A stretch of DNA of 64,000 bases from NCBI RefSeq assembly GCF_002117005.1, contig NZ_CP021023.1, positions 248,001 to 312,000 on the forward strand, given 5' to 3'. The translations under genes were made by a program, and so were the position numbers. The notes under the pieces were generated by a model. That model searched no databases. It was not told the origin of the DNA and was given only the letters and a program-made list of their open reading frames with translations. Each line of letters begins with the position of its first letter. Position 1 is the first letter of the stretch. Origin of the DNA: Sedimentisphaera salicampi (GTDB taxonomy: Bacteria > Planctomycetota > Phycisphaerae > Sedimentisphaerales > Sedimentisphaeraceae). This document shows positions 1-64,000 of the stretch, piece by piece.

Positions 1-23
1 TCCTTATTATAACTGAAAAGATG

Positions 24-1163
24 TTATTCCATCCTGTACTGCTTCGGGCTTTGGCCTGTAGCGTTTCTGAAGTATCTTGAGAAGTGCTCGGGATCTGTAA
101 ACTTGAGCTCCTGAGCTATCTGGTGTATGGATTTTGAGCTGTTCAGCAGTTTGTTTTTAACAAGATTTATCCTAAGCCTTTCTATCTCGCTTTTTATTGT
201 GCGTTTCAATGTGGCTTTGAATCTTTTCTCCAGCTCCCGTTTGGAGAGGCAAGTCGCCTCTACTACATCAATAGTCTGAATCGGCTTGTCGAAATTTTTT
301 CGTATAAACACTATTGCCGAAACAACCTCCTCATCATCTATTGCGAGGATATCTGTCGAGCGTCTCTCAATGATATCCAAAGGAGACACCTTTATTATTT
401 TATACCCGCCTGTGTTTTCAATCAGGCTGTTGAGGTGCTGGGCAGCGGAATATCCTGCCCTTTCAAAGTCCAGTTCAATGCTTGAAAGCGGGGGAGAGGA
501 GAGGTTGCAAATCAGCTCATCGTTATCAACACCCAAAACAGCGATTTCTTCGGGAACGTTTATCTCGGCTATCTTGCAGGCCTCAAGTACAGACACAGCG
601 CGGTCGTCGTTGCAGGCGAACACACAGATCGGCCGAGGGAGTTTCTTCAGCCACTCAGCTATGTTCAATCTTTCTGACTGATGGATGTTGTTTTCGGGCG
701 AATCGCTGAGGTAGTTGTAGAACGAGTTTATCTTCGTATGTTCAAGCGAGCGTCTGAAGGCCTGAAGACGCTTCTGAGACCATTCGAATTCACTGAATCC
801 GCAGTACGCAAAGTTGTAGAAACCAAGGCCGGTAAAATAGTCGGCTGCCATCTGCCCTATATTTTTGGAGTTGGTCATTATTGTGGAGGTTCCGGCGATT
901 AGTTCATGAAGGGTATCGCTTACCACTTTGGCAGTCTCTGTCTCCAGCAGCTCCGGCACTTTGAAGGCATCTCGGATTAGCAGGCCGTCAGGTTTCAGGT
1001 ATTTAAAGTCAAAATCATAACCTGAGGCAGACTCCTGAAGATAATCCGGCGGCTGCACATAAACCTCCCAGTCTGTCAGGGTTGAGAGGTATTTCTCCAC
1101 TCCGGACAGGAATTTCCGCCCTGTAGCCCGAGAAGTATCTACAACTATCAGTATTTTCTTCAT
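24..1163 (-). CDS. XylR-like transcriptional regulator (LacI-type sensor + AraC HTH)
   Basis: 379 residues. The first ~270 residues resemble the periplasmic-binding-protein fold of LacI-family sensors, including a stretch FACNDDRAV and an AVLGVDND segment typical of that fold. The last ~100 residues are an AraC-type double helix-turn-helix (SIHQIAQELKF, then HFSRYFRNATGQSPKQYR). This is the layout of E. coli XylR, a pentose-sensing activator. It is divergent from araA, so L-arabinose or a related pentose is the likely ligand (inference). An AGAGGTG ribosome site precedes the ATG by 5 nt. The paired direct repeats at 1176-1208 lie just upstream of its start, so autoregulation is likely. Confidence 0.88.
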   Translation of the reverse strand: MKKILIVVDTSRATGRKFLSGVEKYLSTLTDWEVYVQPPDYLQESASGYDFDFKYLKPDGLLIRDAFKVPELLETETAKVVSDTLHELIAGTSTIMTNSKNIGQMAADYFTGLGFYNFAYCGFSEFEWSQKRLQAFRRSLEHTKINSFYNYLSDSPENNIHQSERLNIAEWLKKLPRPICVFACNDDRAVSVLEACKIAEINVPEEIAVLGVDNDELICNLSSPPLSSIELDFERAGYSAAQHLNSLIENTGGYKIIKVSPLDIIERRSTDILAIDDEEVVSAIVFIRKNFDKPIQTIDVVEATCLSKRELEKRFKATLKRTIKSEIERLRINLVKNKLLNSSKSIHQIAQELKFTDPEHFSRYFRNATGQSPKQYRME

Positions 1164-1175
1164 AAATTCACCTCT

Positions 1176-1208
1176 AACGCATAATGGTTATATTATAACG
1201 CAAAATGG
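1176..1208. promoter_or_regulatory. Operator: two 12-bp direct half-sites 21 bp apart (site A)
   Basis: AACGCATAATGG (1176-1187) is repeated as AACGCAAAATGG (1197-1208), start-to-start distance 21 bp, i.e. two helical turns, the usual geometry for AraC-family dimers. It sits between the divergent regulator and araA, about 13 bp from the regulator start codon and about 160 bp from araA. The same arrangement recurs at 11404-11436. Binding by the adjacent XylR-like regulator is inferred. Confidence 0.72.
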
Positions 1209-1371
1209 CCTTAAAGAGAATGGATTTTCTGATATTTTTTATAAAGGCAGTTTTTCAGCAGGCTTACAAGATTTGAGAAAATCTTTGAAATCGTGCTGAA
1301 TATCTGCTGGGTTCTTTTATGTTTTATTGCTTAAAAGTTAGTAAAAATCAAAATCAGAAAAGGGAAATGAC

Positions 1372-2868
1372 ATGAATGTTTTAGAAAATTACGAAGTATG
1401 GTTTGTTACCGGCAGCCAGCATTTGTATGGCAGAGAGGCTCTTGATAAGGTAAATTCAGACTCTCAGGCGATATGCGAAGGGCTCAATGGTTCAAAAGAG
1501 CTGCCGTGTAAAGTGGTTTTTAAGCCCGTTTTAACCACCTCCGAAGAAATCTCTAATCTCGCAGCAGAGGCCAACAACTCCCCGCAATGCATAGGTCTTG
1601 TTATGTGGATGCACACATTCAGCCCTGCGAAGATGTGGATTAAGGGTTTAAGCATACTTAACAAGCCGTTTGCACACCTGCATACCCAATGCAACAGAGA
1701 CATCCCGTGGGACAGCATCGATATGGACTTTATGAACCTCAATCAATCCGCTCATGGCGGGCGTGAATTCGGCTTTATTTGCAGCAGGATGAGAAAGCAG
1801 CGCAAGGTTATCGTTGGCCATTGGCAGGATAAGCAGGTAATCGAGAAGCTCGGGATCTGGATAAGAGCTGCTGCCGGCTGGAATGAATGGCAGAACCTGA
1901 AAGTCGCCAGATTCGGCGATAATATGCGAAATGTTGCCGTAACTGAAGGCGATAAGGTTGAGGCTGAGAAGCAGTTCGGCTTTTCTGTAAACGGCTATGG
2001 AGTTGGCGATCTAGTCGAAATCATACAAAACACGAGCGATTCAGAAGTTCAGGCCGTGATAGACAGCTATAAATCATCGTACACGCTGGATTTTGATGAT
2101 TCTCATATGCCGCGTGTTCGTGAGTCAGCTAAGATTGAGGCTGGGATGCGTAGTTTCCTTGAAGAGGGCGGTTTCAAGGCCTTCACAACAACCTTCGAAG
2201 ATCTCCACGGTTTGGAGCAGCTCCCGGGGCTTGCGGTTCAAAGGCTTATGGAAGATGGATACGGTTTTGGTGCAGAAGGCGACTGGAAAACAGCAGCGCT
2301 TGTTCGGGCTATGAAGGTTATGTCTGAGGGGATGGATGGCGGAACTTCCTTTATGGAAGACTACACCTACCACCTCGAGCCGGGGAATATGAAGGTTCTC
2401 GGTGCTCATATGCTCGAGGTTTGCTCTTCGCTTGCTGAAAGCAAGCCGGCACTTGAGGTTCACCATCTCGGAATCGGCGGAAAAGCTGACCCGCCTCGAC
2501 TGGTGTTTAATGTCCCTAATGGAAGCGGCATCAACGCATCAGTGATGGATATGGGCAACCGCTTCAGGATGCTGATTAACCCTTGCAGAGTGGTTTCTCC
2601 GGATGCAGACCTGCCGAATCTGCCGGTAGCGAGAGTTCTCTGGAAGCCGGAACCGGATCTCGCAACAGCAGCAGCAGCTTGGATACACGGAGGTGGAGCT
2701 CACCATACAGGTTTCAGTATGGCTCTTAATTCAGAGCATTTGGAAGATTTTGCCGAAATCGCAGGAATTGAGTATCTGCATATAGACAAAGATACTACTG
2801 TAAGCAGTTTCAAAAATGATTTGCGTACCAATGAAATTTATTATATGCTTTCCAAATCACTTTCTTAA
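1372..2868 (+). CDS. araA: L-arabinose isomerase
   Basis: 498 residues, the usual length for AraA, which converts L-arabinose to L-ribulose in the cytoplasm. The N-terminus has the family hallmark [12 protein letters not shown]. The two catalytic glutamate regions ([13 protein letters not shown] and [13 protein letters not shown]) and the metal-binding histidine regions ([18 protein letters not shown] and [13 protein letters not shown]) are all intact. A GGGAAATGAC leader gives a reasonable ribosome site. The SSS symporter follows 61 bp downstream and is probably co-transcribed. No araB or araD is in the window, so ribulose phosphorylation must be encoded elsewhere. Confidence 0.97.
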
Positions 2869-2929
2869 AGATTTGATAATTGAAAAAGGTAATAGCGTTT
2901 TTTAAAGGAATAAATAGAGGTGTTTAACT

Positions 2930-4849
2930 ATGACTAATCTGTCTTTTCTTCCTGTCGCTGCCGGCGATTGGCACGTGCTTGATACTTCAATCCTGATTGC
3001 TTTTTTTGCAGCCATGGTCGGTATCATAGTTTGGGTACTCAAGCAGAGAGAGGAAACATCACAAGACTATTTCCTCGCCGGCAGAAAAGCCAAATGGCTT
3101 GAGATCGGATCATCGATTTTCTCTTCAAACATCGGCTCAGAACACCTTGTAGGCCTGGCCGGTGCGGGGTTTGTTAGCGGTATGGCGATGGCTCACTGGG
3201 AAATGCACGCTTGGATGATTCTCGTTCTTGGATGGGTGTTTGTCCCATTCTACGACCGCATCAAAATCTTCACAATGCCAGAATTTCTCGAACACCGCTT
3301 CTCCTCCAGAACACGAACTGTTCTTTCCATGATTTCGCTTGTCAGCTACATCCTCACGAAGGTTGCAGTTACGGTTTATTCCGGTGGCGTAGTTTTTGGA
3401 ACGGTTTTCGGGATCGATTCTATAGAGATTATGGGACGCACGGTTGATTTCTTTTGGGTAAGTGCAATCGGTCTTGTGGTTATAACCGGTATATACACAA
3501 TCCTCGGCGGAATGAAGGCGATTATGTACACTTCCGTACTGCAAACACCCGTGCTTCTGATCGGCTCTGTTGCGCTGCTGGTTTTAGGCCTGAATGCAGC
3601 AGGTGGCTGGGGCAATGTTGTAGAGGCCTGCGGAGATAACATACACCTTATCCGCCCCCACGACGATCCGGAATTCCCGTGGACAGGCGTTGTCTTCGGG
3701 TCTATGATTATAGGTTTCTGGTACTGGTGTACAGACCAGTACGTTGTCCAGAGGGTGCTCTCAGGCAAGAATCAGACGCAGGCAAGGAGAGGTGCAATTC
3801 TCGCAGGATACCTCAAGCTGCTTCCCGTTTTCATTTTCCTCATCCCGGGCATGATAGCTTTTGCTCTCTTCAAGCAGGGCAAGATGGATGTTGAAAGTTC
3901 TGATGCAGCTTTTGCCACTCTCGTTTCGCATATCCTGCCGATAGGATTCAGGGGAATAGTGGTATGCGGGCTTTTGGCAGCTCTTATGAGCTCTCTGGCT
4001 TCGCTGTTTAATTCTTCCGCTGCACTGTTTGTGGGTGATTTCTACAAGAAGTACAAGCCGGAGGCAAGCGAGAAAAATCTGGTGATCGTTGGAAGGATCG
4101 CAACGGGAACTATTGTTCTTCTCGGAATCCTCTGGATTCCCGTGATGAAGGTGTTCAGCAATGTACTCTACGAATACCTCCAGGCGGTTCAGGGGCTTCT
4201 TGCTCCGGCAATTGCCTCGGTATTTATTATGGGTGTATTCTGGAAGAGAACCACACCCGCCGGAGGCTACTGGGGGCTCACAATCGGCTTTATACTGGGA
4301 ATGTTCCGTTTGGTTCTAAATGTTATGTACGGAGCCAAGAACGGCGTAGTTATACAGGCAGCCAAGCTCAAAGACAGGGTGCTTTCGATAACCGCAGACA
4401 GCCATATTGATATAATGGGCAAGCTTGAAACTCTCAAGCAGGGTATTGCAGAACACCTTCCAAATGCAGGAGGGGAGGCGCAGATGCAGGTTCAGAAGGC
4501 TATCGAAGCCTTGAAGGCAGGGGGCGACGGAACTCAGGCCTCAGAACTGCTTGCAAAATCTGAAACTCTCCTAAGCCAGCTCTTTGTACAGCAGCACGGT
4601 TTGCTTTACAGGATAGCTGCTATCAACTGGCTGCATTTCTGCATTATTCTCTTCCTTCTGTGCATCGCAATTACAGTTGTAGTAAGCCTTATGACCGCTG
4701 CTCCAACTCCTCAGCAGCAGCATTACACGTATTTCTCTGCTACGAAAGAAGAACGAGAAGAAACCAGAAGAAGCTGGAACAAATGGGATATTATCCATTC
4801 TGCAATAATCTTGGGTATAGTTATTGCATTTTATGCTTACTTCTGGTAA
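2930..4849 (+). CDS. Sodium/solute symporter (SSS/SGLT family), probable pentose uptake
   Basis: 639 residues with about 13-14 hydrophobic segments. SSS-family landmarks are visible: DYFLAGRKAKW after the first helix, GSSIFSSNIGSEHLVGLAG, and WYWCTDQYVVQRVLSGKN in the middle. Good ribosome site (GAGGTG, 8 nt before ATG). Position directly behind araA suggests it brings L-arabinose or a related sugar across the inner membrane with sodium; this is context-based. A hydrophilic stretch of about 90 residues (roughly 465-555), rich in Ala, Lys, Glu and Gln and probably helical, is inserted before the last helices, where relatives have only a short loop. Confidence 0.92.
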   Translation: MTNLSFLPVAAGDWHVLDTSILIAFFAAMVGIIVWVLKQREETSQDYFLAGRKAKWLEIGSSIFSSNIGSEHLVGLAGAGFVSGMAMAHWEMHAWMILVLGWVFVPFYDRIKIFTMPEFLEHRFSSRTRTVLSMISLVSYILTKVAVTVYSGGVVFGTVFGIDSIEIMGRTVDFFWVSAIGLVVITGIYTILGGMKAIMYTSVLQTPVLLIGSVALLVLGLNAAGGWGNVVEACGDNIHLIRPHDDPEFPWTGVVFGSMIIGFWYWCTDQYVVQRVLSGKNQTQARRGAILAGYLKLLPVFIFLIPGMIAFALFKQGKMDVESSDAAFATLVSHILPIGFRGIVVCGLLAALMSSLASLFNSSAALFVGDFYKKYKPEASEKNLVIVGRIATGTIVLLGILWIPVMKVFSNVLYEYLQAVQGLLAPAIASVFIMGVFWKRTTPAGGYWGLTIGFILGMFRLVLNVMYGAKNGVVIQAAKLKDRVLSITADSHIDIMGKLETLKQGIAEHLPNAGGEAQMQVQKAIEALKAGGDGTQASELLAKSETLLSQLFVQQHGLLYRIAAINWLHFCIILFLLCIAITVVVSLMTAAPTPQQQHYTYFSATKEEREETRRSWNKWDIIHSAIILGIVIAFYAYFW

Positions 4850-4927
4850 TCAGGGGTTTTTGGGGAAACCCATTGTTTCTTAACAGCCTCATAATGATTG
4901 GTGTTTGACAGGTTCCAATCAAATAGG

Positions 4928-4958
4928 TTTCAGGCCTCTAATTTTCAGAGGCCTGAAA
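4928..4958 (+). terminator. 12-bp perfect inverted repeat, possible terminator
   Basis: TTTCAGGCCTCT (4928-4939) pairs perfectly with AGAGGCCTGAAA (4947-4958) across a 7-nt loop. It lies 79 bp after the symporter stop and 57 bp before the lyase start. There is no following T-run, so it may be a weak terminator, an mRNA-stabilising hairpin or a protein-binding palindrome. Confidence 0.5.
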
Positions 4959-5014
4959 TCCTTATGTATGCCTTTGCCAGCGCCAAAGCTAATTGTCAGT
5001 AAAGGAAAGTTTTT

Positions 5015-8000
5015 ATGAAAATTAGCGTAATCAAATTTTATTTATGTTTTTTGGCATTGTCCTCAGCCTGTGCTTACGGCATAGGAGAATTTGTTCAGGA
5101 TAAAGGCTCCGAGGGTATTATTTCCCTGGAAGCAGAAAGCTTCACCAGCAAGGCACCCAAAAGTTCACATAGCTGGAATCTAATAAACTCACCTGACTGC
5201 AGCGGCAATGAGGCCATGCAGGCCCAGCCTGATGATGGAACGAGCATCAACACCGGCTATTCAGCGACAAGCCCGAGTATGGAGTTTGATGTCTATTTCG
5301 TTAAAACTGGAACTCATTACGTATGGTTCAGGTGTCTTCCTTTAGACGGCTACAGCGATTCGTTCCATATCGGTCTTGATGGCGAGGAGCTTGCCTCCGC
5401 AGACAGGGCGAGAAGCTCAAATTTTGAAAGCTGGAACTGGTCTAATTCAACAATGGACGGAACAGACGCCTCTTTTGAGGTGGATTCAACCGGCCTGCAT
5501 ACCGTGAATGTGTGGATGAGGGAGGATGGATTTCGAGTTGATAAGATATTGCTAACCACCAGCCCCTCTTTTACACCCTCCGGCATTGGCCCTGATGAAA
5601 GCATCCGCAACTACGCCCCCTCCGCTCCGGAAGGGCTTTCTGCAAGCGGAATTAACAATGCGGTCTCCCTGGTGTGGGATGAAAATCCTGAGACCGATAT
5701 TGCAGGCTATATGGTGAAACGCTCGCTTGAGCCTGAAGGCGCATTCGAGATTGCGGCTTCAGATGTGAAGGCAAGCAGCTATATAGATAATGAAGCGGAA
5801 AACGGGACAACTTATTATTACGTTGTCTCAGCAGTTGACACTGCGGGCAATGAGTCCGCAGACAGCGAGCCGGTTTTTGCAGCTTCCCATGTAACTAAAC
5901 GCAAAATGGAAAAGCTCGGCCGCGGTACAGTGGCGGTTGATATAGACAGCGGGGTATATGTAGGCTGGAGGATGCTGGGCACGGAGCCGCAGGAAGTTGA
6001 ATATAACGTTTACCGCGGCTCTGAAAAGATAAACTCCTCCTCAATTTCTAATTCGACGAATTTTATCGACACCTCGGGCACTCAGAGCAGTACGTACAGA
6101 ATTGCAGCAGTGATTGATGGTGAGGAGAAAGAAAAATCCAGCCCAGTTTCAGTGTGGAATAATTTCTATAAAGACGTGCCTCTTGAAAGGCCTTCCGGTG
6201 GGACAACTCTCGATGGCTTTGATTATTCTTACAGCCCCAACGATGCAAGCGTGGGCGATCTCGACGGCGACGGTGAGTATGAGATAGTTCTTAAGTGGGA
6301 TCCGTCCAATTCCAAGGACAACTCGCACAGCGGTTATACGGGAAACGTGTATATCGATGCCTATGAAATGGACGGAACGTTTCTATGGAGGGTTGATCTG
6401 GGAAAGAATATTCGGGCAGGCGCACATTACACCCAGTTTATAGTTTACGATTTGAACAGTGACGGAATGGCTGAGATGATATGCAGAACTGCCGACGGAG
6501 CAAAAGACGGGCAGGGCAATGTGATTGGCGATCCAAACGCAGACTACCGCAATTCAGACGGCAGGATACTCTCCGGATCTGAGTACCTCACAGTCTTCGA
6601 CGGACAGACAGGAGCCGCTCTTGCAATAGAGGATTTCGAGCCGGCAAGGGGAAACGTTTCAGACTGGGGAGATTCTTACGGAAACCGAGTTGACCGTTTC
6701 CTTGCAGGCGTTGCATATCTGGATGGCGAGAGACCGAGCGTTATTATGACCCGCGGCTATTACGAAAAAACTGTTCTCGCTGCCTGGGACTGGCGGGGCG
6801 GGCAGCTTACCCTCAGATGGATCTTCGACAGCGACGATCCGGGTAATTCCGCTTACGCAGGCCAAGGCTGCCACAGCCTCAGCATTGCAGACGTGGATCA
6901 AGACAGCCGAGATGAGATTGTCTTCGGTTCGTGCACGATAGATGATGACGGCACCGGCCTTTACTCCACCCGCCTTGGACACGGAGATGCCCTTCATGTA
7001 GCAGATATGGATCCTTCACGTCCAGGGCTCGAGGTATGGGAGTGTCATGAAACATCCGCCTCAGGCGCAACCTATCGAGACGCCGGAACGGGTGAGATAA
7101 TTTGGGAACACGAAAACACCGGAGATGTGGGCAGAGCCCTTGCTTCCAACATTGACAATCGTGAAATCGGTTATCAGCTCTGGTCTTTCGCCGCCGGCGG
7201 AACATACAACGTGGACGGCTCTCAAATAAGCAACAGTATGCCGAGCCTGAATTTTGCAATTTGGTGGACAGGCGACCTCCAGCGTGAAATGCTTCATGCC
7301 GCTGACGGGCAGGGAATGAATCCGGTGATGGAGAAGTGGAACAGCGGTGATGATTATCCATATCGCTTGATGAATATATATGGTATCCCTGATTCTTACA
7401 GCACAAACGCCAACAACTACACCAAAGCTAATCCCTGCCTTACAGCAGATATCCTCGGCGACTGGCGGGAAGAGATGATTTACAGGTCTTCCGATAACAC
7501 AAAGCTCAGAATCTTCACTACCACATACAAAACCAGCCACCGAATCTATACCCTTATGCACGATTCGCAGTATCGCTCAGCTGTGGCGTGGCAGAATGTT
7601 GGCTACAATCAGCCCCCGCATCCAAGCTTCTACATAGGCCTCGGGATGACTCCTCCACCCCAGCCGGATATATCCGTGGTTACTCCAGAAGTCAAACCTG
7701 ATGAGTTGGTTGCAGCGCATTGGAATTTCGATGGAGGCACTCCCGGAGCTGCCATGAACGATACTGGCCAGACAGGTCAGCCTTCCGTGCCCGATTTATC
7801 CGGCAACGGCTATGATTTGTATGCATGGAACGATACCTACGGCCCGGCATTTTCGCAGGAAGGTCAGACGCCCAGCGGTCTCGGCCTTAGCTGCCGGCTT
7901 AGCGGCGGTCAGGACGCCTACACAACCAATCAGGGAATCAACAGCTGGTCGCCCGAAGAGTGGACTATTGAGTGCGCAGTTAAGCTTGATACCCTCGAGG

Positions 8001-8593
8001 GATGGCAAACTTTTATAGGCAGGGACGGGTCATCTCAGGGAGAGGCTGAGTCTGATTTCTATCTTCAGAAAAACGGCATAGACAACAAATTTCGCTTGAA
8101 TTTCGATACCGCCGGCGGGCAGCGTTATATTCTTGATTCTGATTTCCCCGCTCAGGCAGGCCAGTGGTACTACCTTGCAGCGGTCTCCGACGGAAGCACC
8201 CTGAAGATGTATGCCGATGCTCTTGATGGAAGCGGTTCACAGCTTGCGGGAACTCTCTCCATGAATCCCGAAAACGATAACTCCCTCGCATCTGCAGGGC
8301 AGAACTGGACTATAGGCCGCGGCTGGTTTGACGGGTCGCAGGTTGACCATCTAACCGGCTTCATTGATGATGTAAGATTTTCGAGCAGAGCCCTTGAGCC
8401 CTCAGAATTCCTCCATTATCAGTGCGGGGCTTGGGGGTATATAGATTCCGATTTGAACGAGGATTGTTTCGTGGATCTTGAAGATTATAGCTTTTTCGCA
8501 CAAGATTGGGGTTATTCACTCCAGCAGCTTGTCTCTTTCTGTTCAGAATGGCTGGAAAACAGCAATCCATATTCGGAGCTTATAGCTGAATAA
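5015..8593 (+). CDS. Secreted multidomain rhamnogalacturonan lyase (PL11)
   Basis: 1192 residues. Order: signal peptide (~1-22, ending ACAYG); a carbohydrate-binding-like beta-sandwich (~25-190); a fibronectin III domain (~205-290); a PL11 eight-bladed propeller catalytic domain (~298-880); a LamG domain (~897-1140); and a C-terminal dockerin-like segment (~1144-1183, DLNEDCFVDLEDYSFFAQDW). PL11 enzymes cleave the rhamnose-galacturonate backbone of pectin RG-I by beta-elimination. Family stretches such as SVGDLDGDGEYEIVLKWDPS, GAHYTQFIVYDLNSDGMAEM and CLTADILGDWREEMIYRS are plain. A strong AAAGGAAAG ribosome site precedes the ATG. Its place behind araA and the sugar symporter fits RG-I degradation with arabinan side chains. 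Confidence 0.92.
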   Translation: MKISVIKFYLCFLALSSACAYGIGEFVQDKGSEGIISLEAESFTSKAPKSSHSWNLINSPDCSGNEAMQAQPDDGTSINTGYSATSPSMEFDVYFVKTGTHYVWFRCLPLDGYSDSFHIGLDGEELASADRARSSNFESWNWSNSTMDGTDASFEVDSTGLHTVNVWMREDGFRVDKILLTTSPSFTPSGIGPDESIRNYAPSAPEGLSASGINNAVSLVWDENPETDIAGYMVKRSLEPEGAFEIAASDVKASSYIDNEAENGTTYYYVVSAVDTAGNESADSEPVFAASHVTKRKMEKLGRGTVAVDIDSGVYVGWRMLGTEPQEVEYNVYRGSEKINSSSISNSTNFIDTSGTQSSTYRIAAVIDGEEKEKSSPVSVWNNFYKDVPLERPSGGTTLDGFDYSYSPNDASVGDLDGDGEYEIVLKWDPSNSKDNSHSGYTGNVYIDAYEMDGTFLWRVDLGKNIRAGAHYTQFIVYDLNSDGMAEMICRTADGAKDGQGNVIGDPNADYRNSDGRILSGSEYLTVFDGQTGAALAIEDFEPARGNVSDWGDSYGNRVDRFLAGVAYLDGERPSVIMTRGYYEKTVLAAWDWRGGQLTLRWIFDSDDPGNSAYAGQGCHSLSIADVDQDSRDEIVFGSCTIDDDGTGLYSTRLGHGDALHVADMDPSRPGLEVWECHETSASGATYRDAGTGEIIWEHENTGDVGRALASNIDNREIGYQLWSFAAGGTYNVDGSQISNSMPSLNFAIWWTGDLQREMLHAADGQGMNPVMEKWNSGDDYPYRLMNIYGIPDSYSTNANNYTKANPCLTADILGDWREEMIYRSSDNTKLRIFTTTYKTSHRIYTLMHDSQYRSAVAWQNVGYNQPPHPSFYIGLGMTPPPQPDISVVTPEVKPDELVAAHWNFDGGTPGAAMNDTGQTGQPSVPDLSGNGYDLYAWNDTYGPAFSQEGQTPSGLGLSCRLSGGQDAYTTNQGINSWSPEEWTIECAVKLDTLEGWQTFIGRDGSSQGEAESDFYLQKNGIDNKFRLNFDTAGGQRYILDSDFPAQAGQWYYLAAVSDGSTLKMYADALDGSGSQLAGTLSMNPENDNSLASAGQNWTIGRGWFDGSQVDHLTGFIDDVRFSSRALEPSEFLHYQCGAWGYIDSDLNEDCFVDLEDYSFFAQDWGYSLQQLVSFCSEWLENSNPYSELIAE

Positions 8594-8616
8594 AACCTCC
8601 GTTTTGAAATTGAAAA

Positions 8617-8649
8617 AGAAGAGAGGACTAAATTTGCAGCCTCTCTTCT
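8617..8649. terminator. Bidirectional hairpin between convergent genes
   Basis: AGAAGAGAGG (8617-8626) pairs with CCTCTCTTCT (8640-8649) over a 13-nt loop, in the gap between the convergent lyase and GH3 genes. A-rich sequence on the left and T-rich sequence on the right suit termination from both sides. Confidence 0.6.
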
Positions 8650-8688
8650 AAAATTTTGAAATGTTCGTTTTATCAGATTGGAGCCTTC

Positions 8689-11196
8689 TTAGAATTCTAA
8701 GCTTCCCTCAAGCCTTATGTCTTTTGAAGAGCTGCCTGCCATAATCACAAACTCTCCTGGCTCTGCAATCCAGCAGTCAAGCTCTGGGTTGAAGAATGAA
8801 AAATCTTCTTTGCTGAGAGTGAATTGAACTGTCTTAGCCTGCCCCTTATTAAGAGATATTTTCTCAAAGCCCTTCAGCTCTTTAACAGGCCTTTTAAGAG
8901 AGCTCTTTTTGTCGTGTATATAGAGCTGTACGGTTTCCTTGCCCATTCTTTTGCCGGTATTCTTAACCGTGAGGGAAACGTTAGCTGAGAACGGCTCTTC
9001 ACTGGTAATTTTCAGATCGGAATATTCAAAGTTTGTATATGAAAGCCCGTGGCCAAAGGCAAACTCCGGCTCAACGTCCATCGTGTCGTAGTAACGGTAT
9101 CCCACAAAGATTCCTTCCTTATGATCCACCTCGCCGTTCTCGCCCGGGTATTCGCCGATTGCGAAGGCAGGGGTGTCTTCGAGTCGTTTGGGCAAGGTAA
9201 CAGGCAGCTTGCCTGAGGGATTAACCTTGTCGAAAATAATATCAGCTATGGCCTCTCCGCCTCTCTGGCCGGCATACCACGCCTGAATCACAGAAGGCAC
9301 GTCTCCAAGAAAACCGCCCATCTCAACAGGCGAACCGCCCACCAGAACAACAATCGTATTGGGGTTTTCCGCAGCAATTGCCTTGATCTGTTCGACCTGT
9401 ATGCCCGGGAGCTTCATATCCGGTTTATCTCCGCCTTCGCTGTCGTATTTATGGCTCAGCCCCGCAAATATAACTGCCGCTCCGCAACGGGAAGCCATCT
9501 GGGCTTCTTCTCTGAATATCTTGTCATAATTGGGCTCTTTGCCCCAGAGCAGCTCTACAACTGAATCTCTGATGCCGTTGTAATATTCAATTTTTATCTC
9601 ATAGGTTTGTTTTTTCTCGAGCCTGTATTTGCAGGTTTCAAGTTTTGCAGCGTGGTTGCCCCAGTTATCTATAACAAGCTCGCCGTCGATATACAGTCTT
9701 GACCCGTCGTCGCTGTTGAGCCCTAATATATAATTGCCTGTTTCTTCTGCTTTCAAAGCACCAGTCCATCTTACAGAGAAGTTCGTTTTGAGTATTCTCT
9801 TTGCCGGCGATTTCCCTGTCCAGTTGAAATTTACCTGACTGTCAGTTTGCACTTCAGCGGGGCTGCCGTCGAAATTTTTGTTATCGTAGTAATGGCCGAT
9901 GAGCCCGTTTTGATTGGCTGATTTTGAAGTAAGCAGGTTTTTTGCCGGTATGGGCTTCAATTGGTGCGGACCGGTGTATGGTTTGTAATGCAGCTTTGTA
10001 TTGCTTCCCTCGCAGGCTGTCCGCATGCCTTCCAGCGGGGTGATCTCATAATCGCAGTGAACTGTGCTGCTTCCTCCTGCCCCGCCGTGTTTTCTGTCTG
10101 CATTGATGCCAGTGATAAATATAGAATCTAATTCTTTCCTCTCCAGCGGCAGGGCTGCTGGTGAATTTTTCAAAAGCACGATTGCCTCTCTTGCCGTCTC
10201 AAGTGCAATCTGTTTGTTTGCCTCTTTATCAAGCTTAGGTCTTTGCCGCTTGGGCGATTCTTTGAGAGCTCCGATTTCATAATGCAGCCTGAGCATCCGC
10301 CTTACCATATCATCAACCCTGCTCTCAGGGATCTCTCCATTTCTGCACCCTTCAAGAAGCGGCTCGCCGAGATAGTTGTTATCATTGCCGGGCATTTCGA
10401 GGTCGAGCCCGCCCTCAGCAGCATTAACGCTGTGAACAGCTCCCCAGTCGCTCATAACAAGTCCGTCAAAACCCCATCTCTCTTTAAGTATATCGGTTTG
10501 GATAAAACCGTTTTCTGAGCAGTAAGTCCCGTTGAGCTTGTTGTATGCGCTCATAACGGTAAGCACATTCCCCTCCTGCACGCTGGCCTTGAAGCCCGGG
10601 AAATATATCTCGTGCAGCGTTCTCAAGTCAACATTTTCGCTTATCGTGCGTCTTTGTTCTTCTTGGCTGTTCGCCACGTAGTGCTTTGCGCACGCCGCAA
10701 CTCCGGTGCTCTGTACGCCCCTGATATATTCGGCGGCAAGCTCTGAAACGAGGTGAGGGTCTTCGCTCATATACTCGAAAAACCGCCCGCATAGCGGGTT
10801 TCTGTTGATGCAGATTGCAGGACCTAATATAACATCTCTGCCGGAAGCGACGGTCTCAGTTCCAAGAGCTCTGCCGTAGTCTCTGACGAGCTCTGGGTTC
10901 CAAGTAGCTCCCACAGAAATTCCTGTTGGAAAGTAGGTGTGGTTTTCATCTCTGTTCCTCACTCCGTGCGGGCCGTCTGCAAATTCAAGCGGCCTTATCC
11001 CGAGCCTCTCTATTGAGGCAGTTGTGAAATGCGTTGCTCCGTGGCATAGGGACACCTTCTCCTCAAGCGTCATTTCGTTAAGAATTTTTTCCACTGTCTC
11101 CTCCCTGTGAATACTCGCTTCTGACTTGCCCGAAATGATTGAAATCAAAAGGGCAGCCAGAATAATAGATGTTGATAGTTTTTTTGACTGTGCCAT
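8689..11196 (-). CDS. Secreted GH3 glycosidase with inserted PA14 domain
   Basis: Start placed at the ATG at 11196 (835 residues): it follows an AAGGG ribosome site and begins a clear signal peptide (MAQSKKLSTS, then a hydrophobic core, then GKSEAS). The reading frame stays open up to 11403, but that part has no signal or family similarity. The GH3 catalytic domain shows the nucleophile Asp250 in GLVMSDWGAV and the KHYVAN region. A PA14 carbohydrate-binding domain (GLIGHYYDNKNFDG through IEYYNGIRDSVVELLWG) is inserted in the second domain, and a fibronectin III-like domain ends the chain. GH3 members include beta-glucosidases, beta-xylosidases and arabinofuranosidases; the exact substrate cannot be read. 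An arabinose-type operator lies 208 bp upstream. Confidence 0.92.
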   Translation of the reverse strand: MAQSKKLSTSIILAALLISIISGKSEASIHREETVEKILNEMTLEEKVSLCHGATHFTTASIERLGIRPLEFADGPHGVRNRDENHTYFPTGISVGATWNPELVRDYGRALGTETVASGRDVILGPAICINRNPLCGRFFEYMSEDPHLVSELAAEYIRGVQSTGVAACAKHYVANSQEEQRRTISENVDLRTLHEIYFPGFKASVQEGNVLTVMSAYNKLNGTYCSENGFIQTDILKERWGFDGLVMSDWGAVHSVNAAEGGLDLEMPGNDNNYLGEPLLEGCRNGEIPESRVDDMVRRMLRLHYEIGALKESPKRQRPKLDKEANKQIALETAREAIVLLKNSPAALPLERKELDSIFITGINADRKHGGAGGSSTVHCDYEITPLEGMRTACEGSNTKLHYKPYTGPHQLKPIPAKNLLTSKSANQNGLIGHYYDNKNFDGSPAEVQTDSQVNFNWTGKSPAKRILKTNFSVRWTGALKAEETGNYILGLNSDDGSRLYIDGELVIDNWGNHAAKLETCKYRLEKKQTYEIKIEYYNGIRDSVVELLWGKEPNYDKIFREEAQMASRCGAAVIFAGLSHKYDSEGGDKPDMKLPGIQVEQIKAIAAENPNTIVVLVGGSPVEMGGFLGDVPSVIQAWYAGQRGGEAIADIIFDKVNPSGKLPVTLPKRLEDTPAFAIGEYPGENGEVDHKEGIFVGYRYYDTMDVEPEFAFGHGLSYTNFEYSDLKITSEEPFSANVSLTVKNTGKRMGKETVQLYIHDKKSSLKRPVKELKGFEKISLNKGQAKTVQFTLSKEDFSFFNPELDCWIAEPGEFVIMAGSSSKDIRLEGSLEF

Positions 11197-11531
11197 CCTT
11201 AAAACCCTTAAAAGTAATCTTAAAATACATTTGATTAACGATTTTAGCAGAATCGGATTCGATAGCAAATATAAACAGCTGTTGTATTTTGCCTTTTCGC
11301 ACCATTTTCTCATGCAAAGCTTCCGCCAAAATCCTGCGGAGGCTTGTTGGTGAAAAATGATTAAATCCGAGCAATGCAGCGGAGATTGATTGAGTAATCG
11401 CAAAACGCAAAATGGTTATGATTTAACGTTAAATGGCCTTTTATAGTGTCCCTGATTTGCTAATATGGGAGTCAACAAGAAACAATAAAATATCAATAAC
11501 TGAATAGTTAAGACGTTTTAAGAGGTTGATT
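11197..11531. other. 335-bp intergenic region between GH3 and pseudopilin genes
   Basis: Divergent control region. The part next to GH3 (11197-11403) is an open frame that appears to be non-coding leader. It is followed by the paired operator half-sites at 11404-11436 and about 95 bp of AT-rich sequence before the pseudopilin ribosome site (AGAGG, 11521-11525). No RNA gene or other conserved element was recognised. Confidence 0.6.
11404..11436. promoter_or_regulatory. Operator: two 12-bp direct half-sites 21 bp apart (site B)
   Basis: AACGCAAAATGG (11404-11415) is followed by AACGTTAAATGG (11425-11436), again exactly 21 bp start to start and again flanked by GTTAT between the halves and CCTT after the second half, as in site A at 1176-1208. 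It lies between the divergent GH3 and pseudopilin genes. The shared geometry and flanks indicate the same regulator binds both. Confidence 0.72.
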
Positions 11532-12383
11532 ATGAAAAAAGCATTCACTTTAATAGAGCTCTTGGTAGTTATCTCAATAATTGCTCTCCTGATGGCTGTT
11601 TTGATGCCGGCGCTTTCAAAGGCAAGAGAAGCAGCGAAGAAAACAGTATGCAGCAATAACGTGAGGCAGCAGTGCATTGGTGTTAATATGTACGCTACTG
11701 AGAATAATTACAAAGTCCCTACAATCGGGGAAGACCTTGCCGGCCAGGGCAACTGGCTCTGGGATCTGAGTTTCTGGACTACAAACCAAATTGCGGAATA
11801 CGCCGGATTTACCGATAATGAGGTGTTTTTCTGCCCTTCAAACAATCTGCGTGAGCCGGATGATGCCCGCTTCTGGCAGTTTACATGGAGAAGCGGCTGG
11901 CCAACCGACGCAACAGCTGGTCCTGTCCCGATTCAGGATGAATCAAAAATGCCCGAACAGGTGCAGAAAGAGCATTACCGCGTTATGCCTTATACCTATA
12001 TGTTCTACAAGAACCCAACAATGACCCCAAGAGAGCTTGAGACAGGCGAATCTGCAAGCTGGGTTAAGAGTATGGAAGGCGTTGATGAAACCAGCGAAAC
12101 CCCGTTGATTATGGACAACATCATCAGCGACAGCAGCGGCTCTAATTTCTTCCGGATTCAGGCCGGCGGGGCTTATCATGAGTTTGGCGTGGTTGACAGG
12201 TCTAACCACAGATCAAAGAATCAAAACGTGGGCAGAACCGGCGAGCCTGCACCGGACGGTGCCAATATCGGCTACGTTGACGGCCACGTAAGCTGGCGTG
12301 ATACTGGTCAGTACAGAGATACAGGCGAATTTGAGAATATCAAACACAAGCTTACCACAGGCGGTGTATGGTTCTGGTGGTAG
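11532..12383 (+). CDS. Type II-like pseudopilin (prepilin N-terminus, H-X9-DG-type C-terminus)
   Basis: ATG at 11532 is preferred over the TTG at 11526 because AGAGG lies 6 nt before it. 283 residues. The N-terminus [20 protein letters not shown] is a type III prepilin signal followed by a hydrophobic helix, processed by prepilin peptidase. The C-terminal [15 protein letters not shown] matches the H-X9-DG tail of the DUF1559-like pseudopilins abundant in Planctomycetes and Verrucomicrobia. Their function is largely unknown; attachment to a surface or a secretion pseudopilus is proposed. Its position beside operator B suggests co-regulation with arabinan-degrading genes. No secretion ATPase or secretin is nearby. 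Confidence 0.88.
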
Positions 12384-12413
12384 GGCAATTCAATAAAAGC
12401 TAATAAAACCTTT

Positions 12414-12456
12414 GGGGGCCTAAGGAGCAGCTGCTTCACTGCCCCCTTTATTTTAT
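12414..12456 (+). terminator. Hairpin terminator after the pseudopilin gene
   Basis: GGGGGC (12414-12419) pairs with GCCCCC (12441-12446). The palindrome AGCAGCTGCT (12426-12435) inside the loop can extend the structure. TTTATTTTAT follows. It separates the pseudopilin from the GH51 gene. Confidence 0.65.
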
Positions 12457-12501
12457 GTGTTTCGAATTTGATAATTTCGTGTAATTAAAAGGAGCTTTGA
12501 A

Positions 12502-14082
12502 ATGAGATTCTCTAAAACTGTTTCAATTTGCATTACTGTCTTTCTTATGGTTTCAGTTTCCAGCGTAGTATCGAAAACAGCTGTTAAACACGGGGCTGAT
12601 ATTAATAAGCTAAAGATTTCAGAACAAAGCGGGGCTCCTATTATAGCCCCTGAGATCTACGGGCATTTCTCTGAGCACCTCGGCAGATGCATATACGGCG
12701 GGATATGGGTTGGAGAAGATTCCGATATACCAAACGTTAAAGGTATTCGCAAAGATGTGCTTGATGCCCTCAGGAATCTCAATGTTCCTGTACTCCGCTG
12801 GCCGGGAGGCTGCTTTGCAGATGAGTACCACTGGAAAGACGGCATCGGCCCGAAAGACCAGCGCCCAGAGATAGTAAACACTCATTGGGGAATGGTAACT
12901 GAGGACAACTCTTTTGGCACACACGAATTTATGCGGCTTTGCGAGCTTCTGGACTGCGAGGCGTATATTGCGGGGAATGTAGGCTCGGGAACGCCTGAAG
13001 AGATGATGGACTGGGTGGAGTATCTTACGTTTGCAGGGAAAAGCGAGATGGCAAACCTCCGCAGAAAAAACGGCAGAGAAGAGCCTTGGGATGTGAAGTA
13101 TTTCGGTGTGGGCAATGAAAACTGGGGCTGCGGCGGAAATATGACGCCGGAGTACTATTCTGATGTTTATAAACGCTATCAGACATACGTAAAAAACTAC
13201 CCGGGCAGCCGAGTTAAAAAGATTGCCTGCGGCCCGAACAGCTGGGACACGCACTGGATGGAAGTGCTGATGAGAAACTGCCGCGGTAAGATGGACGCCA
13301 TAAGCCTGCATTACTATATTATGACTGGCAGCTGGGGTAATAAAGGCAGCGCTGTTGATTTCGAAGAAAAAGACTGGTTCAAGCTTATGGACAATGCCCT
13401 GAAGGTTAGAGATCTGCTTGCCGCTCATATAGAGATTATGGACAAATACGACCCGGACAAAAGCATCGGGCTTTATGTCGATGAATGGGGTACGTGGTGG
13501 AATCGTCAGCCCGGCTCAAAGCCAGGCTTTCTGTATCAGCAGAACACTATCAGGGATGCGGTTTCAGCGGGTATATTCCTGAACGAATTTAACAAACACG
13601 CCAAACGTGTTAAAATGGCAAACATTGCACAAACTGTCAATGTGCTTCAGGCTATGATACTCACAAAGCAAGAAAAGATGATTCTAACTCCAACCTATCA
13701 CGTGTTTGAGATGTATAAGCACCATCAGGGTTCCGAGCTTGTAAATTCCAGTCTTGAAGCCCGTTCTTACAGTCTGGGCGGCGAAAATTTACCTGCTCTT
13801 AATGTATCTGCTTCAAAAACAGACAACGGGGTTTACGTTACCATCTGTAATATCAATCACCAATCCGGCGAGAAGATTTCTATTGAGGTTGAAGGCAGAG
13901 ATATCGCAGATGTTTCAGGCAGAACCCTTACAGCAAATAAAATCAACTCACATAACACATTCAGCAGTCCGGGTAATGTTCAGCCCACCGCCCTGAACGA
14001 CGTGCAAATCAAAGGCAATACGCTCAGCCTCGAACTGCCAGCAAAATCTGTTTCCGCTTTTACTGTTAAACAGAAAAATTGA
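12502..14082 (+). CDS. Secreted alpha-L-arabinofuranosidase (GH51)
   Basis: 526 residues with an N-terminal signal peptide (~1-24). GH51 enzymes release terminal arabinofuranose from arabinan and arabinoxylan. Hallmarks: [20 protein letters not shown], the acid/base Glu206 in [11 protein letters not shown] and the nucleophile Glu328 in [10 protein letters not shown] beta-sandwich C-terminal domain follows the barrel. AAAGGAG precedes the ATG. Most GH51 enzymes are cytoplasmic, so the signal peptide is notable. It fits export to the periplasm or surface to trim RG-I side chains and feed araA. Confidence 0.95.
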
Positions 14083-14132
14083 AATTCAAGGAATAAAATC
14101 TGAGCACTCAGGCAGCTGATTGAGCCTATTTG

Positions 14133-14163
14133 AAGCAGGGTTTTTAAAAGCCCTGCTTTTTTT
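14133..14163 (+). terminator. Rho-independent terminator after GH51
   Basis: AAGCAGGG (14133-14140) pairs with CCCTGCTT (14151-14158) across a 10-nt loop and is followed by a run of T to 14163. Typical intrinsic terminator closing the arabinan locus. Confidence 0.88.
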
Positions 14164-14246
14164 GGGTGGATTTTCAAAATTTTTCCGAAAAAAACAGAGC
14201 CGGCGGGAGTATCATAATAAAGGAATAAAATTTTATTGCGTTTATT

Positions 14247-14771
14247 ATGAGTAATAAGTCGTCAAAAACTAAAGAGTTTACTAATCTTCTAACTGCAAAC
14301 TATCCCCGCATCTACAATTTCATCCTTACACTTGTCCCGAACAAGGCGGATGCTGATGACATTATGCAGGATACTTCAGTTATTATGCTTCAAAAATTTG
14401 ACAGCTTTAGGCCTGATTCTGATTTCGTTTCATGGGCCGCTCAGATCGCAAAATATGAATGCCTCAAATATTACCGCAAGAAGAGACGCAAGTCTGTGTT
14501 TACAAGCGAGGTGTTTGAGCTGCTCGCGGAAGAAGCCCAATACCAGCAGGATGAGCTTAATAAAAGAATTGAAGCATTAAAAACCTGCGTATCAAAGCAG
14601 AACTCAAAAGACTGCCGGCTTATCGATATGCGGTATTTTAAGGGTATGAAGCTCCGCGAGATTGCAGAGCAGACCGAGCGGTCTTTACAGTCGGTTTTCA
14701 GGAGTTTTTCAAGAATACACTTGAACCTTATCAAATGCGTCAGAAACACCCTTGAAAGAGAGGGATTATAA
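14247..14771 (+). CDS. ECF RNA polymerase sigma factor (pairs with FecR at 14773)
   Basis: 174 residues with sigma region 2 (NKADADDIMQDTSVIMLQKF, then FVSWAAQIAKYECLKYYRKK) and region 4 (LIDMRYFKGMKLREIAEQ, then SVFRSFSRIHLNLIKCV). It matches the short ECF sigma factors common in Planctomycetes and Verrucomicrobia. The stop codon is one base from the start of the FecR-like protein, so the two are an operon and probably a sigma/anti-sigma pair. The ribosome site is weak: AAAGGA lies 22 nt before the ATG. Target promoters are unknown, but adjacent polysaccharide genes are candidates. Confidence 0.93.
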   Translation: MSNKSSKTKEFTNLLTANYPRIYNFILTLVPNKADADDIMQDTSVIMLQKFDSFRPDSDFVSWAAQIAKYECLKYYRKKRRKSVFTSEVFELLAEEAQYQQDELNKRIEALKTCVSKQNSKDCRLIDMRYFKGMKLREIAEQTERSLQSVFRSFSRIHLNLIKCVRNTLEREGL

Positions 14772-14772
14772 T

Positions 14773-16482
14773 ATGAATTCGGAAATGTGCAGAGAGCTCA
14801 GTCTTCTTATCGAAAGCTCAGTAAACGGTATGCTTACCGACCGGCAGAGACACCGGTTCAACGAAATACTCGCATCAGATAAGCAGGCAAGGGATTTCTA
14901 TAGAGAATATATTCAGGTTTGCAGCTCGCTCAATTCAATAGGCGGTTATGTCTGCGAGCAGGACAGCTTCTCTCAGGAGAACTGCCTCAATGTCCTTGCA
15001 GAGCTTGCATGGTATGAGAAATATGCTCCTGCTGTTTCACGGAGCGAGAAAAAACCTAAAGAGCCTGCAAAGAAAAAGATTAATCAGGATCTCGCCCAAA
15101 AACAGCCAAGGCATATAAGCTGGCTTACTGCCGTTTCGGGCGCTGTTTCTGCTGCAGCTATAATATTTTTCCTGATTTATGCAAACTTGTTTGTTCCTGA
15201 GATGAAGAAGGTTGCTGCTCTCGAAGACAGCTATCAGGCAGAATGGGGCAGACAGGTTTATAATAAGAAGGATCCGATTTATACCGGCTCTGAAAATATT
15301 CAGCTAAAAAAGGGTTTGGCCGAGTTTAAAACCGACAGGGGGGTTAAGCTGGTGGTTGAAGGCCCGGCAGAGTTTCGTTTTTCAAGCATTTCAGAGATTA
15401 ATCTGGATTACGGTAGTATCTATTCAAATGTCCCTGTGGAAGGCGTGGGTTTTGCAGTGTCCACCGATAACTCAAGAGTGGTTGATCTGGGCACAGAATT
15501 CGGCGTTACAGCGGATAAAAAGGGCAGTTCGCAGCTGCATGTATTCAGCGGCAAAACACGCCTTATAAGCAGCAAGGGCTGGCTGAACAATACGGCCTTT
15601 GATGTAGTGGAAAGTATGGCCTGCAAGGTAACTGAGGCCTCGCTTGCGGTTGAGAAGATTGAACTGGCAAAAAATAAGTTTGCCCGCCATTTCGATGAAA
15701 CCGCCAAAGTAGTCTGGAGGGGTGAAAAACGGATTGATTTAGCTGATATTGTGGGTGGGGGAAACGGCTTAGGAACTGGTAAAACAGCTTTCGCTATAAA
15801 TTCTCTTAATGGAGATTTTGGCCATAGACGATCAATTCGTATGATAATGAAAAGAGCAAACTCTAACAGATTCAATCCCGTGAAAGATTTGCAGTTTATT
15901 GATGGTGTTTTTGTGCCTGCATCCGGCAATGGTGAGGTTAAAATAAGCTCAGAAGGCCATTCGTTCAGTTGGATGCCCCGAGCTTCAGGGCGTTACTGGG
16001 GGGGTATTATCAATGGGATGGTTCATTTTGAAAATCCTGATGTTTTCAGGCATAATCTAAGCCTCGCCGGCGAGGTTTTGAGGTATCCAAAGGCTAAAGG
16101 TATTTTTATGCATCCCAATCAGGGGATAACCTTTGATTTGAGGAGAATCAGAGAGGCGTATGGGAATATATCTCTTGCAGGTTTCACTGCTGAATTTGGC
16201 CTTTCCGATACTGTATTCGACAATTCAAAATTGAAACTGAATAAAAACTTCTCAGACACCAATATGCCTTCCTGTGATATCTATGTTTTGCTTGACGGGG
16301 AAATGGAATTCCACAAGGAAGCCCAGACACCTCAAGACCAGCCTTGCGATATTGATGTCTCTATTCAGTCTTCAGACGAATTTCTAACTGTGATAACCGC
16401 TGTGCCTGCTGACAGAAGGAAAGTAAATTACTGCTGGTCTTTGTTAAAAGATCCTGTCTTAAATCTGGCCGAGAGCCGCTAA
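14773..16482 (+). CDS. FecR-domain membrane protein, putative anti-sigma factor
   Basis: The ATG at 14773 (569 residues) follows AGAGGGA and is preferred to the TTG at 14752 inside the sigma gene. A cytoplasmic N-terminus (~1-115) with a zinc-finger-free helical region is followed by one membrane helix (~116-140, AVSGAVSAAAIIFFLIYANL). Next is a FecR domain (~160-280; KLVVEGPAEFRF, VVDLGTEFGVTADKKG, LHVFSGKTRL) and a long extracytoplasmic C-terminus of unknown fold. VWRGEK begins at residue 314 and is followed by DLAD and GGGNGLGTGK; the FecR protein at 38013 has the same motif at the same residue number. Its role as a transmembrane signal relay to the sigma factor is inferred from operon structure. 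Confidence 0.88.
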   Translation: MNSEMCRELSLLIESSVNGMLTDRQRHRFNEILASDKQARDFYREYIQVCSSLNSIGGYVCEQDSFSQENCLNVLAELAWYEKYAPAVSRSEKKPKEPAKKKINQDLAQKQPRHISWLTAVSGAVSAAAIIFFLIYANLFVPEMKKVAALEDSYQAEWGRQVYNKKDPIYTGSENIQLKKGLAEFKTDRGVKLVVEGPAEFRFSSISEINLDYGSIYSNVPVEGVGFAVSTDNSRVVDLGTEFGVTADKKGSSQLHVFSGKTRLISSKGWLNNTAFDVVESMACKVTEASLAVEKIELAKNKFARHFDETAKVVWRGEKRIDLADIVGGGNGLGTGKTAFAINSLNGDFGHRRSIRMIMKRANSNRFNPVKDLQFIDGVFVPASGNGEVKISSEGHSFSWMPRASGRYWGGIINGMVHFENPDVFRHNLSLAGEVLRYPKAKGIFMHPNQGITFDLRRIREAYGNISLAGFTAEFGLSDTVFDNSKLKLNKNFSDTNMPSCDIYVLLDGEMEFHKEAQTPQDQPCDIDVSIQSSDEFLTVITAVPADRRKVNYCWSLLKDPVLNLAESR

Positions 16483-16533
16483 AAGATACAGCTTTATTAT
16501 TTAACAGCTTATCTGCGTTTAAAGGACATTGTA

Positions 16534-17058
16534 ATGGATAAAAGCTTTGTAAGGATGTTTCAAAAAGTTGATAAGATTATTTATCGCTACATAGCCTTTC
16601 ATGTGTCTGACAAAAATGATGCAGAAGATATAATGCAAGAGGTTTGTCTTGTGATGTGGAAAAAGTACAAGCCTTTTACAGACAGCGAACAGTTTAAGGC
16701 ATGGGGGCTCACTATCGCCAGGCTTCAGATCCTTCGTTACTACAATCTTCAGAAAAGGCATTGCAAAGTTAATTCTCACGACCCTGAGCTGCTTGAGGCT
16801 TTCCGATCCCGTTCCGGAAGATTCAGCCAAAGGCAGAAGTCCGAAATTGAAGAAATGCTGGATAAACAGCTCCAGCTTCTCACGAAAGAAGAGAAAGCCT
16901 TTCTCTCTGAACGCTATGAAGACAGGCTTACCCTCAAATCACTTGCTGAAATACACTCCACCTCTATAAGATGCGTTCATTATAAGCTTCAGAAAATCCA
17001 TAGAAAACTCCGGCGAAAATTGAATATAGAGCTTAGAAGAGAAGATGTTGCTGTTTAA
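16534..17058 (+). CDS. ECF RNA polymerase sigma factor without adjacent anti-sigma
   Basis: 174 residues with ECF region 2 (DKNDAEDIMQEVCLVMWKK, AWGLTIARLQILRYY) and region 4 (LSERYEDRLTLKSLAEIHST, CVHYKLQKIHRKLRRKL). A good AAAGGA site lies 7 nt before the ATG. It starts 51 bp after the FecR-like gene, so it may be the third member of that operon; nothing after it until recJ looks like an anti-sigma partner. It is clearly diverged from the neighbouring sigma factor, so it is not a recent duplicate. Confidence 0.9.
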   Translation: MDKSFVRMFQKVDKIIYRYIAFHVSDKNDAEDIMQEVCLVMWKKYKPFTDSEQFKAWGLTIARLQILRYYNLQKRHCKVNSHDPELLEAFRSRSGRFSQRQKSEIEEMLDKQLQLLTKEEKAFLSERYEDRLTLKSLAEIHSTSIRCVHYKLQKIHRKLRRKLNIELRREDVAV

Positions 17059-17219
17059 AAACTGAAGTTTCAAATCTCCTTTATTATCTTGCTGTTTTCG
17101 CTGAGCGGCTTTTTAAAGATTTTAAACATTTCGCTTGAAACTGGAAGATTTGCCCGCAATCACTATAATCAGATATTTGGTAAATTTGTTCAGTAAATGA
17201 AAGCGTTTTGCAGCTTAGA

Positions 17220-18965
17220 ATGAAAAATAAACTCAGCAAGATAGAGAAAAAATGGCAGGTCAAAGACGTTGACAAAGAGAAGATAAAAGATGTTTGCTCC
17301 CAGCTCGGTGTAACTCCTGCAGTCGCTCAGGTGCTTATAAACCGAAATATTACGGAGATGGAGGAAGCAAAGAAGTTTCTCAAGCCATCCCTGAAAGATT
17401 TAATCCTTCCCGAACGCTTTACGCAGATGGAAGAAGCGGTAGAGAAGATTGTTGAAACGATAAAGGAAGGTAAAAAGGTCTTTGTTTACGGAGATTATGA
17501 TGTTGACGGGATCACAGCTACATCAATTTTATGCCGCTTCTTTGATGCTGTTGGGGCTAAATACAACTTTTATATTCCCCACAGGATCGAAGAGGGCTAC
17601 GGGCTTAATACAGCAGCATTAGACGAAATCGCCCAAAGCGGCGCTGCACTGCTAATAACTGTTGACTGCGGCGTTTGCAGCAGCAAAGAGGTGGATTATG
17701 CCGTCCAGCTGGGCATGGATGTGGTAATAACAGACCACCACGTTCCTGAAGAGAAGCTCCCCGAGGCTGCTTCCGCTGTAATACACCCTATGCTTGATGA
17801 CTATCCCAGTCCCAAATCCTGCGGGGCGATGGTGGCGATGAAGCTTGCATGGGCGCTTTGCGAGGAATATCGAGGCAGCGGCCTGTCAGACAAGCAGTGC
17901 AGAGATCTCTTGCTAATCTCCACAGATTTCGCCTCTCTGGGCACTGTGGCAGACGTGATGCCTCTCACGGGCGAGAACAGATCGCTAATCAGCTACGGCC
18001 TTAATTCTCTGCGTCTCTCGAGCCTTCCCGGGATTAGGGCGTTGATGAACGCTGCCGGCTTGAGCGGCAAATCGCTGGACACCTTTGACCTGAGTTTTAG
18101 GATTTCGCCCATGCTTAATGCCGCAGGGAGGATGGGGCATGCCAGGCTCGCTGTGGAACTGCTTACAACAGATAACGATATCAGGGCGCTGAGGATAGCG
18201 GAGTATCTCAAGGAGCAGAACAATCAACGCAAAAAGATTGAAAAGAGAATCTTAAAGGAAGCATCCCACCTCATCTCTGCCACAGGACTCGACCATCCAG
18301 ACAGGCGAAGCATTATCATCGCAGGGGAAGAATGGCATCTTGGGATTGTAGGGATTGTTGCCTCAAGGATTATAGAGAAGTTTTACAAGCCAACTATACT
18401 GCTCAATTCAGATGGGAAATTATCAACCGGCTCAGCCCGCACAATAGAAGGTTTCAACATACTGAATGCCATAAATGCCTGCTCAGATCATCTTGTGAAA
18501 TTTGGCGGTCATTCCGAGGCAGCGGGCATAACAATCGAAACAGAAAATCTCCCGCGATTTGTGGAAGATTTTGAAGAGTATGCCAAAGAGAACGTTTCTG
18601 ATGATATCCTAGTACAAAAGCTTGAAATTGAAGGCTGGTTCGGCATTAAGAACTTCAGCCCCAAAACTTTTCAGCAGCTCGAGAAGATTGCCCCTTTCGG
18701 CAAGGGCAATCCCAGACCGTTATTTGCAGCAAGGGGGATTAGGCTCGAGGGGAGCCCGCAGAAAATAGGGGCAGCAAAAGAGCACCTTCGCTTTGTGATA
18801 AGGGATGCGGGAGGCAGAATGCCCTGTGTTGCTTTTAAGATGGCTTCATATTACAATAAACTTCTCGAAAGCGATTATTTTTCTGTTGCATTCGAGCCGA
18901 TTTTTAACGAGTACAATGGTGAAAAGAGACCTCAGTTTGTTATTCGGGATTTCAAATTTGATTGA
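17220..18965 (+). CDS. recJ: Single-stranded-DNA-specific exonuclease RecJ
   Basis: The ATG at 17220 gives 581 residues, near the usual RecJ length of about 570. RecJ degrades single-stranded DNA 5' to 3' in RecF-pathway recombination and mismatch repair. DHH-phosphoesterase motifs are intact: VYGDYDVDGITATSI, LLITVDCGV, VVITDHHVPEEKLP, and the DHHA1 motif FGGHSEAAGITI; an OB-like domain ends the protein (FSPKTFQQLEKIAPFGKGNP). The ribosome site is poor. The following HAD gene overlaps the 3' end by 50 bp, suggesting coupled translation. Confidence 0.95.
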   Translation: MKNKLSKIEKKWQVKDVDKEKIKDVCSQLGVTPAVAQVLINRNITEMEEAKKFLKPSLKDLILPERFTQMEEAVEKIVETIKEGKKVFVYGDYDVDGITATSILCRFFDAVGAKYNFYIPHRIEEGYGLNTAALDEIAQSGAALLITVDCGVCSSKEVDYAVQLGMDVVITDHHVPEEKLPEAASAVIHPMLDDYPSPKSCGAMVAMKLAWALCEEYRGSGLSDKQCRDLLLISTDFASLGTVADVMPLTGENRSLISYGLNSLRLSSLPGIRALMNAAGLSGKSLDTFDLSFRISPMLNAAGRMGHARLAVELLTTDNDIRALRIAEYLKEQNNQRKKIEKRILKEASHLISATGLDHPDRRSIIIAGEEWHLGIVGIVASRIIEKFYKPTILLNSDGKLSTGSARTIEGFNILNAINACSDHLVKFGGHSEAAGITIETENLPRFVEDFEEYAKENVSDDILVQKLEIEGWFGIKNFSPKTFQQLEKIAPFGKGNPRPLFAARGIRLEGSPQKIGAAKEHLRFVIRDAGGRMPCVAFKMASYYNKLLESDYFSVAFEPIFNEYNGEKRPQFVIRDFKFD

Positions 18966-19647
18966 TAAACACAAAATTCGATGCCCAGTTTTTGACCTTG
19001 ATGACACTCTCTATCCCGAGAGGGACTACTGTCTCTCCGGCTTCAAGTCGCTTGGAATTGAGTTTTCGCAGGTGTTCGGAGTCTCGCCTGATGTCCTTAC
19101 GGAAAAGCTTACAGAAAGCTTTAACCTCGCCGGCGACGGGAAAGTTTTCAACAGAGCACTTGATAGCCTCGGAGCGGTTTATTCCAGAGAGCTTATTATG
19201 GAGATGGTGGAAAAATACAGATCTCACAGCCCTGATATCACTCTCCCTGAAAGCGTATGGAATCTGCTCGAAAGGCTTCGGAGCAGATACACGCTCGCCC
19301 TTATCACAGACGGCTTCCTTCCTGCACAGGAGCTCAAAATTGAGGCCTTGGGCATTAAAGGCTTTTTTGATTATATAATCTGCACAGAGAAGCTCGGCAG
19401 GGACTTCTGGAAACCTGCACCGAAGGCGTTCAATATGATTTTGGAAAAGGGCGGTTTTGCCCCTGATGAGTGCGTTTACATTGCTGATAATCCTGAAAAA
19501 GATTTCAAGGCCCCGAACCATCTTGGATGGCGTACGATAATGATAAAGGCTCCCAAGAATATGAACACAGATGCCTCTTTGTCCGCAGAGTATTTGCCCG
19601 AAACTATAATCGATTCATTTGAAGACCTTGGAAAAATTCTCTTATGA
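18916..19647 (+). CDS. HAD-superfamily hydrolase
   Basis: The frame is open from 18805, inside recJ, but family similarity starts only after the ATG at 18916, giving 243 residues. Motif I (VFDLDDTLYPERDYC), motif II (LITDGF), the motif III lysine (GRDFWKPAPKAF) and motif IV (VYIADNPEKDFKAPN) are all present. This is a soluble HAD phosphatase of the pyrimidine-nucleotidase-like type; the substrate cannot be read. It overlaps the recJ end by 50 bp and the next gene by 4 bp (ATGA). Confidence 0.85.
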   Translation: MVKRDLSLLFGISNLIDKHKIRCPVFDLDDTLYPERDYCLSGFKSLGIEFSQVFGVSPDVLTEKLTESFNLAGDGKVFNRALDSLGAVYSRELIMEMVEKYRSHSPDITLPESVWNLLERLRSRYTLALITDGFLPAQELKIEALGIKGFFDYIICTEKLGRDFWKPAPKAFNMILEKGGFAPDECVYIADNPEKDFKAPNHLGWRTIMIKAPKNMNTDASLSAEYLPETIIDSFEDLGKILL

Positions 19648-21137
19648 GTATGGAAATTGAATATAAAGCAAAATTAGATTCACTGTCGATTTTCCTTGAG
19701 AAACTCAGCAGAAAAGGCGCTGTGCTTGGAAGTTCTGTACTTCAAAGAGATTACTACTTTGACGATAATGACGCGTCGGTTTACTCCCGCGGAGAATCCC
19801 TGAGGCTGAGGAAAGAGAAAGATTTGAACACGGGCAAAGATGACTGCTGGCTGTGCTTCAAGGGCAAACGGGAAGATTCTAAGATCAAAACGAGGAGTGA
19901 AAACGAAACCAGAATCGATAATTTCCCGGAAATGAAACTTATCCTCGAAGGGCTTGGCTATTCAGTATCCCTTGCCTTTGAGAAAAAACGATTCCACTGG
20001 CATTTTCAAAACTGCCTTATATGTATTGATACTTTACCGCATATAGGTGATTTCGTTGAGGTTGAGGGCGAAGATGAAGAGAGCGTAAATGCGGTATGCA
20101 CCGAGCTCGAACTCTCCCTGCCCCCGGAGAAATGCTCCTACGCTGAGGCTGTGGTAAAAAAATGCGAGGAAAAAGGCTTTCATAAGAGGTGCTTTTTCTT
20201 TGAAACTGTTTCGGAAAAAGACGGTAAAAAAGATGCTCCGGACATTTCGCCACTATCCGGAAAAATCGCATTCGTGGTAAACCGCAGCTCAGGGTCAGGG
20301 GAATCCGTAAAGCTTGCAGAACAGGTGTATGAGTATTTCGGCAGGCAGGGGCTCAATACTCACTTCTACGATTCAAAATCCTTCGAAAAGATAAAGGCCT
20401 GCCTTGAGGAGCTTGCAGGCGATGAGAGCTGCTCGCTTATTGTTGTATGCGGAGGCGACGGCACTGTAAGATGCTCTATTGATGCTGTCTGCGGCACGCA
20501 GAAGCCTCTTATGCTCATCCCGGGCGGCACGGAAAACCTTCTATCCAAGGAGCTGGGCTACCAGAGAAGCCTTGAGCATTACAAAAAGATATTAGCAGAG
20601 GGAAGGCTCCGCAACCTTGATGTTGCCAAGGTGAACGGACTTACATTCACCTCAGTTCTCGGTATAGGTTACGATGCGGAAACTGTTGAGATGCTTTCCA
20701 AAACGAGGAAGGGCAACATTACCCATATCGATTATCTCTGGCCTGCGTGGAAGGCCTTTTGGAGCCACGAGATACCGAATATGAAAGTCTCGGCAGACGG
20801 AGAGGACGTTTTTTCCGGCAAAGCAATTCTCTTCATCGGCAACATCTCGCGATACGCAACAGGTATGCGGATTCTAAGTGAAGCCGATTACAACGATGGT
20901 TTACTTGATCTGTGTATTATGCCCTGCGAGAATAAGAACGACCTGCTCAGATATATCGTGATGAGCCTTTTTCAGATGAACAGCTACTGCACAGAAAATA
21001 TCTACAGGCAGTGCCGGAATATCTCAATCACCTCGCTCGGAGGGAGCGTTGTATCGCAGATCGATGGAGACCCCGGACCGAAGCTCCCGCTTGAGATAAA
21101 GGTGCTCCCTTCTGCTGTGAAGGTTCTTACTGCGTAA
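19644..21137 (+). CDS. CYTH domain - diacylglycerol/lipid kinase fusion
   Basis: 497 residues. Residues ~1-180 are a CYTH domain: the signature EIEYKAKL at the start, alternating charged strands (SLRLRKEKD, CFKGKRED, NETRIDNF) and a FVEVEGED strand. These are the tunnel residues that bind triphosphates in CyaB/thiamine-triphosphatase enzymes. Residues ~205-497 are a lipid-kinase catalytic domain of the DagK/sphingosine-kinase family: AFVVNRSSGSG, VVCGGDGTV (GGDGT near 270), IPGGTENLLSKEL and a C-terminal ISITSLGGSVVSQIDGDP. The two domains share one frame with no stop or shift. The substrate is unknown; a phospholipid or polyprenol-type lipid is likely for the kinase half. Confidence 0.85.
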   Translation: MSMEIEYKAKLDSLSIFLEKLSRKGAVLGSSVLQRDYYFDDNDASVYSRGESLRLRKEKDLNTGKDDCWLCFKGKREDSKIKTRSENETRIDNFPEMKLILEGLGYSVSLAFEKKRFHWHFQNCLICIDTLPHIGDFVEVEGEDEESVNAVCTELELSLPPEKCSYAEAVVKKCEEKGFHKRCFFFETVSEKDGKKDAPDISPLSGKIAFVVNRSSGSGESVKLAEQVYEYFGRQGLNTHFYDSKSFEKIKACLEELAGDESCSLIVVCGGDGTVRCSIDAVCGTQKPLMLIPGGTENLLSKELGYQRSLEHYKKILAEGRLRNLDVAKVNGLTFTSVLGIGYDAETVEMLSKTRKGNITHIDYLWPAWKAFWSHEIPNMKVSADGEDVFSGKAILFIGNISRYATGMRILSEADYNDGLLDLCIMPCENKNDLLRYIVMSLFQMNSYCTENIYRQCRNISITSLGGSVVSQIDGDPGPKLPLEIKVLPSAVKVLTA

Positions 21138-21171
21138 AAGCAGCCGCACATCACTGAATCAGCTAACCGCT

Positions 21172-22596
21172 TTACGCATATTGTTTGGCGTAGGGATCTC
21201 TGGTTTTCTCAAGCCAGTTTTGAAGCTCTTTGTGCATAATTTCAGCCACATCTTTCTTCTGGTATGCTATATTTTGCATTTGATAGGGATCCCTCTTTCG
21301 ATCAAAGAGCCTTATCTGTTTCTTCCCTTTTCTCAGCTTCACTTCATAGGTGTATCTGTCGCTGCGAACGCCCCGAGCGCCGATTTCCTCGCTTCCGGGC
21401 GAAATGAAAAAGCTCGTATTAGGCCTTTCAAATTCCTTGCCTTCAAACACCTTAGAGAAATCCGTTCCTTCTGCCTGCTTGGGAATATGCTTTTCTAATC
21501 CCATAAGCCCAAGCAGGGTGGGCATCGTATCGGGCACATTTATGTGCAGGCCGTCTTTGCCGGGCATTATCTTATCCGGCCAGCGAACCATAAGAGGTAT
21601 TCTGAAGGATTCCTCGTATATAACGCCTTTGCCCTTGCGGTTGTGGCTGCCCATCATCTCACCGTGGTCGGCAGTGAAAACTACGATTGTATTTTCTTTC
21701 TCGCCGGATTTCTCCAGAGCGTCCATAATCATCCCGAACGCGTCATCCACTCCTGCAACCTGAGCGAAATAATCCTTAGCAATCCTGCCTGCAAGTTTCC
21801 TGTCCGCATTTGGCCTGTTGATAAGCTTATCGAGACTCTTATCTTTGAATAGCTTTTTGTATTTATCAGGTACGAGGTGATAAGGCGGATGAGGCGGATT
21901 CATAGCAGCAAACAATGCAAAGGGTTTGCCGGAGTCTCTCATCTTTCCGTCTTCGTTCTTTATATATTTCTCTGCAGTTTCAGCCTCATGTATGGGGGAA
22001 TACTGATCGAAGAACGCCTTATCGTCCTCTCCCGCATCTTTAATCCAGTAGTGCGGGTTCATATGGCGGTCCTTGCAGTTGTAGGCGTGCCAGTAGTCTA
22101 TGCTGTGTCTACGCTTTGGGGGCACGTAGCAGTCCCACTGAGCCTTCTTCCAGTGATCTGCAACCGGCACTCCCCGCGGAGTGTCCAGATGCCATTTGCC
22201 CAGATACCCAATTTGGTAGTCAGCGTTCGATAAAGCATCGGTAAAAGTTACTTCATCATTCCGCAGATAGATATCAGGTTGCGAGGAATTGCAATTTGTG
22301 GTTATGCCGGTGGTATAAGGCCATTTGCCTGTCATAAGCATGCCGCGATAAGGGCTGCAAAGCGGCCTGTTGCTTACTGCATTATAAAAATTCAGCGATT
22401 CTCTGGCGAATTTGTTTAAGTTCGGCGTGATTGTAGGATCTTCACCGGTAAAGCCGAGAGCCTGCACCCTGAACTGGTCTGGAAAGATGAAAAGCAGGTT
22501 TGGTTTCTTTTTCGCCGTTCTCGCCAGCAAACCCTTCCCTGCTGCACCGCTGATTACAGCAGCCGCGCTTGATTTGAGAAAATCTCTTCTTTGCAT
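21172..22596 (-). CDS. Tat-exported sulfatase
   Basis: 474 residues. The N-terminus MQRRDFLKSSAAAVISG is a twin-arginine signal. Sulfatase motifs: FPDQFRVQALG metal region, the active-site CSPYRGMLMTG with Cys80 as the formylglycine precursor, GKWHLDTP, and TADHGEMMGSHN. Such enzymes remove sulfate esters from polysaccharides such as algal or mat glycans. It is cysteine-type and therefore needs a formylglycine-generating enzyme, which is not in the window. It stands 111 bp downstream of the Opp ATPases on the same strand; a link with them is not evident. Confidence 0.93.
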   Translation of the reverse strand: MQRRDFLKSSAAAVISGAAGKGLLARTAKKKPNLLFIFPDQFRVQALGFTGEDPTITPNLNKFARESLNFYNAVSNRPLCSPYRGMLMTGKWPYTTGITTNCNSSQPDIYLRNDEVTFTDALSNADYQIGYLGKWHLDTPRGVPVADHWKKAQWDCYVPPKRRHSIDYWHAYNCKDRHMNPHYWIKDAGEDDKAFFDQYSPIHEAETAEKYIKNEDGKMRDSGKPFALFAAMNPPHPPYHLVPDKYKKLFKDKSLDKLINRPNADRKLAGRIAKDYFAQVAGVDDAFGMIMDALEKSGEKENTIVVFTADHGEMMGSHNRKGKGVIYEESFRIPLMVRWPDKIMPGKDGLHINVPDTMPTLLGLMGLEKHIPKQAEGTDFSKVFEGKEFERPNTSFFISPGSEEIGARGVRSDRYTYEVKLRKGKKQIRLFDRKRDPYQMQNIAYQKKDVAEIMHKELQNWLEKTRDPYAKQYA

Positions 22597-22707
22597 TCTA
22601 AGCCTCTCAATACTGAATTACTTAATGTTTCTGTAATAGTATGTTGTGATGGAATGATTTTTTCCAAAAAATGATTTAATTTTTTCTTGTTTTCAGATTT
22701 GAGGGGT

Positions 22708-23682
22708 TCAGGCAAATTTCCAGCAGGCTACCTTGTGTTCCCTTGCGAAGCTTGATTCAGTTAGCTTCTGAACTTCTTCAGCGCATCTCTGCTCTGCATA
22801 CCGGCACCTCGGATGGAAAGGGCAGCCGCTTGGCGGATTGATTGGGCTTGGAACCTCGCCTTCCAGCACTATTCTTTTCAGTCCGGAAGATGGTTCAGGA
22901 CGCGGTATTGCGCTCATTAGAGCCTTTGTGTATGGGTGGATGGGGTTTTTGTAAAGTTCGTCAGCTTTTGATATTTCAACAATCCGCCCTAAATACATAA
23001 CCGCAACGATATCGCTAATATGCTCCACGACAGCCAAATCGTGGGCGATAAAAAGGTATGTTAGGCCGAATTCATCCTGCAAGTCCATAAGCAGATTTAT
23101 TATCTGAGACTGAAGAGATACATCAAGCGCGCTTACCGCCTCATCGCAGACAATGAAGTTTGGATTGAGGGCAAGAGCTCTTGCAATGCCGATCCTCTGC
23201 CGCTGCCCGCCTGAGAATTCGTGGGGGTATCTGTTGATAAAATCCGGCGAAAGCCCTGTGCGGGAGAGCAGATCAGCCACTAACTCACGGCGTTTTTCGC
23301 CCTTGGCTATTTTATGAACGCTGAGCGCCTCGCCAACGATTTTGCCCACTGTCATTCTTGGATTGAGTGAGCCGTAGGGGTCTTGGAAGATGATCTGCAT
23401 ATCTCTTCTGAGTTCGGTTAGTTCTTTTTTTCCTGCATCCAAAACGTTTCTGTCTTTGTAGAACACTTTACCTGAACTGCTTGTTACAAGCCGAAGCATA
23501 GTGCGCCCTATGGTTGTTTTTCCGCATCCGCTTTCGCCTACCAGCCCGAGGGTTTTGCCCTGAGGAATCTCAAAGCTCACCCCGTCAACCGCCTTCACAT
23601 AGCCTGTAATCTTAGAGAAAAGGCCTTTTCGCACTGGGAAATGGGTTTTCAAGTTTTCAACTTTTATCAGCTTCTCACTCAT
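22708..23682 (-). CDS. Oligopeptide/dipeptide ABC transporter ATPase (OppF/DppF type)
   Basis: The ATG at 23682 (324 residues, [15 protein letters not shown]) is the expected family start; the longer frame from 23742 only covers the end of the upstream gene. Walker [16 protein letters not shown], signature [14 protein letters not shown], Walker [13 protein letters not shown] and the C-terminal oligopeptide-transporter segment [16 protein letters not shown] are all present. It overlaps the OppD-like stop by 8 bp (ATGAGTGA), so translation is coupled. Permease and binding-protein genes are not in this window. Confidence 0.93.
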
Positions 23683-24664
23683 CTTGCCACTTCCAGCACG
23701 AAACAAATCTATTATTGCCGGCAGGCTCAAGCTGCGGCTCATTCTCTATGCACTGCGGATCTGAATGCCCCAGCGGGCATCTCGGGTGAAATTTGCATCC
23801 CGAAGGAAATTCCAGAGGATCCGGAACAGTTCCTTTTATCGTATCCAGCCTTCCCCTTTTTTCCCCAAGCTTCGGCAAAGACTGCATCAGCCCCTTGGTA
23901 TAAGGGTGTTTGGGGGTATCGAAAATATCCTTCACGCCCGCCTTCTCAACCATCTTTGATGCATACATAACTGCAACCCTGTCTGCATTCTCTGCAACCA
24001 CGCCGAGATCGTGAGTTATCAGCAGTATGCTCATACTTGTTTCCCTTTGAATCCTCTTGAGAAGCTCAAGTATCTGTGCCTGCACTGTTACATCAAGCGC
24101 TGTTGTAGGTTCATCCGCTATAAGGAGAGAGGGGCTGCAGCTCAAAGCCATCGCAATCATTACTCTCTGCCTCATCCCGCCTGAGAGTTGATGGGGATAC
24201 TCATCCAGCCTTGCAAGGGGATCGGGAATGCCGACAAGACCGAGCATTTCCGCTGCTCGCTTTTCTGCCTCTTCCAGATCTATCTTTTCATGGGCGAGTA
24301 TGGTTTCGATTATCTGATCTCCGATAGTATAAACCGGATTGAGGCTTGTCATAGGCTCCTGAAATATCATTGCTATCTCGCTGCCGCGAAGAGTTCTGAG
24401 CTGTTTTTCTTCAAGATTGAGAAGGTTCTGTCCCTTATACAATATTTCTCCCTGCTTTATTTTAGCAGGAGGATCGGGAAGAAGCCCCAAAACCGAAAGA
24501 GAGCTCACACTTTTCCCGCAGCCGCTCTCGCCTACAAGAGCCACTGTCTCGCCTTCATTTATATCCAGCGAAAGGCCTGAAACGGCCTTAACCTCGCCTT
24601 CATCGGTGTAAAAGCTTACGTAAAGGTCATCTATTTTCAGAACCTGTTTGCTCATTCTCGCCAT
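23675..24664 (-). CDS. Oligopeptide/dipeptide ABC transporter ATPase (OppD/DppD type)
   Basis: 329 residues (or 326 from the in-frame ATG at 24655, [10 protein letters not shown]). Walker [15 protein letters not shown], signature [15 protein letters not shown], Walker [13 protein letters not shown], and the C-terminal [10 protein letters not shown] region typical of OppD/DppD. It works as a heterodimer with the OppF-like ATPase to power peptide import. Its start lies inside the 3' end of the TPR-like gene (38-bp overlap), so it belongs to the scpB-exbD operon despite no obvious functional link. Confidence 0.93.
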
Positions 24665-26840
24665 TCTCTTCAGCTGGTGCTTGGGAATCTGTTTCTGGAG
24701 CCTGTGTGGAGCGCTGTTTCTGTCTTTCTATTTCGGCCTGCTTCTGCGCCTCTTTAACGTAATCGGGCTTGAGCTCTTTGAGCTTAGCTTGCCAAAACTC
24801 ATTTTTCCATTTAGGGTCGGATTCGAGAACATCAAAAGAATGTATCTTGTCCTCGCTGCTGAGTTCCGTGCTGGATAGGCCGCATTTTATCTGGTAATAC
24901 TTCGCCCGCGCCCATCTCCACGGGTCAAATTCGCCCTGTGAGGCGATGGATCTGGCTATTTTGCCCCAAATCGCCGCTGCTTCTACAAACTCAGTTTTGT
25001 TCATAAGCTGCCTTGCCAGAACTCGGTTGTAATTCAAACCGTTGGTAACCTGTTCGGAGTAATCCTCCATTGTCAGATCGCCTCTGCTGCTGGATATAGC
25101 AATAGCCTCCTGATAGGTAAGCTGAATGCGGTCGGGCATACCCTTAGTATATTTGCGTCTGATGAATCTTGCTATCTCTGATATATATCTCTCTGCTGTA
25201 TCTCTGGATTCTGCGTTGGCGAAGTTTGTTTCGGCCTTGGCCATATATTTTTGAAGCACATAGCTGTAACACTCTTTCGTTGGGTTTATATCGTAAGAAA
25301 GCTGCTCGTAAAGCAGTTCTGCTGCCTGATTTAATTTGCCCGATTCTGCCAATGAACGCGAGTACAAATCTATAACATCCGCATAAAAATAAGGGTCGTC
25401 ATCTCTTTCGAGCATCTCGTAGATCTCTCGAATCTCTTTGAGAACAGTTTCGCCGTTTTCAAATTTGTAAACTAAGATTTCAAAGCGTGCCTGAGTTTTA
25501 TATTTGCCGCCTGATTCAAAAGTCTTTTTGAATGTAGCAAGCGATTCTTCTGGCCTTCTCTCTTTGAGCTGCACTGCATAAAGAAAAGATATTTCTTCAT
25601 CTGCATCTTCCCCCGCAAGCTCTTTGTACTTATCGAATATCTCAATAACACGTTCCTTCTCAGCCTCACTGCCTGTTTTCAGGGTTTCATAGCCTGCCGC
25701 TGCGGCGGTAGTATAGATATTCAAATCCGTAACCGCTGGATACATCTTTTCAAAATTATCTTTCAGTTTAATTGCTTTAGAGGCATAATCGAAGGCCTTT
25801 TTATCGTTTTGGCCTATCAGCTTTGTAGCCGCTGCGTAGTTTATCACCTTGCTCTGATAGGATACATCCGCCGCTGAGGCGATAATGAACGAGTCAAAGT
25901 TTTTGGATTTATTTAGTAGAGCGGAATATATAATCAGCTCCCTCTCCACTGGGCTCATTGAGTTTACCTGCTCAAGGAGCTCGCCTTCTTCAAGCATCCT
26001 TTTTGCTTTCTTGAAGGCAATTCTTGAAATCCTTTCGGTCAGCCCTTGCCATTTCTTTAAAAGTTCAAGCAGAAGGCTTCCCTCGCCCACTTCCAGCTCA
26101 AGAAAGGCAAACTGTATGGAAAGGTCCGGATAGTTCCAGATTCCCTTGTCCCTGTATCGGCTGATAATACGCTGAAGCTCATCGTTCCCGAAAGGACGCA
26201 GGATCCTGAGCCTGTAGATTTCTGCTTCGAAATGTTCCAGAGAGTTACGCTCGGTGTTTACAAATGTCTGCTCTAAATCGTTGAATATTCTGTTCTCAAA
26301 GGCCTCCCCTTCGCCTGCCTTGAGATATCTGGCCTTCACTTTGAGCAGGAATAGCTTGGAAAGAGGCACACTGTCCTGAATTTCGTTTATCTCTTCAATA
26401 ACCTTGTCCGCAGCCGCCTGCTGCGCATTGCCGCTGAGGCTCAGGGCTTGCAGGTATTTGGCATCCTGCAGCATAAATTTTAATTGATTGGTGAGGTTAT
26501 TGCTTCTCCTCCAGAGCTGGTTTTTGCCGTACTTCAAGTCCCATGTTCTGTGATGGTATTTTTCGATTCTTTTCTGAACAGCCGCGTGGTTTTCCTGCAC
26601 TTCTTTAAGGCGGGTTAAGGCCTGCGATGTTAAGCTGTAAAGCTTCTTTTGTGATTCGGGATTTGTTATTTCTTCCCTGTAATAGTATTCAATCAGATGA
26701 GGGAAGCAGGCCTCCTGAAGCTTATTGTAGATTTTCATTGCAGCGTTTTCATTGCTGATTATATCGTTCTTCTCAGGAAGGTCCTGCGCAAATGCCGAGA
26801 AACACAGAAGCAGGGCTGTAAGGAGTGTGGTTTTATTCAT
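24627..26840 (-). CDS. Exported TPR-like protein of unknown function
   Basis: 737 residues. A signal peptide (MNKTTLLTALLLCFSAFA, cut before QD) is followed by an all-helical chain with degenerate tetratricopeptide-like repeats (for example YADVIDLYSRSLAESGKLNQAAELLYEQL). The C-terminal ~40 residues are Gln/Glu/Pro/Ser-rich and low in complexity. I do not recognise a named family. It starts one base after the ExbD-like gene, so it may be a periplasmic partner of an ExbB/ExbD-type energy-transducing complex; that is a guess from the operon alone. Confidence 0.75.
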   Translation of the reverse strand: MNKTTLLTALLLCFSAFAQDLPEKNDIISNENAAMKIYNKLQEACFPHLIEYYYREEITNPESQKKLYSLTSQALTRLKEVQENHAAVQKRIEKYHHRTWDLKYGKNQLWRRSNNLTNQLKFMLQDAKYLQALSLSGNAQQAAADKVIEEINEIQDSVPLSKLFLLKVKARYLKAGEGEAFENRIFNDLEQTFVNTERNSLEHFEAEIYRLRILRPFGNDELQRIISRYRDKGIWNYPDLSIQFAFLELEVGEGSLLLELLKKWQGLTERISRIAFKKAKRMLEEGELLEQVNSMSPVERELIIYSALLNKSKNFDSFIIASAADVSYQSKVINYAAATKLIGQNDKKAFDYASKAIKLKDNFEKMYPAVTDLNIYTTAAAAGYETLKTGSEAEKERVIEIFDKYKELAGEDADEEISFLYAVQLKERRPEESLATFKKTFESGGKYKTQARFEILVYKFENGETVLKEIREIYEMLERDDDPYFYADVIDLYSRSLAESGKLNQAAELLYEQLSYDINPTKECYSYVLQKYMAKAETNFANAESRDTAERYISEIARFIRRKYTKGMPDRIQLTYQEAIAISSSRGDLTMEDYSEQVTNGLNYNRVLARQLMNKTEFVEAAAIWGKIARSIASQGEFDPWRWARAKYYQIKCGLSSTELSSEDKIHSFDVLESDPKWKNEFWQAKLKELKPDYVKEAQKQAEIERQKQRSTQAPETDSQAPAEENGENEQTGSENR

Positions 26841-26841
26841 T

Positions 26842-27336
26842 TTAATCCATCAAGAAGGTTATATTCTCAATTCCAAGTCCGTACATAATATTGTAAAATT
26901 TTGCCAGATGATCCCATTTGAGGTCTTCAGAGCATGCAAGTTCCAGTGGATCCTCAACGCTTCTGTTCTGCGTTGTGTAAAAATCGAAGAAATTCGCTGC
27001 TATTTGATCCATAGCCTCGGGGGAAGTGGTTTCGGCCATCACCTCATTCTCGCCGTAACGTATTATCATCCCCTCCTGCTCTGAATCAAGCTCAACAATC
27101 AGCGGATCAATCAGCACTGTACTTGCAGCACCAGCGAGGTTGGTAGTGGGCAGTCCCATAGGCAGCTCGCCCTCTGTAGGCCGGAAACGTGTTGTGGCTA
27201 CAAAGAAAACCAAAAGCAGGAAAACAATATCTGTAAGAGCGGTGATTTGAAACTTCAACCCTGAGGAAGAGCTTTTGATACGTTTTACGATATTTGCACG
27301 TATTGAAAAATATTTTCGCTTTTGTTGGAATGCCAT
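26842..27336 (-). CDS. ExbD/TolR-family biopolymer transport protein
   Basis: 164 residues. One membrane helix near the N-terminus (FQITALTDIVFLLLVFFVATT) carries the family aspartate in the ALTDIVFLL motif that takes part in proton-driven motion. A periplasmic domain follows. ExbD normally works with ExbB, and no ExbB gene is in the window. The protein keeps the helix and the Asp, so it is probably functional. It sits between scpB (14-bp gap) and the TPR-like gene (1-bp gap). Confidence 0.85.
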   Translation of the reverse strand: MAFQQKRKYFSIRANIVKRIKSSSSGLKFQITALTDIVFLLLVFFVATTRFRPTEGELPMGLPTTNLAGAASTVLIDPLIVELDSEQEGMIIRYGENEVMAETTSPEAMDQIAANFFDFYTTQNRSVEDPLELACSEDLKWDHLAKFYNIMYGLGIENITFLMD

Positions 27337-27350
27337 ATCTGTGAATCGCC

Positions 27351-27989
27351 TTATTTCTTAAATTCGCCTACGTCCGGCAGATCTTTAATCGAATCGAGGC
27401 CGAAGAGTTCCAGAAATTTCTTTGTCGTTCCGTAGAGTACAGGCCTTCCCAGAATCTCTGCTCTCCCGGCCATTTTCACCAGCCCTTTGTTCATAAGGCC
27501 TCGGATAATCTCGCCTGAAGATACGCCTCTTATAGATTCAACATCCGCCCTGATAACAGGCTGCTTATACGCTATCACCGAAAGCGTTTCAAGGGCGGCC
27601 TGAGAGAGCTTGCTTTCCTTTTTCTCGCTGATGAGCTTTTTGAGCCAGGCATTATAAACGCTGTGGGTAAGCATCTGGTATCCGCCCGCAATTTTCTCAA
27701 TCTTAAAGGCCGAATTACGCTCCTGATATGCGCTGTTGAGCTTTTCTACAGCCTCATCTATATCCTTGGGCGAATTTACCTCGGCAATATTAGCAAGCTT
27801 GGCAGCTGTTATAGGCTCATCGCAGGCGAATAATGCTGCCTCAACCACCGATTCCAGCGTGGTTTCGATAAAAGCGTTTTCATCACTGCCTGGATTCTCA
27901 GCCTCATTCTGGGCGTTTTCGGCTTGCTCTAAGCCGCAGTTGTCCTGAAGCTCTGTTGCCTGTTTATTTTCGAATGAACTATTACTCAC
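27351..27989 (-). CDS. scpB: Segregation and condensation protein B
   Basis: 212 residues, typical ScpB length. ScpB joins ScpA and SMC in the bacterial condensin. Winged-helix signatures are present: ALFACDEPITAAKLANI, GGYQMLTH, LSQAALETLSVIAYKQPV, IRGVSSGEIIRGLMNKGLV and the C-terminal GRPVLYGTTKKFLELFGL. The first ~45 residues are acidic and specific to this lineage. The partner scpA is not in this window. It is the first gene of a minus-strand operon running to the Opp ATPases. Confidence 0.94.
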   Translation of the reverse strand: MSNSSFENKQATELQDNCGLEQAENAQNEAENPGSDENAFIETTLESVVEAALFACDEPITAAKLANIAEVNSPKDIDEAVEKLNSAYQERNSAFKIEKIAGGYQMLTHSVYNAWLKKLISEKKESKLSQAALETLSVIAYKQPVIRADVESIRGVSSGEIIRGLMNKGLVKMAGRAEILGRPVLYGTTKKFLELFGLDSIKDLPDVGEFKK

Positions 27990-28171
27990 TCAGCTAACCC
28001 GTCCGGTATTAAATACAATTCTGCCTTCGGTACGAAATTTTATTAGTTTTCCGCTTGAGTTCAAGGTTTAACCCACGAGATTAGTGATATTTGGATTATC
28101 TTGAGTTTAAAAGTTGTGCGGTTATAGAATAACTTCCCAAGATATATCGCCGTTGAGCTTTATTTTTCCGC

Positions 28172-29245
28172 TCATTCAGGAGTGCCGGAGGGCTTTTCTA
28201 TCTTTGCAGATTTCGGCAGAGCAGGCCCGAAAACAGGCATATCATCTTCAGCCCATTCTATTTTCTGGAGTCTTGGGGAGCGGGAATTCCCGCAGCCGTC
28301 ATCCGGATTGTCGTTTGCGTGGTAGATTATCCAGTCTTCCGTGCCGTCCGGGCTTTTGATAAAGCCATTATGTCCGGTTGCGTAAACTTCATTTTCCGGG
28401 CACTGCTGGAATACCGGCTCTTTAGATTTCTCCCAGCTTTCCGGATTCATTGGATCGCTCTGAATATCTGCGGTAAGCATGCCAAGGGCGTAATTCGGTG
28501 TCCAGCACCCGCTGCACGAGTAAACTATGTGCATTTTTTCGCCATGGCGGATAAATTGAGGCCCCTCATTAACGTATATCGGGGAATCGGGGCTCCAGCC
28601 CTTATCATAATCCCAGTTTCTCTCCCAGTCGTATTCGGGCTCGCTGAGCTGAACCCTCTCAGAGCTCACAGTCCACGGGTTTTCCATCTCAGCAATATAA
28701 ATCCGTTGGGTTTCCACGTGCACCTTATCTTCTTCCCAGCCAGACCAGATAAAATAGAGTTTTCCATTATGTTCAAAAATTGAGCCGTCTATAGCCCAGT
28801 TATCCCCGGGCATGGTTTTGATCCTTGCTTTCATCTTAAACTCGCCCTCGTAAGGGTCTGGGTTTTTGTTTTCCAGCACAAACATCCTGTGGTTATGGTG
28901 ATTCCCGTCATCTGCGGCATAGTAAACATGCCATGCGCCCCTGATAAAATGAATCTCCGGAGCCCAGAGATTCTTGGAATGCGGCGTGCCCTCCGGTGCC
29001 TGCCAGATTACCTTCCTCTCAGCATTGGCAAGCTCGGTTATATCTGCTGTTTTCAGCAGAAGCAGTGATTCGCCTTGGGATTTGATATAGTAATAGTATC
29101 CATCCTTGTAAAATGCCCACGGATCCGGCCCCGATTCAAGCAGGGGATTGGTGAAGGTTTGCGCGGAATCAGTTGTTTTGGCAGTGCATCCGCTGATACA
29201 CAGCCCGACCGATATAATCAGCAGAGTAATTAACTTAAATCTCAT
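28172..29245 (-). CDS. GH43 glycoside hydrolase, lipoprotein
   Basis: ATG at 29245 (357 residues), preceded by AAAGGA at 8 nt. The longer frame from 29296 overlaps the upstream gene's end and lacks a ribosome site. The signal ends in ISGC, a lipobox with Cys20, so the enzyme is membrane-anchored. The five-bladed propeller residues of GH43 are visible: base Asp41 (SGPDPWAF), pKa-modulating Asp153 (AIDGSIF) and acid Glu227 (VNEGPQF). GH43 members are mostly arabinofuranosidases, endo-arabinanases and xylosidases. With GH51 and araA nearby, arabinan is the likely substrate. Confidence 0.92.
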   Translation of the reverse strand: MRFKLITLLIISVGLCISGCTAKTTDSAQTFTNPLLESGPDPWAFYKDGYYYYIKSQGESLLLLKTADITELANAERKVIWQAPEGTPHSKNLWAPEIHFIRGAWHVYYAADDGNHHNHRMFVLENKNPDPYEGEFKMKARIKTMPGDNWAIDGSIFEHNGKLYFIWSGWEEDKVHVETQRIYIAEMENPWTVSSERVQLSEPEYDWERNWDYDKGWSPDSPIYVNEGPQFIRHGEKMHIVYSCSGCWTPNYALGMLTADIQSDPMNPESWEKSKEPVFQQCPENEVYATGHNGFIKSPDGTEDWIIYHANDNPDDGCGNSRSPRLQKIEWAEDDMPVFGPALPKSAKIEKPSGTPE

Positions 29246-29268
29246 TTTCTTTTCCTTTTGTGTTTTTA

Positions 29269-32175
29269 TTATTTGCATGTTCCCATTCTGCCGCATTCAA
29301 GCCATTCGCTGGCCATCATAAAAAAATCGGAAGTGCCAACAAAGCAATCACCATCTAAATCGTATTCAGGCGGGAAAACGCAGGGATTTTTCTGATGATT
29401 ATATATGTTTCGTATTTCCTGTTGATTCAGAGCTCTCTGGTATATCACGCATTCATCAAATCTCCCGGTAAATCCGGTTTCCCATGTATTCTTGTCTCTT
29501 CCCAAAACGACCTGCTGTTGAGGGTTTGCAGGAGGCTGGAGCGAGGCAGGGCCTGAAACTAAGTTCCCATTTACGTACAATCTAGCAAGCTCGCCGTCAT
29601 AAGTTCCTGTTAAATACTGCCATTCTCCGGGCTGAAATGTTCCTCCCAGAGGCAGCCCCCAGCTCCCGTTTACTGTGAATTTCCAGCTCATAGAGTTTGA
29701 ATCCTGAAAGAGTCCAAATCCTGAGTTTACATCCTCTGTTACAATAAAACGGTTCCAGTTGCCTGTAAAGTTTGGCGAAATTTTTATCCACCCTGAAACT
29801 GTGAAAGTTTCGCCGAAGTTTATTGTCGGGGATTTGATTCTGTCTTTAGGGTCTTTAAATTGAACACAGCCATCATTGCCGTCCTGCACAAAAGTTATAT
29901 TGCCGGCTTCTGCTGGATGGAGGACGCCGTGATTGTTGTTCCCGCTTGTATCCTTCGCATTATCATCAAATTTCCATTGAATCAGAGAGCTGTAACTGTT
30001 TGGGGCTGCCGATAAATCCTCAATATCTTTGATTCCTGTGAGTCTTCCCATAGTGTTGAAACCAAGCCATGCGTTGTTTGTATGTCCGCGGTATCCTCCC
30101 ATAGCAGTACCTGCAAGTCCTTCAGGACAGGACCCCTCATGAAAGGTTTTGCCGCCGGCTATAGAAGACTCGAAATCAACCAGCTGCATACTGTTGTTGA
30201 GAAGCAGCTCTGATTCAAGTTTATATTTTTCCTTGCCGGTGATTTTGTAAAGCTCGTAATAGTCGCCGGCATGCTCTGCTGCGTAAAAATCGCAGTATGA
30301 ATGCCCCAAAGCTACAAGTCCCTGTCCGCTGGTGTAATATTCCGGCTCATAGAAAAGGTTAAGTTTAGAATAGTTATTTTCAGGTATTTCAATGTTCCAT
30401 GTATATGTCCATGTTATGCCGATTTTTGCTGCTTGTTCCGCCGCTTCGAGCCATTTTGAATTGTCAGTGGCATTATAAAGAGCTGTAAATGCCCGCATCG
30501 TAATCAGCACACTCTCTTTATCTGTTACATTGCCGTTATCTATTGCTCCGCCTGTATATCGGCAGGGCAGATGATTGTTGCTGAATGCAAAATTTCCTGC
30601 TTTTACTGCTGTGTTCAGGTATTTTTCGTTTTGCGTTTCTTTGTAGAGACTTGTCAAAAAAGGCACTACAAAACAGCTTCGAGATTTATTAGAAGTTTTA
30701 GGTGTTCCGTCCTGAATATTGTACTTATTGTACCAGCTTCCGTCGCTGTTTTGATTATCGGTAAGCCAGTCGCCGAATTCTTTGCAGTATTCAAGCCAGT
30801 TAGGATGTTTAATGCCGCGATTCTTTTCAAACGAATAGCTTTTCATTATCACGAAAAAACCGTCGCCGTAATGCCTTAAATCACCTTCTTGGCTCCAGTT
30901 GTCTCCCCAGCCGCCTGCATACCATTTAGAAGGCAGCGCATTGTAATCCGGCCAGCTTCGGTTTGCCCAGAAATCTACCATATCTCTGCCGTAGCTCTTA
31001 TGGGTTTCGCTGTTGTTTTCCTGTCCGTATCGAATCAAATGATAAGCACCTTCTATTTGAGCTCCTATCCAGCCCATTTGGTAGCTTGGATTTTTGAGTT
31101 CACCTGAAAATATATCTATATCGCCCCAAGGTATGCCTCTTATATTTTCCGGCCCTCTGGGCTCGCATATATCATAGATAAGGCTTATATTTGCTTCGTA
31201 TGCCTTTTCCATATCCACAGAAAGGATATTATTTGAGGGATTATAGACTTCCCAGAAGTAATCAATTGTGTTTTCTGCTGCTCTATTAAAATCAGGCGAG
31301 CTTCCAGACTTTAAGATCAGATTATAATTATGTGTTATCCCTTGTTTTAGCGGATGGCTTCTTAATGTACTTGTTCCGCCGCTTCCAACATATGTTCGGT
31401 CTTGCTCTGTTCCGGGGAAAACAAAACCTATCAGGGGTTTAGGTTCTTTTCTTATTCCCAATGCCCCGTACTGCAATTTCTCATTGATTATCCTTGGGCG
31501 AAAGTCGTCCCCTGAAAAACTTGAGGAAGGTTCGGGGGCTTCCTGAGCTAATGTCAGGTGATATTTATCTCCAGTATTCTGCATCATTATAAAAGGACCG
31601 AGAGGGCAGTGAGTAGTAAAAAAGAAGAAATCATCGTCGGTTTGGAGCTTTGAATATGAGGCTATAGCTCTGGGAGGGGCAAATTGGTTTTGCTTGTATA
31701 ATATCCCGGGAGAAAGATAGTTGAAATCTAAGATTGAATGTTGGAGTGCAGTTTTCAATCCAAATCTTGAGGAAAAGCCGCTATCGTTCTGATTAGCTTC
31801 TGAAACTCTAACGCTTCGTTCCAAAAAAAAGGTACTGTTTTCATTTCGGACTTGATAAATATCACGGAATAGAAGTTTTGAACCGTTAGGGCTTTCTATC
31901 AGTCCTCGGCAGACAATGCTGTTTGAGCCGCTTTCAACTTGGTTATAATTTGTTTTTTCCCAATTAGAATTGCCCTGAGAGTCTATCCATTCCACCTCAA
32001 CAGGGCTTTTGCGTCCGAATCTGGCCTCACCGTCTATGCTTAACGAGATGCCGTTTACTTTAGTTATGGTAAGCGCAGAATTGCCGGATGTCAATTCAGC
32101 TGAGTATGAAGGAGAGAATAGACTGAATAGGCAAATAATTATTGAAAAGTAAAGTGTTGAATATTTTTTTATCAT
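29269..32175 (-). CDS. Large secreted helical-toroid candidate enzyme with LamG and dockerin-like tail
   Basis: 968 residues. Signal peptide (~1-26, ending PSYSA); a beta-sandwich N-terminal region (~27-310); a helical region (~330-760) rich in Trp, Tyr and repeated WxxAA-type turns (for example GSWYNKYNIQDG, SKWLEAAEQAAKIG), which looks like an (alpha/alpha)6 toroid; a LamG domain (~775-925, QWKFDDNAKDTSGNNNHGV); and a C-terminal module DLDGDCFVGTSDFFMMASEW ending in two cysteines. The toroid fold is used by many glycosidases and lyases, but I cannot assign a family. It starts after a hairpin and lies 23 bp before the GH43 gene. Confidence 0.75.
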   Translation of the reverse strand: MIKKYSTLYFSIIICLFSLFSPSYSAELTSGNSALTITKVNGISLSIDGEARFGRKSPVEVEWIDSQGNSNWEKTNYNQVESGSNSIVCRGLIESPNGSKLLFRDIYQVRNENSTFFLERSVRVSEANQNDSGFSSRFGLKTALQHSILDFNYLSPGILYKQNQFAPPRAIASYSKLQTDDDFFFFTTHCPLGPFIMMQNTGDKYHLTLAQEAPEPSSSFSGDDFRPRIINEKLQYGALGIRKEPKPLIGFVFPGTEQDRTYVGSGGTSTLRSHPLKQGITHNYNLILKSGSSPDFNRAAENTIDYFWEVYNPSNNILSVDMEKAYEANISLIYDICEPRGPENIRGIPWGDIDIFSGELKNPSYQMGWIGAQIEGAYHLIRYGQENNSETHKSYGRDMVDFWANRSWPDYNALPSKWYAGGWGDNWSQEGDLRHYGDGFFVIMKSYSFEKNRGIKHPNWLEYCKEFGDWLTDNQNSDGSWYNKYNIQDGTPKTSNKSRSCFVVPFLTSLYKETQNEKYLNTAVKAGNFAFSNNHLPCRYTGGAIDNGNVTDKESVLITMRAFTALYNATDNSKWLEAAEQAAKIGITWTYTWNIEIPENNYSKLNLFYEPEYYTSGQGLVALGHSYCDFYAAEHAGDYYELYKITGKEKYKLESELLLNNSMQLVDFESSIAGGKTFHEGSCPEGLAGTAMGGYRGHTNNAWLGFNTMGRLTGIKDIEDLSAAPNSYSSLIQWKFDDNAKDTSGNNNHGVLHPAEAGNITFVQDGNDGCVQFKDPKDRIKSPTINFGETFTVSGWIKISPNFTGNWNRFIVTEDVNSGFGLFQDSNSMSWKFTVNGSWGLPLGGTFQPGEWQYLTGTYDGELARLYVNGNLVSGPASLQPPANPQQQVVLGRDKNTWETGFTGRFDECVIYQRALNQQEIRNIYNHQKNPCVFPPEYDLDGDCFVGTSDFFMMASEWLECGRMGTCK

Positions 32176-32206
32176 CCTCAGATTTCCATTTATAATTTAA
32201 TGGTTA

Positions 32207-32239
32207 AACGGAGGCTGCGCAGTTTCGGCAGCCTCCGTT
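32207..32239 (-). terminator. 12-bp stem hairpin between two secreted-protein genes
   Basis: AACGGAGGCTGC (32207-32218) pairs exactly with GCAGCCTCCGTT (32228-32239) over a 9-nt loop, between the LamG gene and the toroid gene. No long T-run follows on either strand, so it may attenuate or stabilise mRNA rather than stop transcription fully. Confidence 0.6.
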
Positions 32240-32260
32240 ATTAATACCTTGATTCATAAT

Positions 32261-33262
32261 TTAATTGCAGGGGCCGAGTCTGCCGCAGTAAAGCCATTCT
32301 GAGGCGAGTAATGCAAAGTCGTTAAGCGTAATTTGGCAATCGCCATCCAGATCCGTTTCAGGAGGGTTCATGCAAGGATTAACATCAATCACATCTGGGC
32401 CTGAATTATAATGAGCCTGTATCCAAGGGGCATCATATGGCCAGTCGTAAATCCTGATTTCGTTAAATGATGCATTAATCAGGCCGTTGCTCCACCAGTT
32501 ATGCCCTATCAAATTATCCACATCATTTATATCAGACAAATTAACAGGCAGGTTCAAAGGCCCTGCTGCAAGATTTCCGTTAATGTAAAGTCTGCCTTCG
32601 CCTTTATTGCCGTCCCAAACCATAGCAAGCATAAATTCAGATCCCTCGATTGCCTGAGCAGGATCAGACCATCTTGCGTTACCGTTCGGCATATTAACGC
32701 CTACTGAAGGCCCGCTTTCAGGTGTCTGAAGCATTCCTGAAATGCCCTGGCCGCCGCTGTCGTTCAATATATCGCTGTCATTATCTTCTCCGAATGCAAA
32801 AATGGGGGCAAGCCAGTTCGACGGTTCAACTACCCTGTGCGGAGTAACCCATATTTCTATTGTCATAAAATTCCCGGCAGAGGATATTATGCCGTCCGGC
32901 AGAGTTACATAAGCAATATTGTTAGGATCATCAACAGGCCTTACCTGAGGATTATCAAGAAGAAGCTGGCTGCCATCTACAAATGAAGCTGCTGAAGAGG
33001 AAGGATCGTAGAGCTGGCCGTCTGCTGAGCCTGCTGAATCAGTCAGATCGCCGGAAAAACTCCAACGGTGCACTAGACCATCGCTAATTTCAAGAGAAGC
33101 CGGTGCAGTTTCTATAACTGAAGGGGAACCTGAATCGAGGGTAACTTTAGCCAAGTACATATACGCCTCATCATTTGCGTCTGGATTGTAGATGGTTAGA
33201 GTAGAGCCCGTTAAGGTAAGGCACATTACAGTCAGCAATAATATAATTTTTCTTGATACCAT
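32261..33262 (-). CDS. Secreted LamG-domain protein with dockerin-like tail
   Basis: 333 residues. Signal peptide (~1-22), a LamG/concanavalin-like jelly roll (~65-290; LVHRWSFSGDLTDSAGSADG near its start, IRIYDWPYDAPWIQAHY near its end) and a C-terminal module DLDGDCQITLNDFALLASEW followed by CGRLGPCN at the very end. No catalytic residues are seen, so it is probably a binding or structural surface protein. AAGGG lies 6 nt before the ATG. It is one of five proteins in this window with the same short calcium-binding-like module. Confidence 0.82.
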   Translation of the reverse strand: MVSRKIILLLTVMCLTLTGSTLTIYNPDANDEAYMYLAKVTLDSGSPSVIETAPASLEISDGLVHRWSFSGDLTDSAGSADGQLYDPSSSAASFVDGSQLLLDNPQVRPVDDPNNIAYVTLPDGIISSAGNFMTIEIWVTPHRVVEPSNWLAPIFAFGEDNDSDILNDSGGQGISGMLQTPESGPSVGVNMPNGNARWSDPAQAIEGSEFMLAMVWDGNKGEGRLYINGNLAAGPLNLPVNLSDINDVDNLIGHNWWSNGLINASFNEIRIYDWPYDAPWIQAHYNSGPDVIDVNPCMNPPETDLDGDCQITLNDFALLASEWLYCGRLGPCN

Positions 33263-33327
33263 ACTAATCCCTTCAAGAAGTTGGGATTATTCTATCTATG
33301 ATTTTGAATTTAGGCAATGATAAATAA

Positions 33328-35046
33328 TTATTCTACCGGCAAAATTAGCCACCGCTGCTCATCACTGCCGTTTTTTGTGTACTGTACAAGCCTTTTGTGG
33401 ATTCCGTTTGGGTTAACCTGAAGAACCTTTCCTGAGTGTCTGGCTTGGAGATAATAAAAACCTCCTCCTGTATATTCAAGGCTCCAATGCTGGGAGTGAT
33501 TTCCAGTTTCTGGCCACTGACAAAGCGTAGCACCGTCGTACATACTTCCCCCGCCTACAGCCAAATACTGCGAGCTGTTTATATTTTTCAGCTTGTAGTA
33601 TGTTGCTTGTTCTGTTTTTTCGGCAATTTCAAATTTCCAAGACTGATTAGGATTGTCTAATATGTCCCATAGTATAACAGCAGCACCGTTTTCATTCGAA
33701 GCGCTTTCAACATCTGCGTTGAGATTAAGATGTGACGCGGGGGTGAGCCTGTAATTAAAGCCGTTCATTATTTTGATTGGGAGCATATTGAATGAAATTT
33801 TAGCTTTTTCCCCCTGATGGTTTACAGGAGCCATACTGTAAAGCGTTGTGTTATCGCTGCTTATTTCTATGGATCTGCTGTATCCCTCTTTGTTGTAAAT
33901 TTGATACTCAAGTGGATTCTGCATCCTGTACCAGCTGCCTCTTGCGTTGTTGAAATTTATAAAGTTATCGCTTCCCCTGGCGGTCCCGGGCGACTGAAAC
34001 ATCCCTGAAACAATTACCGCTGAGCCATTTTGATTGTAGGTTCCGCTTGTTACAAAGGGGCTTGAGCCGGGAGTATAGCCGCATTCGCTTGTAATTTTTG
34101 TCCCTCTCTGTGAACTGTCTGGCCAATTTGAAAGTGAGGAGCTTATCTTATAGTAAATAGGATTTCCCTGAAGTTTTACTATTTCATAAACCATTATATA
34201 TTCTCCGTTGGGCATTCTTTCAACTATTGGCATACCGGGTCTAAGATTAGTTCCAAGAGCAACATCTTCGGTTAGATCTCCCCAGAAATACCCGCCTGTG
34301 GAAGAGCTTTTATGGGAGATTTTCTGTTCGTGTTCAGGATCCCTCTCATCTGAGAAGAAACAGTAAAGTTTGTCGTCATCTCCAAGTGTAAAGAAAGGTT
34401 CCCATATTGGCTGGCTGCCCCAGTTTCCCTCAGCCACAGTGCTCAGGTAAGACCAGCTCAACCCTTCATCAAGGCTTCTGTAAACGTCAATCTTTATATG
34501 CTGCCAGTCTGGAGATACCGTGATCCCGGCGCATAGTATTGCGCCTTCTGGACAGCCGACAACATCCCTTGGCATTTCGAATAATACCGGCTGCCATCTC
34601 ATCCCCCATCTAATGCTGGAAGAACCGTTATGTGTATCATGGATTTCCGAAATCTTGTTCCAGCTCCTCCCGCCGTCGCAGCTTTTGTAAACGGGGAAAT
34701 ACGGGACCTTACTGTAATCTTCAGGGAATCGGGAAAAAGTGGCCACTAAATTTCCGTTTGATAGCTCTATAACACGAGGATAAGAGCTGCCTGGAACCAT
34801 CGCATTTCCGAGAGGCAGATAGAGATCTTGTTCATAGTTCCCTGAGCTTGCAAGCAGCCATTCGGAGTTGAGCTCTTCGATTAAGTAAAAATCTTCAATC
34901 CCGCTGTAGTCTGAGGATAAAATACCGAAGTCTGAAATGTCAACAAAGTTGTCTGTATTCAAATCAGCTTCGAGGTGTAGAGATCCGCTGCAAAAAAGAG
35001 AAGTAATAAGAACTGCGAGCGTTTCGAGTCTAATGTTTTTTTTCAT
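33328..35046 (-). CDS. Secreted sialidase-fold protein with ricin-type lectin domain
   Basis: 572 residues. A short signal region is followed by a dockerin-like module at the N-terminus (DLNTDNFVDISDFGILSSDY, unusual placement), then a beta-propeller (~85-410) with BNR/Asp-box repeats (SCDGGRSWNKIS, SLDEGLSWSYLS), and a C-terminal ricin-type beta-trefoil (~430-572) with QSWKFEI, QHWSLEY and QRWLILPVE, the QxW repeats. The Asp-box propeller is shared by sialidases and by GH93 exo-arabinanases. Because the locus targets arabinan, GH93-like activity is a fair guess, but it is not shown by motifs I can confirm. Confidence 0.75.
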   Translation of the reverse strand: MKKNIRLETLAVLITSLFCSGSLHLEADLNTDNFVDISDFGILSSDYSGIEDFYLIEELNSEWLLASSGNYEQDLYLPLGNAMVPGSSYPRVIELSNGNLVATFSRFPEDYSKVPYFPVYKSCDGGRSWNKISEIHDTHNGSSSIRWGMRWQPVLFEMPRDVVGCPEGAILCAGITVSPDWQHIKIDVYRSLDEGLSWSYLSTVAEGNWGSQPIWEPFFTLGDDDKLYCFFSDERDPEHEQKISHKSSSTGGYFWGDLTEDVALGTNLRPGMPIVERMPNGEYIMVYEIVKLQGNPIYYKISSSLSNWPDSSQRGTKITSECGYTPGSSPFVTSGTYNQNGSAVIVSGMFQSPGTARGSDNFINFNNARGSWYRMQNPLEYQIYNKEGYSRSIEISSDNTTLYSMAPVNHQGEKAKISFNMLPIKIMNGFNYRLTPASHLNLNADVESASNENGAAVILWDILDNPNQSWKFEIAEKTEQATYYKLKNINSSQYLAVGGGSMYDGATLCQWPETGNHSQHWSLEYTGGGFYYLQARHSGKVLQVNPNGIHKRLVQYTKNGSDEQRWLILPVE

Positions 35047-35070
35047 GTTATTACCAGAATAAATTATCTC

Positions 35071-35102
35071 AAAAAACGGGAGCGAACAATTGTCCGCTCC
35101 CG
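35071..35102 (-). terminator. Rho-independent terminator, minus strand
   Basis: Read on the minus strand, CGGGAGCG (35102-35095) pairs with CGCTCCCG (35084-35077) and is followed by six T (35076-35071). It ends transcription from the LamG/Ig gene at 35130 and separates it from the sialidase-fold gene. Confidence 0.9.
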
Positions 35103-35129
35103 CTTAAACTGTAGCATTTTTATGGATTA

Positions 35130-37169
35130 TTACAATGTATCAGGCATAATGTTGTTAACCATCCATTCGCCCGCTATAAGCGAAAGGTCTTGCAGGTCTA
35201 CCTTGCAGTCTTCGTTCAGGTCGTATTCAGGCAGTTCATAGCAGAACGGCTCTGCATCTGGTTTTAAATCGAAGAAAAGCTGCGCTACGGCTGGTTTGCT
35301 CAGCGGATAATTATATATCCTTACATCATCAAGCATCCCGAAGAACGTATCCCAGTCCTGCATACCTGCCCCTATAACCAGAGGCTGATCATTTACAGGA
35401 AGATTTCCTGCGGCTACTGCTGAGTTTTCAACTATAAGCTCACCGTCTATGAAGAGCCTGTAAGCTTCTGCATCTGGAGCCGGGTCGTATTGTGCAGTAA
35501 CCATATGCCATTGATTGTCAGCAAGATTTATTCCTGGCCAGAGCTGCGAATCGCCGGATGTCTCAAAAATGTAAAAAGGAGTTTGATTACCATTGGCAGC
35601 AGTGCTTATAAACCAGCCCTGATTGTCTGGATCGTCGAATTTGGCCATAAGCATTCTCCATGTTTGAAAATCATCTGTTTTTACCCACATATTTACCGTA
35701 AAACCGTATGGATAGAAGTTGAAGTAGTCAGTGCTTTCTTGAATTATCATAGGCCTGTTATCACCGAAAAATTCAACACCCTCTCCATCAATTCCGTTTG
35801 CGATGTAATTCGGGTCGTTTATCACACCACCGTGAGTTGTTGCAGCTGGGATATTTTCATCTACGCTGTCTTCAAGATTTGAATTGAGTTTCCAGTGGCC
35901 GGCAAGCCTGAAAGTCATTAGTCTCGCCGAGTCTGAAACAGCGGGGTCGAAGCCTGCGCTCAGCCCTTGGCAATAATAATAGCCTTCATCCTCTACTGAA
36001 ACGTTCTCAATAGTAAGTGTATCAGAATTTGCTCCGGATATTCTTGTTGTATTTGATAGCGGGTCGGGACTGCCTTCCTTGAACCATGCATACATTTCTA
36101 TATTTTCTGCCTCAATGCTGAATTGAGCTGTCTGAGACTGCTCAAGGTACTGAGGCTCTGGGGAAGAAACTATTATTGGTGCGAAGGGGAGAGTGGTAAA
36201 GCTGTATTTTGGCGTTGAATAAGCCTCTCCGCCTTCTTCAGCCTGCACTTGCCAGTAATATGTGGTTTCATTAACCATACCGGAAGGCGAAAAGCTTGTG
36301 TCTCCTGTAACAGTGTATTCGGTAAGGTTGTTAGGGTCTGAGCCGAAGAATACGCTGTATTCACTGAAGTTTGATGTGTCTGTTGTCTGCCAGTCTAATG
36401 AAGAATCAAGAGCAACTTCAGTTTGTCCTGTTTGAGGGAAAATGTTTACAAACTTGTTTTCTATATCAGCCTGCACGCCAGAAGCATCAAGTGCCTCATC
36501 ATAAATCCTCATATCATCCATAAAGCCTTCAAAGCCTGTAAACCAAGGACTCCAGCCTCCCCAGCCCATATTTACTGCCTGACCTTCTTCAATGTTGATT
36601 TCGGTCCCTTCGGTTTCAGTATTGCAATCTGTTTGCAGAGCACCGTCGAGATAAATATCAATCTCCCCGATTGTGTCATTTTCTTCAACTACTACCGCAA
36701 AGTGATGCCATTGGCCGTCGTTGATTACTGCTTGGGTTGCCTTCATTCCGCCGAAAACATCAACCCTCAGCTTGCTGTCTCCTGACACTGCAACGCAGAT
36801 TGACTTCCCTCTGTTGGGCCACCATTTCCCTTCATCATTGAACGGATCTCCCCAGCCTATAATGCTTGCGTTAGAATCAGTAGTATTAATCCATCCGGTT
36901 ACAGTGAATGGGTTAATTCCCTGAACGGCGTGATATCCGGGGATATCCAGTCCCGGGTAGCCGCTTGCGGGAAATTCAATACACGTACCTCTTTGCGCAT
37001 CATCAGTAACCCAAGCGGCGCTTCCGCTGAGCACACCGTCTGCCATGGCATAACCGCTGTCTTGAATCTCTGTTCCCGAGCCTTTGTAGAGGCTCCATTG
37101 ATTCAAAATTTCAGCTTTTGCCAACGAGCAGCAAATAAAAGCTAATATAAAATATATTCTGAAAAACAT
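35130..37169 (-). CDS. Secreted two-LamG, Fn3/Ig protein with dockerin-like tail
   Basis: ATG at 37169 (679 residues) follows AAGG at 7 nt; the GTG at 37184 lacks a ribosome site. Order: signal peptide, LamG 1 (~20-225), fibronectin III-like (~230-320), Ig-like (~325-420, with LTIENVSVEDEGYYYCQG), LamG 2 (~425-630) and a dockerin-like tail (DLNEDCKVDLQDLSLIAGEW). LamG 1 is closely similar to the LamG of the PEP-CTERM protein just upstream (shared GWGDP, SICVAVSGD, VFGGMKATQA, NMGWGGWSPWFTG), so the two arose by duplication. It is probably a surface adhesin or glycan-binding protein. No catalytic domain was recognised. Confidence 0.82.
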   Translation of the reverse strand: MFFRIYFILAFICCSLAKAEILNQWSLYKGSGTEIQDSGYAMADGVLSGSAAWVTDDAQRGTCIEFPASGYPGLDIPGYHAVQGINPFTVTGWINTTDSNASIIGWGDPFNDEGKWWPNRGKSICVAVSGDSKLRVDVFGGMKATQAVINDGQWHHFAVVVEENDTIGEIDIYLDGALQTDCNTETEGTEINIEEGQAVNMGWGGWSPWFTGFEGFMDDMRIYDEALDASGVQADIENKFVNIFPQTGQTEVALDSSLDWQTTDTSNFSEYSVFFGSDPNNLTEYTVTGDTSFSPSGMVNETTYYWQVQAEEGGEAYSTPKYSFTTLPFAPIIVSSPEPQYLEQSQTAQFSIEAENIEMYAWFKEGSPDPLSNTTRISGANSDTLTIENVSVEDEGYYYCQGLSAGFDPAVSDSARLMTFRLAGHWKLNSNLEDSVDENIPAATTHGGVINDPNYIANGIDGEGVEFFGDNRPMIIQESTDYFNFYPYGFTVNMWVKTDDFQTWRMLMAKFDDPDNQGWFISTAANGNQTPFYIFETSGDSQLWPGINLADNQWHMVTAQYDPAPDAEAYRLFIDGELIVENSAVAAGNLPVNDQPLVIGAGMQDWDTFFGMLDDVRIYNYPLSKPAVAQLFFDLKPDAEPFCYELPEYDLNEDCKVDLQDLSLIAGEWMVNNIMPDTL

Positions 37170-37206
37170 AAATGAACCTTTCACTAAAAAAATAAGATTA
37201 TTGTCA

Positions 37207-37986
37207 TTACCGGTTTTTCTTTCTGCTTCTTAAAGCCAGAGCTCCAAACGAAAGCAAACTCAAGGTGACAGGCTCTGGAACTATCTGCATAACCTCTGAA
37301 GAACTGAGAGCGTGGTCATAAATCCTCATATCATCCATTAGTCCATCGTAGCCTGTAAACCATGGGCTCCAGCCGCCCCATCCCATATTAACGTGCTGGC
37401 CCTGTTTAATATCAATAGCGGTTGTTTCAGTTTCAGTGCTGAAATTTGTTTGCAAAGCTCCATCCAGATACAGATCAACGTCCCCTATTGTGGCGTTTTC
37501 TTTAACTGAAACCGCAAAATGATGCCATTCGCCGTCATTTATGCTTGCCTGAGTCGCTTTCATTCCCCCGAAAACATCAAACCTTAATTTGTTGTCTCCT
37601 GACACTGCAACGCAGATTGAACTTCCGCTGCTTTTCCACCAATCTCCTTCAGCGTAAGGGTCTCCCCACCCGATGATGCTTGCATCTGAGTCAGTAGTCT
37701 TTATCCAGCCGGCAATGCTGAATGCGTTGGTTCCCTGCACAGCGTTATAATTATATATATCTACGCCCGGGTAGCCGGAAACAGGAAATTCTGCACAGGT
37801 GCCTCTTTCAGGATCGCCAGTTTTCCATGTTGCACTTCCGTTTAATGTGCCGTTGTGGGGATTGGAGCCTGTGTCATATACGGTGTCTCCCTGCCCCTGC
37901 TCAAAGTTCCAGTGGTTTATAAAACCCGCTTGAAGATTAATTGTGAGACCCCCAAAAACCAGAATTAAGTAATACTTGTAACTCAT
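37207..37986 (-). CDS. LamG-domain protein with PEP-CTERM sorting signal
   Basis: 259 residues. Signal peptide, one LamG domain (~22-230), and a C-terminus VPEPVTLSLLSFGALALRSR: a VPEP motif, a hydrophobic helix and a basic tail, i.e. the PEP-CTERM signal cleaved by exosortase. The LamG is a close paralogue of the one in the downstream gene, which has a dockerin-like tail instead. AAAGGA lies 7 nt before the ATG. No exosortase gene is in the window. PEP-CTERM proteins often go with exopolysaccharide loci, and one begins 2.4 kb away. Confidence 0.9.
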   Translation of the reverse strand: MSYKYYLILVFGGLTINLQAGFINHWNFEQGQGDTVYDTGSNPHNGTLNGSATWKTGDPERGTCAEFPVSGYPGVDIYNYNAVQGTNAFSIAGWIKTTDSDASIIGWGDPYAEGDWWKSSGSSICVAVSGDNKLRFDVFGGMKATQASINDGEWHHFAVSVKENATIGDVDLYLDGALQTNFSTETETTAIDIKQGQHVNMGWGGWSPWFTGYDGLMDDMRIYDHALSSSEVMQIVPEPVTLSLLSFGALALRSRKKNR

Positions 37987-38012
37987 AATTTATCCTTTCA
38001 GAAAAGAAATTA

Positions 38013-39653
38013 TTAACGCTGTTTTTTAATAAAACGAATTTTCGGCTCTGCAAATATACCCCAATCTCCGTTTGGGGTATCCACGCCATCTGTAGAAGTA
38101 AGTGTGATGAAATCATCTTCCGGCTTAATCGGAATTGAAACCCTTCTCACTGATTTATCAGCTGTTGCTGAGGGCCAGTTGAATTTCACTTCTCCATCAA
38201 CAAGCACTTTGAAATCCATCTCCCCAAAACCATCTTTTTTAGCGGTACTTCCAACTCCGCAAACTGCGGAGAATCTTTCAGCCTCTATTTCATCGAAAGC
38301 CGTGCGCATTGCATTGAGACTGAATGTTATTCCCATGTTGGAGTGCAGGTAGATGTAGTTATGCGGGTAATTAAGGTTTTTATTTCTTAAGGCAGGGAAA
38401 CCCTTAATTAATGAATCTGTTTTGTTTATTTTTCCGTATGCCGGCGAAGACCAGCAGACCCCATCGGTTTTTCCGAAGTCACAGGTAAGCCCAGTTGCAG
38501 AAATTTCTGTTTTACCTTTTGGCACAAAAATCCCTTCTATAAATTTGCTTTTAACCGGAAGAAAAGAATTATCTGAGACAGTTGATTTATCCCCTTGAAT
38601 CCTTCTGAAAACACCTTTTGATGTGTCGATTCCAAAATTGATTTTTCCTGTCCCGAGGCCGTTTCCTCCGCCTACCATATCGGCTAAATCGAGCTGTTTT
38701 TCCCCCCGCCATACAATATCCTTTTCTTTGTTGATATAGCGCGCGAAGAATTCTTCCTTAACGTCAATCCTGCTCACAGATGAACTGTTGTTTGAAATTC
38801 TGCAAGCGGTGTTTTCTGTAACTTCCATTACAGTATTGTTTATCCAGCTGTTAGTGTTTAGCAGCTTGGTTTTGCCTTTAATAACGTGCAGCTCAGTATC
38901 GCCGTCTTTTCCGGCAAACACCCCAAATTCAGTGCCCAGATCAACTATCTTTGAGTTCGGGGTTGTTACGGTAAAGCCGAAATCTTCATCCTTCACTATC
39001 GAATAAAGCTTTCCGCGTTCCAGCCTAACCTGAGCAGGGCTGTTGAACCTGAATTCTGCCGGTCCTTCAATAAGCACCTTAGTCTGGTTTTCAGTTTCGA
39101 ATTCTGCGATTCCGCCGGCGAGGGTAATAGTTTCTTTCTGTGCATACAGCGTGCTGCCTTCTGTGAGGTTCGTTCCCTTCCATTCAGCATTAATGGAGCT
39201 TCTCAGTACGGCTGTTTCAATTAGTTCCGGTGCGAAAAAATTTGCATATACAACAAGAAATACAAGCGCAGCTGAAGTTATTGCAAGAAGGCCAAAGGTG
39301 AGCTTGCTGAAAGTTCTATTGCTGGCTGGTGAGCTCTCGTATTCCGAAATTTGCTCTTTAGTTTTTTCATTATCCTGCTTCGTCTTGGGGAATGATATTA
39401 TGCCGCTGTCGTTTTCATTGCTGAGCACTGAGCGTGCTAAACTCAAATCCACCTTTTTATCTGTTTTTTCTATTTCAACACTTCCGTATGGCGAAAGCTC
39501 AACATAAAGCTGAACAGTTTCTGCGTACAGCCTCCTGAAGGCCTCATTTTCTCTCATAGCCGTGTTGATAAGAGATATTTCTTCAGCTGAAGCTTCTGCC
39601 TCGAAAGACCGAAGTACAATATTTACAAAATCTTTTCTGCTGATCTTATCCAT
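38013..39653 (-). CDS. FecR-domain membrane protein, putative anti-sigma factor
   Basis: ATG at 39653 (546 residues), overlapping the sigma-factor stop by 8 bp (ATGGATAA), hence translational coupling. Cytoplasmic N-terminus, one membrane helix (~117-140, LAITSAALVFLVVYANFF), FecR domain (~160-280; KVLIEGPAEFRF, IVDLGTEFGVFAGKDG, LHVIKGKTKL), then a long extracytoplasmic C-terminus. VWRGEK starts at residue 314, exactly as in the FecR protein at 14773, followed by DLAD and GGGNGLGTGK. It probably relays an external signal to the sigma factor and so controls the minus-strand polysaccharide locus; this is inferred from gene order. Confidence 0.88.
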   Translation of the reverse strand: MDKISRKDFVNIVLRSFEAEASAEEISLINTAMRENEAFRRLYAETVQLYVELSPYGSVEIEKTDKKVDLSLARSVLSNENDSGIISFPKTKQDNEKTKEQISEYESSPASNRTFSKLTFGLLAITSAALVFLVVYANFFAPELIETAVLRSSINAEWKGTNLTEGSTLYAQKETITLAGGIAEFETENQTKVLIEGPAEFRFNSPAQVRLERGKLYSIVKDEDFGFTVTTPNSKIVDLGTEFGVFAGKDGDTELHVIKGKTKLLNTNSWINNTVMEVTENTACRISNNSSSVSRIDVKEEFFARYINKEKDIVWRGEKQLDLADMVGGGNGLGTGKINFGIDTSKGVFRRIQGDKSTVSDNSFLPVKSKFIEGIFVPKGKTEISATGLTCDFGKTDGVCWSSPAYGKINKTDSLIKGFPALRNKNLNYPHNYIYLHSNMGITFSLNAMRTAFDEIEAERFSAVCGVGSTAKKDGFGEMDFKVLVDGEVKFNWPSATADKSVRRVSIPIKPEDDFITLTSTDGVDTPNGDWGIFAEPKIRFIKKQR

Positions 39654-40170
39654 TTCTCTGCCAAACAATCAAAGTTTTCTTAATGCAGGCAAGCAGATTG
39701 CAGTGAATCCTGGCCATCACCTTATATATCCCGCTTTTAGACCTTTGCAGATTCTCAGCCACCTTTTTATAGCTCAGGCCCTCTTCATAATGCATCCAGA
39801 TCATTTTTTGATCTTCATCGCTCAATTTCTTCAGGCACCCATCAAGGGCATTTCGTCTTTGCTCTTCGAGTTCTGATAAATCGTTGAATTCATCTAATAT
39901 CTGTTCGTAAACATCATTCGAGAGAAACAGCTTGTTCCTGCTTTGAGATTTTCGGTAATCAAGGATCTTGTAGTGGGCTATGGCTATACCCCAAGCAGCG
40001 AAGTTCTTATCTTCCTGATACTTGTCAAACAGCCTCCACATTTCAGAAGCAGTCTGCTGGAGCAGGTCTTCAGCGTCGCTTCTGTGATGAACCAAACTCA
40101 GAATGTAGAAGAAAATCTTCTTCTGAGATTTAGAATACAGCTCTATGAAATTGGTTTTTGAAGTTTGCAT
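39646..40170 (-). CDS. ECF RNA polymerase sigma factor (pairs with FecR at 38013)
   Basis: 174 residues, the same length as the two other sigma factors in this window. Region 2 (HRSDAEDLLQQTASEMWRLF, AAWGIAIAHYKILDYRK) and region 4 (IWMHYEEGLSYKKVAENLQR, GIYKVMARIHCNLLACIKK) are intact. It heads a minus-strand series of FecR, PEP-CTERM/LamG and glycosidase genes, and is divergent from the exopolysaccharide locus across 252 bp. The ribosome site is weak. Confidence 0.93.
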   Translation of the reverse strand: MQTSKTNFIELYSKSQKKIFFYILSLVHHRSDAEDLLQQTASEMWRLFDKYQEDKNFAAWGIAIAHYKILDYRKSQSRNKLFLSNDVYEQILDEFNDLSELEEQRRNALDGCLKKLSDEDQKMIWMHYEEGLSYKKVAENLQRSKSGIYKVMARIHCNLLACIKKTLIVWQRNG

Positions 40171-40365
40171 TAATTTTTCTTAAAACCCTTATTATTTTTT
40201 CCCTCACTATGTTATAGGCTAAATTTCCAAAATTAGAGGGTTAAAAAAAGTAAAATTTGATATTTTCAGAGAAATGGCACAAATTATCTAACCAGCAAAA
40301 GAGATTCTACCCTTCAGTTTACTCTTGTGAAAACATAAATTGAAATTCAAAGTAATATAAAACGA

Positions 40366-40393
40366 TTGAAAATTATTATAGACATATTAGTAT
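40366..40393 (+). promoter_or_regulatory. Possible sigma-70 promoter of the exopolysaccharide locus
   Basis: TTGAAA (40366-40371), a 16-nt spacer and TAGTAT (40388-40393) lie about 30 bp before the first gene of the locus, within the 252-bp divergent gap. The area is very AT-rich, so a chance match is possible. Confidence 0.3.
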
Positions 40394-40422
40394 ATACCGA
40401 TAAGAAGTAAGCGGGGAAGTAA

Positions 40423-40872
40423 TTGGGCTTTAATCCAATAAATATATTTTCGTCCCGAAATTTCGGGGATAAGTTCTACAGGAACAGAAGGCAGAATATT
40501 TCAAACAATTTTTCTGTTGCCGGTACGGTATCGCCTTTTGTCAGAGGGGGACTTTTTGTATTTATTTTTATATCTGTTCCGCTGTTTTTCTTTTGCCTTG
40601 AGATTTACTTCTCAGTAGGCGAGAGCTATGAGTACAGCGGGTTTGTCTCGAATTACATATTAGTCGGTCTGTACTGCATACTTATACCAATCTTCATAGC
40701 AAGTACCTGTCTTATGCTGATAAGGCCGATTTACACCCTTTTCTGTTTGATTTATATGCTTCTGGTTGCAGGTGTAAGCTTTTTGATTGCACCAACAATA
40801 ATGGAAAGGGTGTTCGATATGTGGATAGACTTTTTGCATTATGTTGCCGATTTGCCGCCTGATACAAGATAA
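40423..40872 (+). CDS. Small inner-membrane protein of unknown function
   Basis: 149 residues starting with TTG after GGGGA; a stop codon directly precedes the TTG and no ATG occurs until within the membrane part. Three hydrophobic helices (~45-65, ~77-99, ~102-122) follow a basic, Asn/Arg-rich N-terminus (~35 residues). No family recognised. It is the first gene of the locus and ends 18 bp before the receiver-phosphatase-kinase regulator, so it may be a membrane input or partner for that protein (inference). Confidence 0.65.
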   Translation: MGFNPINIFSSRNFGDKFYRNRRQNISNNFSVAGTVSPFVRGGLFVFIFISVPLFFFCLEIYFSVGESYEYSGFVSNYILVGLYCILIPIFIASTCLMLIRPIYTLFCLIYMLLVAGVSFLIAPTIMERVFDMWIDFLHYVADLPPDTR

Positions 40873-40890
40873 GAACGGAGATTTATTTTT

Positions 40891-42513
40891 ATGCTGAAAA
40901 GGCTTTTGGTCGTAGATGACGAACCTTCAAACATCTTTACTCTTCAGTCTATGCTGGAGTACAGGGAGGACTTTGCTGTTGATTCCACGGAATCGGGGTT
41001 TCAGTGTATTGAGATGGTTAAGCGGAACAAGTACGACTTAGTTTATCTGGATATTATGATGCCTGAGATTGACGGGTTTCAGGTATGCGCAAAAATCAAG
41101 GAAATCAATGAAAACATCCCTGTGATTCTGGTTACAGCCCTAAGCGACAGCGATTATCTCCGCAAGGGGTTTGAGGCAGGAGCGATAGATTATATCAGAA
41201 AGCCTGTTGATGACCTCGAACTCAAGGCCAGGACTAACAATATACTGAAGAACAAAGAGGCCGAGAATAAAATACGGGAGCTTTATTCGAGCCTTCTAAG
41301 AGATCTGAAGGTCGCTTCGAAGATTCAGTCTCATATGCTTCCGCCGGAGTTTGTTGTAGATACTGATATGAATTTCTGTTCCGGCTATTCCCCCTCCACC
41401 CAGATCGGAGGGGATCTCTACGATATAATAAAGCTCTCTGCTGATCGGATTTTCGTCTATATTGGCGATATATCCGGACACGGGGCTCAGGCAGCCCTTC
41501 TTATGGCTGCTGTTAAGTCCACTATAAGGGTGATCATAGAGGAAAAGGAGGGTGAAATAGAGCCCTATGAGCTTATGAACATACTCAACAAAACCCTTGC
41601 CGGCAATTTATTCGAGAATCATTATATGACACTTCTTGCCGGCGTGATTGATTTAAGCAGCGATGAGTTTACCTTTTTCAACGCAGGCCATCTTCCAATT
41701 ATCCAATTTAACTGCAAGCAGAGAAAGGGCTCTCAGCTTGCAAACAAAGGCTCAATCCCAATCGGCTGGGATTCTTCCCTTGAATACCACAAGGAAGAGC
41801 AGGATACAATCACCCTCTCCGGTGATAACATTTACATCCTGCTTACAGACGGGATTATTGAGTGCGAAGGGCCGGACAGCGAAGAACTGGGGATTGAGGG
41901 CTTTATAGACCTGCTTGAGAGTGTGATAATCCCTGATACCTGCCTGCTCCTGCCGCACAAGGTGAAGAGTTGGCTGCACAATGCCGGCTACGAGATCAGT
42001 CAGGATGATTTCTCAATGCTCAGTTATGAGAAGAGCTCCAACCCAAACACCTTCACTTTCGAGCTGAGCCAGCTCACAGGCGCAGCAGAATCCGGAATCA
42101 CCAAGTTTGAACCCGCAGACTACAATCTGGACAACGTGTCTCTTGCGAGCAAGATAATCGAAAGGCTCTGCTATGAAAAAAGCTTCTCCAGCAAGCTCGC
42201 TGCAGAAGCTGAACTGGTTACAAGCGAGTTTGTTACTAATATAATTTCCCACGGCTTGAAGCCAAATGAAGTGCCTTTGGTTTTAGTGCAGCTCTTATTT
42301 GATGAAAGCGGAGTGAACCTGCGTTTTGTAGATAATGGAGTTGAATGGAAACCAGATATACTGCAGGCGAGCTTGGCAGGCTTTTTCGAGAAGCTGGATA
42401 AATTCTCAGAATCCGGCAGGGGAATGGCGATCATCAAGAGTATCTCCAAGGCGATAAAGAGGCAGCGTTTTGACGGTATGAACGAAACCTCCGTATATCT
42501 TGTGAATGATTAG
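40891..42513 (+). CDS. Receiver - PP2C phosphatase - HATPase kinase regulator (HsbR/SypE-like)
   Basis: 540 residues. A receiver domain (~4-118) has phosphoacceptor Asp54 (VYLDIMMPE) and Lys104 (YIRKP). A SpoIIE/RsbU-type PP2C domain (~150-370) has the metal residues in GGDLYD (173-178) and GDISGHG (192-198). A C-terminal RsbW-like Ser kinase (~400-540) has an N-box (VTSEFVTNIISHG), FVDNGVEW and GRGMAII. Such proteins both phosphorylate and dephosphorylate a STAS protein, with the receiver choosing between them. The STAS partner is at 48943. The layout matches Pseudomonas HsbR and recalls Vibrio SypE, both of which control biofilm. It should set exopolysaccharide output here. Confidence 0.92.
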   Translation: MLKRLLVVDDEPSNIFTLQSMLEYREDFAVDSTESGFQCIEMVKRNKYDLVYLDIMMPEIDGFQVCAKIKEINENIPVILVTALSDSDYLRKGFEAGAIDYIRKPVDDLELKARTNNILKNKEAENKIRELYSSLLRDLKVASKIQSHMLPPEFVVDTDMNFCSGYSPSTQIGGDLYDIIKLSADRIFVYIGDISGHGAQAALLMAAVKSTIRVIIEEKEGEIEPYELMNILNKTLAGNLFENHYMTLLAGVIDLSSDEFTFFNAGHLPIIQFNCKQRKGSQLANKGSIPIGWDSSLEYHKEEQDTITLSGDNIYILLTDGIIECEGPDSEELGIEGFIDLLESVIIPDTCLLLPHKVKSWLHNAGYEISQDDFSMLSYEKSSNPNTFTFELSQLTGAAESGITKFEPADYNLDNVSLASKIIERLCYEKSFSSKLAAEAELVTSEFVTNIISHGLKPNEVPLVLVQLLFDESGVNLRFVDNGVEWKPDILQASLAGFFEKLDKFSESGRGMAIIKSISKAIKRQRFDGMNETSVYLVND

Positions 42514-42521
42514 GCGGGCTT

Positions 42522-43361
42522 ATGAAACCTCAAGTAAGTATAGTTGTAAGAGCGTGCAATGATATAGCGTACATTGAACAAACCCTTGAGATGATCTCAA
42601 GGCAGAGCTTTCAGAATTTCCAGCTTTTATGCCCCGATTCAAATTCTACAGACGGCACATACGAAAAATTATGCTCCTACTGCTCCGAAGCCTACCGCAT
42701 TGAAGGCAGATACGTGCCCGGGAAAGTGCTCAATGAAGCGGTGAGTAAATGCAGGGGCGAGATAATCGTTTTCAATAATTCAGACTGCGTTATCCAGGAT
42801 GAACGCTGGCTCGAGAATCTTATCAAGCCTTTCGAGGATCAGCAGGTAACCGCTGTTTACGGCAAGCAGGTGCCGAGAAAAGATGCAGATCCTCTTGTGG
42901 TAAAGGATTACAGCAGGGCATTCAGCCGAGAATCGCTCAAATGGGGGAATTTTTTCTCCCTTGCCACAAGTGCAATCAGGAAGAGCTCATTGCTCGAACA
43001 CCCGTTCAATGAAGAAATTCAGTATTCTGAAGATGTGGAATGGGCTTGGCGGGCAAGGCAGAGGGGCGAGAAGATTGCCTTTGCAGAGGGGGCGGTTGTT
43101 GAGCATTCTCACAATTATACAGTTGAAGAAATAAAGAAAAGATTCTACGGCGAGGGGCTCGCCGAGCCTGCAATTTATGGAAGAAGGCCTGCAGAAGAGA
43201 CCTTCCCAGCTTGCGTTATTAAGCCGGTGGTGGCGGAGACCTTGAGAGACTGGATATATCTTCTAAAAATCGGCCGGTTGGATTTGTTCCTCTGGGCGCC
43301 AAAATACCGCTGGCTTCAGAGAAGCAGTGTGTATAATGGGATTAAAGAATATTACACTTAG
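42522..43361 (+). CDS. Family 2 glycosyltransferase
   Basis: 279 residues, GT-A fold. Start VSIVVRACNDIAYIEQTLEM, nucleotide-binding LLCPDSNSTDGT, DxD-equivalent NNSDCVIQDERWL, and the acceptor-side EDVEWAWRARQRGEKI. Soluble, acting at the inner membrane to add a sugar to the lipid-linked repeat unit. It starts 9 bp after the regulator gene. Donor and acceptor sugars cannot be read. Confidence 0.9.
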   Translation: MKPQVSIVVRACNDIAYIEQTLEMISRQSFQNFQLLCPDSNSTDGTYEKLCSYCSEAYRIEGRYVPGKVLNEAVSKCRGEIIVFNNSDCVIQDERWLENLIKPFEDQQVTAVYGKQVPRKDADPLVVKDYSRAFSRESLKWGNFFSLATSAIRKSSLLEHPFNEEIQYSEDVEWAWRARQRGEKIAFAEGAVVEHSHNYTVEEIKKRFYGEGLAEPAIYGRRPAEETFPACVIKPVVAETLRDWIYLLKIGRLDLFLWAPKYRWLQRSSVYNGIKEYYT

Positions 43362-43509
43362 CCCCATTAATAAAGCCTTTTTAAAAATTTATGTTGTATA
43401 GAGGGCATTTATTTTTAGTATAGGTAATGTTAGCCAGTTTTGAACTGAGTCAGCTTTGAAGGATGCGGATTCAGGTTTTAATCAGGTTCTGTTTTGGAGC
43501 TGCGTAAAA

Positions 43510-44682
43510 GTGAAAATAGCTATTGTTACCAACAGATTTTACCCTGAGGTCGGAGGAGCTGAAACTAACATCTACTTTCAGGCTTGCAGCCTTGCAAAGC
43601 AGCATGAGGTGTCGGTTTTCTGTCCAAAACGTATTGATGCCCCAGATTATGAAAAGCTCAGCGGCTTCGAACTTTTCCGCCTGAAAGACTGGAAAAACCG
43701 CAAAGGCGAATATCCCAACATAAAAACCGAAACATTAATGCCGGCTGTTTTTTTTAAGATTTTTACGGGCAGCTACGATGTTGTGATGTATTTCCCCGCT
43801 TTGAGCAAAAATAATATGCTCGGATTTATTGCTGCAAAATTAAGCGGCAAGAAAAATGTGCTCTGCTGTTTCGATTGGCTTGATTACAGTAAAATAATGC
43901 ACCAGACTGGTGATATAGACCCCAATATTATGGAGAGGCAGGAGGCGAAGTGGTATCAGAAATTCTTCCTCAAAAGATTTGACTATATCTTCGCAATATC
44001 AAATAAGGAGATTGAATTTTTCAAAAAATATAATTCCAGCGTGGGCTATTCCCCAGTTCCCATTCGTTTGGAGGAATACGATAATTTTGATGCTCCAAAT
44101 CCGAGGGAGAAGTATGGGATTAGAGAAGATGAGTTTGTTTTCCTCTCGCTTGGCCGTGTATGTAAAATAAAGGGGCAGGATATAGCCCTTAAGGCCTTTG
44201 CAAAGGCGGCAGGGAAGGTTTCCGAAGCGAAGTTGGTCTTCGTGGGCAGGCAGGATTACGACCCGCAGATAACATCTGAAATGAAGGCCTTAATTGAGGA
44301 AAACGGGCTTGAAGACAGAGTGCTGTTTACAGGAATGGTGGATAGGGAAGAGGTTATCGGATGGCTTAGGCATTCGGATATTCACGTTATACCAGTCCGT
44401 TTTATGAATTCCGGTGCGGTTGTGGTGGAGAGCTGGATTAGCGGTACGCCGGTTCTTCAGAGTGATGTGGTAGACCCGAATCTTGTGGAAGAAGGTGTGA
44501 ACGGATATAACTTCAGAAGGGCGGATGTTGACCATCTTGCTGAAAAGATGGAGAAGGCCTTTAGAAATAGGGCTGATTTCCCCGAGTTGGCGAGTACGGG
44601 GGAAAAGCTGGTTCGGGAAAAATACACTTATGAGTATTTAACTAACCTCTACATAAACACTTTCAAAAGTCTAACGGATTAG
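43510..44682 (+). CDS. Family 4 (GT-B) glycosyltransferase
   Basis: GTG at 43510 chosen: the family-type start VKIAIVTNRFYPEVGGAE follows it, and GGAG lies 10 nt upstream; the open frame from the TTG at 43456 adds an unrelated leader. 390 residues. GT-B features: glycine-rich N-terminal loop, FLSLGRVCKIKGQDIALKAF at the start of the donor domain, and the E-x7-E-type region VIPVRFMNSGAVVVESWISG, where the first Glu is replaced by Arg-Phe-Met. It is retaining by family. It lies 147 bp after the GT2 gene. Confidence 0.9.
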   Translation: MKIAIVTNRFYPEVGGAETNIYFQACSLAKQHEVSVFCPKRIDAPDYEKLSGFELFRLKDWKNRKGEYPNIKTETLMPAVFFKIFTGSYDVVMYFPALSKNNMLGFIAAKLSGKKNVLCCFDWLDYSKIMHQTGDIDPNIMERQEAKWYQKFFLKRFDYIFAISNKEIEFFKKYNSSVGYSPVPIRLEEYDNFDAPNPREKYGIREDEFVFLSLGRVCKIKGQDIALKAFAKAAGKVSEAKLVFVGRQDYDPQITSEMKALIEENGLEDRVLFTGMVDREEVIGWLRHSDIHVIPVRFMNSGAVVVESWISGTPVLQSDVVDPNLVEEGVNGYNFRRADVDHLAEKMEKAFRNRADFPELASTGEKLVREKYTYEYLTNLYINTFKSLTD

Positions 44683-44700
44683 CTTTAGCGGGCGTGTTGA

Positions 44701-45861
44701 ATGAAAATACTCTATGTAAATCACCAGTGCGGCTTTTTTGGCGGAGTTGAATCTTTTGTTTTCAAATCCGCACAGAGCCTCTCTGCCGCCGGCTGGGAGT
44801 GTTACGGCCTTTTTGAAAAGCAGCATAAATTTGAGAGCTCTTATCAAAATGCTTTCAAAGACGCTTTTTTTGTTAATTCCGGGAGGCTCGAAGAGAGCCT
44901 TGATTCGCTTAAAACTGAAGGAGTTAAGATTGCTTTTGTGCATAAGATATTCTCGCCGGAGCTGCTTGATGAGCTGAGCAGAAGATTTAAGACAATCGTC
45001 CTATTTCACGATCATGATTATTATTGCCTTAGAAAACATAAGTATTTCCCCATAATAAGGCGAAACTGCCATAAACCCGCAGGACTGTACTGCCTGCTTT
45101 GTTCTGGTATGATAGAGAAAAATTTCAGCAGCCCTCTAAACTTTTCTTTTTTGGATGTCAGGCGTTTCTACTCTATGTTTCGCAGGCTCAAAAGGAGCGA
45201 TCGATTCCTCGTTCTCTCTGATTATATGAGAGATAATCTTACGGTAAATGGGTTTGATTCCAGCAGGATTAGAAAATTGCGCCCGATAATTCAGCCCGCC
45301 CAAACGAACTCAAGTTCCGAAGGCGGGAATTTTAAGATACTGTATATCGGCCAGCTTATAAAGGGCAAGGGGGTGGATCTTCTTATCAAAGCCCTGAAAT
45401 ATCTCAGTCCTGGCTGGGAGTGCGAAATTGTAGGGCAAGGAAACGATTCGGAAAATCTCAAACTTCTTGCTGAATCTGAGGGGTTGAACGATAAGATCGA
45501 TTTTTTAGGCTGGAGCAGCAGTCCAGAAGAGCTTTATAAAAGCTGCGATGTGGTTGCTGTACCATCCCGCTGGCAGGAGCCGTACGGGCTTGTGGGCGTG
45601 GAGGCAGGTGCACACGAAAAGCCGGTTGTGGGTTTTAATGTTGGGGGGATAAGCGAATGGCTCAAAGATAACACAAACGGCTTTCTCGTGCCTGAAGGCG
45701 ATGTGCGGAAATTTGCCGAGGCCATCGAGAAGCTCAAAGAAGATAAGCATTTAAGAGGAAAGCTGGGAATGCAAGGAAAAAGACTCGTGAGAGAAAACTG
45801 CTCGCCGGAGAATTTTGAAGCTGCTATGAGAAATATTTGTACGGAAGCTGGCGGAGGGTAA
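44701..45861 (+). CDS. Family 4 (GT-B) glycosyltransferase
   Basis: 386 residues. N-terminal MKILYVNHQCGFFGGVESFV, donor domain ILYIGQLIKGKGVDLLIKAL, and the GT4 site VVAVPSRWQEPYGLVGVEAG, where the E-x7-E pair fits retaining glycosyl transfer. Several cysteines lie in residues ~120-145 (CHKPAGLYCLLCSG), an unusual Cys cluster that could bind metal. Third transferase of the locus, 18 bp after the previous gene and 3 bp before the next. Confidence 0.9.
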   Translation: MKILYVNHQCGFFGGVESFVFKSAQSLSAAGWECYGLFEKQHKFESSYQNAFKDAFFVNSGRLEESLDSLKTEGVKIAFVHKIFSPELLDELSRRFKTIVLFHDHDYYCLRKHKYFPIIRRNCHKPAGLYCLLCSGMIEKNFSSPLNFSFLDVRRFYSMFRRLKRSDRFLVLSDYMRDNLTVNGFDSSRIRKLRPIIQPAQTNSSSEGGNFKILYIGQLIKGKGVDLLIKALKYLSPGWECEIVGQGNDSENLKLLAESEGLNDKIDFLGWSSSPEELYKSCDVVAVPSRWQEPYGLVGVEAGAHEKPVVGFNVGGISEWLKDNTNGFLVPEGDVRKFAEAIEKLKEDKHLRGKLGMQGKRLVRENCSPENFEAAMRNICTEAGGG

Positions 45862-45864
45862 TTT

Positions 45865-46983
45865 ATGAAAATATTCGTTAGCGCTATGGCGTTCGACAGC
45901 GGAAGAAGCGGCATCTCAAACTACATCTATAACGTGGTTAGCGGGCTTGCGAAGAAAGCTAAGATTGAGCTTGCTGTTTTGAGCTCCGATGCAAAATTCT
46001 TTGAGGGTATGGAGAATGTTGAGCTTGTGAAATATCCTGATTTTTTCGGCTGCCCAGCTTTCAATGCCCTCTGGCATCTGTTTGTTTTGCCCTTCCGTCC
46101 TGCTGCGGGTAAATGTGATTGCATTTTCCTCCCTGCGGCAAACAGGAGGCTCTTTTCGTGGTTCTCAAGGCCTTCTGTGGCAACCTTCCACGACCTCTCA
46201 CAATTCCATGTATCTGAAAAATACGACCGTTTGAGGGTTTGGTATGTTTTTAAGTTTCTGAGAAAATTTTTGAACAGGGCCGATAAGATCTGTGCAATCA
46301 GCAAAAGCACAGAGGATGATATACTCAAATATTACAATATAGATAAGAGCAGGATATTCGTAAACTACAACGGCTTCGACCGTAAGCGTCTTGACACTGA
46401 ATATTCCCCGGAAAAGCTCGCTGAGCTGAGAGTTGAGCCACCTTATATTTTGTATATATCAAGAATTGAACACCCGGGCAAGAACCACCTGAACCTCATA
46501 AAAGCCTTTGAGCAGCTAAATGATCATTATTCTGAGTATCAGCTTGTCTTTGCGGGCAGCGATTGGTCTGGCGCGAGAGCTGTAAGGGAGGCCGCCGAGA
46601 GATCTGAGAAAAAAGAGCGAATAAATTTTCTGGGCTTTGTTGAAGATTCCTACCTGCCTCAACTCTACAAAGGGGCATCGGTATATGCGTTTCCTTCATT
46701 TTGCGAGGGGTTTGGTATTCCTCTTCTGGAGGCGATGTATTGCGGCATTCCCTGTGTTTGCTCCGAAAATACTTCTCTGGAAGAGATCGGCGGAGATGCC
46801 GTATTGCTTTTTGATCCGAAAAATCCGCAGGAAATCGCAGAAAAGATAGAACTGGCTGTCAAGGATGAAAAGCTCAGCTCAGAGCTGATTGAGAAAGGGA
46901 AAAAGAGGGTTGAGGACTTCAGTTGGGAGAAGCACGTTGAGTCAATTTTGGATCAGTTCACAAACATAAGGAGCCGAAAGTGA
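45865..46983 (+). CDS. Family 4 (GT-B) glycosyltransferase
   Basis: 372 residues. N-terminal MKIFVSAMAFDSGRSGISNY, acceptor-side VATFHDLSQFHV, donor domain ILYISRIEHPGKNHLNLIKA, and VYAFPSFCEGFGIPLLEAMY carrying the E-x7-E motif of GT4 mannosyl/rhamnosyl-type transferases. A GGAGGG site precedes the ATG. The stop overlaps the GTG start of the next gene by 4 bp (GTGA). Confidence 0.92.
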   Translation: MKIFVSAMAFDSGRSGISNYIYNVVSGLAKKAKIELAVLSSDAKFFEGMENVELVKYPDFFGCPAFNALWHLFVLPFRPAAGKCDCIFLPAANRRLFSWFSRPSVATFHDLSQFHVSEKYDRLRVWYVFKFLRKFLNRADKICAISKSTEDDILKYYNIDKSRIFVNYNGFDRKRLDTEYSPEKLAELRVEPPYILYISRIEHPGKNHLNLIKAFEQLNDHYSEYQLVFAGSDWSGARAVREAAERSEKKERINFLGFVEDSYLPQLYKGASVYAFPSFCEGFGIPLLEAMYCGIPCVCSENTSLEEIGGDAVLLFDPKNPQEIAEKIELAVKDEKLSSELIEKGKKRVEDFSWEKHVESILDQFTNIRSRK

Positions 46984-48200
46984 GGCGGCTTATAGACATA
47001 ATTGTTTCTGTTATAGTCCTTATTCTGATTTGCTTGCCGAGCGGGATTGTATGGGCGTTTGTCTCAATATTTGCCGGCAAAGATTTTCTGACTTGCAGAA
47101 TAATTTTCGGTAAAGATTTCAAGCAGGTTAAGGTTTGCTGGTTTGGGATGCAAAGCTCTTTTTTTTCTTCGCTGCCCCTGTTTTTAAGCCTGCTTAAAGG
47201 CGATATTACGCTTGTCGGTACGAGTTTCTACCCCTGCGAGGAATACTCCCAAAGCCAGATACCTGAAAAAATTGCAGAATTCAAGCCGGGGATTTTTAAT
47301 TTGTGGTATGTCAAAAGGCATACAAAAATCCATCATGCTGAAAAAACAGATATAGATCTTCTCCAGCTCAGCGGAAGGGGACTCAAAAAAGACTTTGCTA
47401 TAATGGTAAAATACATTCCTGCTTCGATCTATAAATCCGATGAGGGCTCTATTAAAGACAGCGTTACCCTTCTGGATGTTACCTTTAACAACTGTACTAT
47501 GAACGAGGCATTGAGGTTTATTCAGAAGGGGGTTGAGAATTCTGCCAAAGGAATGTACTTTTTTATAAATCCTGATTGTTTAAATAAAACCTTCACAGAC
47601 AAGTATTATTTTGATATACTAAGGAAGGCCGATTATGTGTTTCCTGATGGAGTAGGAATAAACATAGGCAGTAAAATGACAGGACAGACTCTGAAACAAA
47701 ATGTAAATGGGACTGATATGTTCCCTTTGCTTTGCAGTATGTGCGAGCAGAGGGGCTATTCTATATACTTTCTTGGTGCAAAACCAGGCATAGCCGCCAA
47801 GATGGTTTCAATGCTGAAAGAGAAATATACCAGATTAAAGATAACAGGCTTCCGAGACGGCTACTTCAACAAAGATACTGAGAGCGAGTCTGTTATAGAT
47901 GCAGTAAATGAAACAGGTGCTCAGGTACTTCTTGTGGCATTTGGCGTGCCTGTTCAGGAAAAGTGGATTTATGAAAACAGAAGCAGGCTTGCTCCGCCGG
48001 TAGTAATGGGCGTGGGCGGATTGTTCGATTTCTACTCGGGCAATATAAAGCGAGCCCCCGGCTGGCTGAGGGATTTAGGCGGCGAGTGGATTTACCGCCT
48101 TATTCAGGAGCCCGGGCGAATGTGGCGGCGTTATATTTTGGGAAACCCGGTGTTTATTCGCCGGGTGCAAAAATGGAAGAAGCAATTAGATAAGGGTTGA
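46980..48200 (+). CDS. Degenerate phosphoglycosyl-transferase module fused to a WecG/TagA-type GT26
   Basis: 406 residues, GTG start with AAGGAG 7 nt upstream. Residues ~1-150 align with the sugar transferase at 48203: RRLIDIIVSV helix, LFLSLLKGDITLVGTSFYP, FKPGIFNLWYV and DIDLLQL match RVIDIAGSL, LFNVLKGDMSLVGPRPP, VRPGITCVWQV and DLDYI. The catalytic Asp-Glu pair is replaced by Ser63-Ser64 and the middle section is missing. Residues ~165-400 are a GT26 domain (DVTFNNCTMNEAL, FFINPDCLNK, ADYVFPDGVGINIG with Asp223, FGVPVQEKWI, GVGGLFDFYSG), which adds the second sugar of a lipid-linked unit. The dead module probably tethers the GT26 to the membrane. Confidence 0.85.
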   Translation: MRRLIDIIVSVIVLILICLPSGIVWAFVSIFAGKDFLTCRIIFGKDFKQVKVCWFGMQSSFFSSLPLFLSLLKGDITLVGTSFYPCEEYSQSQIPEKIAEFKPGIFNLWYVKRHTKIHHAEKTDIDLLQLSGRGLKKDFAIMVKYIPASIYKSDEGSIKDSVTLLDVTFNNCTMNEALRFIQKGVENSAKGMYFFINPDCLNKTFTDKYYFDILRKADYVFPDGVGINIGSKMTGQTLKQNVNGTDMFPLLCSMCEQRGYSIYFLGAKPGIAAKMVSMLKEKYTRLKITGFRDGYFNKDTESESVIDAVNETGAQVLLVAFGVPVQEKWIYENRSRLAPPVVMGVGGLFDFYSGNIKRAPGWLRDLGGEWIYRLIQEPGRMWRRYILGNPVFIRRVQKWKKQLDKG

Positions 48201-48202
48201 AT

Positions 48203-48922
48203 ATGGACATCGATCCTATTGTAAGACAGCAGCTTCTTGATGAAGTTGTAACAGCACCGACAAAGTCGGAGCTGCTTAAGAGAAAGATGAAGGTCTATAG
48301 TTGGGAATGGACTCTGATTTTTTCTTTATTTCTGAAAAGAGTTATTGATATAGCAGGCTCTTTGACGGCGATATTGATTTTGTCTCCCGTCTTTATTATC
48401 ACTGCGTTAACAATATATCTGCACGATAAAGGCCCTGTGCTGTTCGTTCAGAAAAGAGTGGGCAAGAACGGGCGTCTTTTCGATATGTATAAATTCAGGT
48501 CTATGGTTGTAAACGCAGACAAGATCAAAGACGAAATTTTAGATTCCAACGAATCTTCTGATGGTGTTATATTCAAAATGAAAAAGGACCCAAGAGTAAC
48601 CCCCATCGGCAGATTTATCAGGAAATTCAGCATAGATGAGCTGCCTCAGCTGTTTAATGTGCTTAAAGGAGATATGAGCCTTGTAGGCCCAAGGCCTCCG
48701 CTCCCTGCTGAGGTTGCCCAATATACACTGGAGCAGAGAAAAAGACTGCATGTTCGCCCGGGGATAACCTGCGTCTGGCAGGTTTCCGGCAGAAGCGATA
48801 TACCATTTACACAGCAGGTGCAGCTTGATTTGGACTATATAAAAAGCCAGAGCTTTATTACTGATGTTAAATTACTCTTAAAAACTATACCGGCAGTTTT
48901 GCTTGGCAAAGGCGGATATTAA
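48203..48922 (+). CDS. Polyprenyl-phosphate sugar phosphotransferase (monotopic PGT)
   Basis: ATG at 48203 (239 residues), 6 nt after AAGGG; the TTG at 48197 is a poorer start. A hydrophobic re-entrant helix (~46-72) is followed by the conserved KRVGKNGRLFDMYKFRSM, the catalytic Asp145-Glu146 in FSIDELPQLFNVLKGDMSLV, GPRPP, and RPGITCVWQVSGR with LDLDYI. It transfers a sugar-1-phosphate to undecaprenyl phosphate, the first committed step of repeat-unit assembly on the cytoplasmic face. It lacks the extra N-terminal four-helix region of WbaP/WcaJ. Confidence 0.95.
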   Translation: MDIDPIVRQQLLDEVVTAPTKSELLKRKMKVYSWEWTLIFSLFLKRVIDIAGSLTAILILSPVFIITALTIYLHDKGPVLFVQKRVGKNGRLFDMYKFRSMVVNADKIKDEILDSNESSDGVIFKMKKDPRVTPIGRFIRKFSIDELPQLFNVLKGDMSLVGPRPPLPAEVAQYTLEQRKRLHVRPGITCVWQVSGRSDIPFTQQVQLDLDYIKSQSFITDVKLLLKTIPAVLLGKGGY

Positions 48923-48942
48923 ATAAAGAAGAAAGGAACTTT

Positions 48943-49278
48943 ATGAAGTTCGACATGGAAATACGGGATGATGTTTGCGTGCTTTCTTTGGAAGGCAGGC
49001 TGGACTCTAACACTGTGCAAAATCTGAAAACTCAATTCGATAAGTATATCGAAACAAACAGCAAGTTTGTTTTTAATCTTGAGAAGCTTGAGTTTATAGA
49101 TAGTACTGGTCTTGGAGGGCTGGTTTCATGTCTGAAGAAAACCATCCCCAAGGGCGGTGATCTCAAAATTGTTAATCTTTCTCCAAAACCGAAAATGGTG
49201 TTTGAGATTACTCGTGCTCATAAGGTCTTTGATATCTATGACGATTTAGATACAGCGGTTGAGAGTTTTAGTTTGTAA
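48943..49278 (+). CDS. STAS-domain anti-sigma-factor antagonist (SpoIIAA/HsbA-like)
   Basis: 111 residues, a single STAS domain. MEIRDDVCVLSLEGRLDS is the first strand region and the phosphorylation site is Ser54 in FIDSTGLGGL. It is the expected target of the PP2C/kinase protein at 40891. AAAGGA lies 7 nt before the ATG. No sigma or FlgM-type partner is adjacent, so its output may be a direct protein target, as SypA is thought to have in Vibrio fischeri. It lies between the PGT and a fusion carrying a dead PGT module. Confidence 0.93.
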   Translation: MKFDMEIRDDVCVLSLEGRLDSNTVQNLKTQFDKYIETNSKFVFNLEKLEFIDSTGLGGLVSCLKKTIPKGGDLKIVNLSPKPKMVFEITRAHKVFDIYDDLDTAVESFSL

Positions 49279-49305
49279 ATATATTCTTCCTGCTGAAGGG
49301 ATTCT

Positions 49306-50703
49306 ATGAAGGCTCTTATTTATTGCAGACCTGACAATACCGACTGGGTGAAAAGCTTTTTCCCAGACGAGTCTCCGTATAAGCTCAGAATAGCGAATAA
49401 GCCGCTTCTGGAGTATTATGTGGATTTCTGCGCGCTTATAGGAATCAAACAGATAAGGGTGGTTACAGTTGATGATAACGGAAGCATCAACAACTTCCTT
49501 GGCAGCGGAGAGAGTCTGGGCGTTGATATAACTTACAATCTTTCAAGAAAAGAAGATTCTCTTGCAAAGGTGTTCCTGAAAAACAAGGGTTTCTGCACAA
49601 GCTCTGATCTTTTGGTGATTGATGGATTCGGTTTTATCAATTATGACAAGGAAAAGGTGGATTACTCTGATTTTATTAACGCCTCTACGGGCTATCTTCA
49701 GGAAGGTGATTTCAGAATCTATTCTCTGAACAGCCGTGATACGGAGGGGCGTGTTGACTGGGAAGCTCTTGAGGAGTTTCTTGATTCCACGCTCTCAATC
49801 TCCCGTATAGACGGCATTCAGGACTATTTCGCCCTGAGCAGGTCGGTTATAAGGGAAAGAGCCGCCAATTTTGTTCTCCCGGGCTACAGCAGCGAGAGGG
49901 ATGTATTTATCGGCCAGAATGTTGCTCTTGCAAAAAGCAGCAGGATCGATAAGCCCGTTATGATAGGAAATAACGTGCAGCTCAGAAATTCCTGCTCTAT
50001 CGGAGCGGAAACAATAATCGGCGATAATATAATCATAGACTCCGATGCCACAGTATCTTCGAGTATTATATATGGAAACAGCTATATCGGTCCTGGCGTT
50101 GAGCTTGTAAACAAAATCGTGTACAAGAATTACCTGATCTCTCCGGATACCGGCGACAGGATAGAGATTGTTGACAGCTTCCTCACTTCCAAGATTGCTG
50201 AGAAGGCCAGAACAGCTACAATAAGAAAATTTGCTCACTACGCTATTACGATTTTCCTTATTATAGTTTACTGCGTTCCTTACAGTGTCTTTTGGCCGTT
50301 TGTCAATGCGAGCAGAGATAATTTTAAACGAAAAAGCTTTGTGATTTCAAAAAATCTGCGCACAGTGAGAGTGAATGTTGTAAATAAAAGCAATTTTATT
50401 CTCAACCTGTTTGTTAAGCTTTCTCTCGATAAATTCCCGCTTCTGATAGAGGCGTTCAAGGGAAATATTCATCTAACCGGCAACACGCTCTATGAGGACA
50501 CTGATAAAACCCGTAATTTTATTGAATCTCTTCAGTTTTATAGGCCAGGAATATTCAGCTACTCTGAGAGCATATCACCAAATTACGACTTAGATCAGGC
50601 TATGCTCAACGATTCGTTTTACTGTTATCACAGAACGCCGCTTATGGATATTCAGGTTTTGTTTGGGTCTATCTTTAACAGATTTTTTTATAATAATCAG
50701 TGA
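49306..50703 (+). CDS. Degenerate nucleotidyltransferase - beta-helix - degenerate PGT fusion
   Basis: 465 residues. N-terminus (~1-190) follows the sugar-nucleotidyltransferase fold (RIANKPLLEYYVDFCALIG) but lacks the GxGTRL nucleotide loop; the start is MKALIYCRPDNTDWVKSF. Residues ~190-300 form left-handed beta-helix hexapeptide repeats (VFIGQNVALAKSS, VMIGNNVQLRNS, CSIGAETIIGDNIIIDS). Residues ~305-465 are a second dead PGT module: a hydrophobic helix, FPLLIEAFKGNIHLTGNTLY and YRPGIFSYSE, with the DE pair of the active PGT at 48203 replaced by Asp-Lys. No active-site residues are seen in either end domain. A scaffold role for the cytoplasmic glycan machinery is the best guess. Confidence 0.78.
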   Translation: MKALIYCRPDNTDWVKSFFPDESPYKLRIANKPLLEYYVDFCALIGIKQIRVVTVDDNGSINNFLGSGESLGVDITYNLSRKEDSLAKVFLKNKGFCTSSDLLVIDGFGFINYDKEKVDYSDFINASTGYLQEGDFRIYSLNSRDTEGRVDWEALEEFLDSTLSISRIDGIQDYFALSRSVIRERAANFVLPGYSSERDVFIGQNVALAKSSRIDKPVMIGNNVQLRNSCSIGAETIIGDNIIIDSDATVSSSIIYGNSYIGPGVELVNKIVYKNYLISPDTGDRIEIVDSFLTSKIAEKARTATIRKFAHYAITIFLIIVYCVPYSVFWPFVNASRDNFKRKSFVISKNLRTVRVNVVNKSNFILNLFVKLSLDKFPLLIEAFKGNIHLTGNTLYEDTDKTRNFIESLQFYRPGIFSYSESISPNYDLDQAMLNDSFYCYHRTPLMDIQVLFGSIFNRFFYNNQ

Positions 50704-50717
50704 AATGGTGTACAGGG

Positions 50718-51332
50718 ATGTCCACAGTAATTTTAATAGCAGGAGGCAGTTGCTCGGGTAAATCAACGCTCTGCTCCACTGCTCTGAGCAGGGTGGAGCC
50801 GGCGGGTGTTGTAATACCCACCGATAACTTTTATAAAGATTTATCGTCCTTCTCAGAAGAGCAGCTTCTTAACCACAATTTCGATATGCCCTCGGCAATT
50901 GATAAAGACTGGCTTTGCAGCGCTGTGGAAAGCCTTGCCGAATCCAAGCCTGCTGAAGTGCCGGTTTACGATTTCTCAACCCATACCAGAACCTCTGAAA
51001 CGAAGATTATCCAGCCTGCTGAATTTGTGTTTATTGAAGGGCTTTTTACCCTCTGCCAGCAGGAACTTCTGGTTCTGGCATCGCTTAAAGTTTTTGTGGA
51101 ATGTCCCGCAGATATCAGGCTTGCAAGGAGAATAATTCGTGATACCAGCGAGAGGGGAAGAGGTGTTGAATCGGTAATAAATCAGTATCTAAGCACAGTA
51201 AGGCCGATGCACGAAAAGTATATTTACCCCAGCAGAGAAGAAGCCGACTGCGTTTTCGACGGCGAAGGCGATATGGAGCAGATTACTGATGATTTAATCG
51301 ATAAGATCTACGGTTTGAGAAAATCTGGATAG
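50718..51332 (+). CDS. Uridine-kinase-like P-loop kinase
   Basis: ATG at 50718 gives 204 residues and starts just before the P-loop, as in the Udk/phosphoribulokinase family; the GTG at 50700 overlaps the previous stop but has no ribosome site. Walker A LIAGGSCSGKST, the acceptor-loop PTDNFYKDLSSF, HNFDMPSAID, FIEGLFTL (Walker B-like) and the lid RRIIRDTSERGRG are present. Family members phosphorylate uridine, ribulose-5-phosphate or other hydroxyls. In this locus a sugar or alcohol substituent is a likelier target than uridine (inference). Confidence 0.85.
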   Translation: MSTVILIAGGSCSGKSTLCSTALSRVEPAGVVIPTDNFYKDLSSFSEEQLLNHNFDMPSAIDKDWLCSAVESLAESKPAEVPVYDFSTHTRTSETKIIQPAEFVFIEGLFTLCQQELLVLASLKVFVECPADIRLARRIIRDTSERGRGVESVINQYLSTVRPMHEKYIYPSREEADCVFDGEGDMEQITDDLIDKIYGLRKSG

Positions 51333-51342
51333 AAAGGTTTCT

Positions 51343-52467
51343 ATGGCGAGCAGATATACAGTTTACGGAGATAAGATTGATTCGCTTATAGACAGCCACT
51401 GCGAGATTATAAATCAGGCGGTGTTATCTGTAATTCCTGACCACGTACTTGTGGCGGTAGTTCTTGCAGGCGGATACGGAAGGCAGGAGGGAGGCGTTTT
51501 CTTTGAAGATGGAGAGGAGAAACTCTACAACGACTACGATATGTTTGTCGTAATTAAAGACGGAGCGAAGGCGTCTGATTATCAGGAAAAGCTAAACGCA
51601 CTTTCTCCTTCTCTGGAGGAACAATGCGGTATAGAGGTGGATTTCGGCCCCCTTAAAACTGTTTCTCAAATGAAACGCGCGCCGTTTACACTTTTTAACT
51701 ATGAGCTCAAATACGGGCATAAAATTATCTGGGGAAATAAAAATGCCCTTGATATAATGCCCGAGTATGAAGGCAGCCGGATCAGCCTTATGGAAGCAGC
51801 CAAGCTCCTGCTGAACAGAGGTGCCGGGCTTACCCTTGCTTCTGAAAGATTAAAGGAGGGGCGGCTTGATAAAGAGAAGGACGAATTCATTACGCGGAAT
51901 ATTTATAAGGCCCTGATGGCGCAGGGCGATTCGCTAATTATGGCTGAAGGGCAGTATCATTATTCATACCTCAAGAGGCTTGAGATATTTAACGGCCTTC
52001 AGCAGAATCCTGAGACAGCTCAATTCGGTCTTGCAGAGCTTTATGCAGATTCTATGGAATATAAATTTCGCCCGAAGAGGAATATCTTTTCGAAAAAGCA
52101 GTTGGAAGAGCTACTCGAAAAAACTGTTGATTTGCATCTGCAAATATACTGCTATACAATGAGCAGGCTTTACCAAACTGATAATAATTTTGAAGCGGTT
52201 TTATATTCGATAAAAAATAAGCAAATGCAGAATTGCAGCTTAAAGCAGATTCTCAAAAATGTTGTACTGAACTCCCGCACGTGCGGGTTTGAGAATTTTT
52301 CATTTAAATGGTATTTGAAGTACCCACGATACAGGCTTTTTTATGTGCTGCCTCATTTTCTCGGGGATAAAACTCTGGATTTAAGGCAGATTTGCTGCGC
52401 ACTAGGCTGTGAAAAGGAAGATCGCAAACGTGAAAGGTTTATGCGTTTGTGGGAAAGGTTTAACTGA
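51343..52467 (+). CDS. Pol-beta-type nucleotidyltransferase domain protein
   Basis: 374 residues. N-terminal minimal nucleotidyltransferase: LAGGYGRQEGG, then NDYDMFVVIK with the two metal-binding Asp, and a third Asp in GIEVDFGPL. A helical region (~130-290) follows that resembles the HEPN-like substrate-binding partners of such domains. The C-terminus is basic and unassigned. It is 10 bp after the kinase gene and overlaps the next gene by 1 bp (TGATG), so the three are made together. I do not recognise a characterised relative. Confidence 0.78.
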   Translation: MASRYTVYGDKIDSLIDSHCEIINQAVLSVIPDHVLVAVVLAGGYGRQEGGVFFEDGEEKLYNDYDMFVVIKDGAKASDYQEKLNALSPSLEEQCGIEVDFGPLKTVSQMKRAPFTLFNYELKYGHKIIWGNKNALDIMPEYEGSRISLMEAAKLLLNRGAGLTLASERLKEGRLDKEKDEFITRNIYKALMAQGDSLIMAEGQYHYSYLKRLEIFNGLQQNPETAQFGLAELYADSMEYKFRPKRNIFSKKQLEELLEKTVDLHLQIYCYTMSRLYQTDNNFEAVLYSIKNKQMQNCSLKQILKNVVLNSRTCGFENFSFKWYLKYPRYRLFYVLPHFLGDKTLDLRQICCALGCEKEDRKRERFMRLWERFN

Positions 52468-53612
52468 TGGGCAAGAAGATAACAATATGCACCTTTATCG
52501 ATGCTTTCGGATGGGAAGTTTACAAGAGGTACGGTTTTCTGGATGATATTCTTCCGGAGGCGAGAAGGCTTCGTACAACTTTCGGCTTCTCTTCAGCAGC
52601 AGACCCCTCAATACTTACCGGCCGCTATCCTGATGAGCATACCCACTGGTCGTGCTTTTATTATGCCCCCGAAAATTCGCCGTTCAAACTTATGAAACTG
52701 CTTTCCATACTGCCCCGCCAGATCTTCGACAGAGGCCGTGTACGGCACTGGCTGAGCAAGATACTCGCGAAGTTTTACGGATATACTGGCTATTTCCAAA
52801 TATACAGCGTCCCATTTGAGGTTTTGCCGTATTTTGATTATTTGGAGAAGAGAGATTATTTTGTTCCCGGAGGCATACTCGCTACCGACACCATTTTCGA
52901 CAGGCTCTACAGCGAAGAGATTCCCTATCACTGTTCCAACTGGCGTTTGCCTGAGAAGAGAAATCTCGAGATTGCCAAGGATACAATTAACGAGGGCAAG
53001 ATTGAATTTATGTATCTCTATCTCCCCAAGCTTGATGCTGTTATGCACGAATTCGGGAATAATGCTCCGCAGGTGGAAGAGAAGATAAGATGGCTTGAAG
53101 AGCAGGTAAGGGAAGTGAAAAAGCTTGCTGAAGAAAAATATGATGAAGTTGCGTTTTTTGCTATCTCAGACCACGGAATGGCTAACGTAACAGAATCGGT
53201 AGATCTGATCTCACAAATAGACTCACTCGGCCTTGAATTTGGCAAGGATTATGTTGCTATGTACGATTCTACTATGGCAAGATTCTGGTTTATGAACGAC
53301 AGCGCCAGAAGCCGGATAACAGAAAAGCTAAATCAATGCAGTAAAGGGTATATAGTAAGCGATGAAGAACTCAAACAGATGCGGGTGTTCTTTGAAGACC
53401 GTAAATTTGGAGAGGTGATTTTCCTGATGAATGCCGGCACCTTGATAGTCCCGAGCTTTATGGGGCTTAAGAGCATTCCCGGAATGCACGGCTATCATCC
53501 GGATGACAAAGATTCTTACTGTTTTATAAAGTCCGACAGGCATATACCCGAAGACGTAAATTCAATAACTGATATTAGAAGAGCCTTGGAGCGAGAGATC
53601 TCTAATGTATGA
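52467..53612 (+). CDS. Alkaline-phosphatase-superfamily hydrolase/phosphotransferase
   Basis: 381 residues, no signal peptide or membrane helix, so cytoplasmic. Metal residues match the nucleotide-pyrophosphatase/phosphodiesterase branch: FIDAFGW at the N-terminus, a candidate nucleophile in SSAADPSILTGRYPDEHTHW, LPKLDAVMHEFG, and AISDHGMANV plus PGMHGYHPDD near the end. Most relatives are exported, so an intracellular form inside an exopolysaccharide locus is unusual. Start overlaps the previous stop (TGATG) and its own stop overlaps the next start by 8 bp. It may act on a phospho-linked precursor made by the two preceding gene products. Confidence 0.85.
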   Translation: MGKKITICTFIDAFGWEVYKRYGFLDDILPEARRLRTTFGFSSAADPSILTGRYPDEHTHWSCFYYAPENSPFKLMKLLSILPRQIFDRGRVRHWLSKILAKFYGYTGYFQIYSVPFEVLPYFDYLEKRDYFVPGGILATDTIFDRLYSEEIPYHCSNWRLPEKRNLEIAKDTINEGKIEFMYLYLPKLDAVMHEFGNNAPQVEEKIRWLEEQVREVKKLAEEKYDEVAFFAISDHGMANVTESVDLISQIDSLGLEFGKDYVAMYDSTMARFWFMNDSARSRITEKLNQCSKGYIVSDEELKQMRVFFEDRKFGEVIFLMNAGTLIVPSFMGLKSIPGMHGYHPDDKDSYCFIKSDRHIPEDVNSITDIRRALEREISNV

Positions 53613-55653
53613 ACCTGACAATGATCAGCATTTAACCCACTCATTTGACCCTGCTGCAAGAGGCTTGATGCATGCCCAGCAGGAAATGGGGGGAATGAAC
53701 CTCCTTATAAGGCTTAATTTTAAGTATATACTTAAGCTCTTGCTGTACTGGCTTCTGCCTATTACCATGATCTCGATCGGCTCGGGGCTTGCTTCATTTT
53801 TCTATATCTCAAAATACAAAACCAAGGTTTACACCACTCAGGCAATTATGGTTAGGCTCGGCCGAAACGAAGAGGGGCCGTATCTGTATCCTCAGGTTGA
53901 TGCTAATACTGTTCTGGAAACAGTTAAGATAAGACGAAATCTGGAAAAGGTGATAGACCGGCTGGATCTTGAAATGAATGTGAGGGATCTATACGGGATT
54001 ATAAAGGTTCGTGCAGGGAATCGGTCTGATACTTTTTACGTAACCACCACTTACAAGGATCCCGAGCTTTGCAAAGATATAGCAAATACAATGTGCGAGG
54101 TTTTTATTGAAACTTATTCGAAGGTTTTCAATGAATCTGCTCAGGAGGTTTATCAGTACTATCTCAGTCAAAGGGAGAAAGTGTTTCAGCAGGTTAGCGA
54201 TGCTGAAGATGAGCTGAAAAAGGTTAAGGAAAAGCTGGGCGTGATCCAGCCGGATCAAGAGCTCGAAATGAAGATGGGTCAGCTCAGTGATGCGGAGGTG
54301 GCTTATCAGGAAGCCCTTATGAAGAAGGAGGAGCTCAATTCTAAAATTGAGGATATGAAGAAAAGGATTGCCGACCTGCCGGAGAAGATTCAGGTTAGTG
54401 AAACTATTACAAGAGAGAGCGGCAAAGAAATCGAAATGCTTGAGCGGGAACTTGAAAGGAGCCTTCAGAGATACACAGAGAATAACCCCAAGATAAAAGA
54501 GATGAAGCTCAAGCTTAAGCAGCTTAAAAAGTACAAACAAGAGAATGCTCAGGAAAAGGAAGTCCCGGACAGCAGGACATTTTCACTTAACACGATTCGT
54601 CAAGATCTCGAATCGCAGCTCACTTCTATGAAGAATGAGTATGTAGTTTTGGATGAAACTATTTCAAAAAGAAAAAAACGCATTGAGGAGATTCGTTCAG
54701 AGCTCAAAGGCATTTCAAATATTCAGGAGGAATATATGAATGCCAAGCATAAAGTTGATGTTTCACGAGAGCTTTTGGACGTTATAGACAGACGAATATC
54801 TGAAGTTAGGATAGCTAAGGATTCAAGTTCCCACGATATAGGTATCCTTGAAAGGGCGGTTGCTCCGGTTTTCCCGGAGCCCACAGGCCGGAAAATTCTG
54901 GCAATTGTTTCAACCTTCGGCACCGCTTTCTTCGGCGTGGTATTTGTGCTGGTTTATGCAATATTTAGTCCGGGCGTCAAGGTGCCCGGAGACCTTGATT
55001 CCATGACAGCCGTTGAATTTATAGGAACTCTTCCCAAAAAGAAGAATTCTACCCTTACCACTTATTTTTCTACGCTTCAGGTGGTGGTTAATAAGATCGA
55101 CCAGCTCACAAGCAGCGGTACTATAATGGTAAGCTTCTCTTCAGTGAAGAATAAAGAGGGTAAGAGCACAATAATGGATGATATAACAGATATGAAATCC
55201 GTTACAGGCAAGAGGTTTTTGATCCTAAAGCGTGTAGTAGAAGAAGACGCAAAGAGGATTATTCAGGTGCCAAAGGAATCTATAATCAATTTCCAAGACT
55301 TCAGGGAAGAGAATATGGATCTGCCCGAGCCGGTTAGGATAAATGAAAGGGTCTCAAGGCTTTACTATATTATCGACAGCAACGTCAGCAAGATGAACAT
55401 TCTTCCCGAAATGGTGGAAAACTTCAAAAACAGCTTCTCAGAATATGATTACATCTTCGTTGAGCTGTTTTCTCCGAAGAAAAATTATCAGGTTTCCAGC
55501 TGCATTATGCATTCTTCAAACTACAATATTCTTGTAACAAAGTATGGAAGCAATACAGTATCTGCTTTGGATAAGGTTACCAAACTTGCTTCAGCAGGGA
55601 CCGACAAAAAAGTTGGTACAGTGATTAATTTTGGTGATTTAAGTTTGGGTTGA
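53605..55653 (+). CDS. Wzz-type chain-length protein with degenerate BY-kinase domain
   Basis: 682 residues. Membrane helix 1 (~45-70, LLLYWLLPITMISIGSGLAS), a periplasmic part with long coiled coil (~180-440), membrane helix 2 (~425-455, AIVSTFGTAFFGVVFVLVYA) and a cytoplasmic C-terminus (~470-682). That part keeps a Walker-A-like FSSVKNKEGKST, but the Asp of Walker A-prime and Walker B are gone (FLILKRV and YIFVELFS) and no C-terminal tyrosine cluster exists. The GTVIN strand near the end still fits the fold. It sets polymer length with the Wza-like protein downstream; kinase activity is not expected. Confidence 0.88.
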   Translation: MYEPDNDQHLTHSFDPAARGLMHAQQEMGGMNLLIRLNFKYILKLLLYWLLPITMISIGSGLASFFYISKYKTKVYTTQAIMVRLGRNEEGPYLYPQVDANTVLETVKIRRNLEKVIDRLDLEMNVRDLYGIIKVRAGNRSDTFYVTTTYKDPELCKDIANTMCEVFIETYSKVFNESAQEVYQYYLSQREKVFQQVSDAEDELKKVKEKLGVIQPDQELEMKMGQLSDAEVAYQEALMKKEELNSKIEDMKKRIADLPEKIQVSETITRESGKEIEMLERELERSLQRYTENNPKIKEMKLKLKQLKKYKQENAQEKEVPDSRTFSLNTIRQDLESQLTSMKNEYVVLDETISKRKKRIEEIRSELKGISNIQEEYMNAKHKVDVSRELLDVIDRRISEVRIAKDSSSHDIGILERAVAPVFPEPTGRKILAIVSTFGTAFFGVVFVLVYAIFSPGVKVPGDLDSMTAVEFIGTLPKKKNSTLTTYFSTLQVVVNKIDQLTSSGTIMVSFSSVKNKEGKSTIMDDITDMKSVTGKRFLILKRVVEEDAKRIIQVPKESIINFQDFREENMDLPEPVRINERVSRLYYIIDSNVSKMNILPEMVENFKNSFSEYDYIFVELFSPKKNYQVSSCIMHSSNYNILVTKYGSNTVSALDKVTKLASAGTDKKVGTVINFGDLSLG

Positions 55654-55662
55654 TGTATAGAT

Positions 55663-56709
55663 ATGATTAGATGCACGATTTACATTTTGCTTGCTTCTCT
55701 TTTTCTTGGTTGTGCAAACAGAGAGAGATTCGTTCCGCACATAGTAGATTCACCGGAGATGGATAAGGCCGCCTATACATTTGTAGGCGCAAGGCCAAGA
55801 ACAGAGCAGCAGGTGGTTGAACAGTTAAGAGAGCTTCAGAAGGTGCGGATGGAGCCCTACACTATCGGGATGTCTGATGTGCTTGATGTTCAGGTTTATA
55901 ATGAGCCTGAGCTGAGTTCCAAAAATCTGACAGTTCGAACCGACGGATGTATTTCTCTGCCTTTGGTTGGTGATATAGAGGTTATGGAGCTCTCAGTAGC
56001 TCAGGCTACAGGAAAAATAGAAAAGGCTTACGAAAAGTATCTTGTAGAGCCGAGGGTTACTTTGAACCCCGTGGAAATGAAAAGCGGGAGTTTTACAATT
56101 CTCGGAAAGGTAACAGACTCGGGTACTTTCCCGATTTCAAGCCAGATGAATCTGCTGGATGCTATTGCAACAGCAGGGGGATTTCAAACGGGTATGTTTC
56201 GAGGGAACACTGTTGAAATGGCCGATCTGGAAAATTCTTACATAGTACGAGACGGAAAAACCCTACCCGTTGATTTTGTTAAACTTATCCGTGAGCAGGA
56301 TATGCTGCACAATATACCTCTTCTGCCCGGGGATTATATATATGTGCCTTCTACAAGGAATCAGGAAATATACGTCTTTGGTGCTGTACCATCGCCGGCG
56401 GCTTATGCCTATCGCGATAATATGACAGTAAGCCATGCGATAACTTACTCCGGCGGCTTCAAGATTGGTGCAAGAAGGAAGGATCTCAGAGTTGTGAGGG
56501 GAGGGCTGAGCAATCCTGTAGTGTTTACGGTTAATTATCCCGAGATACTCGACGGCCAGATGCTGGACTTCAAATTGAAACCCGGAGATATCGTATATGT
56601 CCCACAGACGCCTATAGCTAACTGGAATGATTTGATCAGCCAGATTATGCCTACTTTCGAAACCCTTGATTATGCAGGCGTTACCAACAATGAGGACAAC
56701 GGGCGTTGA
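55663..56709 (+). CDS. Wza-type polysaccharide export lipoprotein
   Basis: 348 residues. Signal with lipobox FLGC, so a lipid-anchored outer-membrane export protein. A poly-export domain (YTIGMSDVLDVQVYNEPELS, VRTDGCISLPLVGDIEV) is followed by two SLBB-type domains (FTILGKVTDSGTFPI, IYVFGAVPSPAAYAY) and a PGDIVYVPQTP strand. It forms the channel through the outer membrane in Wzy-dependent export. The stop overlaps the TTG start of the polymerase gene by 4 bp (TTGA). Confidence 0.95.
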   Translation: MIRCTIYILLASLFLGCANRERFVPHIVDSPEMDKAAYTFVGARPRTEQQVVEQLRELQKVRMEPYTIGMSDVLDVQVYNEPELSSKNLTVRTDGCISLPLVGDIEVMELSVAQATGKIEKAYEKYLVEPRVTLNPVEMKSGSFTILGKVTDSGTFPISSQMNLLDAIATAGGFQTGMFRGNTVEMADLENSYIVRDGKTLPVDFVKLIREQDMLHNIPLLPGDYIYVPSTRNQEIYVFGAVPSPAAYAYRDNMTVSHAITYSGGFKIGARRKDLRVVRGGLSNPVVFTVNYPEILDGQMLDFKLKPGDIVYVPQTPIANWNDLISQIMPTFETLDYAGVTNNEDNGR

Positions 56710-58046
56710 TAGAAGCTAAGTACATACAGTTTTTTCTGATTTTTATAACTGTTGTGCCGGTATGCTCTATCGTTATAAACCGGTTCCCTAAAACCTCATG
56801 GTTTTTTCTGGGTTTTTGCATATTTTTTACTTCAAAGCTGATAGACATAAATTTTTTCTCTCACGAATGGTTCCGAGGAACTTCAAGGGGCTTTGCGATT
56901 GGAATGGTGGATATGACAGTTATTATACTGCTCACCTACGCAATATCGAAAAAGGATAAATATCATCTTACCGGCTTGCCCAAGGGTTCACTGCTTTTCG
57001 GAGTTTTTTTTCTCGGCTGCGTTCTTTCAATGGTAAATGCGGAAAACAAACTGTTCTCCGGTTTTGAGCTGTTCAAATTTTTAAGGGTTTATACATTCTT
57101 CTGGCTGATGAACAATCTTCTTGTTACTCCTAAAATCATCAGAAGAGCATTTATATTTACTTCTTTTATAGCTATATATATAGCTATACTTGTAGCACAG
57201 CAGAAATATCTTATAGGCGAATTCCAGTCTTCAGGTCCTTTTCCGCATCAGAATTCGATGGTTATGTATATTTCTGTTTTTCTGTGCGTACACTTTTCAA
57301 TGCTGATGTCTGCAAAAAAAACACCTGAGATGCTGTATTGGATTTTTATTATCGGGTTAGAGTTTTTCTGTGTTGTCTCAAGCCTTTCAAGAGCGGGTAT
57401 GTTATGCACCATAATAGGTGTGTTCATTGTTTTCGTTCAGCAGATATCCTGGAGATTCAGTATGCGCAAGGTATTTGTTATCACGCTCTTCGCGCTAGTG
57501 GGCATGGCTGGGCTTTTGAAAGCGCTGGATTCTATTGTGGAGAGATTTGTCAATGCCCCTGAGGCATCTGCTGAAACCAGAGTTTCTCTTGCAATAGCTG
57601 CTCAAAAGATGGCAGATGAGAACATATTAGGAGTTGGAATAAATAATTTTACAAGGTATATGACTGTCGATTATCCTTACATAAGCCATATAGATATAGG
57701 TTGGGACGGCACTTTAGAAAATCAGGGGGCGCTTGTAGAAACAGTTTATTTGCTTACTGCCGCAGAAACCGGCTGGTATAATCTGGGAATATTTATTGCT
57801 TTCATTTTTTCATTTTATTTCAGGAATATTATGAATATCTTTAAGGCAAATGATATGAGGCTTAAAGTGATTTCAATGGGGCTCTGGGGCAGTTTGACGG
57901 CCATTTATGTGCAGTCAACGCTTGAATGGGTTCTCAGGCAAACTAACAACTTGTATCAGTTGATGTTTGTTTTTGCAGTTATTAATTGTGTGGACAGAAT
58001 AAACAGAAAAGGCACCTTGCTTAAGCCTGCTGCAATGCTCAAGTAG
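56706..58046 (+). CDS. O-antigen ligase/Wzy-type polymerase
   Basis: 446 residues with about 11 hydrophobic helices and a large periplasmic loop (~270-345). The WaaL/Wzy-family stretch GPFPHQNSMVMYIS and the loop segment ETRVSLAIAAQKMADENILG, NNFTRYM fit the O-antigen ligase superfamily, which joins repeat units in the periplasm. TTG start overlaps the Wza-like stop (TTGA), and no better start occurs nearby. Ligase versus polymerase cannot be told apart from sequence, but with Wzx, Wzz and Wza present polymerase is likelier. Confidence 0.87.
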   Translation: MIEAKYIQFFLIFITVVPVCSIVINRFPKTSWFFLGFCIFFTSKLIDINFFSHEWFRGTSRGFAIGMVDMTVIILLTYAISKKDKYHLTGLPKGSLLFGVFFLGCVLSMVNAENKLFSGFELFKFLRVYTFFWLMNNLLVTPKIIRRAFIFTSFIAIYIAILVAQQKYLIGEFQSSGPFPHQNSMVMYISVFLCVHFSMLMSAKKTPEMLYWIFIIGLEFFCVVSSLSRAGMLCTIIGVFIVFVQQISWRFSMRKVFVITLFALVGMAGLLKALDSIVERFVNAPEASAETRVSLAIAAQKMADENILGVGINNFTRYMTVDYPYISHIDIGWDGTLENQGALVETVYLLTAAETGWYNLGIFIAFIFSFYFRNIMNIFKANDMRLKVISMGLWGSLTAIYVQSTLEWVLRQTNNLYQLMFVFAVINCVDRINRKGTLLKPAAMLK

Positions 58047-58098
58047 AGCCTTGTTTTAGTAATATTTCTTAGAATAGCGTTTTTTTAAGGTGATATAA

Positions 58099-59313
58099 AT
58101 GGAAAGAAAACTGAAGATTCTGCTGGGCGGCGTGCCGTTTGGCTGCAATAATGTAGGAGACGAGTGCATACTTGAAAATGTAGTAAAGATTGTTCGGGAG
58201 TATGCGCCGCATTCCGAGATCACTGTAAGCACTAACGACGAGAATGCTGCTAAAAGAAAATTGAATGTGAATACTGTACCTCTTGCATATTTCGAGCCTG
58301 AAGCTGATCGTGATAGTATGGATGCGGCCTTAAAGCAAAGCGATGTGTTTATCTGGAGCGGTGCAACAGGTCTTTCAGACTACCCTCATATAACAACAGA
58401 TATGCTCAAAAAATCGCAAAACGCCGGCACTAAAACAGTAGTTTGGGGTGTGGGTATGAATACATGCCTGAACCCGTTTATGTATCGCCTTCAGCCTGGT
58501 AAACTGAAAAACATCCTTCAGATTGCTGATGCTTTGACCTTCGGAGTTTTTGATTTTGTGAAAAAACAAAATTGCAGAATTGATAAAACAATGCGCCGGC
58601 AAATAGCCAAATCACTTCTGAATTCTGATTTGGTTGTGCTGAGAGATCATCCTACAAAGAGTGAGGTTGAGAAATGCGGGAATGCAGGCGAATTGGTTGT
58701 AGGGGCTGATTCAGCTCTTATACAGGAGCAAACACCGTGGTCTGATGCCCCGTTCTCTTCAAAGGTTAGGGAGTTTTGTGAGTCTAAAAAACAGAAGGTT
58801 GGTATTTGTATTTCTGCCCAGCGGCAGGTTCAGAACAGCAGGGGACTGGTTGATTTTCTCGACAAGCTCACAGAGCAGGGGGTTGGGATTATATTTGTGC
58901 CTATGAACCCTGTAACAGATTCTGAATTGATGAATCAGATAAAAATGCAGATGAGAAGCCCTGAAAATTCACTGCTGCTTGAGGGTAGATACGAACCAGC
59001 GGATATACTTGCTCTAACCTCAAAACTGGATTGCATAATAAGCAGCCGCCTGCACCTGCTGATACTCTCTTCAATTCTACATGTGCCGTTTATTGGTATA
59101 AGCAGAGGGTCTAAAGTCGATAATTTCCTTGCTGAGTTTGGTATGCAGTCTGCCGGAAATGTTGAGAGCTGCAACTTTGAAAGGCTTTATCAGCAAACAG
59201 TTTATCATCTTGGCAGCAGGGAAGAATTTGAAGAGAAGAGTAAAGAAGTGCGTGAAAAACTTTTAAAACGTTTAAAAAATGCTAAAGAGCTCTTAAAAGA
59301 CGTGCTTAGCTGA
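58099..59313 (+). CDS. Polysaccharide pyruvyl transferase family protein
   Basis: 404 residues, CsaB/WcaK-type. N-terminal LLGGVPFGCNNVGDECILEN, WSGATGLSDYP, VVWGVGMNT, VVLRDHPTKSEVEKCG, and C-terminal SRLHLLILSSILHVPFIGIS with LEGRY, the usual motifs. These enzymes put ketal-linked pyruvate from phosphoenolpyruvate onto a sugar of the repeat unit, giving a negatively charged polymer. It lies 52 bp after the polymerase gene with AAGGTG before the ATG. Confidence 0.9.
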   Translation: MERKLKILLGGVPFGCNNVGDECILENVVKIVREYAPHSEITVSTNDENAAKRKLNVNTVPLAYFEPEADRDSMDAALKQSDVFIWSGATGLSDYPHITTDMLKKSQNAGTKTVVWGVGMNTCLNPFMYRLQPGKLKNILQIADALTFGVFDFVKKQNCRIDKTMRRQIAKSLLNSDLVVLRDHPTKSEVEKCGNAGELVVGADSALIQEQTPWSDAPFSSKVREFCESKKQKVGICISAQRQVQNSRGLVDFLDKLTEQGVGIIFVPMNPVTDSELMNQIKMQMRSPENSLLLEGRYEPADILALTSKLDCIISSRLHLLILSSILHVPFIGISRGSKVDNFLAEFGMQSAGNVESCNFERLYQQTVYHLGSREEFEEKSKEVREKLLKRLKNAKELLKDVLS

Positions 59314-59369
59314 CTTAACAGCTTGTTTTACATTGCCTTCTTAAGGTGAAATAATTAAGAGAGAATTAA

Positions 59370-61001
59370 ATGTCCAACTTTGGTGTTGCTAAAAAAATGT
59401 TCCTGAACACCCTGTCCAATTACGGACTGCTGCTGTTTAATATGATCTCAATGATCATATTAGTGAGAGTTCAGTTTACAGGGCTCTCAAGGCAGGATTA
59501 TGGCTTTTGGGGGCTTTTATGGACAATCTTCGGCTATTCTCTGCTTCTTGATTTCGGTCTTGGTACAGCTGTTCAGAAATACGCCAGTCAGGTAACAGTA
59601 AATAAGAACTGGGAGCGATTCAACAAACTTGTATCCACTGTATTTTTCAGTTATTGGTTTATTTCTCTTATCATAATTGTCGCTACAGTGATTATAAGCA
59701 TTTTTATTGAGCCAATCAGCAATCTTGAACCGGGCAGTAACGTTGATTACTACAGAAAAGTTTTCCTTCTATTCGGTTTTGGGACGGCTCTCATTTTCCC
59801 TGTAGGATTCTCTCCAGGACTTCTGCGGGGAATACAGCTTATCTGGTTGAGAAACAACATAGATGCTGTTTTTGCGGCTCTTAATCTCATTGTTATGGTG
59901 TGGCTTATAAAAAACGGCTACGGGCTGTGGGAAATGACAATAGCAACAGTTTTAAATCATATAGGCAGCAAGATAGTTATGCTGATATACGCCTTTATCA
60001 AACTGGAGCATATGAGAATCAGTTTTAGGTTTTTCTCACCTTCAATGATAAAAGAGGTTATGGGCTTTTCGATATTTGTTTACCTTATAATCTGCAGCAA
60101 ACTCATAATCTTCAGGACAGACAATTTGGTAATTTCAGCAAGTATAGGTGTGGCATTCGTGGCGTATTATCAGGTTGCCAGCAAGCTTGGCAGCGTTTTT
60201 CAAAGCTTTGCAATGCAGTTCAATGATAATCTCGGCCCTGTGGCTTCAGTTATGCATACTTCTGGTGATCTGGATTCCCTTGCGAGAATGCAGCTTTACT
60301 CCAGCAGGGTGATAGCCTTTATTTCTACGATGATGCTTGTGCCGCTTATTATTTTCGTCGGACCGCTTTTTGAAACATGGTTAGACCTAACAAGGGCTGA
60401 AAGCCAAATCTGCGCTGTCATACTTCTGGTTTCGCAGTACTTCTACGTTGTAATGCGAAGCAGCTCTATCCAGATACTGCTGATGTGCGACCGGCAGAAG
60501 GAATTGGCAATTGTTTCTGTGATTGAGTGTCTTGCGAATTTGCTAATAAGTGTTATACTCGTTAGAATGATGGGAATAATAGGCGTAGCTATAGGAACTT
60601 TGGTTCCAAATGTCTTTTTCGGTTGTGTTTACAATGTGCCGACAGCATGCAGATTTGCAAAAGTGTCGCCGCTTTATTTCCTGAAATATTCTGTACTAGG
60701 TAGTTTGGTAACCGGATTGGTAATTGCAGCAATTACGTTTTTCCTTAAAGACACTGTTTACCCTCTTATTGTTTCGGGGGTATTGAATATTGCCGCAGGG
60801 GAAAATGCAGGGATGATTGTCAGGTATTTTGCTGAGCATTCAGGTATGTTAAAGCTGCTGGCATTAGTCTTTTTATCAGCCCTGTCTTGCGGAATGTATA
60901 TGATGTTGTTCTATACAATAGGAATTAAAAAACAGGAACGAGCAGATTTAAATAAGCTGATTGCAGATTTCTTTAATAGGAAATTGAGAAGGAGTGCTTA
61001 A
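59370..61001 (+). CDS. Wzx-type flippase (MATE/MOP superfamily)
   Basis: 543 residues with about 14 hydrophobic helices. Typical of the polysaccharide-transporter group: [20 protein letters not shown] at the start, [14 protein letters not shown], and [21 protein letters not shown] in the middle. It moves lipid-linked repeat units across the inner membrane. The stop overlaps the start of the hybrid kinase by one base (TAATG). Confidence 0.92.
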
Positions 61002-62941
61002 TGAGCGAACAAAATAGAATCTTAGTAATCGAAGACAATAAAAATGACAGTTCACTTATCAGGCTGTCTTTCAAAAAATCAAGGCACTCTAATCTTCTCA
61101 AGGCAGATTTTGCAGAAGACCTCAAAACCGGTCTGGATTACATTCAAAACAACAGCTACAATCTCGTTCTCACTGATCTCGGGCTTCCGGACAGTGAAGG
61201 CGTTGCTACGCTTACTAGCGTGAAAAAGAATTCTGAAGACATCCCTATTATCGTGCTTACAGGTCTTGATGATGACAAGATCGGCCTTGAATCTATTAAA
61301 AACGGGGCTTCAGATTACATCGTTAAAAACGATCAGATGATTCACTCTCTGCCTCAGTTTATACTTTATGCAATTGAGAGAAACAAGGTTGAAAAAAAGG
61401 TTAGAGAAGAAGCGGCCAAGCTGAAAGCCATTTTCGCCAATATTAATGATGGCATAGCATCTGTTGATGAATCCGGAAAAATAATTGAGGTCAACAAGCG
61501 CTTCGCTGATTGTTTCAATACTATGAGAAGCTCGCTTGTAGGAAAGTACCTTAAAGATCTCGGTGAATTCGGCAGCTTTGTTTCGGGTAAAATGGATACT
61601 CAGCCGTGCAATAAGCCCTCTGAACCCTGTACATACGAAATTGGAAACCGGGTTTATGAGGTTAAGCTCAGCGCCGTTCAGGGGGCAGACCAGAAGGGCG
61701 GGTATATCATAACTCTTATGGATGTCTCTGAGCTTCTCAGGGCTAAAGAGGCAGCTGAGAGAGCTAATCAGGCAAAAAGCGATTTTCTTGCAAATATGAG
61801 CCACGAAATCCGAACGCCGATGAACGCAATAATAGGGATATCGCAAACCCTTTCAAAATACAATTTAGACAACCTTACGGAAAAACAGATTGAAGGGCTC
61901 AAAATAATTAACGAAAGCGGCCAGAGGCTCTTGCTGCTAATAAACGATATCCTCGATCTATCCAAGATTGAAGCGGGCAGGCTGGATATTAAATATGACG
62001 TGTTCGATCCTCAGGAGCTGCTGCTGCCTCTGAGGAGTGTTGCAAAGGGGATGGTGGGTGATAAAGATGTTGAAGTTGCCCTTGAGATCGGTAGCTCCGT
62101 TCCGGATCTTATCTATTCAGACAAGCAAAAGGTAAATCAGGTTCTCCTTAACATACTTGGAAACGCTGTCAAATTCACCGATCAGGGCACGGTATATCTG
62201 AGGTGTTTTCTCAAGGACGATATGCTGAAATTTGAGATTGAGGATACCGGAATCGGTATTGCCCAGGAAGATATGAACGGTATTTTTGATGAGTTCAAGC
62301 AGGTGGACAGCTCTACAACAAAAAAATATTCCGGCACAGGGCTTGGCCTTGCGATATGTAAAAAGCTTCTCAACCTTCTCGGTGGCGGCATAAAGGCCGA
62401 GAGCGAGGTGGGCAAAGGAACTAAGTTCAAGTTTTCTGTTCCTGCGAATTTAGATAAGATCAAGGCCAGAGAAGCCGGCGGCTATCAGCTCCCAGGAGAA
62501 GAATACGATAAATCATCTGGACAGCTTAGTGCCTACCAGAGCAGCACTGCCCTTGGTGAAGGCTCTTCAGAGGAGGCAGAGATAAAGATGCCCCGTGTTT
62601 TGCTTGTGGAGGATAACAAATTCGGCAGAATCACGGTTCAGATGATGGTAGGTGATTTGTATAAGGTAGAAAGTGCGGAGAACGGCAAGGTAGCGCTTGA
62701 TATGCTGGAAGAATCAAGCTATGATGTTATTCTGATGGATATAATGATGCCCGAGATGGACGGTGTAACAGCGTTTAGAAAACTCCGTGAAAGAGGACTT
62801 GATGTTCCTGTTATAGCATTAACAGCCAAGGCTATGAAAGGGGACAGAGACAGTTTGCTCTCAGAAGGCTTCAACTCGTATGTCTCAAAGCCTGTTGACA
62901 GAGATACGCTGGTTGATGCAATACAGAGTATGCTTGATTGA
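61001..62941 (+). CDS. Cytoplasmic hybrid sensor histidine kinase (REC-PAS-HK-REC)
   Basis: 646 residues, no membrane helix. Receiver 1 (~5-120; [28 protein letters not shown] with the phosphoacceptor Asp), a PAS domain (~140-255; [20 protein letters not shown]), HisKA ([13 protein letters not shown] with the autophosphorylated His), HATPase ([34 protein letters not shown]), and receiver 2 (~530-646; [31 protein letters not shown]). It is co-transcribed with the flippase. The receiver of the 40891 protein is an obvious candidate target, since no other response regulator is in the locus. Confidence 0.93.
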
Positions 62942-62967
62942 ACGAGGCCTGATTTGAGAAAATAAAT

Positions 62968-63369
62968 ATGCTTTTAAAGATTCAATACCAAGCAGTTGTT
63001 CTTTCTGTAATATTAACAATTGTTGTTTTTTTTCTTACTCATATACCAGCCGGCTGGTTGCCCGATGCGGCTAATTATAATGATAAAATGATTCATTTTG
63101 CAGCGTATTTCTTGTTAGCATTCCTTTACAACCTCAGTTTCAGCGCTGCGAGCTGGAAAAGTGTTCTTATAAGTTTTGCGATTATCATCGTTCTTGCAGG
63201 CGTTGGTTTCCTTGATGAATACACCCAGCAGTTTTTCGGCAGAGAATATTGTATGGCAGACTATTATGCAGACTTAAAGGGTATTGTTTCAGGCACGTTT
63301 GCAGCAAAGGCTCTCAAGGTGCTTTATTATTTGACAATCGGCAAAATACGCCTTATTTTGTCTAATTAA
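62968..63369 (+). CDS. VanZ-like membrane protein
   Basis: 133 residues with about three or four hydrophobic helices. VanZ-family motifs: NDKMIHFAAYFLLAFLYNL, DEYTQQFFGREYCMADYYAD and the following GIVSGTFA. VanZ-like proteins often accompany exopolysaccharide loci, including PEP-CTERM/exosortase ones, but their role is not settled. It is 26 bp after the hybrid kinase gene and 11 bp before the adenylation-domain gene. Confidence 0.9.
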   Translation: MLLKIQYQAVVLSVILTIVVFFLTHIPAGWLPDAANYNDKMIHFAAYFLLAFLYNLSFSAASWKSVLISFAIIIVLAGVGFLDEYTQQFFGREYCMADYYADLKGIVSGTFAAKALKVLYYLTIGKIRLILSN

Positions 63370-63380
63370 GAAAGGCAGTA

Positions 63381-64000
63381 ATGAATAATATTGTTGATAT
63401 GTTCCTCGAACAGGCCGAGGCAACGCCAGATGCTTCAGCTTTACTGCAAGGTAGGCGAACTCTGAGCTATCTTGAGCTTGATAATGCTTCTGAGAATATT
63501 GCCAAAGCAATAGAAAAAAGGGGTCTTACCGGCGAAGTTGTTGGGATTTATTCATCCAGAAGTATTGAATTTATCGCATCAGCCCTTGGCATTATGAAGG
63601 CTGGATGCGTTTATGTGTCTCTTGATTCTGAACTCCCGCTGGCACGGCTGCAAAAAATAATCAGCGATGCAGATATTAAGCTTCTTCTTTCTCAGCCTGA
63701 TATTCCTGCACTTCAGATTTCCGAAGGTGCTGAAATTGTTTATGTTGAAATAGATGATATAAAAACATCCTCTCCTTTAAGAAATGAGCGAAAAGTATCG
63801 GACGACAGACTTGCCTATGTGATATTCACCAGCGGCTCGACAGGCGAGCCGAAAGGCACTAAGATTACTCATAAATGCCTTGCAAATTTTGTTAACTGGA
63901 TGGTAGTATGTTATAATTTCAAGTCGGGAACTAAAACCAGCTGGATTTCCAGGCCAGCTTTTGATGCCTCTCTGTTTGAAATATGGCCGTTTATCGCTTC
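63381..64000 (+). CDS. NRPS-type adenylation domain protein (cut by the window end)
   Basis: Only the first ~206 residues are in the window; the frame is open to the edge. ATG at 63381 follows AAAGGCAG at 5 nt. Adenylation core motifs are clear: LSYLELDNASENIA (A1-like), ALGIMKAGCVYVSLDSELP (A2), LAYVIFTSGSTGEPKGTKIT (A3) and AFDASLFEIWPFIA (A4, where NRPS enzymes have FDxS). It should activate an amino acid or similar acid; the specificity pocket is beyond the edge. Its place at the end of a glycan locus suggests an amino-acid or acyl decoration of the polymer, or the start of a separate peptide cluster. Confidence 0.9.
   Translation, partial: MNNIVDMFLEQAEATPDASALLQGRRTLSYLELDNASENIAKAIEKRGLTGEVVGIYSSRSIEFIASALGIMKAGCVYVSLDSELPLARLQKIISDADIKLLLSQPDIPALQISEGAEIVYVEIDDIKTSSPLRNERKVSDDRLAYVIFTSGSTGEPKGTKITHKCLANFVNWMVVCYNFKSGTKTSWISRPAFDASLFEIWPFIA

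Follow-up and report, generated by a model that had tools for sequence, protein, structure and literature searches.

Two fusion proteins encoded on either side of an active monotopic phosphoglycosyl transferase (PGT) in Sedimentisphaera salicampi carry modules, pPGT1 and pPGT2, that profile comparisons confirm as true monotopic-PGT relatives with catalysis lost, and that are under purifying selection rather than decaying. The bacterium makes an exported polysaccharide, with the PGT starting the sugar chain; the locus lies within the 64,000-nucleotide stretch analysed here (the window), and initiating PGTs use the scarce undecaprenyl phosphate pool. The dead domains probably perform a structural or regulatory job undescribed so far, because the same gene set, next to what looks like an on/off switch, is found again in bacteria very far apart. 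The pairing of two conserved PGT-derived pseudoenzymes with an active PGT, together with the link to a STAS switch, suggests a layer of control and assembly named by no annotation.

Gene organisation

The open reading frames of the GT26 fusion, the PGT, and the beta-helix protein lie where the initial annotation had placed them (Table 1), with the PGT dyad it numbered 145–146 from the ATG at 48203 corresponding to residues 147–148 from the TTG start. One dead module is joined to a GT26 domain, as it had proposed, with PF03808 matched in full (1–168/168, 210.6 bits) at residues 160–406 of the 406 aa protein. This domain is apparently intact, its presumed function being that of GT26 enzymes, glycosyl transfer to a lipid-linked acceptor. 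The other module is joined to a left-handed beta-helix (LbH) and a nucleotidyltransferase (NT) already described as dead, with profile matches to both parts (8x7s, 3.5e-32; GMPP-beta 7d72, 1.5e-18), and with the glycine-rich signature loop missing from all six aligned NT-LbH-pPGT2 proteins. The STAS protein shares 99% identity with its sister-species counterpart.

Table 1. Coordinates of the core genes, their domains, and the candidate switch gene in the window.
Feature	Position	Strand	Description
pPGT1-GT26 fusion protein	46980..48200	+	406 aa; GTG start; 4 bp overlap with each flanking gene
pPGT1, dead monotopic-PGT module	46980..47444	+	residues 1-155; re-entrant membrane helix (RMH) Pro20 retained; DE to SS (63-64); lacks mobile-loop segment and KFRSM
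GT26 (WecG/TagA/CpsF) domain	47457..48197	+	residues 160-406; apparently intact; PF03808 1.6e-62; TIGR00696 above cut-off
Active monotopic PGT	48197..48922	+	241 aa; N-terminal extension; DE at 48635-48640; TIGR03025 just above cut-off
STAS protein, single-domain	48943..49278	+	DSTGLG motif; starts 20 bp past PGT gene
NT-LbH-pPGT2 fusion protein	49306..50703	+	465 aa
Dead RmlA/GMPP-type nucleotidyltransferase domain	49306..49845	+	lacks signature GGxGTR...PK
Left-handed beta-helix (LbH) domain	49846..50190	+	dN/dS 0.004
pPGT2, dead monotopic-PGT module	50203..50700	+	RMH Pro325 retained; DE to DK (375-376)
REC-SpoIIE-HATPase_c_2 protein	40891..42513	+	candidate switch phosphatase/kinase for STAS protein; ~4.5 kb upstream of core genes

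Homology of the dead modules to monotopic PGTs

The Pfam PGT profile PF02397 (Bac_transf; curated cut-off 27 bits) matches the active PGT at 1.3e-69 and detects pPGT1 above its cut-off (residues 64–147 of the GT26 protein, 1.8e-9), whilst pPGT2 (residues 369–458 of the beta-helix protein, 1.2e-4) falls below it at 22.1 bits; relatives of pPGT2 in genomes G442 and G212 exceed the cut-off. A local PGT HMM scores pPGT1 at 45.1 bits (shuffles at most 7.0) and pPGT2 at 10.8 bits (shuffles at most 5.5), a modest margin for a single sequence. pPGT2 is also backed by hhalign comparison of family profiles, with E values of 3.7e-9 against the active PGT and 6.3e-12 against pPGT1 (pPGT1 against the active PGT, 1.2e-20), and by matches of the six-protein NT-LbH-pPGT2 profile to the solved PGTs WbaP (8t53, E 6.7e-13) and PglC (8e37, E 1.7e-9), which span the whole module, membrane helix included. 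AlphaFold2 models of the two modules, built from the window sequences only, are too low in confidence to be used (pLDDT 36.8 and 47.4).

The modules thus stand as dead PGT homologues, as the initial annotation held, but its reading of them as copies of the PGT between them is not supported, since they are old and recur in other lineages. Nor is its proposal of domain duplication upheld: distant lineages have the modules in common, and their divergence is too great for rooting, with the dead branches in a tree of dead and active modules too long to separate a single origin from several.

Features lost and retained

Comparison of 10 dead modules with 26 active PGTs shows the DE dyad and G[P/V]RP to be present in every active enzyme and in no dead module, and a KFRSM-like block in 24 of the 26 and again in none of the ten. 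The median distance from the RMH proline to LP is 53 residues (45–68) in dead modules versus 85 (70–93) in active PGTs, with ~30 residues between KFRSM and DELP gone. By position this stretch roughly matches the mobile loop (PglC 61–81) that closes on the UDP-sugar (PMC12550135; PMC10519829). The losses of YKFRSM, PRP, and these ~30 residues are additional to those first noted. The lost DE pair aligns with SS63–64 of pPGT1 and D375–K376 of pPGT2, in agreement with the initial reading, and the flanking KGD..PGI-type blocks are indeed retained, although pPGT1 reads KPGI and not RPGI.

The proline of the RMH, whose membrane topology is predicted, is present in all ten dead modules, and has a role in topology and polyprenol binding (PMC6133551). 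Retention of the re-entrant helix and the C-terminal half of the PGT, with loss of the dyad and the UDP-sugar-closing loop, suggests that a dead module would serve for docking to membrane and polyprenol and for assembly.

Recurrence and linkage to a STAS switch

The same adjacent set, comprising STAS, dead NT-LbH-pPGT2, pPGT1-GT26, and active PGT, is present in another Planctomycetota family (G253), and related gene sets were found in G240, G212, G163, and the Azospirillum plasmid NZ_CP032322.1, the last encoding pPGT1-GT26, PGT, dead NT-LbH, and STAS. Five scattered families (6/392 genomes) encode NT-LbH-pPGT2, and fusion of pPGT1 to GT26 was seen in just three lineages. In G163 and Azospirillum the dead NT-LbH protein has no pPGT2, which is thus not indispensable. 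Two scans of genome contigs found no relatives, and tblastn of plasmids with the window and G442 NT-LbH-pPGT2 proteins as queries found no full-length relative. Other fused GT26s in the window organism's order were rejected as dead PGTs, being WecA/TagO-like-GT26, GT4-GT26, or other architectures, as were the long GT26 coding sequences of Rhodobacterales plasmids, which are active GT26-PGT fusions with DE intact.

The STAS and REC-SpoIIE-HATPase genes did not feature in the initial annotation. STAS genes are rare (two in the 3.19 Mb window genome; 38, 19, 6, 7, and 2 in the other genomes), yet each lineage with sufficient flanking sequence has one near the set, and the same screen found none near four other PGT loci. 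The window, G253, and G240 combine a STAS protein bearing the phosphorylatable DS[ST]G motif with a SpoIIE phosphatase and a HATPase_c_2 kinase-like domain. SpoIIE-type counterparts lie near the gene set in G253, G240, and G212, the G212 candidate being shorter (435 aa), the STAS motif of G163 reads SSAG, and no SpoIIE gene was found near the Azospirillum set among five proteins scanned. The recurring linkage of STAS and REC-SpoIIE-HATPase genes is the strongest hint of regulation, and gene linkage suggests that the initiation module is probably under STAS partner-switch control, in which the STAS protein would be the on/off input and its phosphorylation would be set by the REC-SpoIIE-HATPase protein.

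Possible roles of the dead modules

The dN/dS values of the modules lie at 0.05–0.15 (pPGT1 0.15, pPGT2 0.05), with the NT domain at 0.04 and the LbH at 0.004. A conserved, non-catalytic role near the first steps is well supported by conservation, synteny, and the retained re-entrant-helix features, and the scaffold or allosteric partner first envisaged is a plausible form of it. Our leading interpretation, held with about as much belief as doubt, is that both fusions serve a conserved polysaccharide-initiation module as its non-catalytic subunits, docking and switch included.

The dead modules could instead be simple membrane anchors, tethering the GT26 and the beta-helix protein with no specific partner, which would suit GT26 enzymes acting at the membrane and a re-entrant helix that keeps its proline throughout. 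However, within pPGT1 constraint is weakest in the membrane helix (dN/dS 0.47) and strongest in the soluble part (0.09, falling to 0.03 at residues 101–155), and a plain anchor would have no need of the KGD..G..PGI..D blocks, kept across very distant lineages, leaving this explanation rather doubtful. Next in likelihood, and in our judgement unlikely, is a lipid-linked hand-off, in which pPGT1 would bind the PGT product undecaprenyl-diphosphate-sugar and present it to GT26 in cis whilst pPGT2 would read the lipid pool; the polyprenol side of the fold (RMH, proline, C-terminal half) is kept and the nucleotide-sugar side lost, but so is PRP. Enzymes of another chemistry might explain domains conserved at several near-invariant positions, but are very improbable given that the dyad position reads SS, HR, KG, DK, LF, TR, RR, and RR, with no common substitute or conserved alternative catalytic residues across homologues, and that the loop closing over the nucleotide sugar is missing. 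Active LbH-PGT fusions with DE in the window organism's order offer a plausible ancestor for functionless, decaying remnants of PGT fusions, an explanation largely refuted by the low dN/dS, by reading frames that remain open, and by distant lineages sharing the dead architecture.

Under the initiation-module interpretation, beyond the observed homology, loss of catalytic features, conservation, and recurrent gene set, we infer membrane docking, a complex with the PGT, and coupling to the second step, with pPGT1 keeping GT26, the step 2 enzyme, at the membrane next to the step 1 enzyme, the active PGT, and pPGT2 likewise holding the dead NT-LbH subunit. This subunit would probably act as a sensor, of a nucleotide sugar or of the state of the switch, and adjust initiation, although nucleotide-sugar sensing, binding of the STAS protein to the complex, and the sign of the effect are speculative. 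More tentatively, the active PGT and the two pseudoenzymes, one bearing the second-step glycosyltransferase and the other a dead nucleotidyltransferase sensor, may form a heteromeric initiation complex targeted by the STAS partner-switch. Counted against the initiation module are the description of small monoPGTs as monomers (PMC12802240), the lineages lacking pPGT2, and the rarity of both fusions.

Comparison with known systems

The open-access papers searched yielded nothing relevant on a PGT pseudoenzyme or on glycosyltransferases as targets of a STAS switch, and no described equivalent of the gene set. Known monotopic PGTs, including Bi-PGTs (PF02397; PglC, WbaP), share the homologous domain, the RMH with its proline, and the KGD..VG..PGI blocks, and fusions to other domains are known in the superfamily (PMC10942596); there, however, the PGT domain is the enzyme, whereas here the dyad, KFRSM, and mobile loop are all missing from it, and a gene alongside encodes a separate, active PGT. 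The Rhodobacterales fusions (L193-L195) similarly join GT26 and a monotopic PGT in a single chain, but their PGT is C-terminal and active; together with the WecA/TagO-like-GT26 fusions of the window organism's order, they show that coupling of GT26 to step 1 is favoured.

EpsW of Myxococcus xanthus is likewise a non-catalytic partner proposed to control an initiating PGT, EpsZ, allosterically (PMC12802240), but EpsW, a single-domain response regulator, has a large dimeric PGT as its target, whereas here the PGT is small and the candidate partners are pseudoenzymes of PGT descent. GMPPA is a non-catalytic nucleotidyltransferase-family protein that, through binding of the nucleotide sugar, regulates its active relative GMPPB (PMC11228364); it is eukaryotic, targets a pyrophosphorylase, and has no PGT module, and a GMPPA-like sensor role for NT-LbH-pPGT2, drawn from architecture only, is speculative.

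A heteromeric complex of the kind proposed, if true, would be a previously undescribed control of polysaccharide initiation. In Vibrio fischeri, a polysaccharide locus likewise encodes a serine kinase/phosphatase, SypE, together with the single-domain STAS protein SypA, which acts below transcription on an unknown target (PMC10120452); as described, that locus has a different gene set, with neither a dead PGT nor an NT-LbH mentioned in that paper. The complex would, if true, offer a concrete example of what SypA-type STAS proteins might act on.

Results

Pfam, shuffled-sequence controls, profile-profile comparison, and a PDB profile search concur that pPGT1, at the N-terminus of the GT26 protein, and pPGT2, at the C-terminus of the left-handed beta-helix (LbH) protein, resemble monotopic phosphoglycosyl transferases (PGTs) beyond chance, as the initial annotation had proposed. 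pPGT1 lies above Pfam's own cut-off, as do the pPGT2 relatives in two other genomes (G442 and G212), with the window pPGT2 falling below it; in the PDB search, the pPGT2 family profile aligns over the whole module, membrane helix included.

The suspected loss of catalysis is borne out, with the Asp-Glu (DE) dyad present in 0/10 dead modules (four pPGT1 and six pPGT2, two same-genus pairs among them) versus 26/26 active PGTs gathered here. The motifs KFRSM and G[P/V]RP are likewise found in 0/10 each, and a search across the dead modules for a common substitute at the DE position found nothing shared. The distance from the membrane-helix proline to the "LP" of DELP is ~30 residues shorter than in active PGTs (median 53 versus 85), the missing stretch corresponding roughly, by its position, to the mobile loop of PglC, which closes over the UDP-sugar (PMC12550135; PMC10519829). 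The proline itself, which gives the re-entrant helix its shape and is important in binding polyprenol (PMC6133551), is kept in 10/10 dead modules. The nucleotidyltransferase (NT) domain was also rightly called dead, its signature loop being absent in 6/6 relatives; the GT26 domain is apparently intact.

A search of 392 genomes from across the phylum turned up NT-LbH-pPGT2 in six, representing five families: the two species of one genus, G253, G240, G212, and G442. Relatives of three carrier genomes yielded no further case. G253 holds the complete set in a single block. Within the phylum, the pPGT1-GT26 fusion was found in the window genus and G253; beyond it, where sampling comprised in effect plasmids only, it was found on Azospirillum argentinense plasmid NZ_CP032322.1. 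There, the next 5 kb also encode an active PGT and a dead NT-LbH protein that lacks pPGT2. The genome G163 likewise carries a dead NT-LbH without pPGT2, adjoining STAS and PGT genes. Because the same genes recur across scattered families and the Azospirillum plasmid, the set is an old module of patchy distribution, and not a local duplication. In a tree of dead and active modules, the active PGTs of these loci form one group (support 85/91) that also takes in a few others; the same tree is compatible with one or several origins of the dead modules.

The cluster is syntenic between two same-genus species, with low dN/dS (all values being two-sequence estimates) for NT-LbH-pPGT2 (0.033; 95% identical) and pPGT1 (0.15; 73% identical), arguing against decaying remnants. 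Were the modules plain membrane anchors, the pPGT1 membrane helix (0.47) would hardly be far less constrained than the soluble remnant (0.09; 0.03 over its last 55 residues), and the dN/dS pattern thus argues against this reading as well.

A gene for a STAS protein, a candidate partner-switch component, adjoins the dead genes or lies within ~5 kb of them in 6/6 lineages with enough flanking sequence (the window lineage, G253, G240, G212, G163, and Azospirillum), with the same query finding none at four other PGT loci. The first five contain 2, 38, 19, 6, and 7 STAS genes per whole genome, and the Azospirillum plasmid 2; rough chance estimates for an 11.5-kb target are 0.007, 0.05, 0.06, 0.015, and 0.01 respectively for those five, uncorrected for post hoc choice of the feature and general STAS enrichment in polysaccharide loci. 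Four of the STAS proteins, from the window, G253, G240, and G212, have the motif DS[ST]GLG, and SpoIIE-type regulators also occur near the set in these four; the G163 protein has SSAG instead. No such regulator was found among the Azospirillum proteins scanned.

Core genes are tightly packed, with 4-bp overlaps or 20–27 bp gaps, and belong to a polysaccharide cluster whose other members include enzymes of families GT4 and GT2 as well as Wza-like, Wzy-like, pyruvyltransferase-like, and flippase-like genes. In this cluster, the chain-length protein has a degenerate-looking C-terminal kinase-like region (NKEGKST; P-loop Pfam match absent), and may perhaps be a further pseudoenzyme. Another product matches nucleotidyltransferases only marginally; it has relatives in polysaccharide clusters of G253 and G176, and so is an uncharacterised protein conserved at this kind of locus.

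Coordinates of features in the window and at compared loci
Feature	Location	Remarks
REC-SpoIIE-HATPase gene	40891	upstream of core
Four-gene core	46980-50703	pPGT1-GT26, active PGT, STAS, NT-LbH-pPGT2, in gene order
Uridine-kinase-like gene		after NT-LbH-pPGT2, 4 bp overlap
Conserved unknown	51343-52467	
Wzz/Wzc-like chain-length protein	53605-55653	
Exosortase-like gene (PF09721)	L113 1576-3390, reverse strand	G253 locus, few kb from set
GT26-PGT fusions	L193 7145-8470; L194 6905-8296; L195 6968-8341	Roseobacter-group plasmids

Chains that join LbH to a full-length, DE-bearing PGT (536–698 aa where complete) are encoded at loci L165–L169, L009, L025, and L026, in the window's order and elsewhere in the phylum. 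They represent an active version of the NT-LbH-pPGT2 arrangement, and possibly its ancestor. In L070, L071, and L072, from the window's order, a polytopic PGT, judged WecA/TagO-like by eye from sequence without a profile, shares one chain of 764–779 aa with a GT26, which would couple steps 1 and 2 through the other PGT superfamily. The Roseobacter-group chains, GT26 then active PGT, are annotated solely as WecB/TagA/CpsF family glycosyltransferase.

Discussion

The dead module retains the membrane/polyprenol side of a PGT, with the nucleotide-sugar side gone, and the economical reading is that it may serve as a docking and assembly domain, which would position both the second-step glycosyltransferase and the dead NT-LbH subunit next to the active PGT.

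No description combining a dead NT, a STAS switch, and PGT partners was found in the open-access literature, and each element has a known parallel. GMPPA is a non-catalytic nucleotidyltransferase relative that regulates through nucleotide-sugar binding (PMC11228364); the dead NT might act likewise. SypA is a polysaccharide-locus STAS switch whose target is unknown (PMC10120452), and gene linkage places a STAS gene in a polysaccharide locus here too. Finally, in EpsZ/EpsW, a non-catalytic partner protein is proposed to control the PGT (PMC12802240); the PGT described here likewise has candidate non-catalytic partners, which may contact and regulate it.
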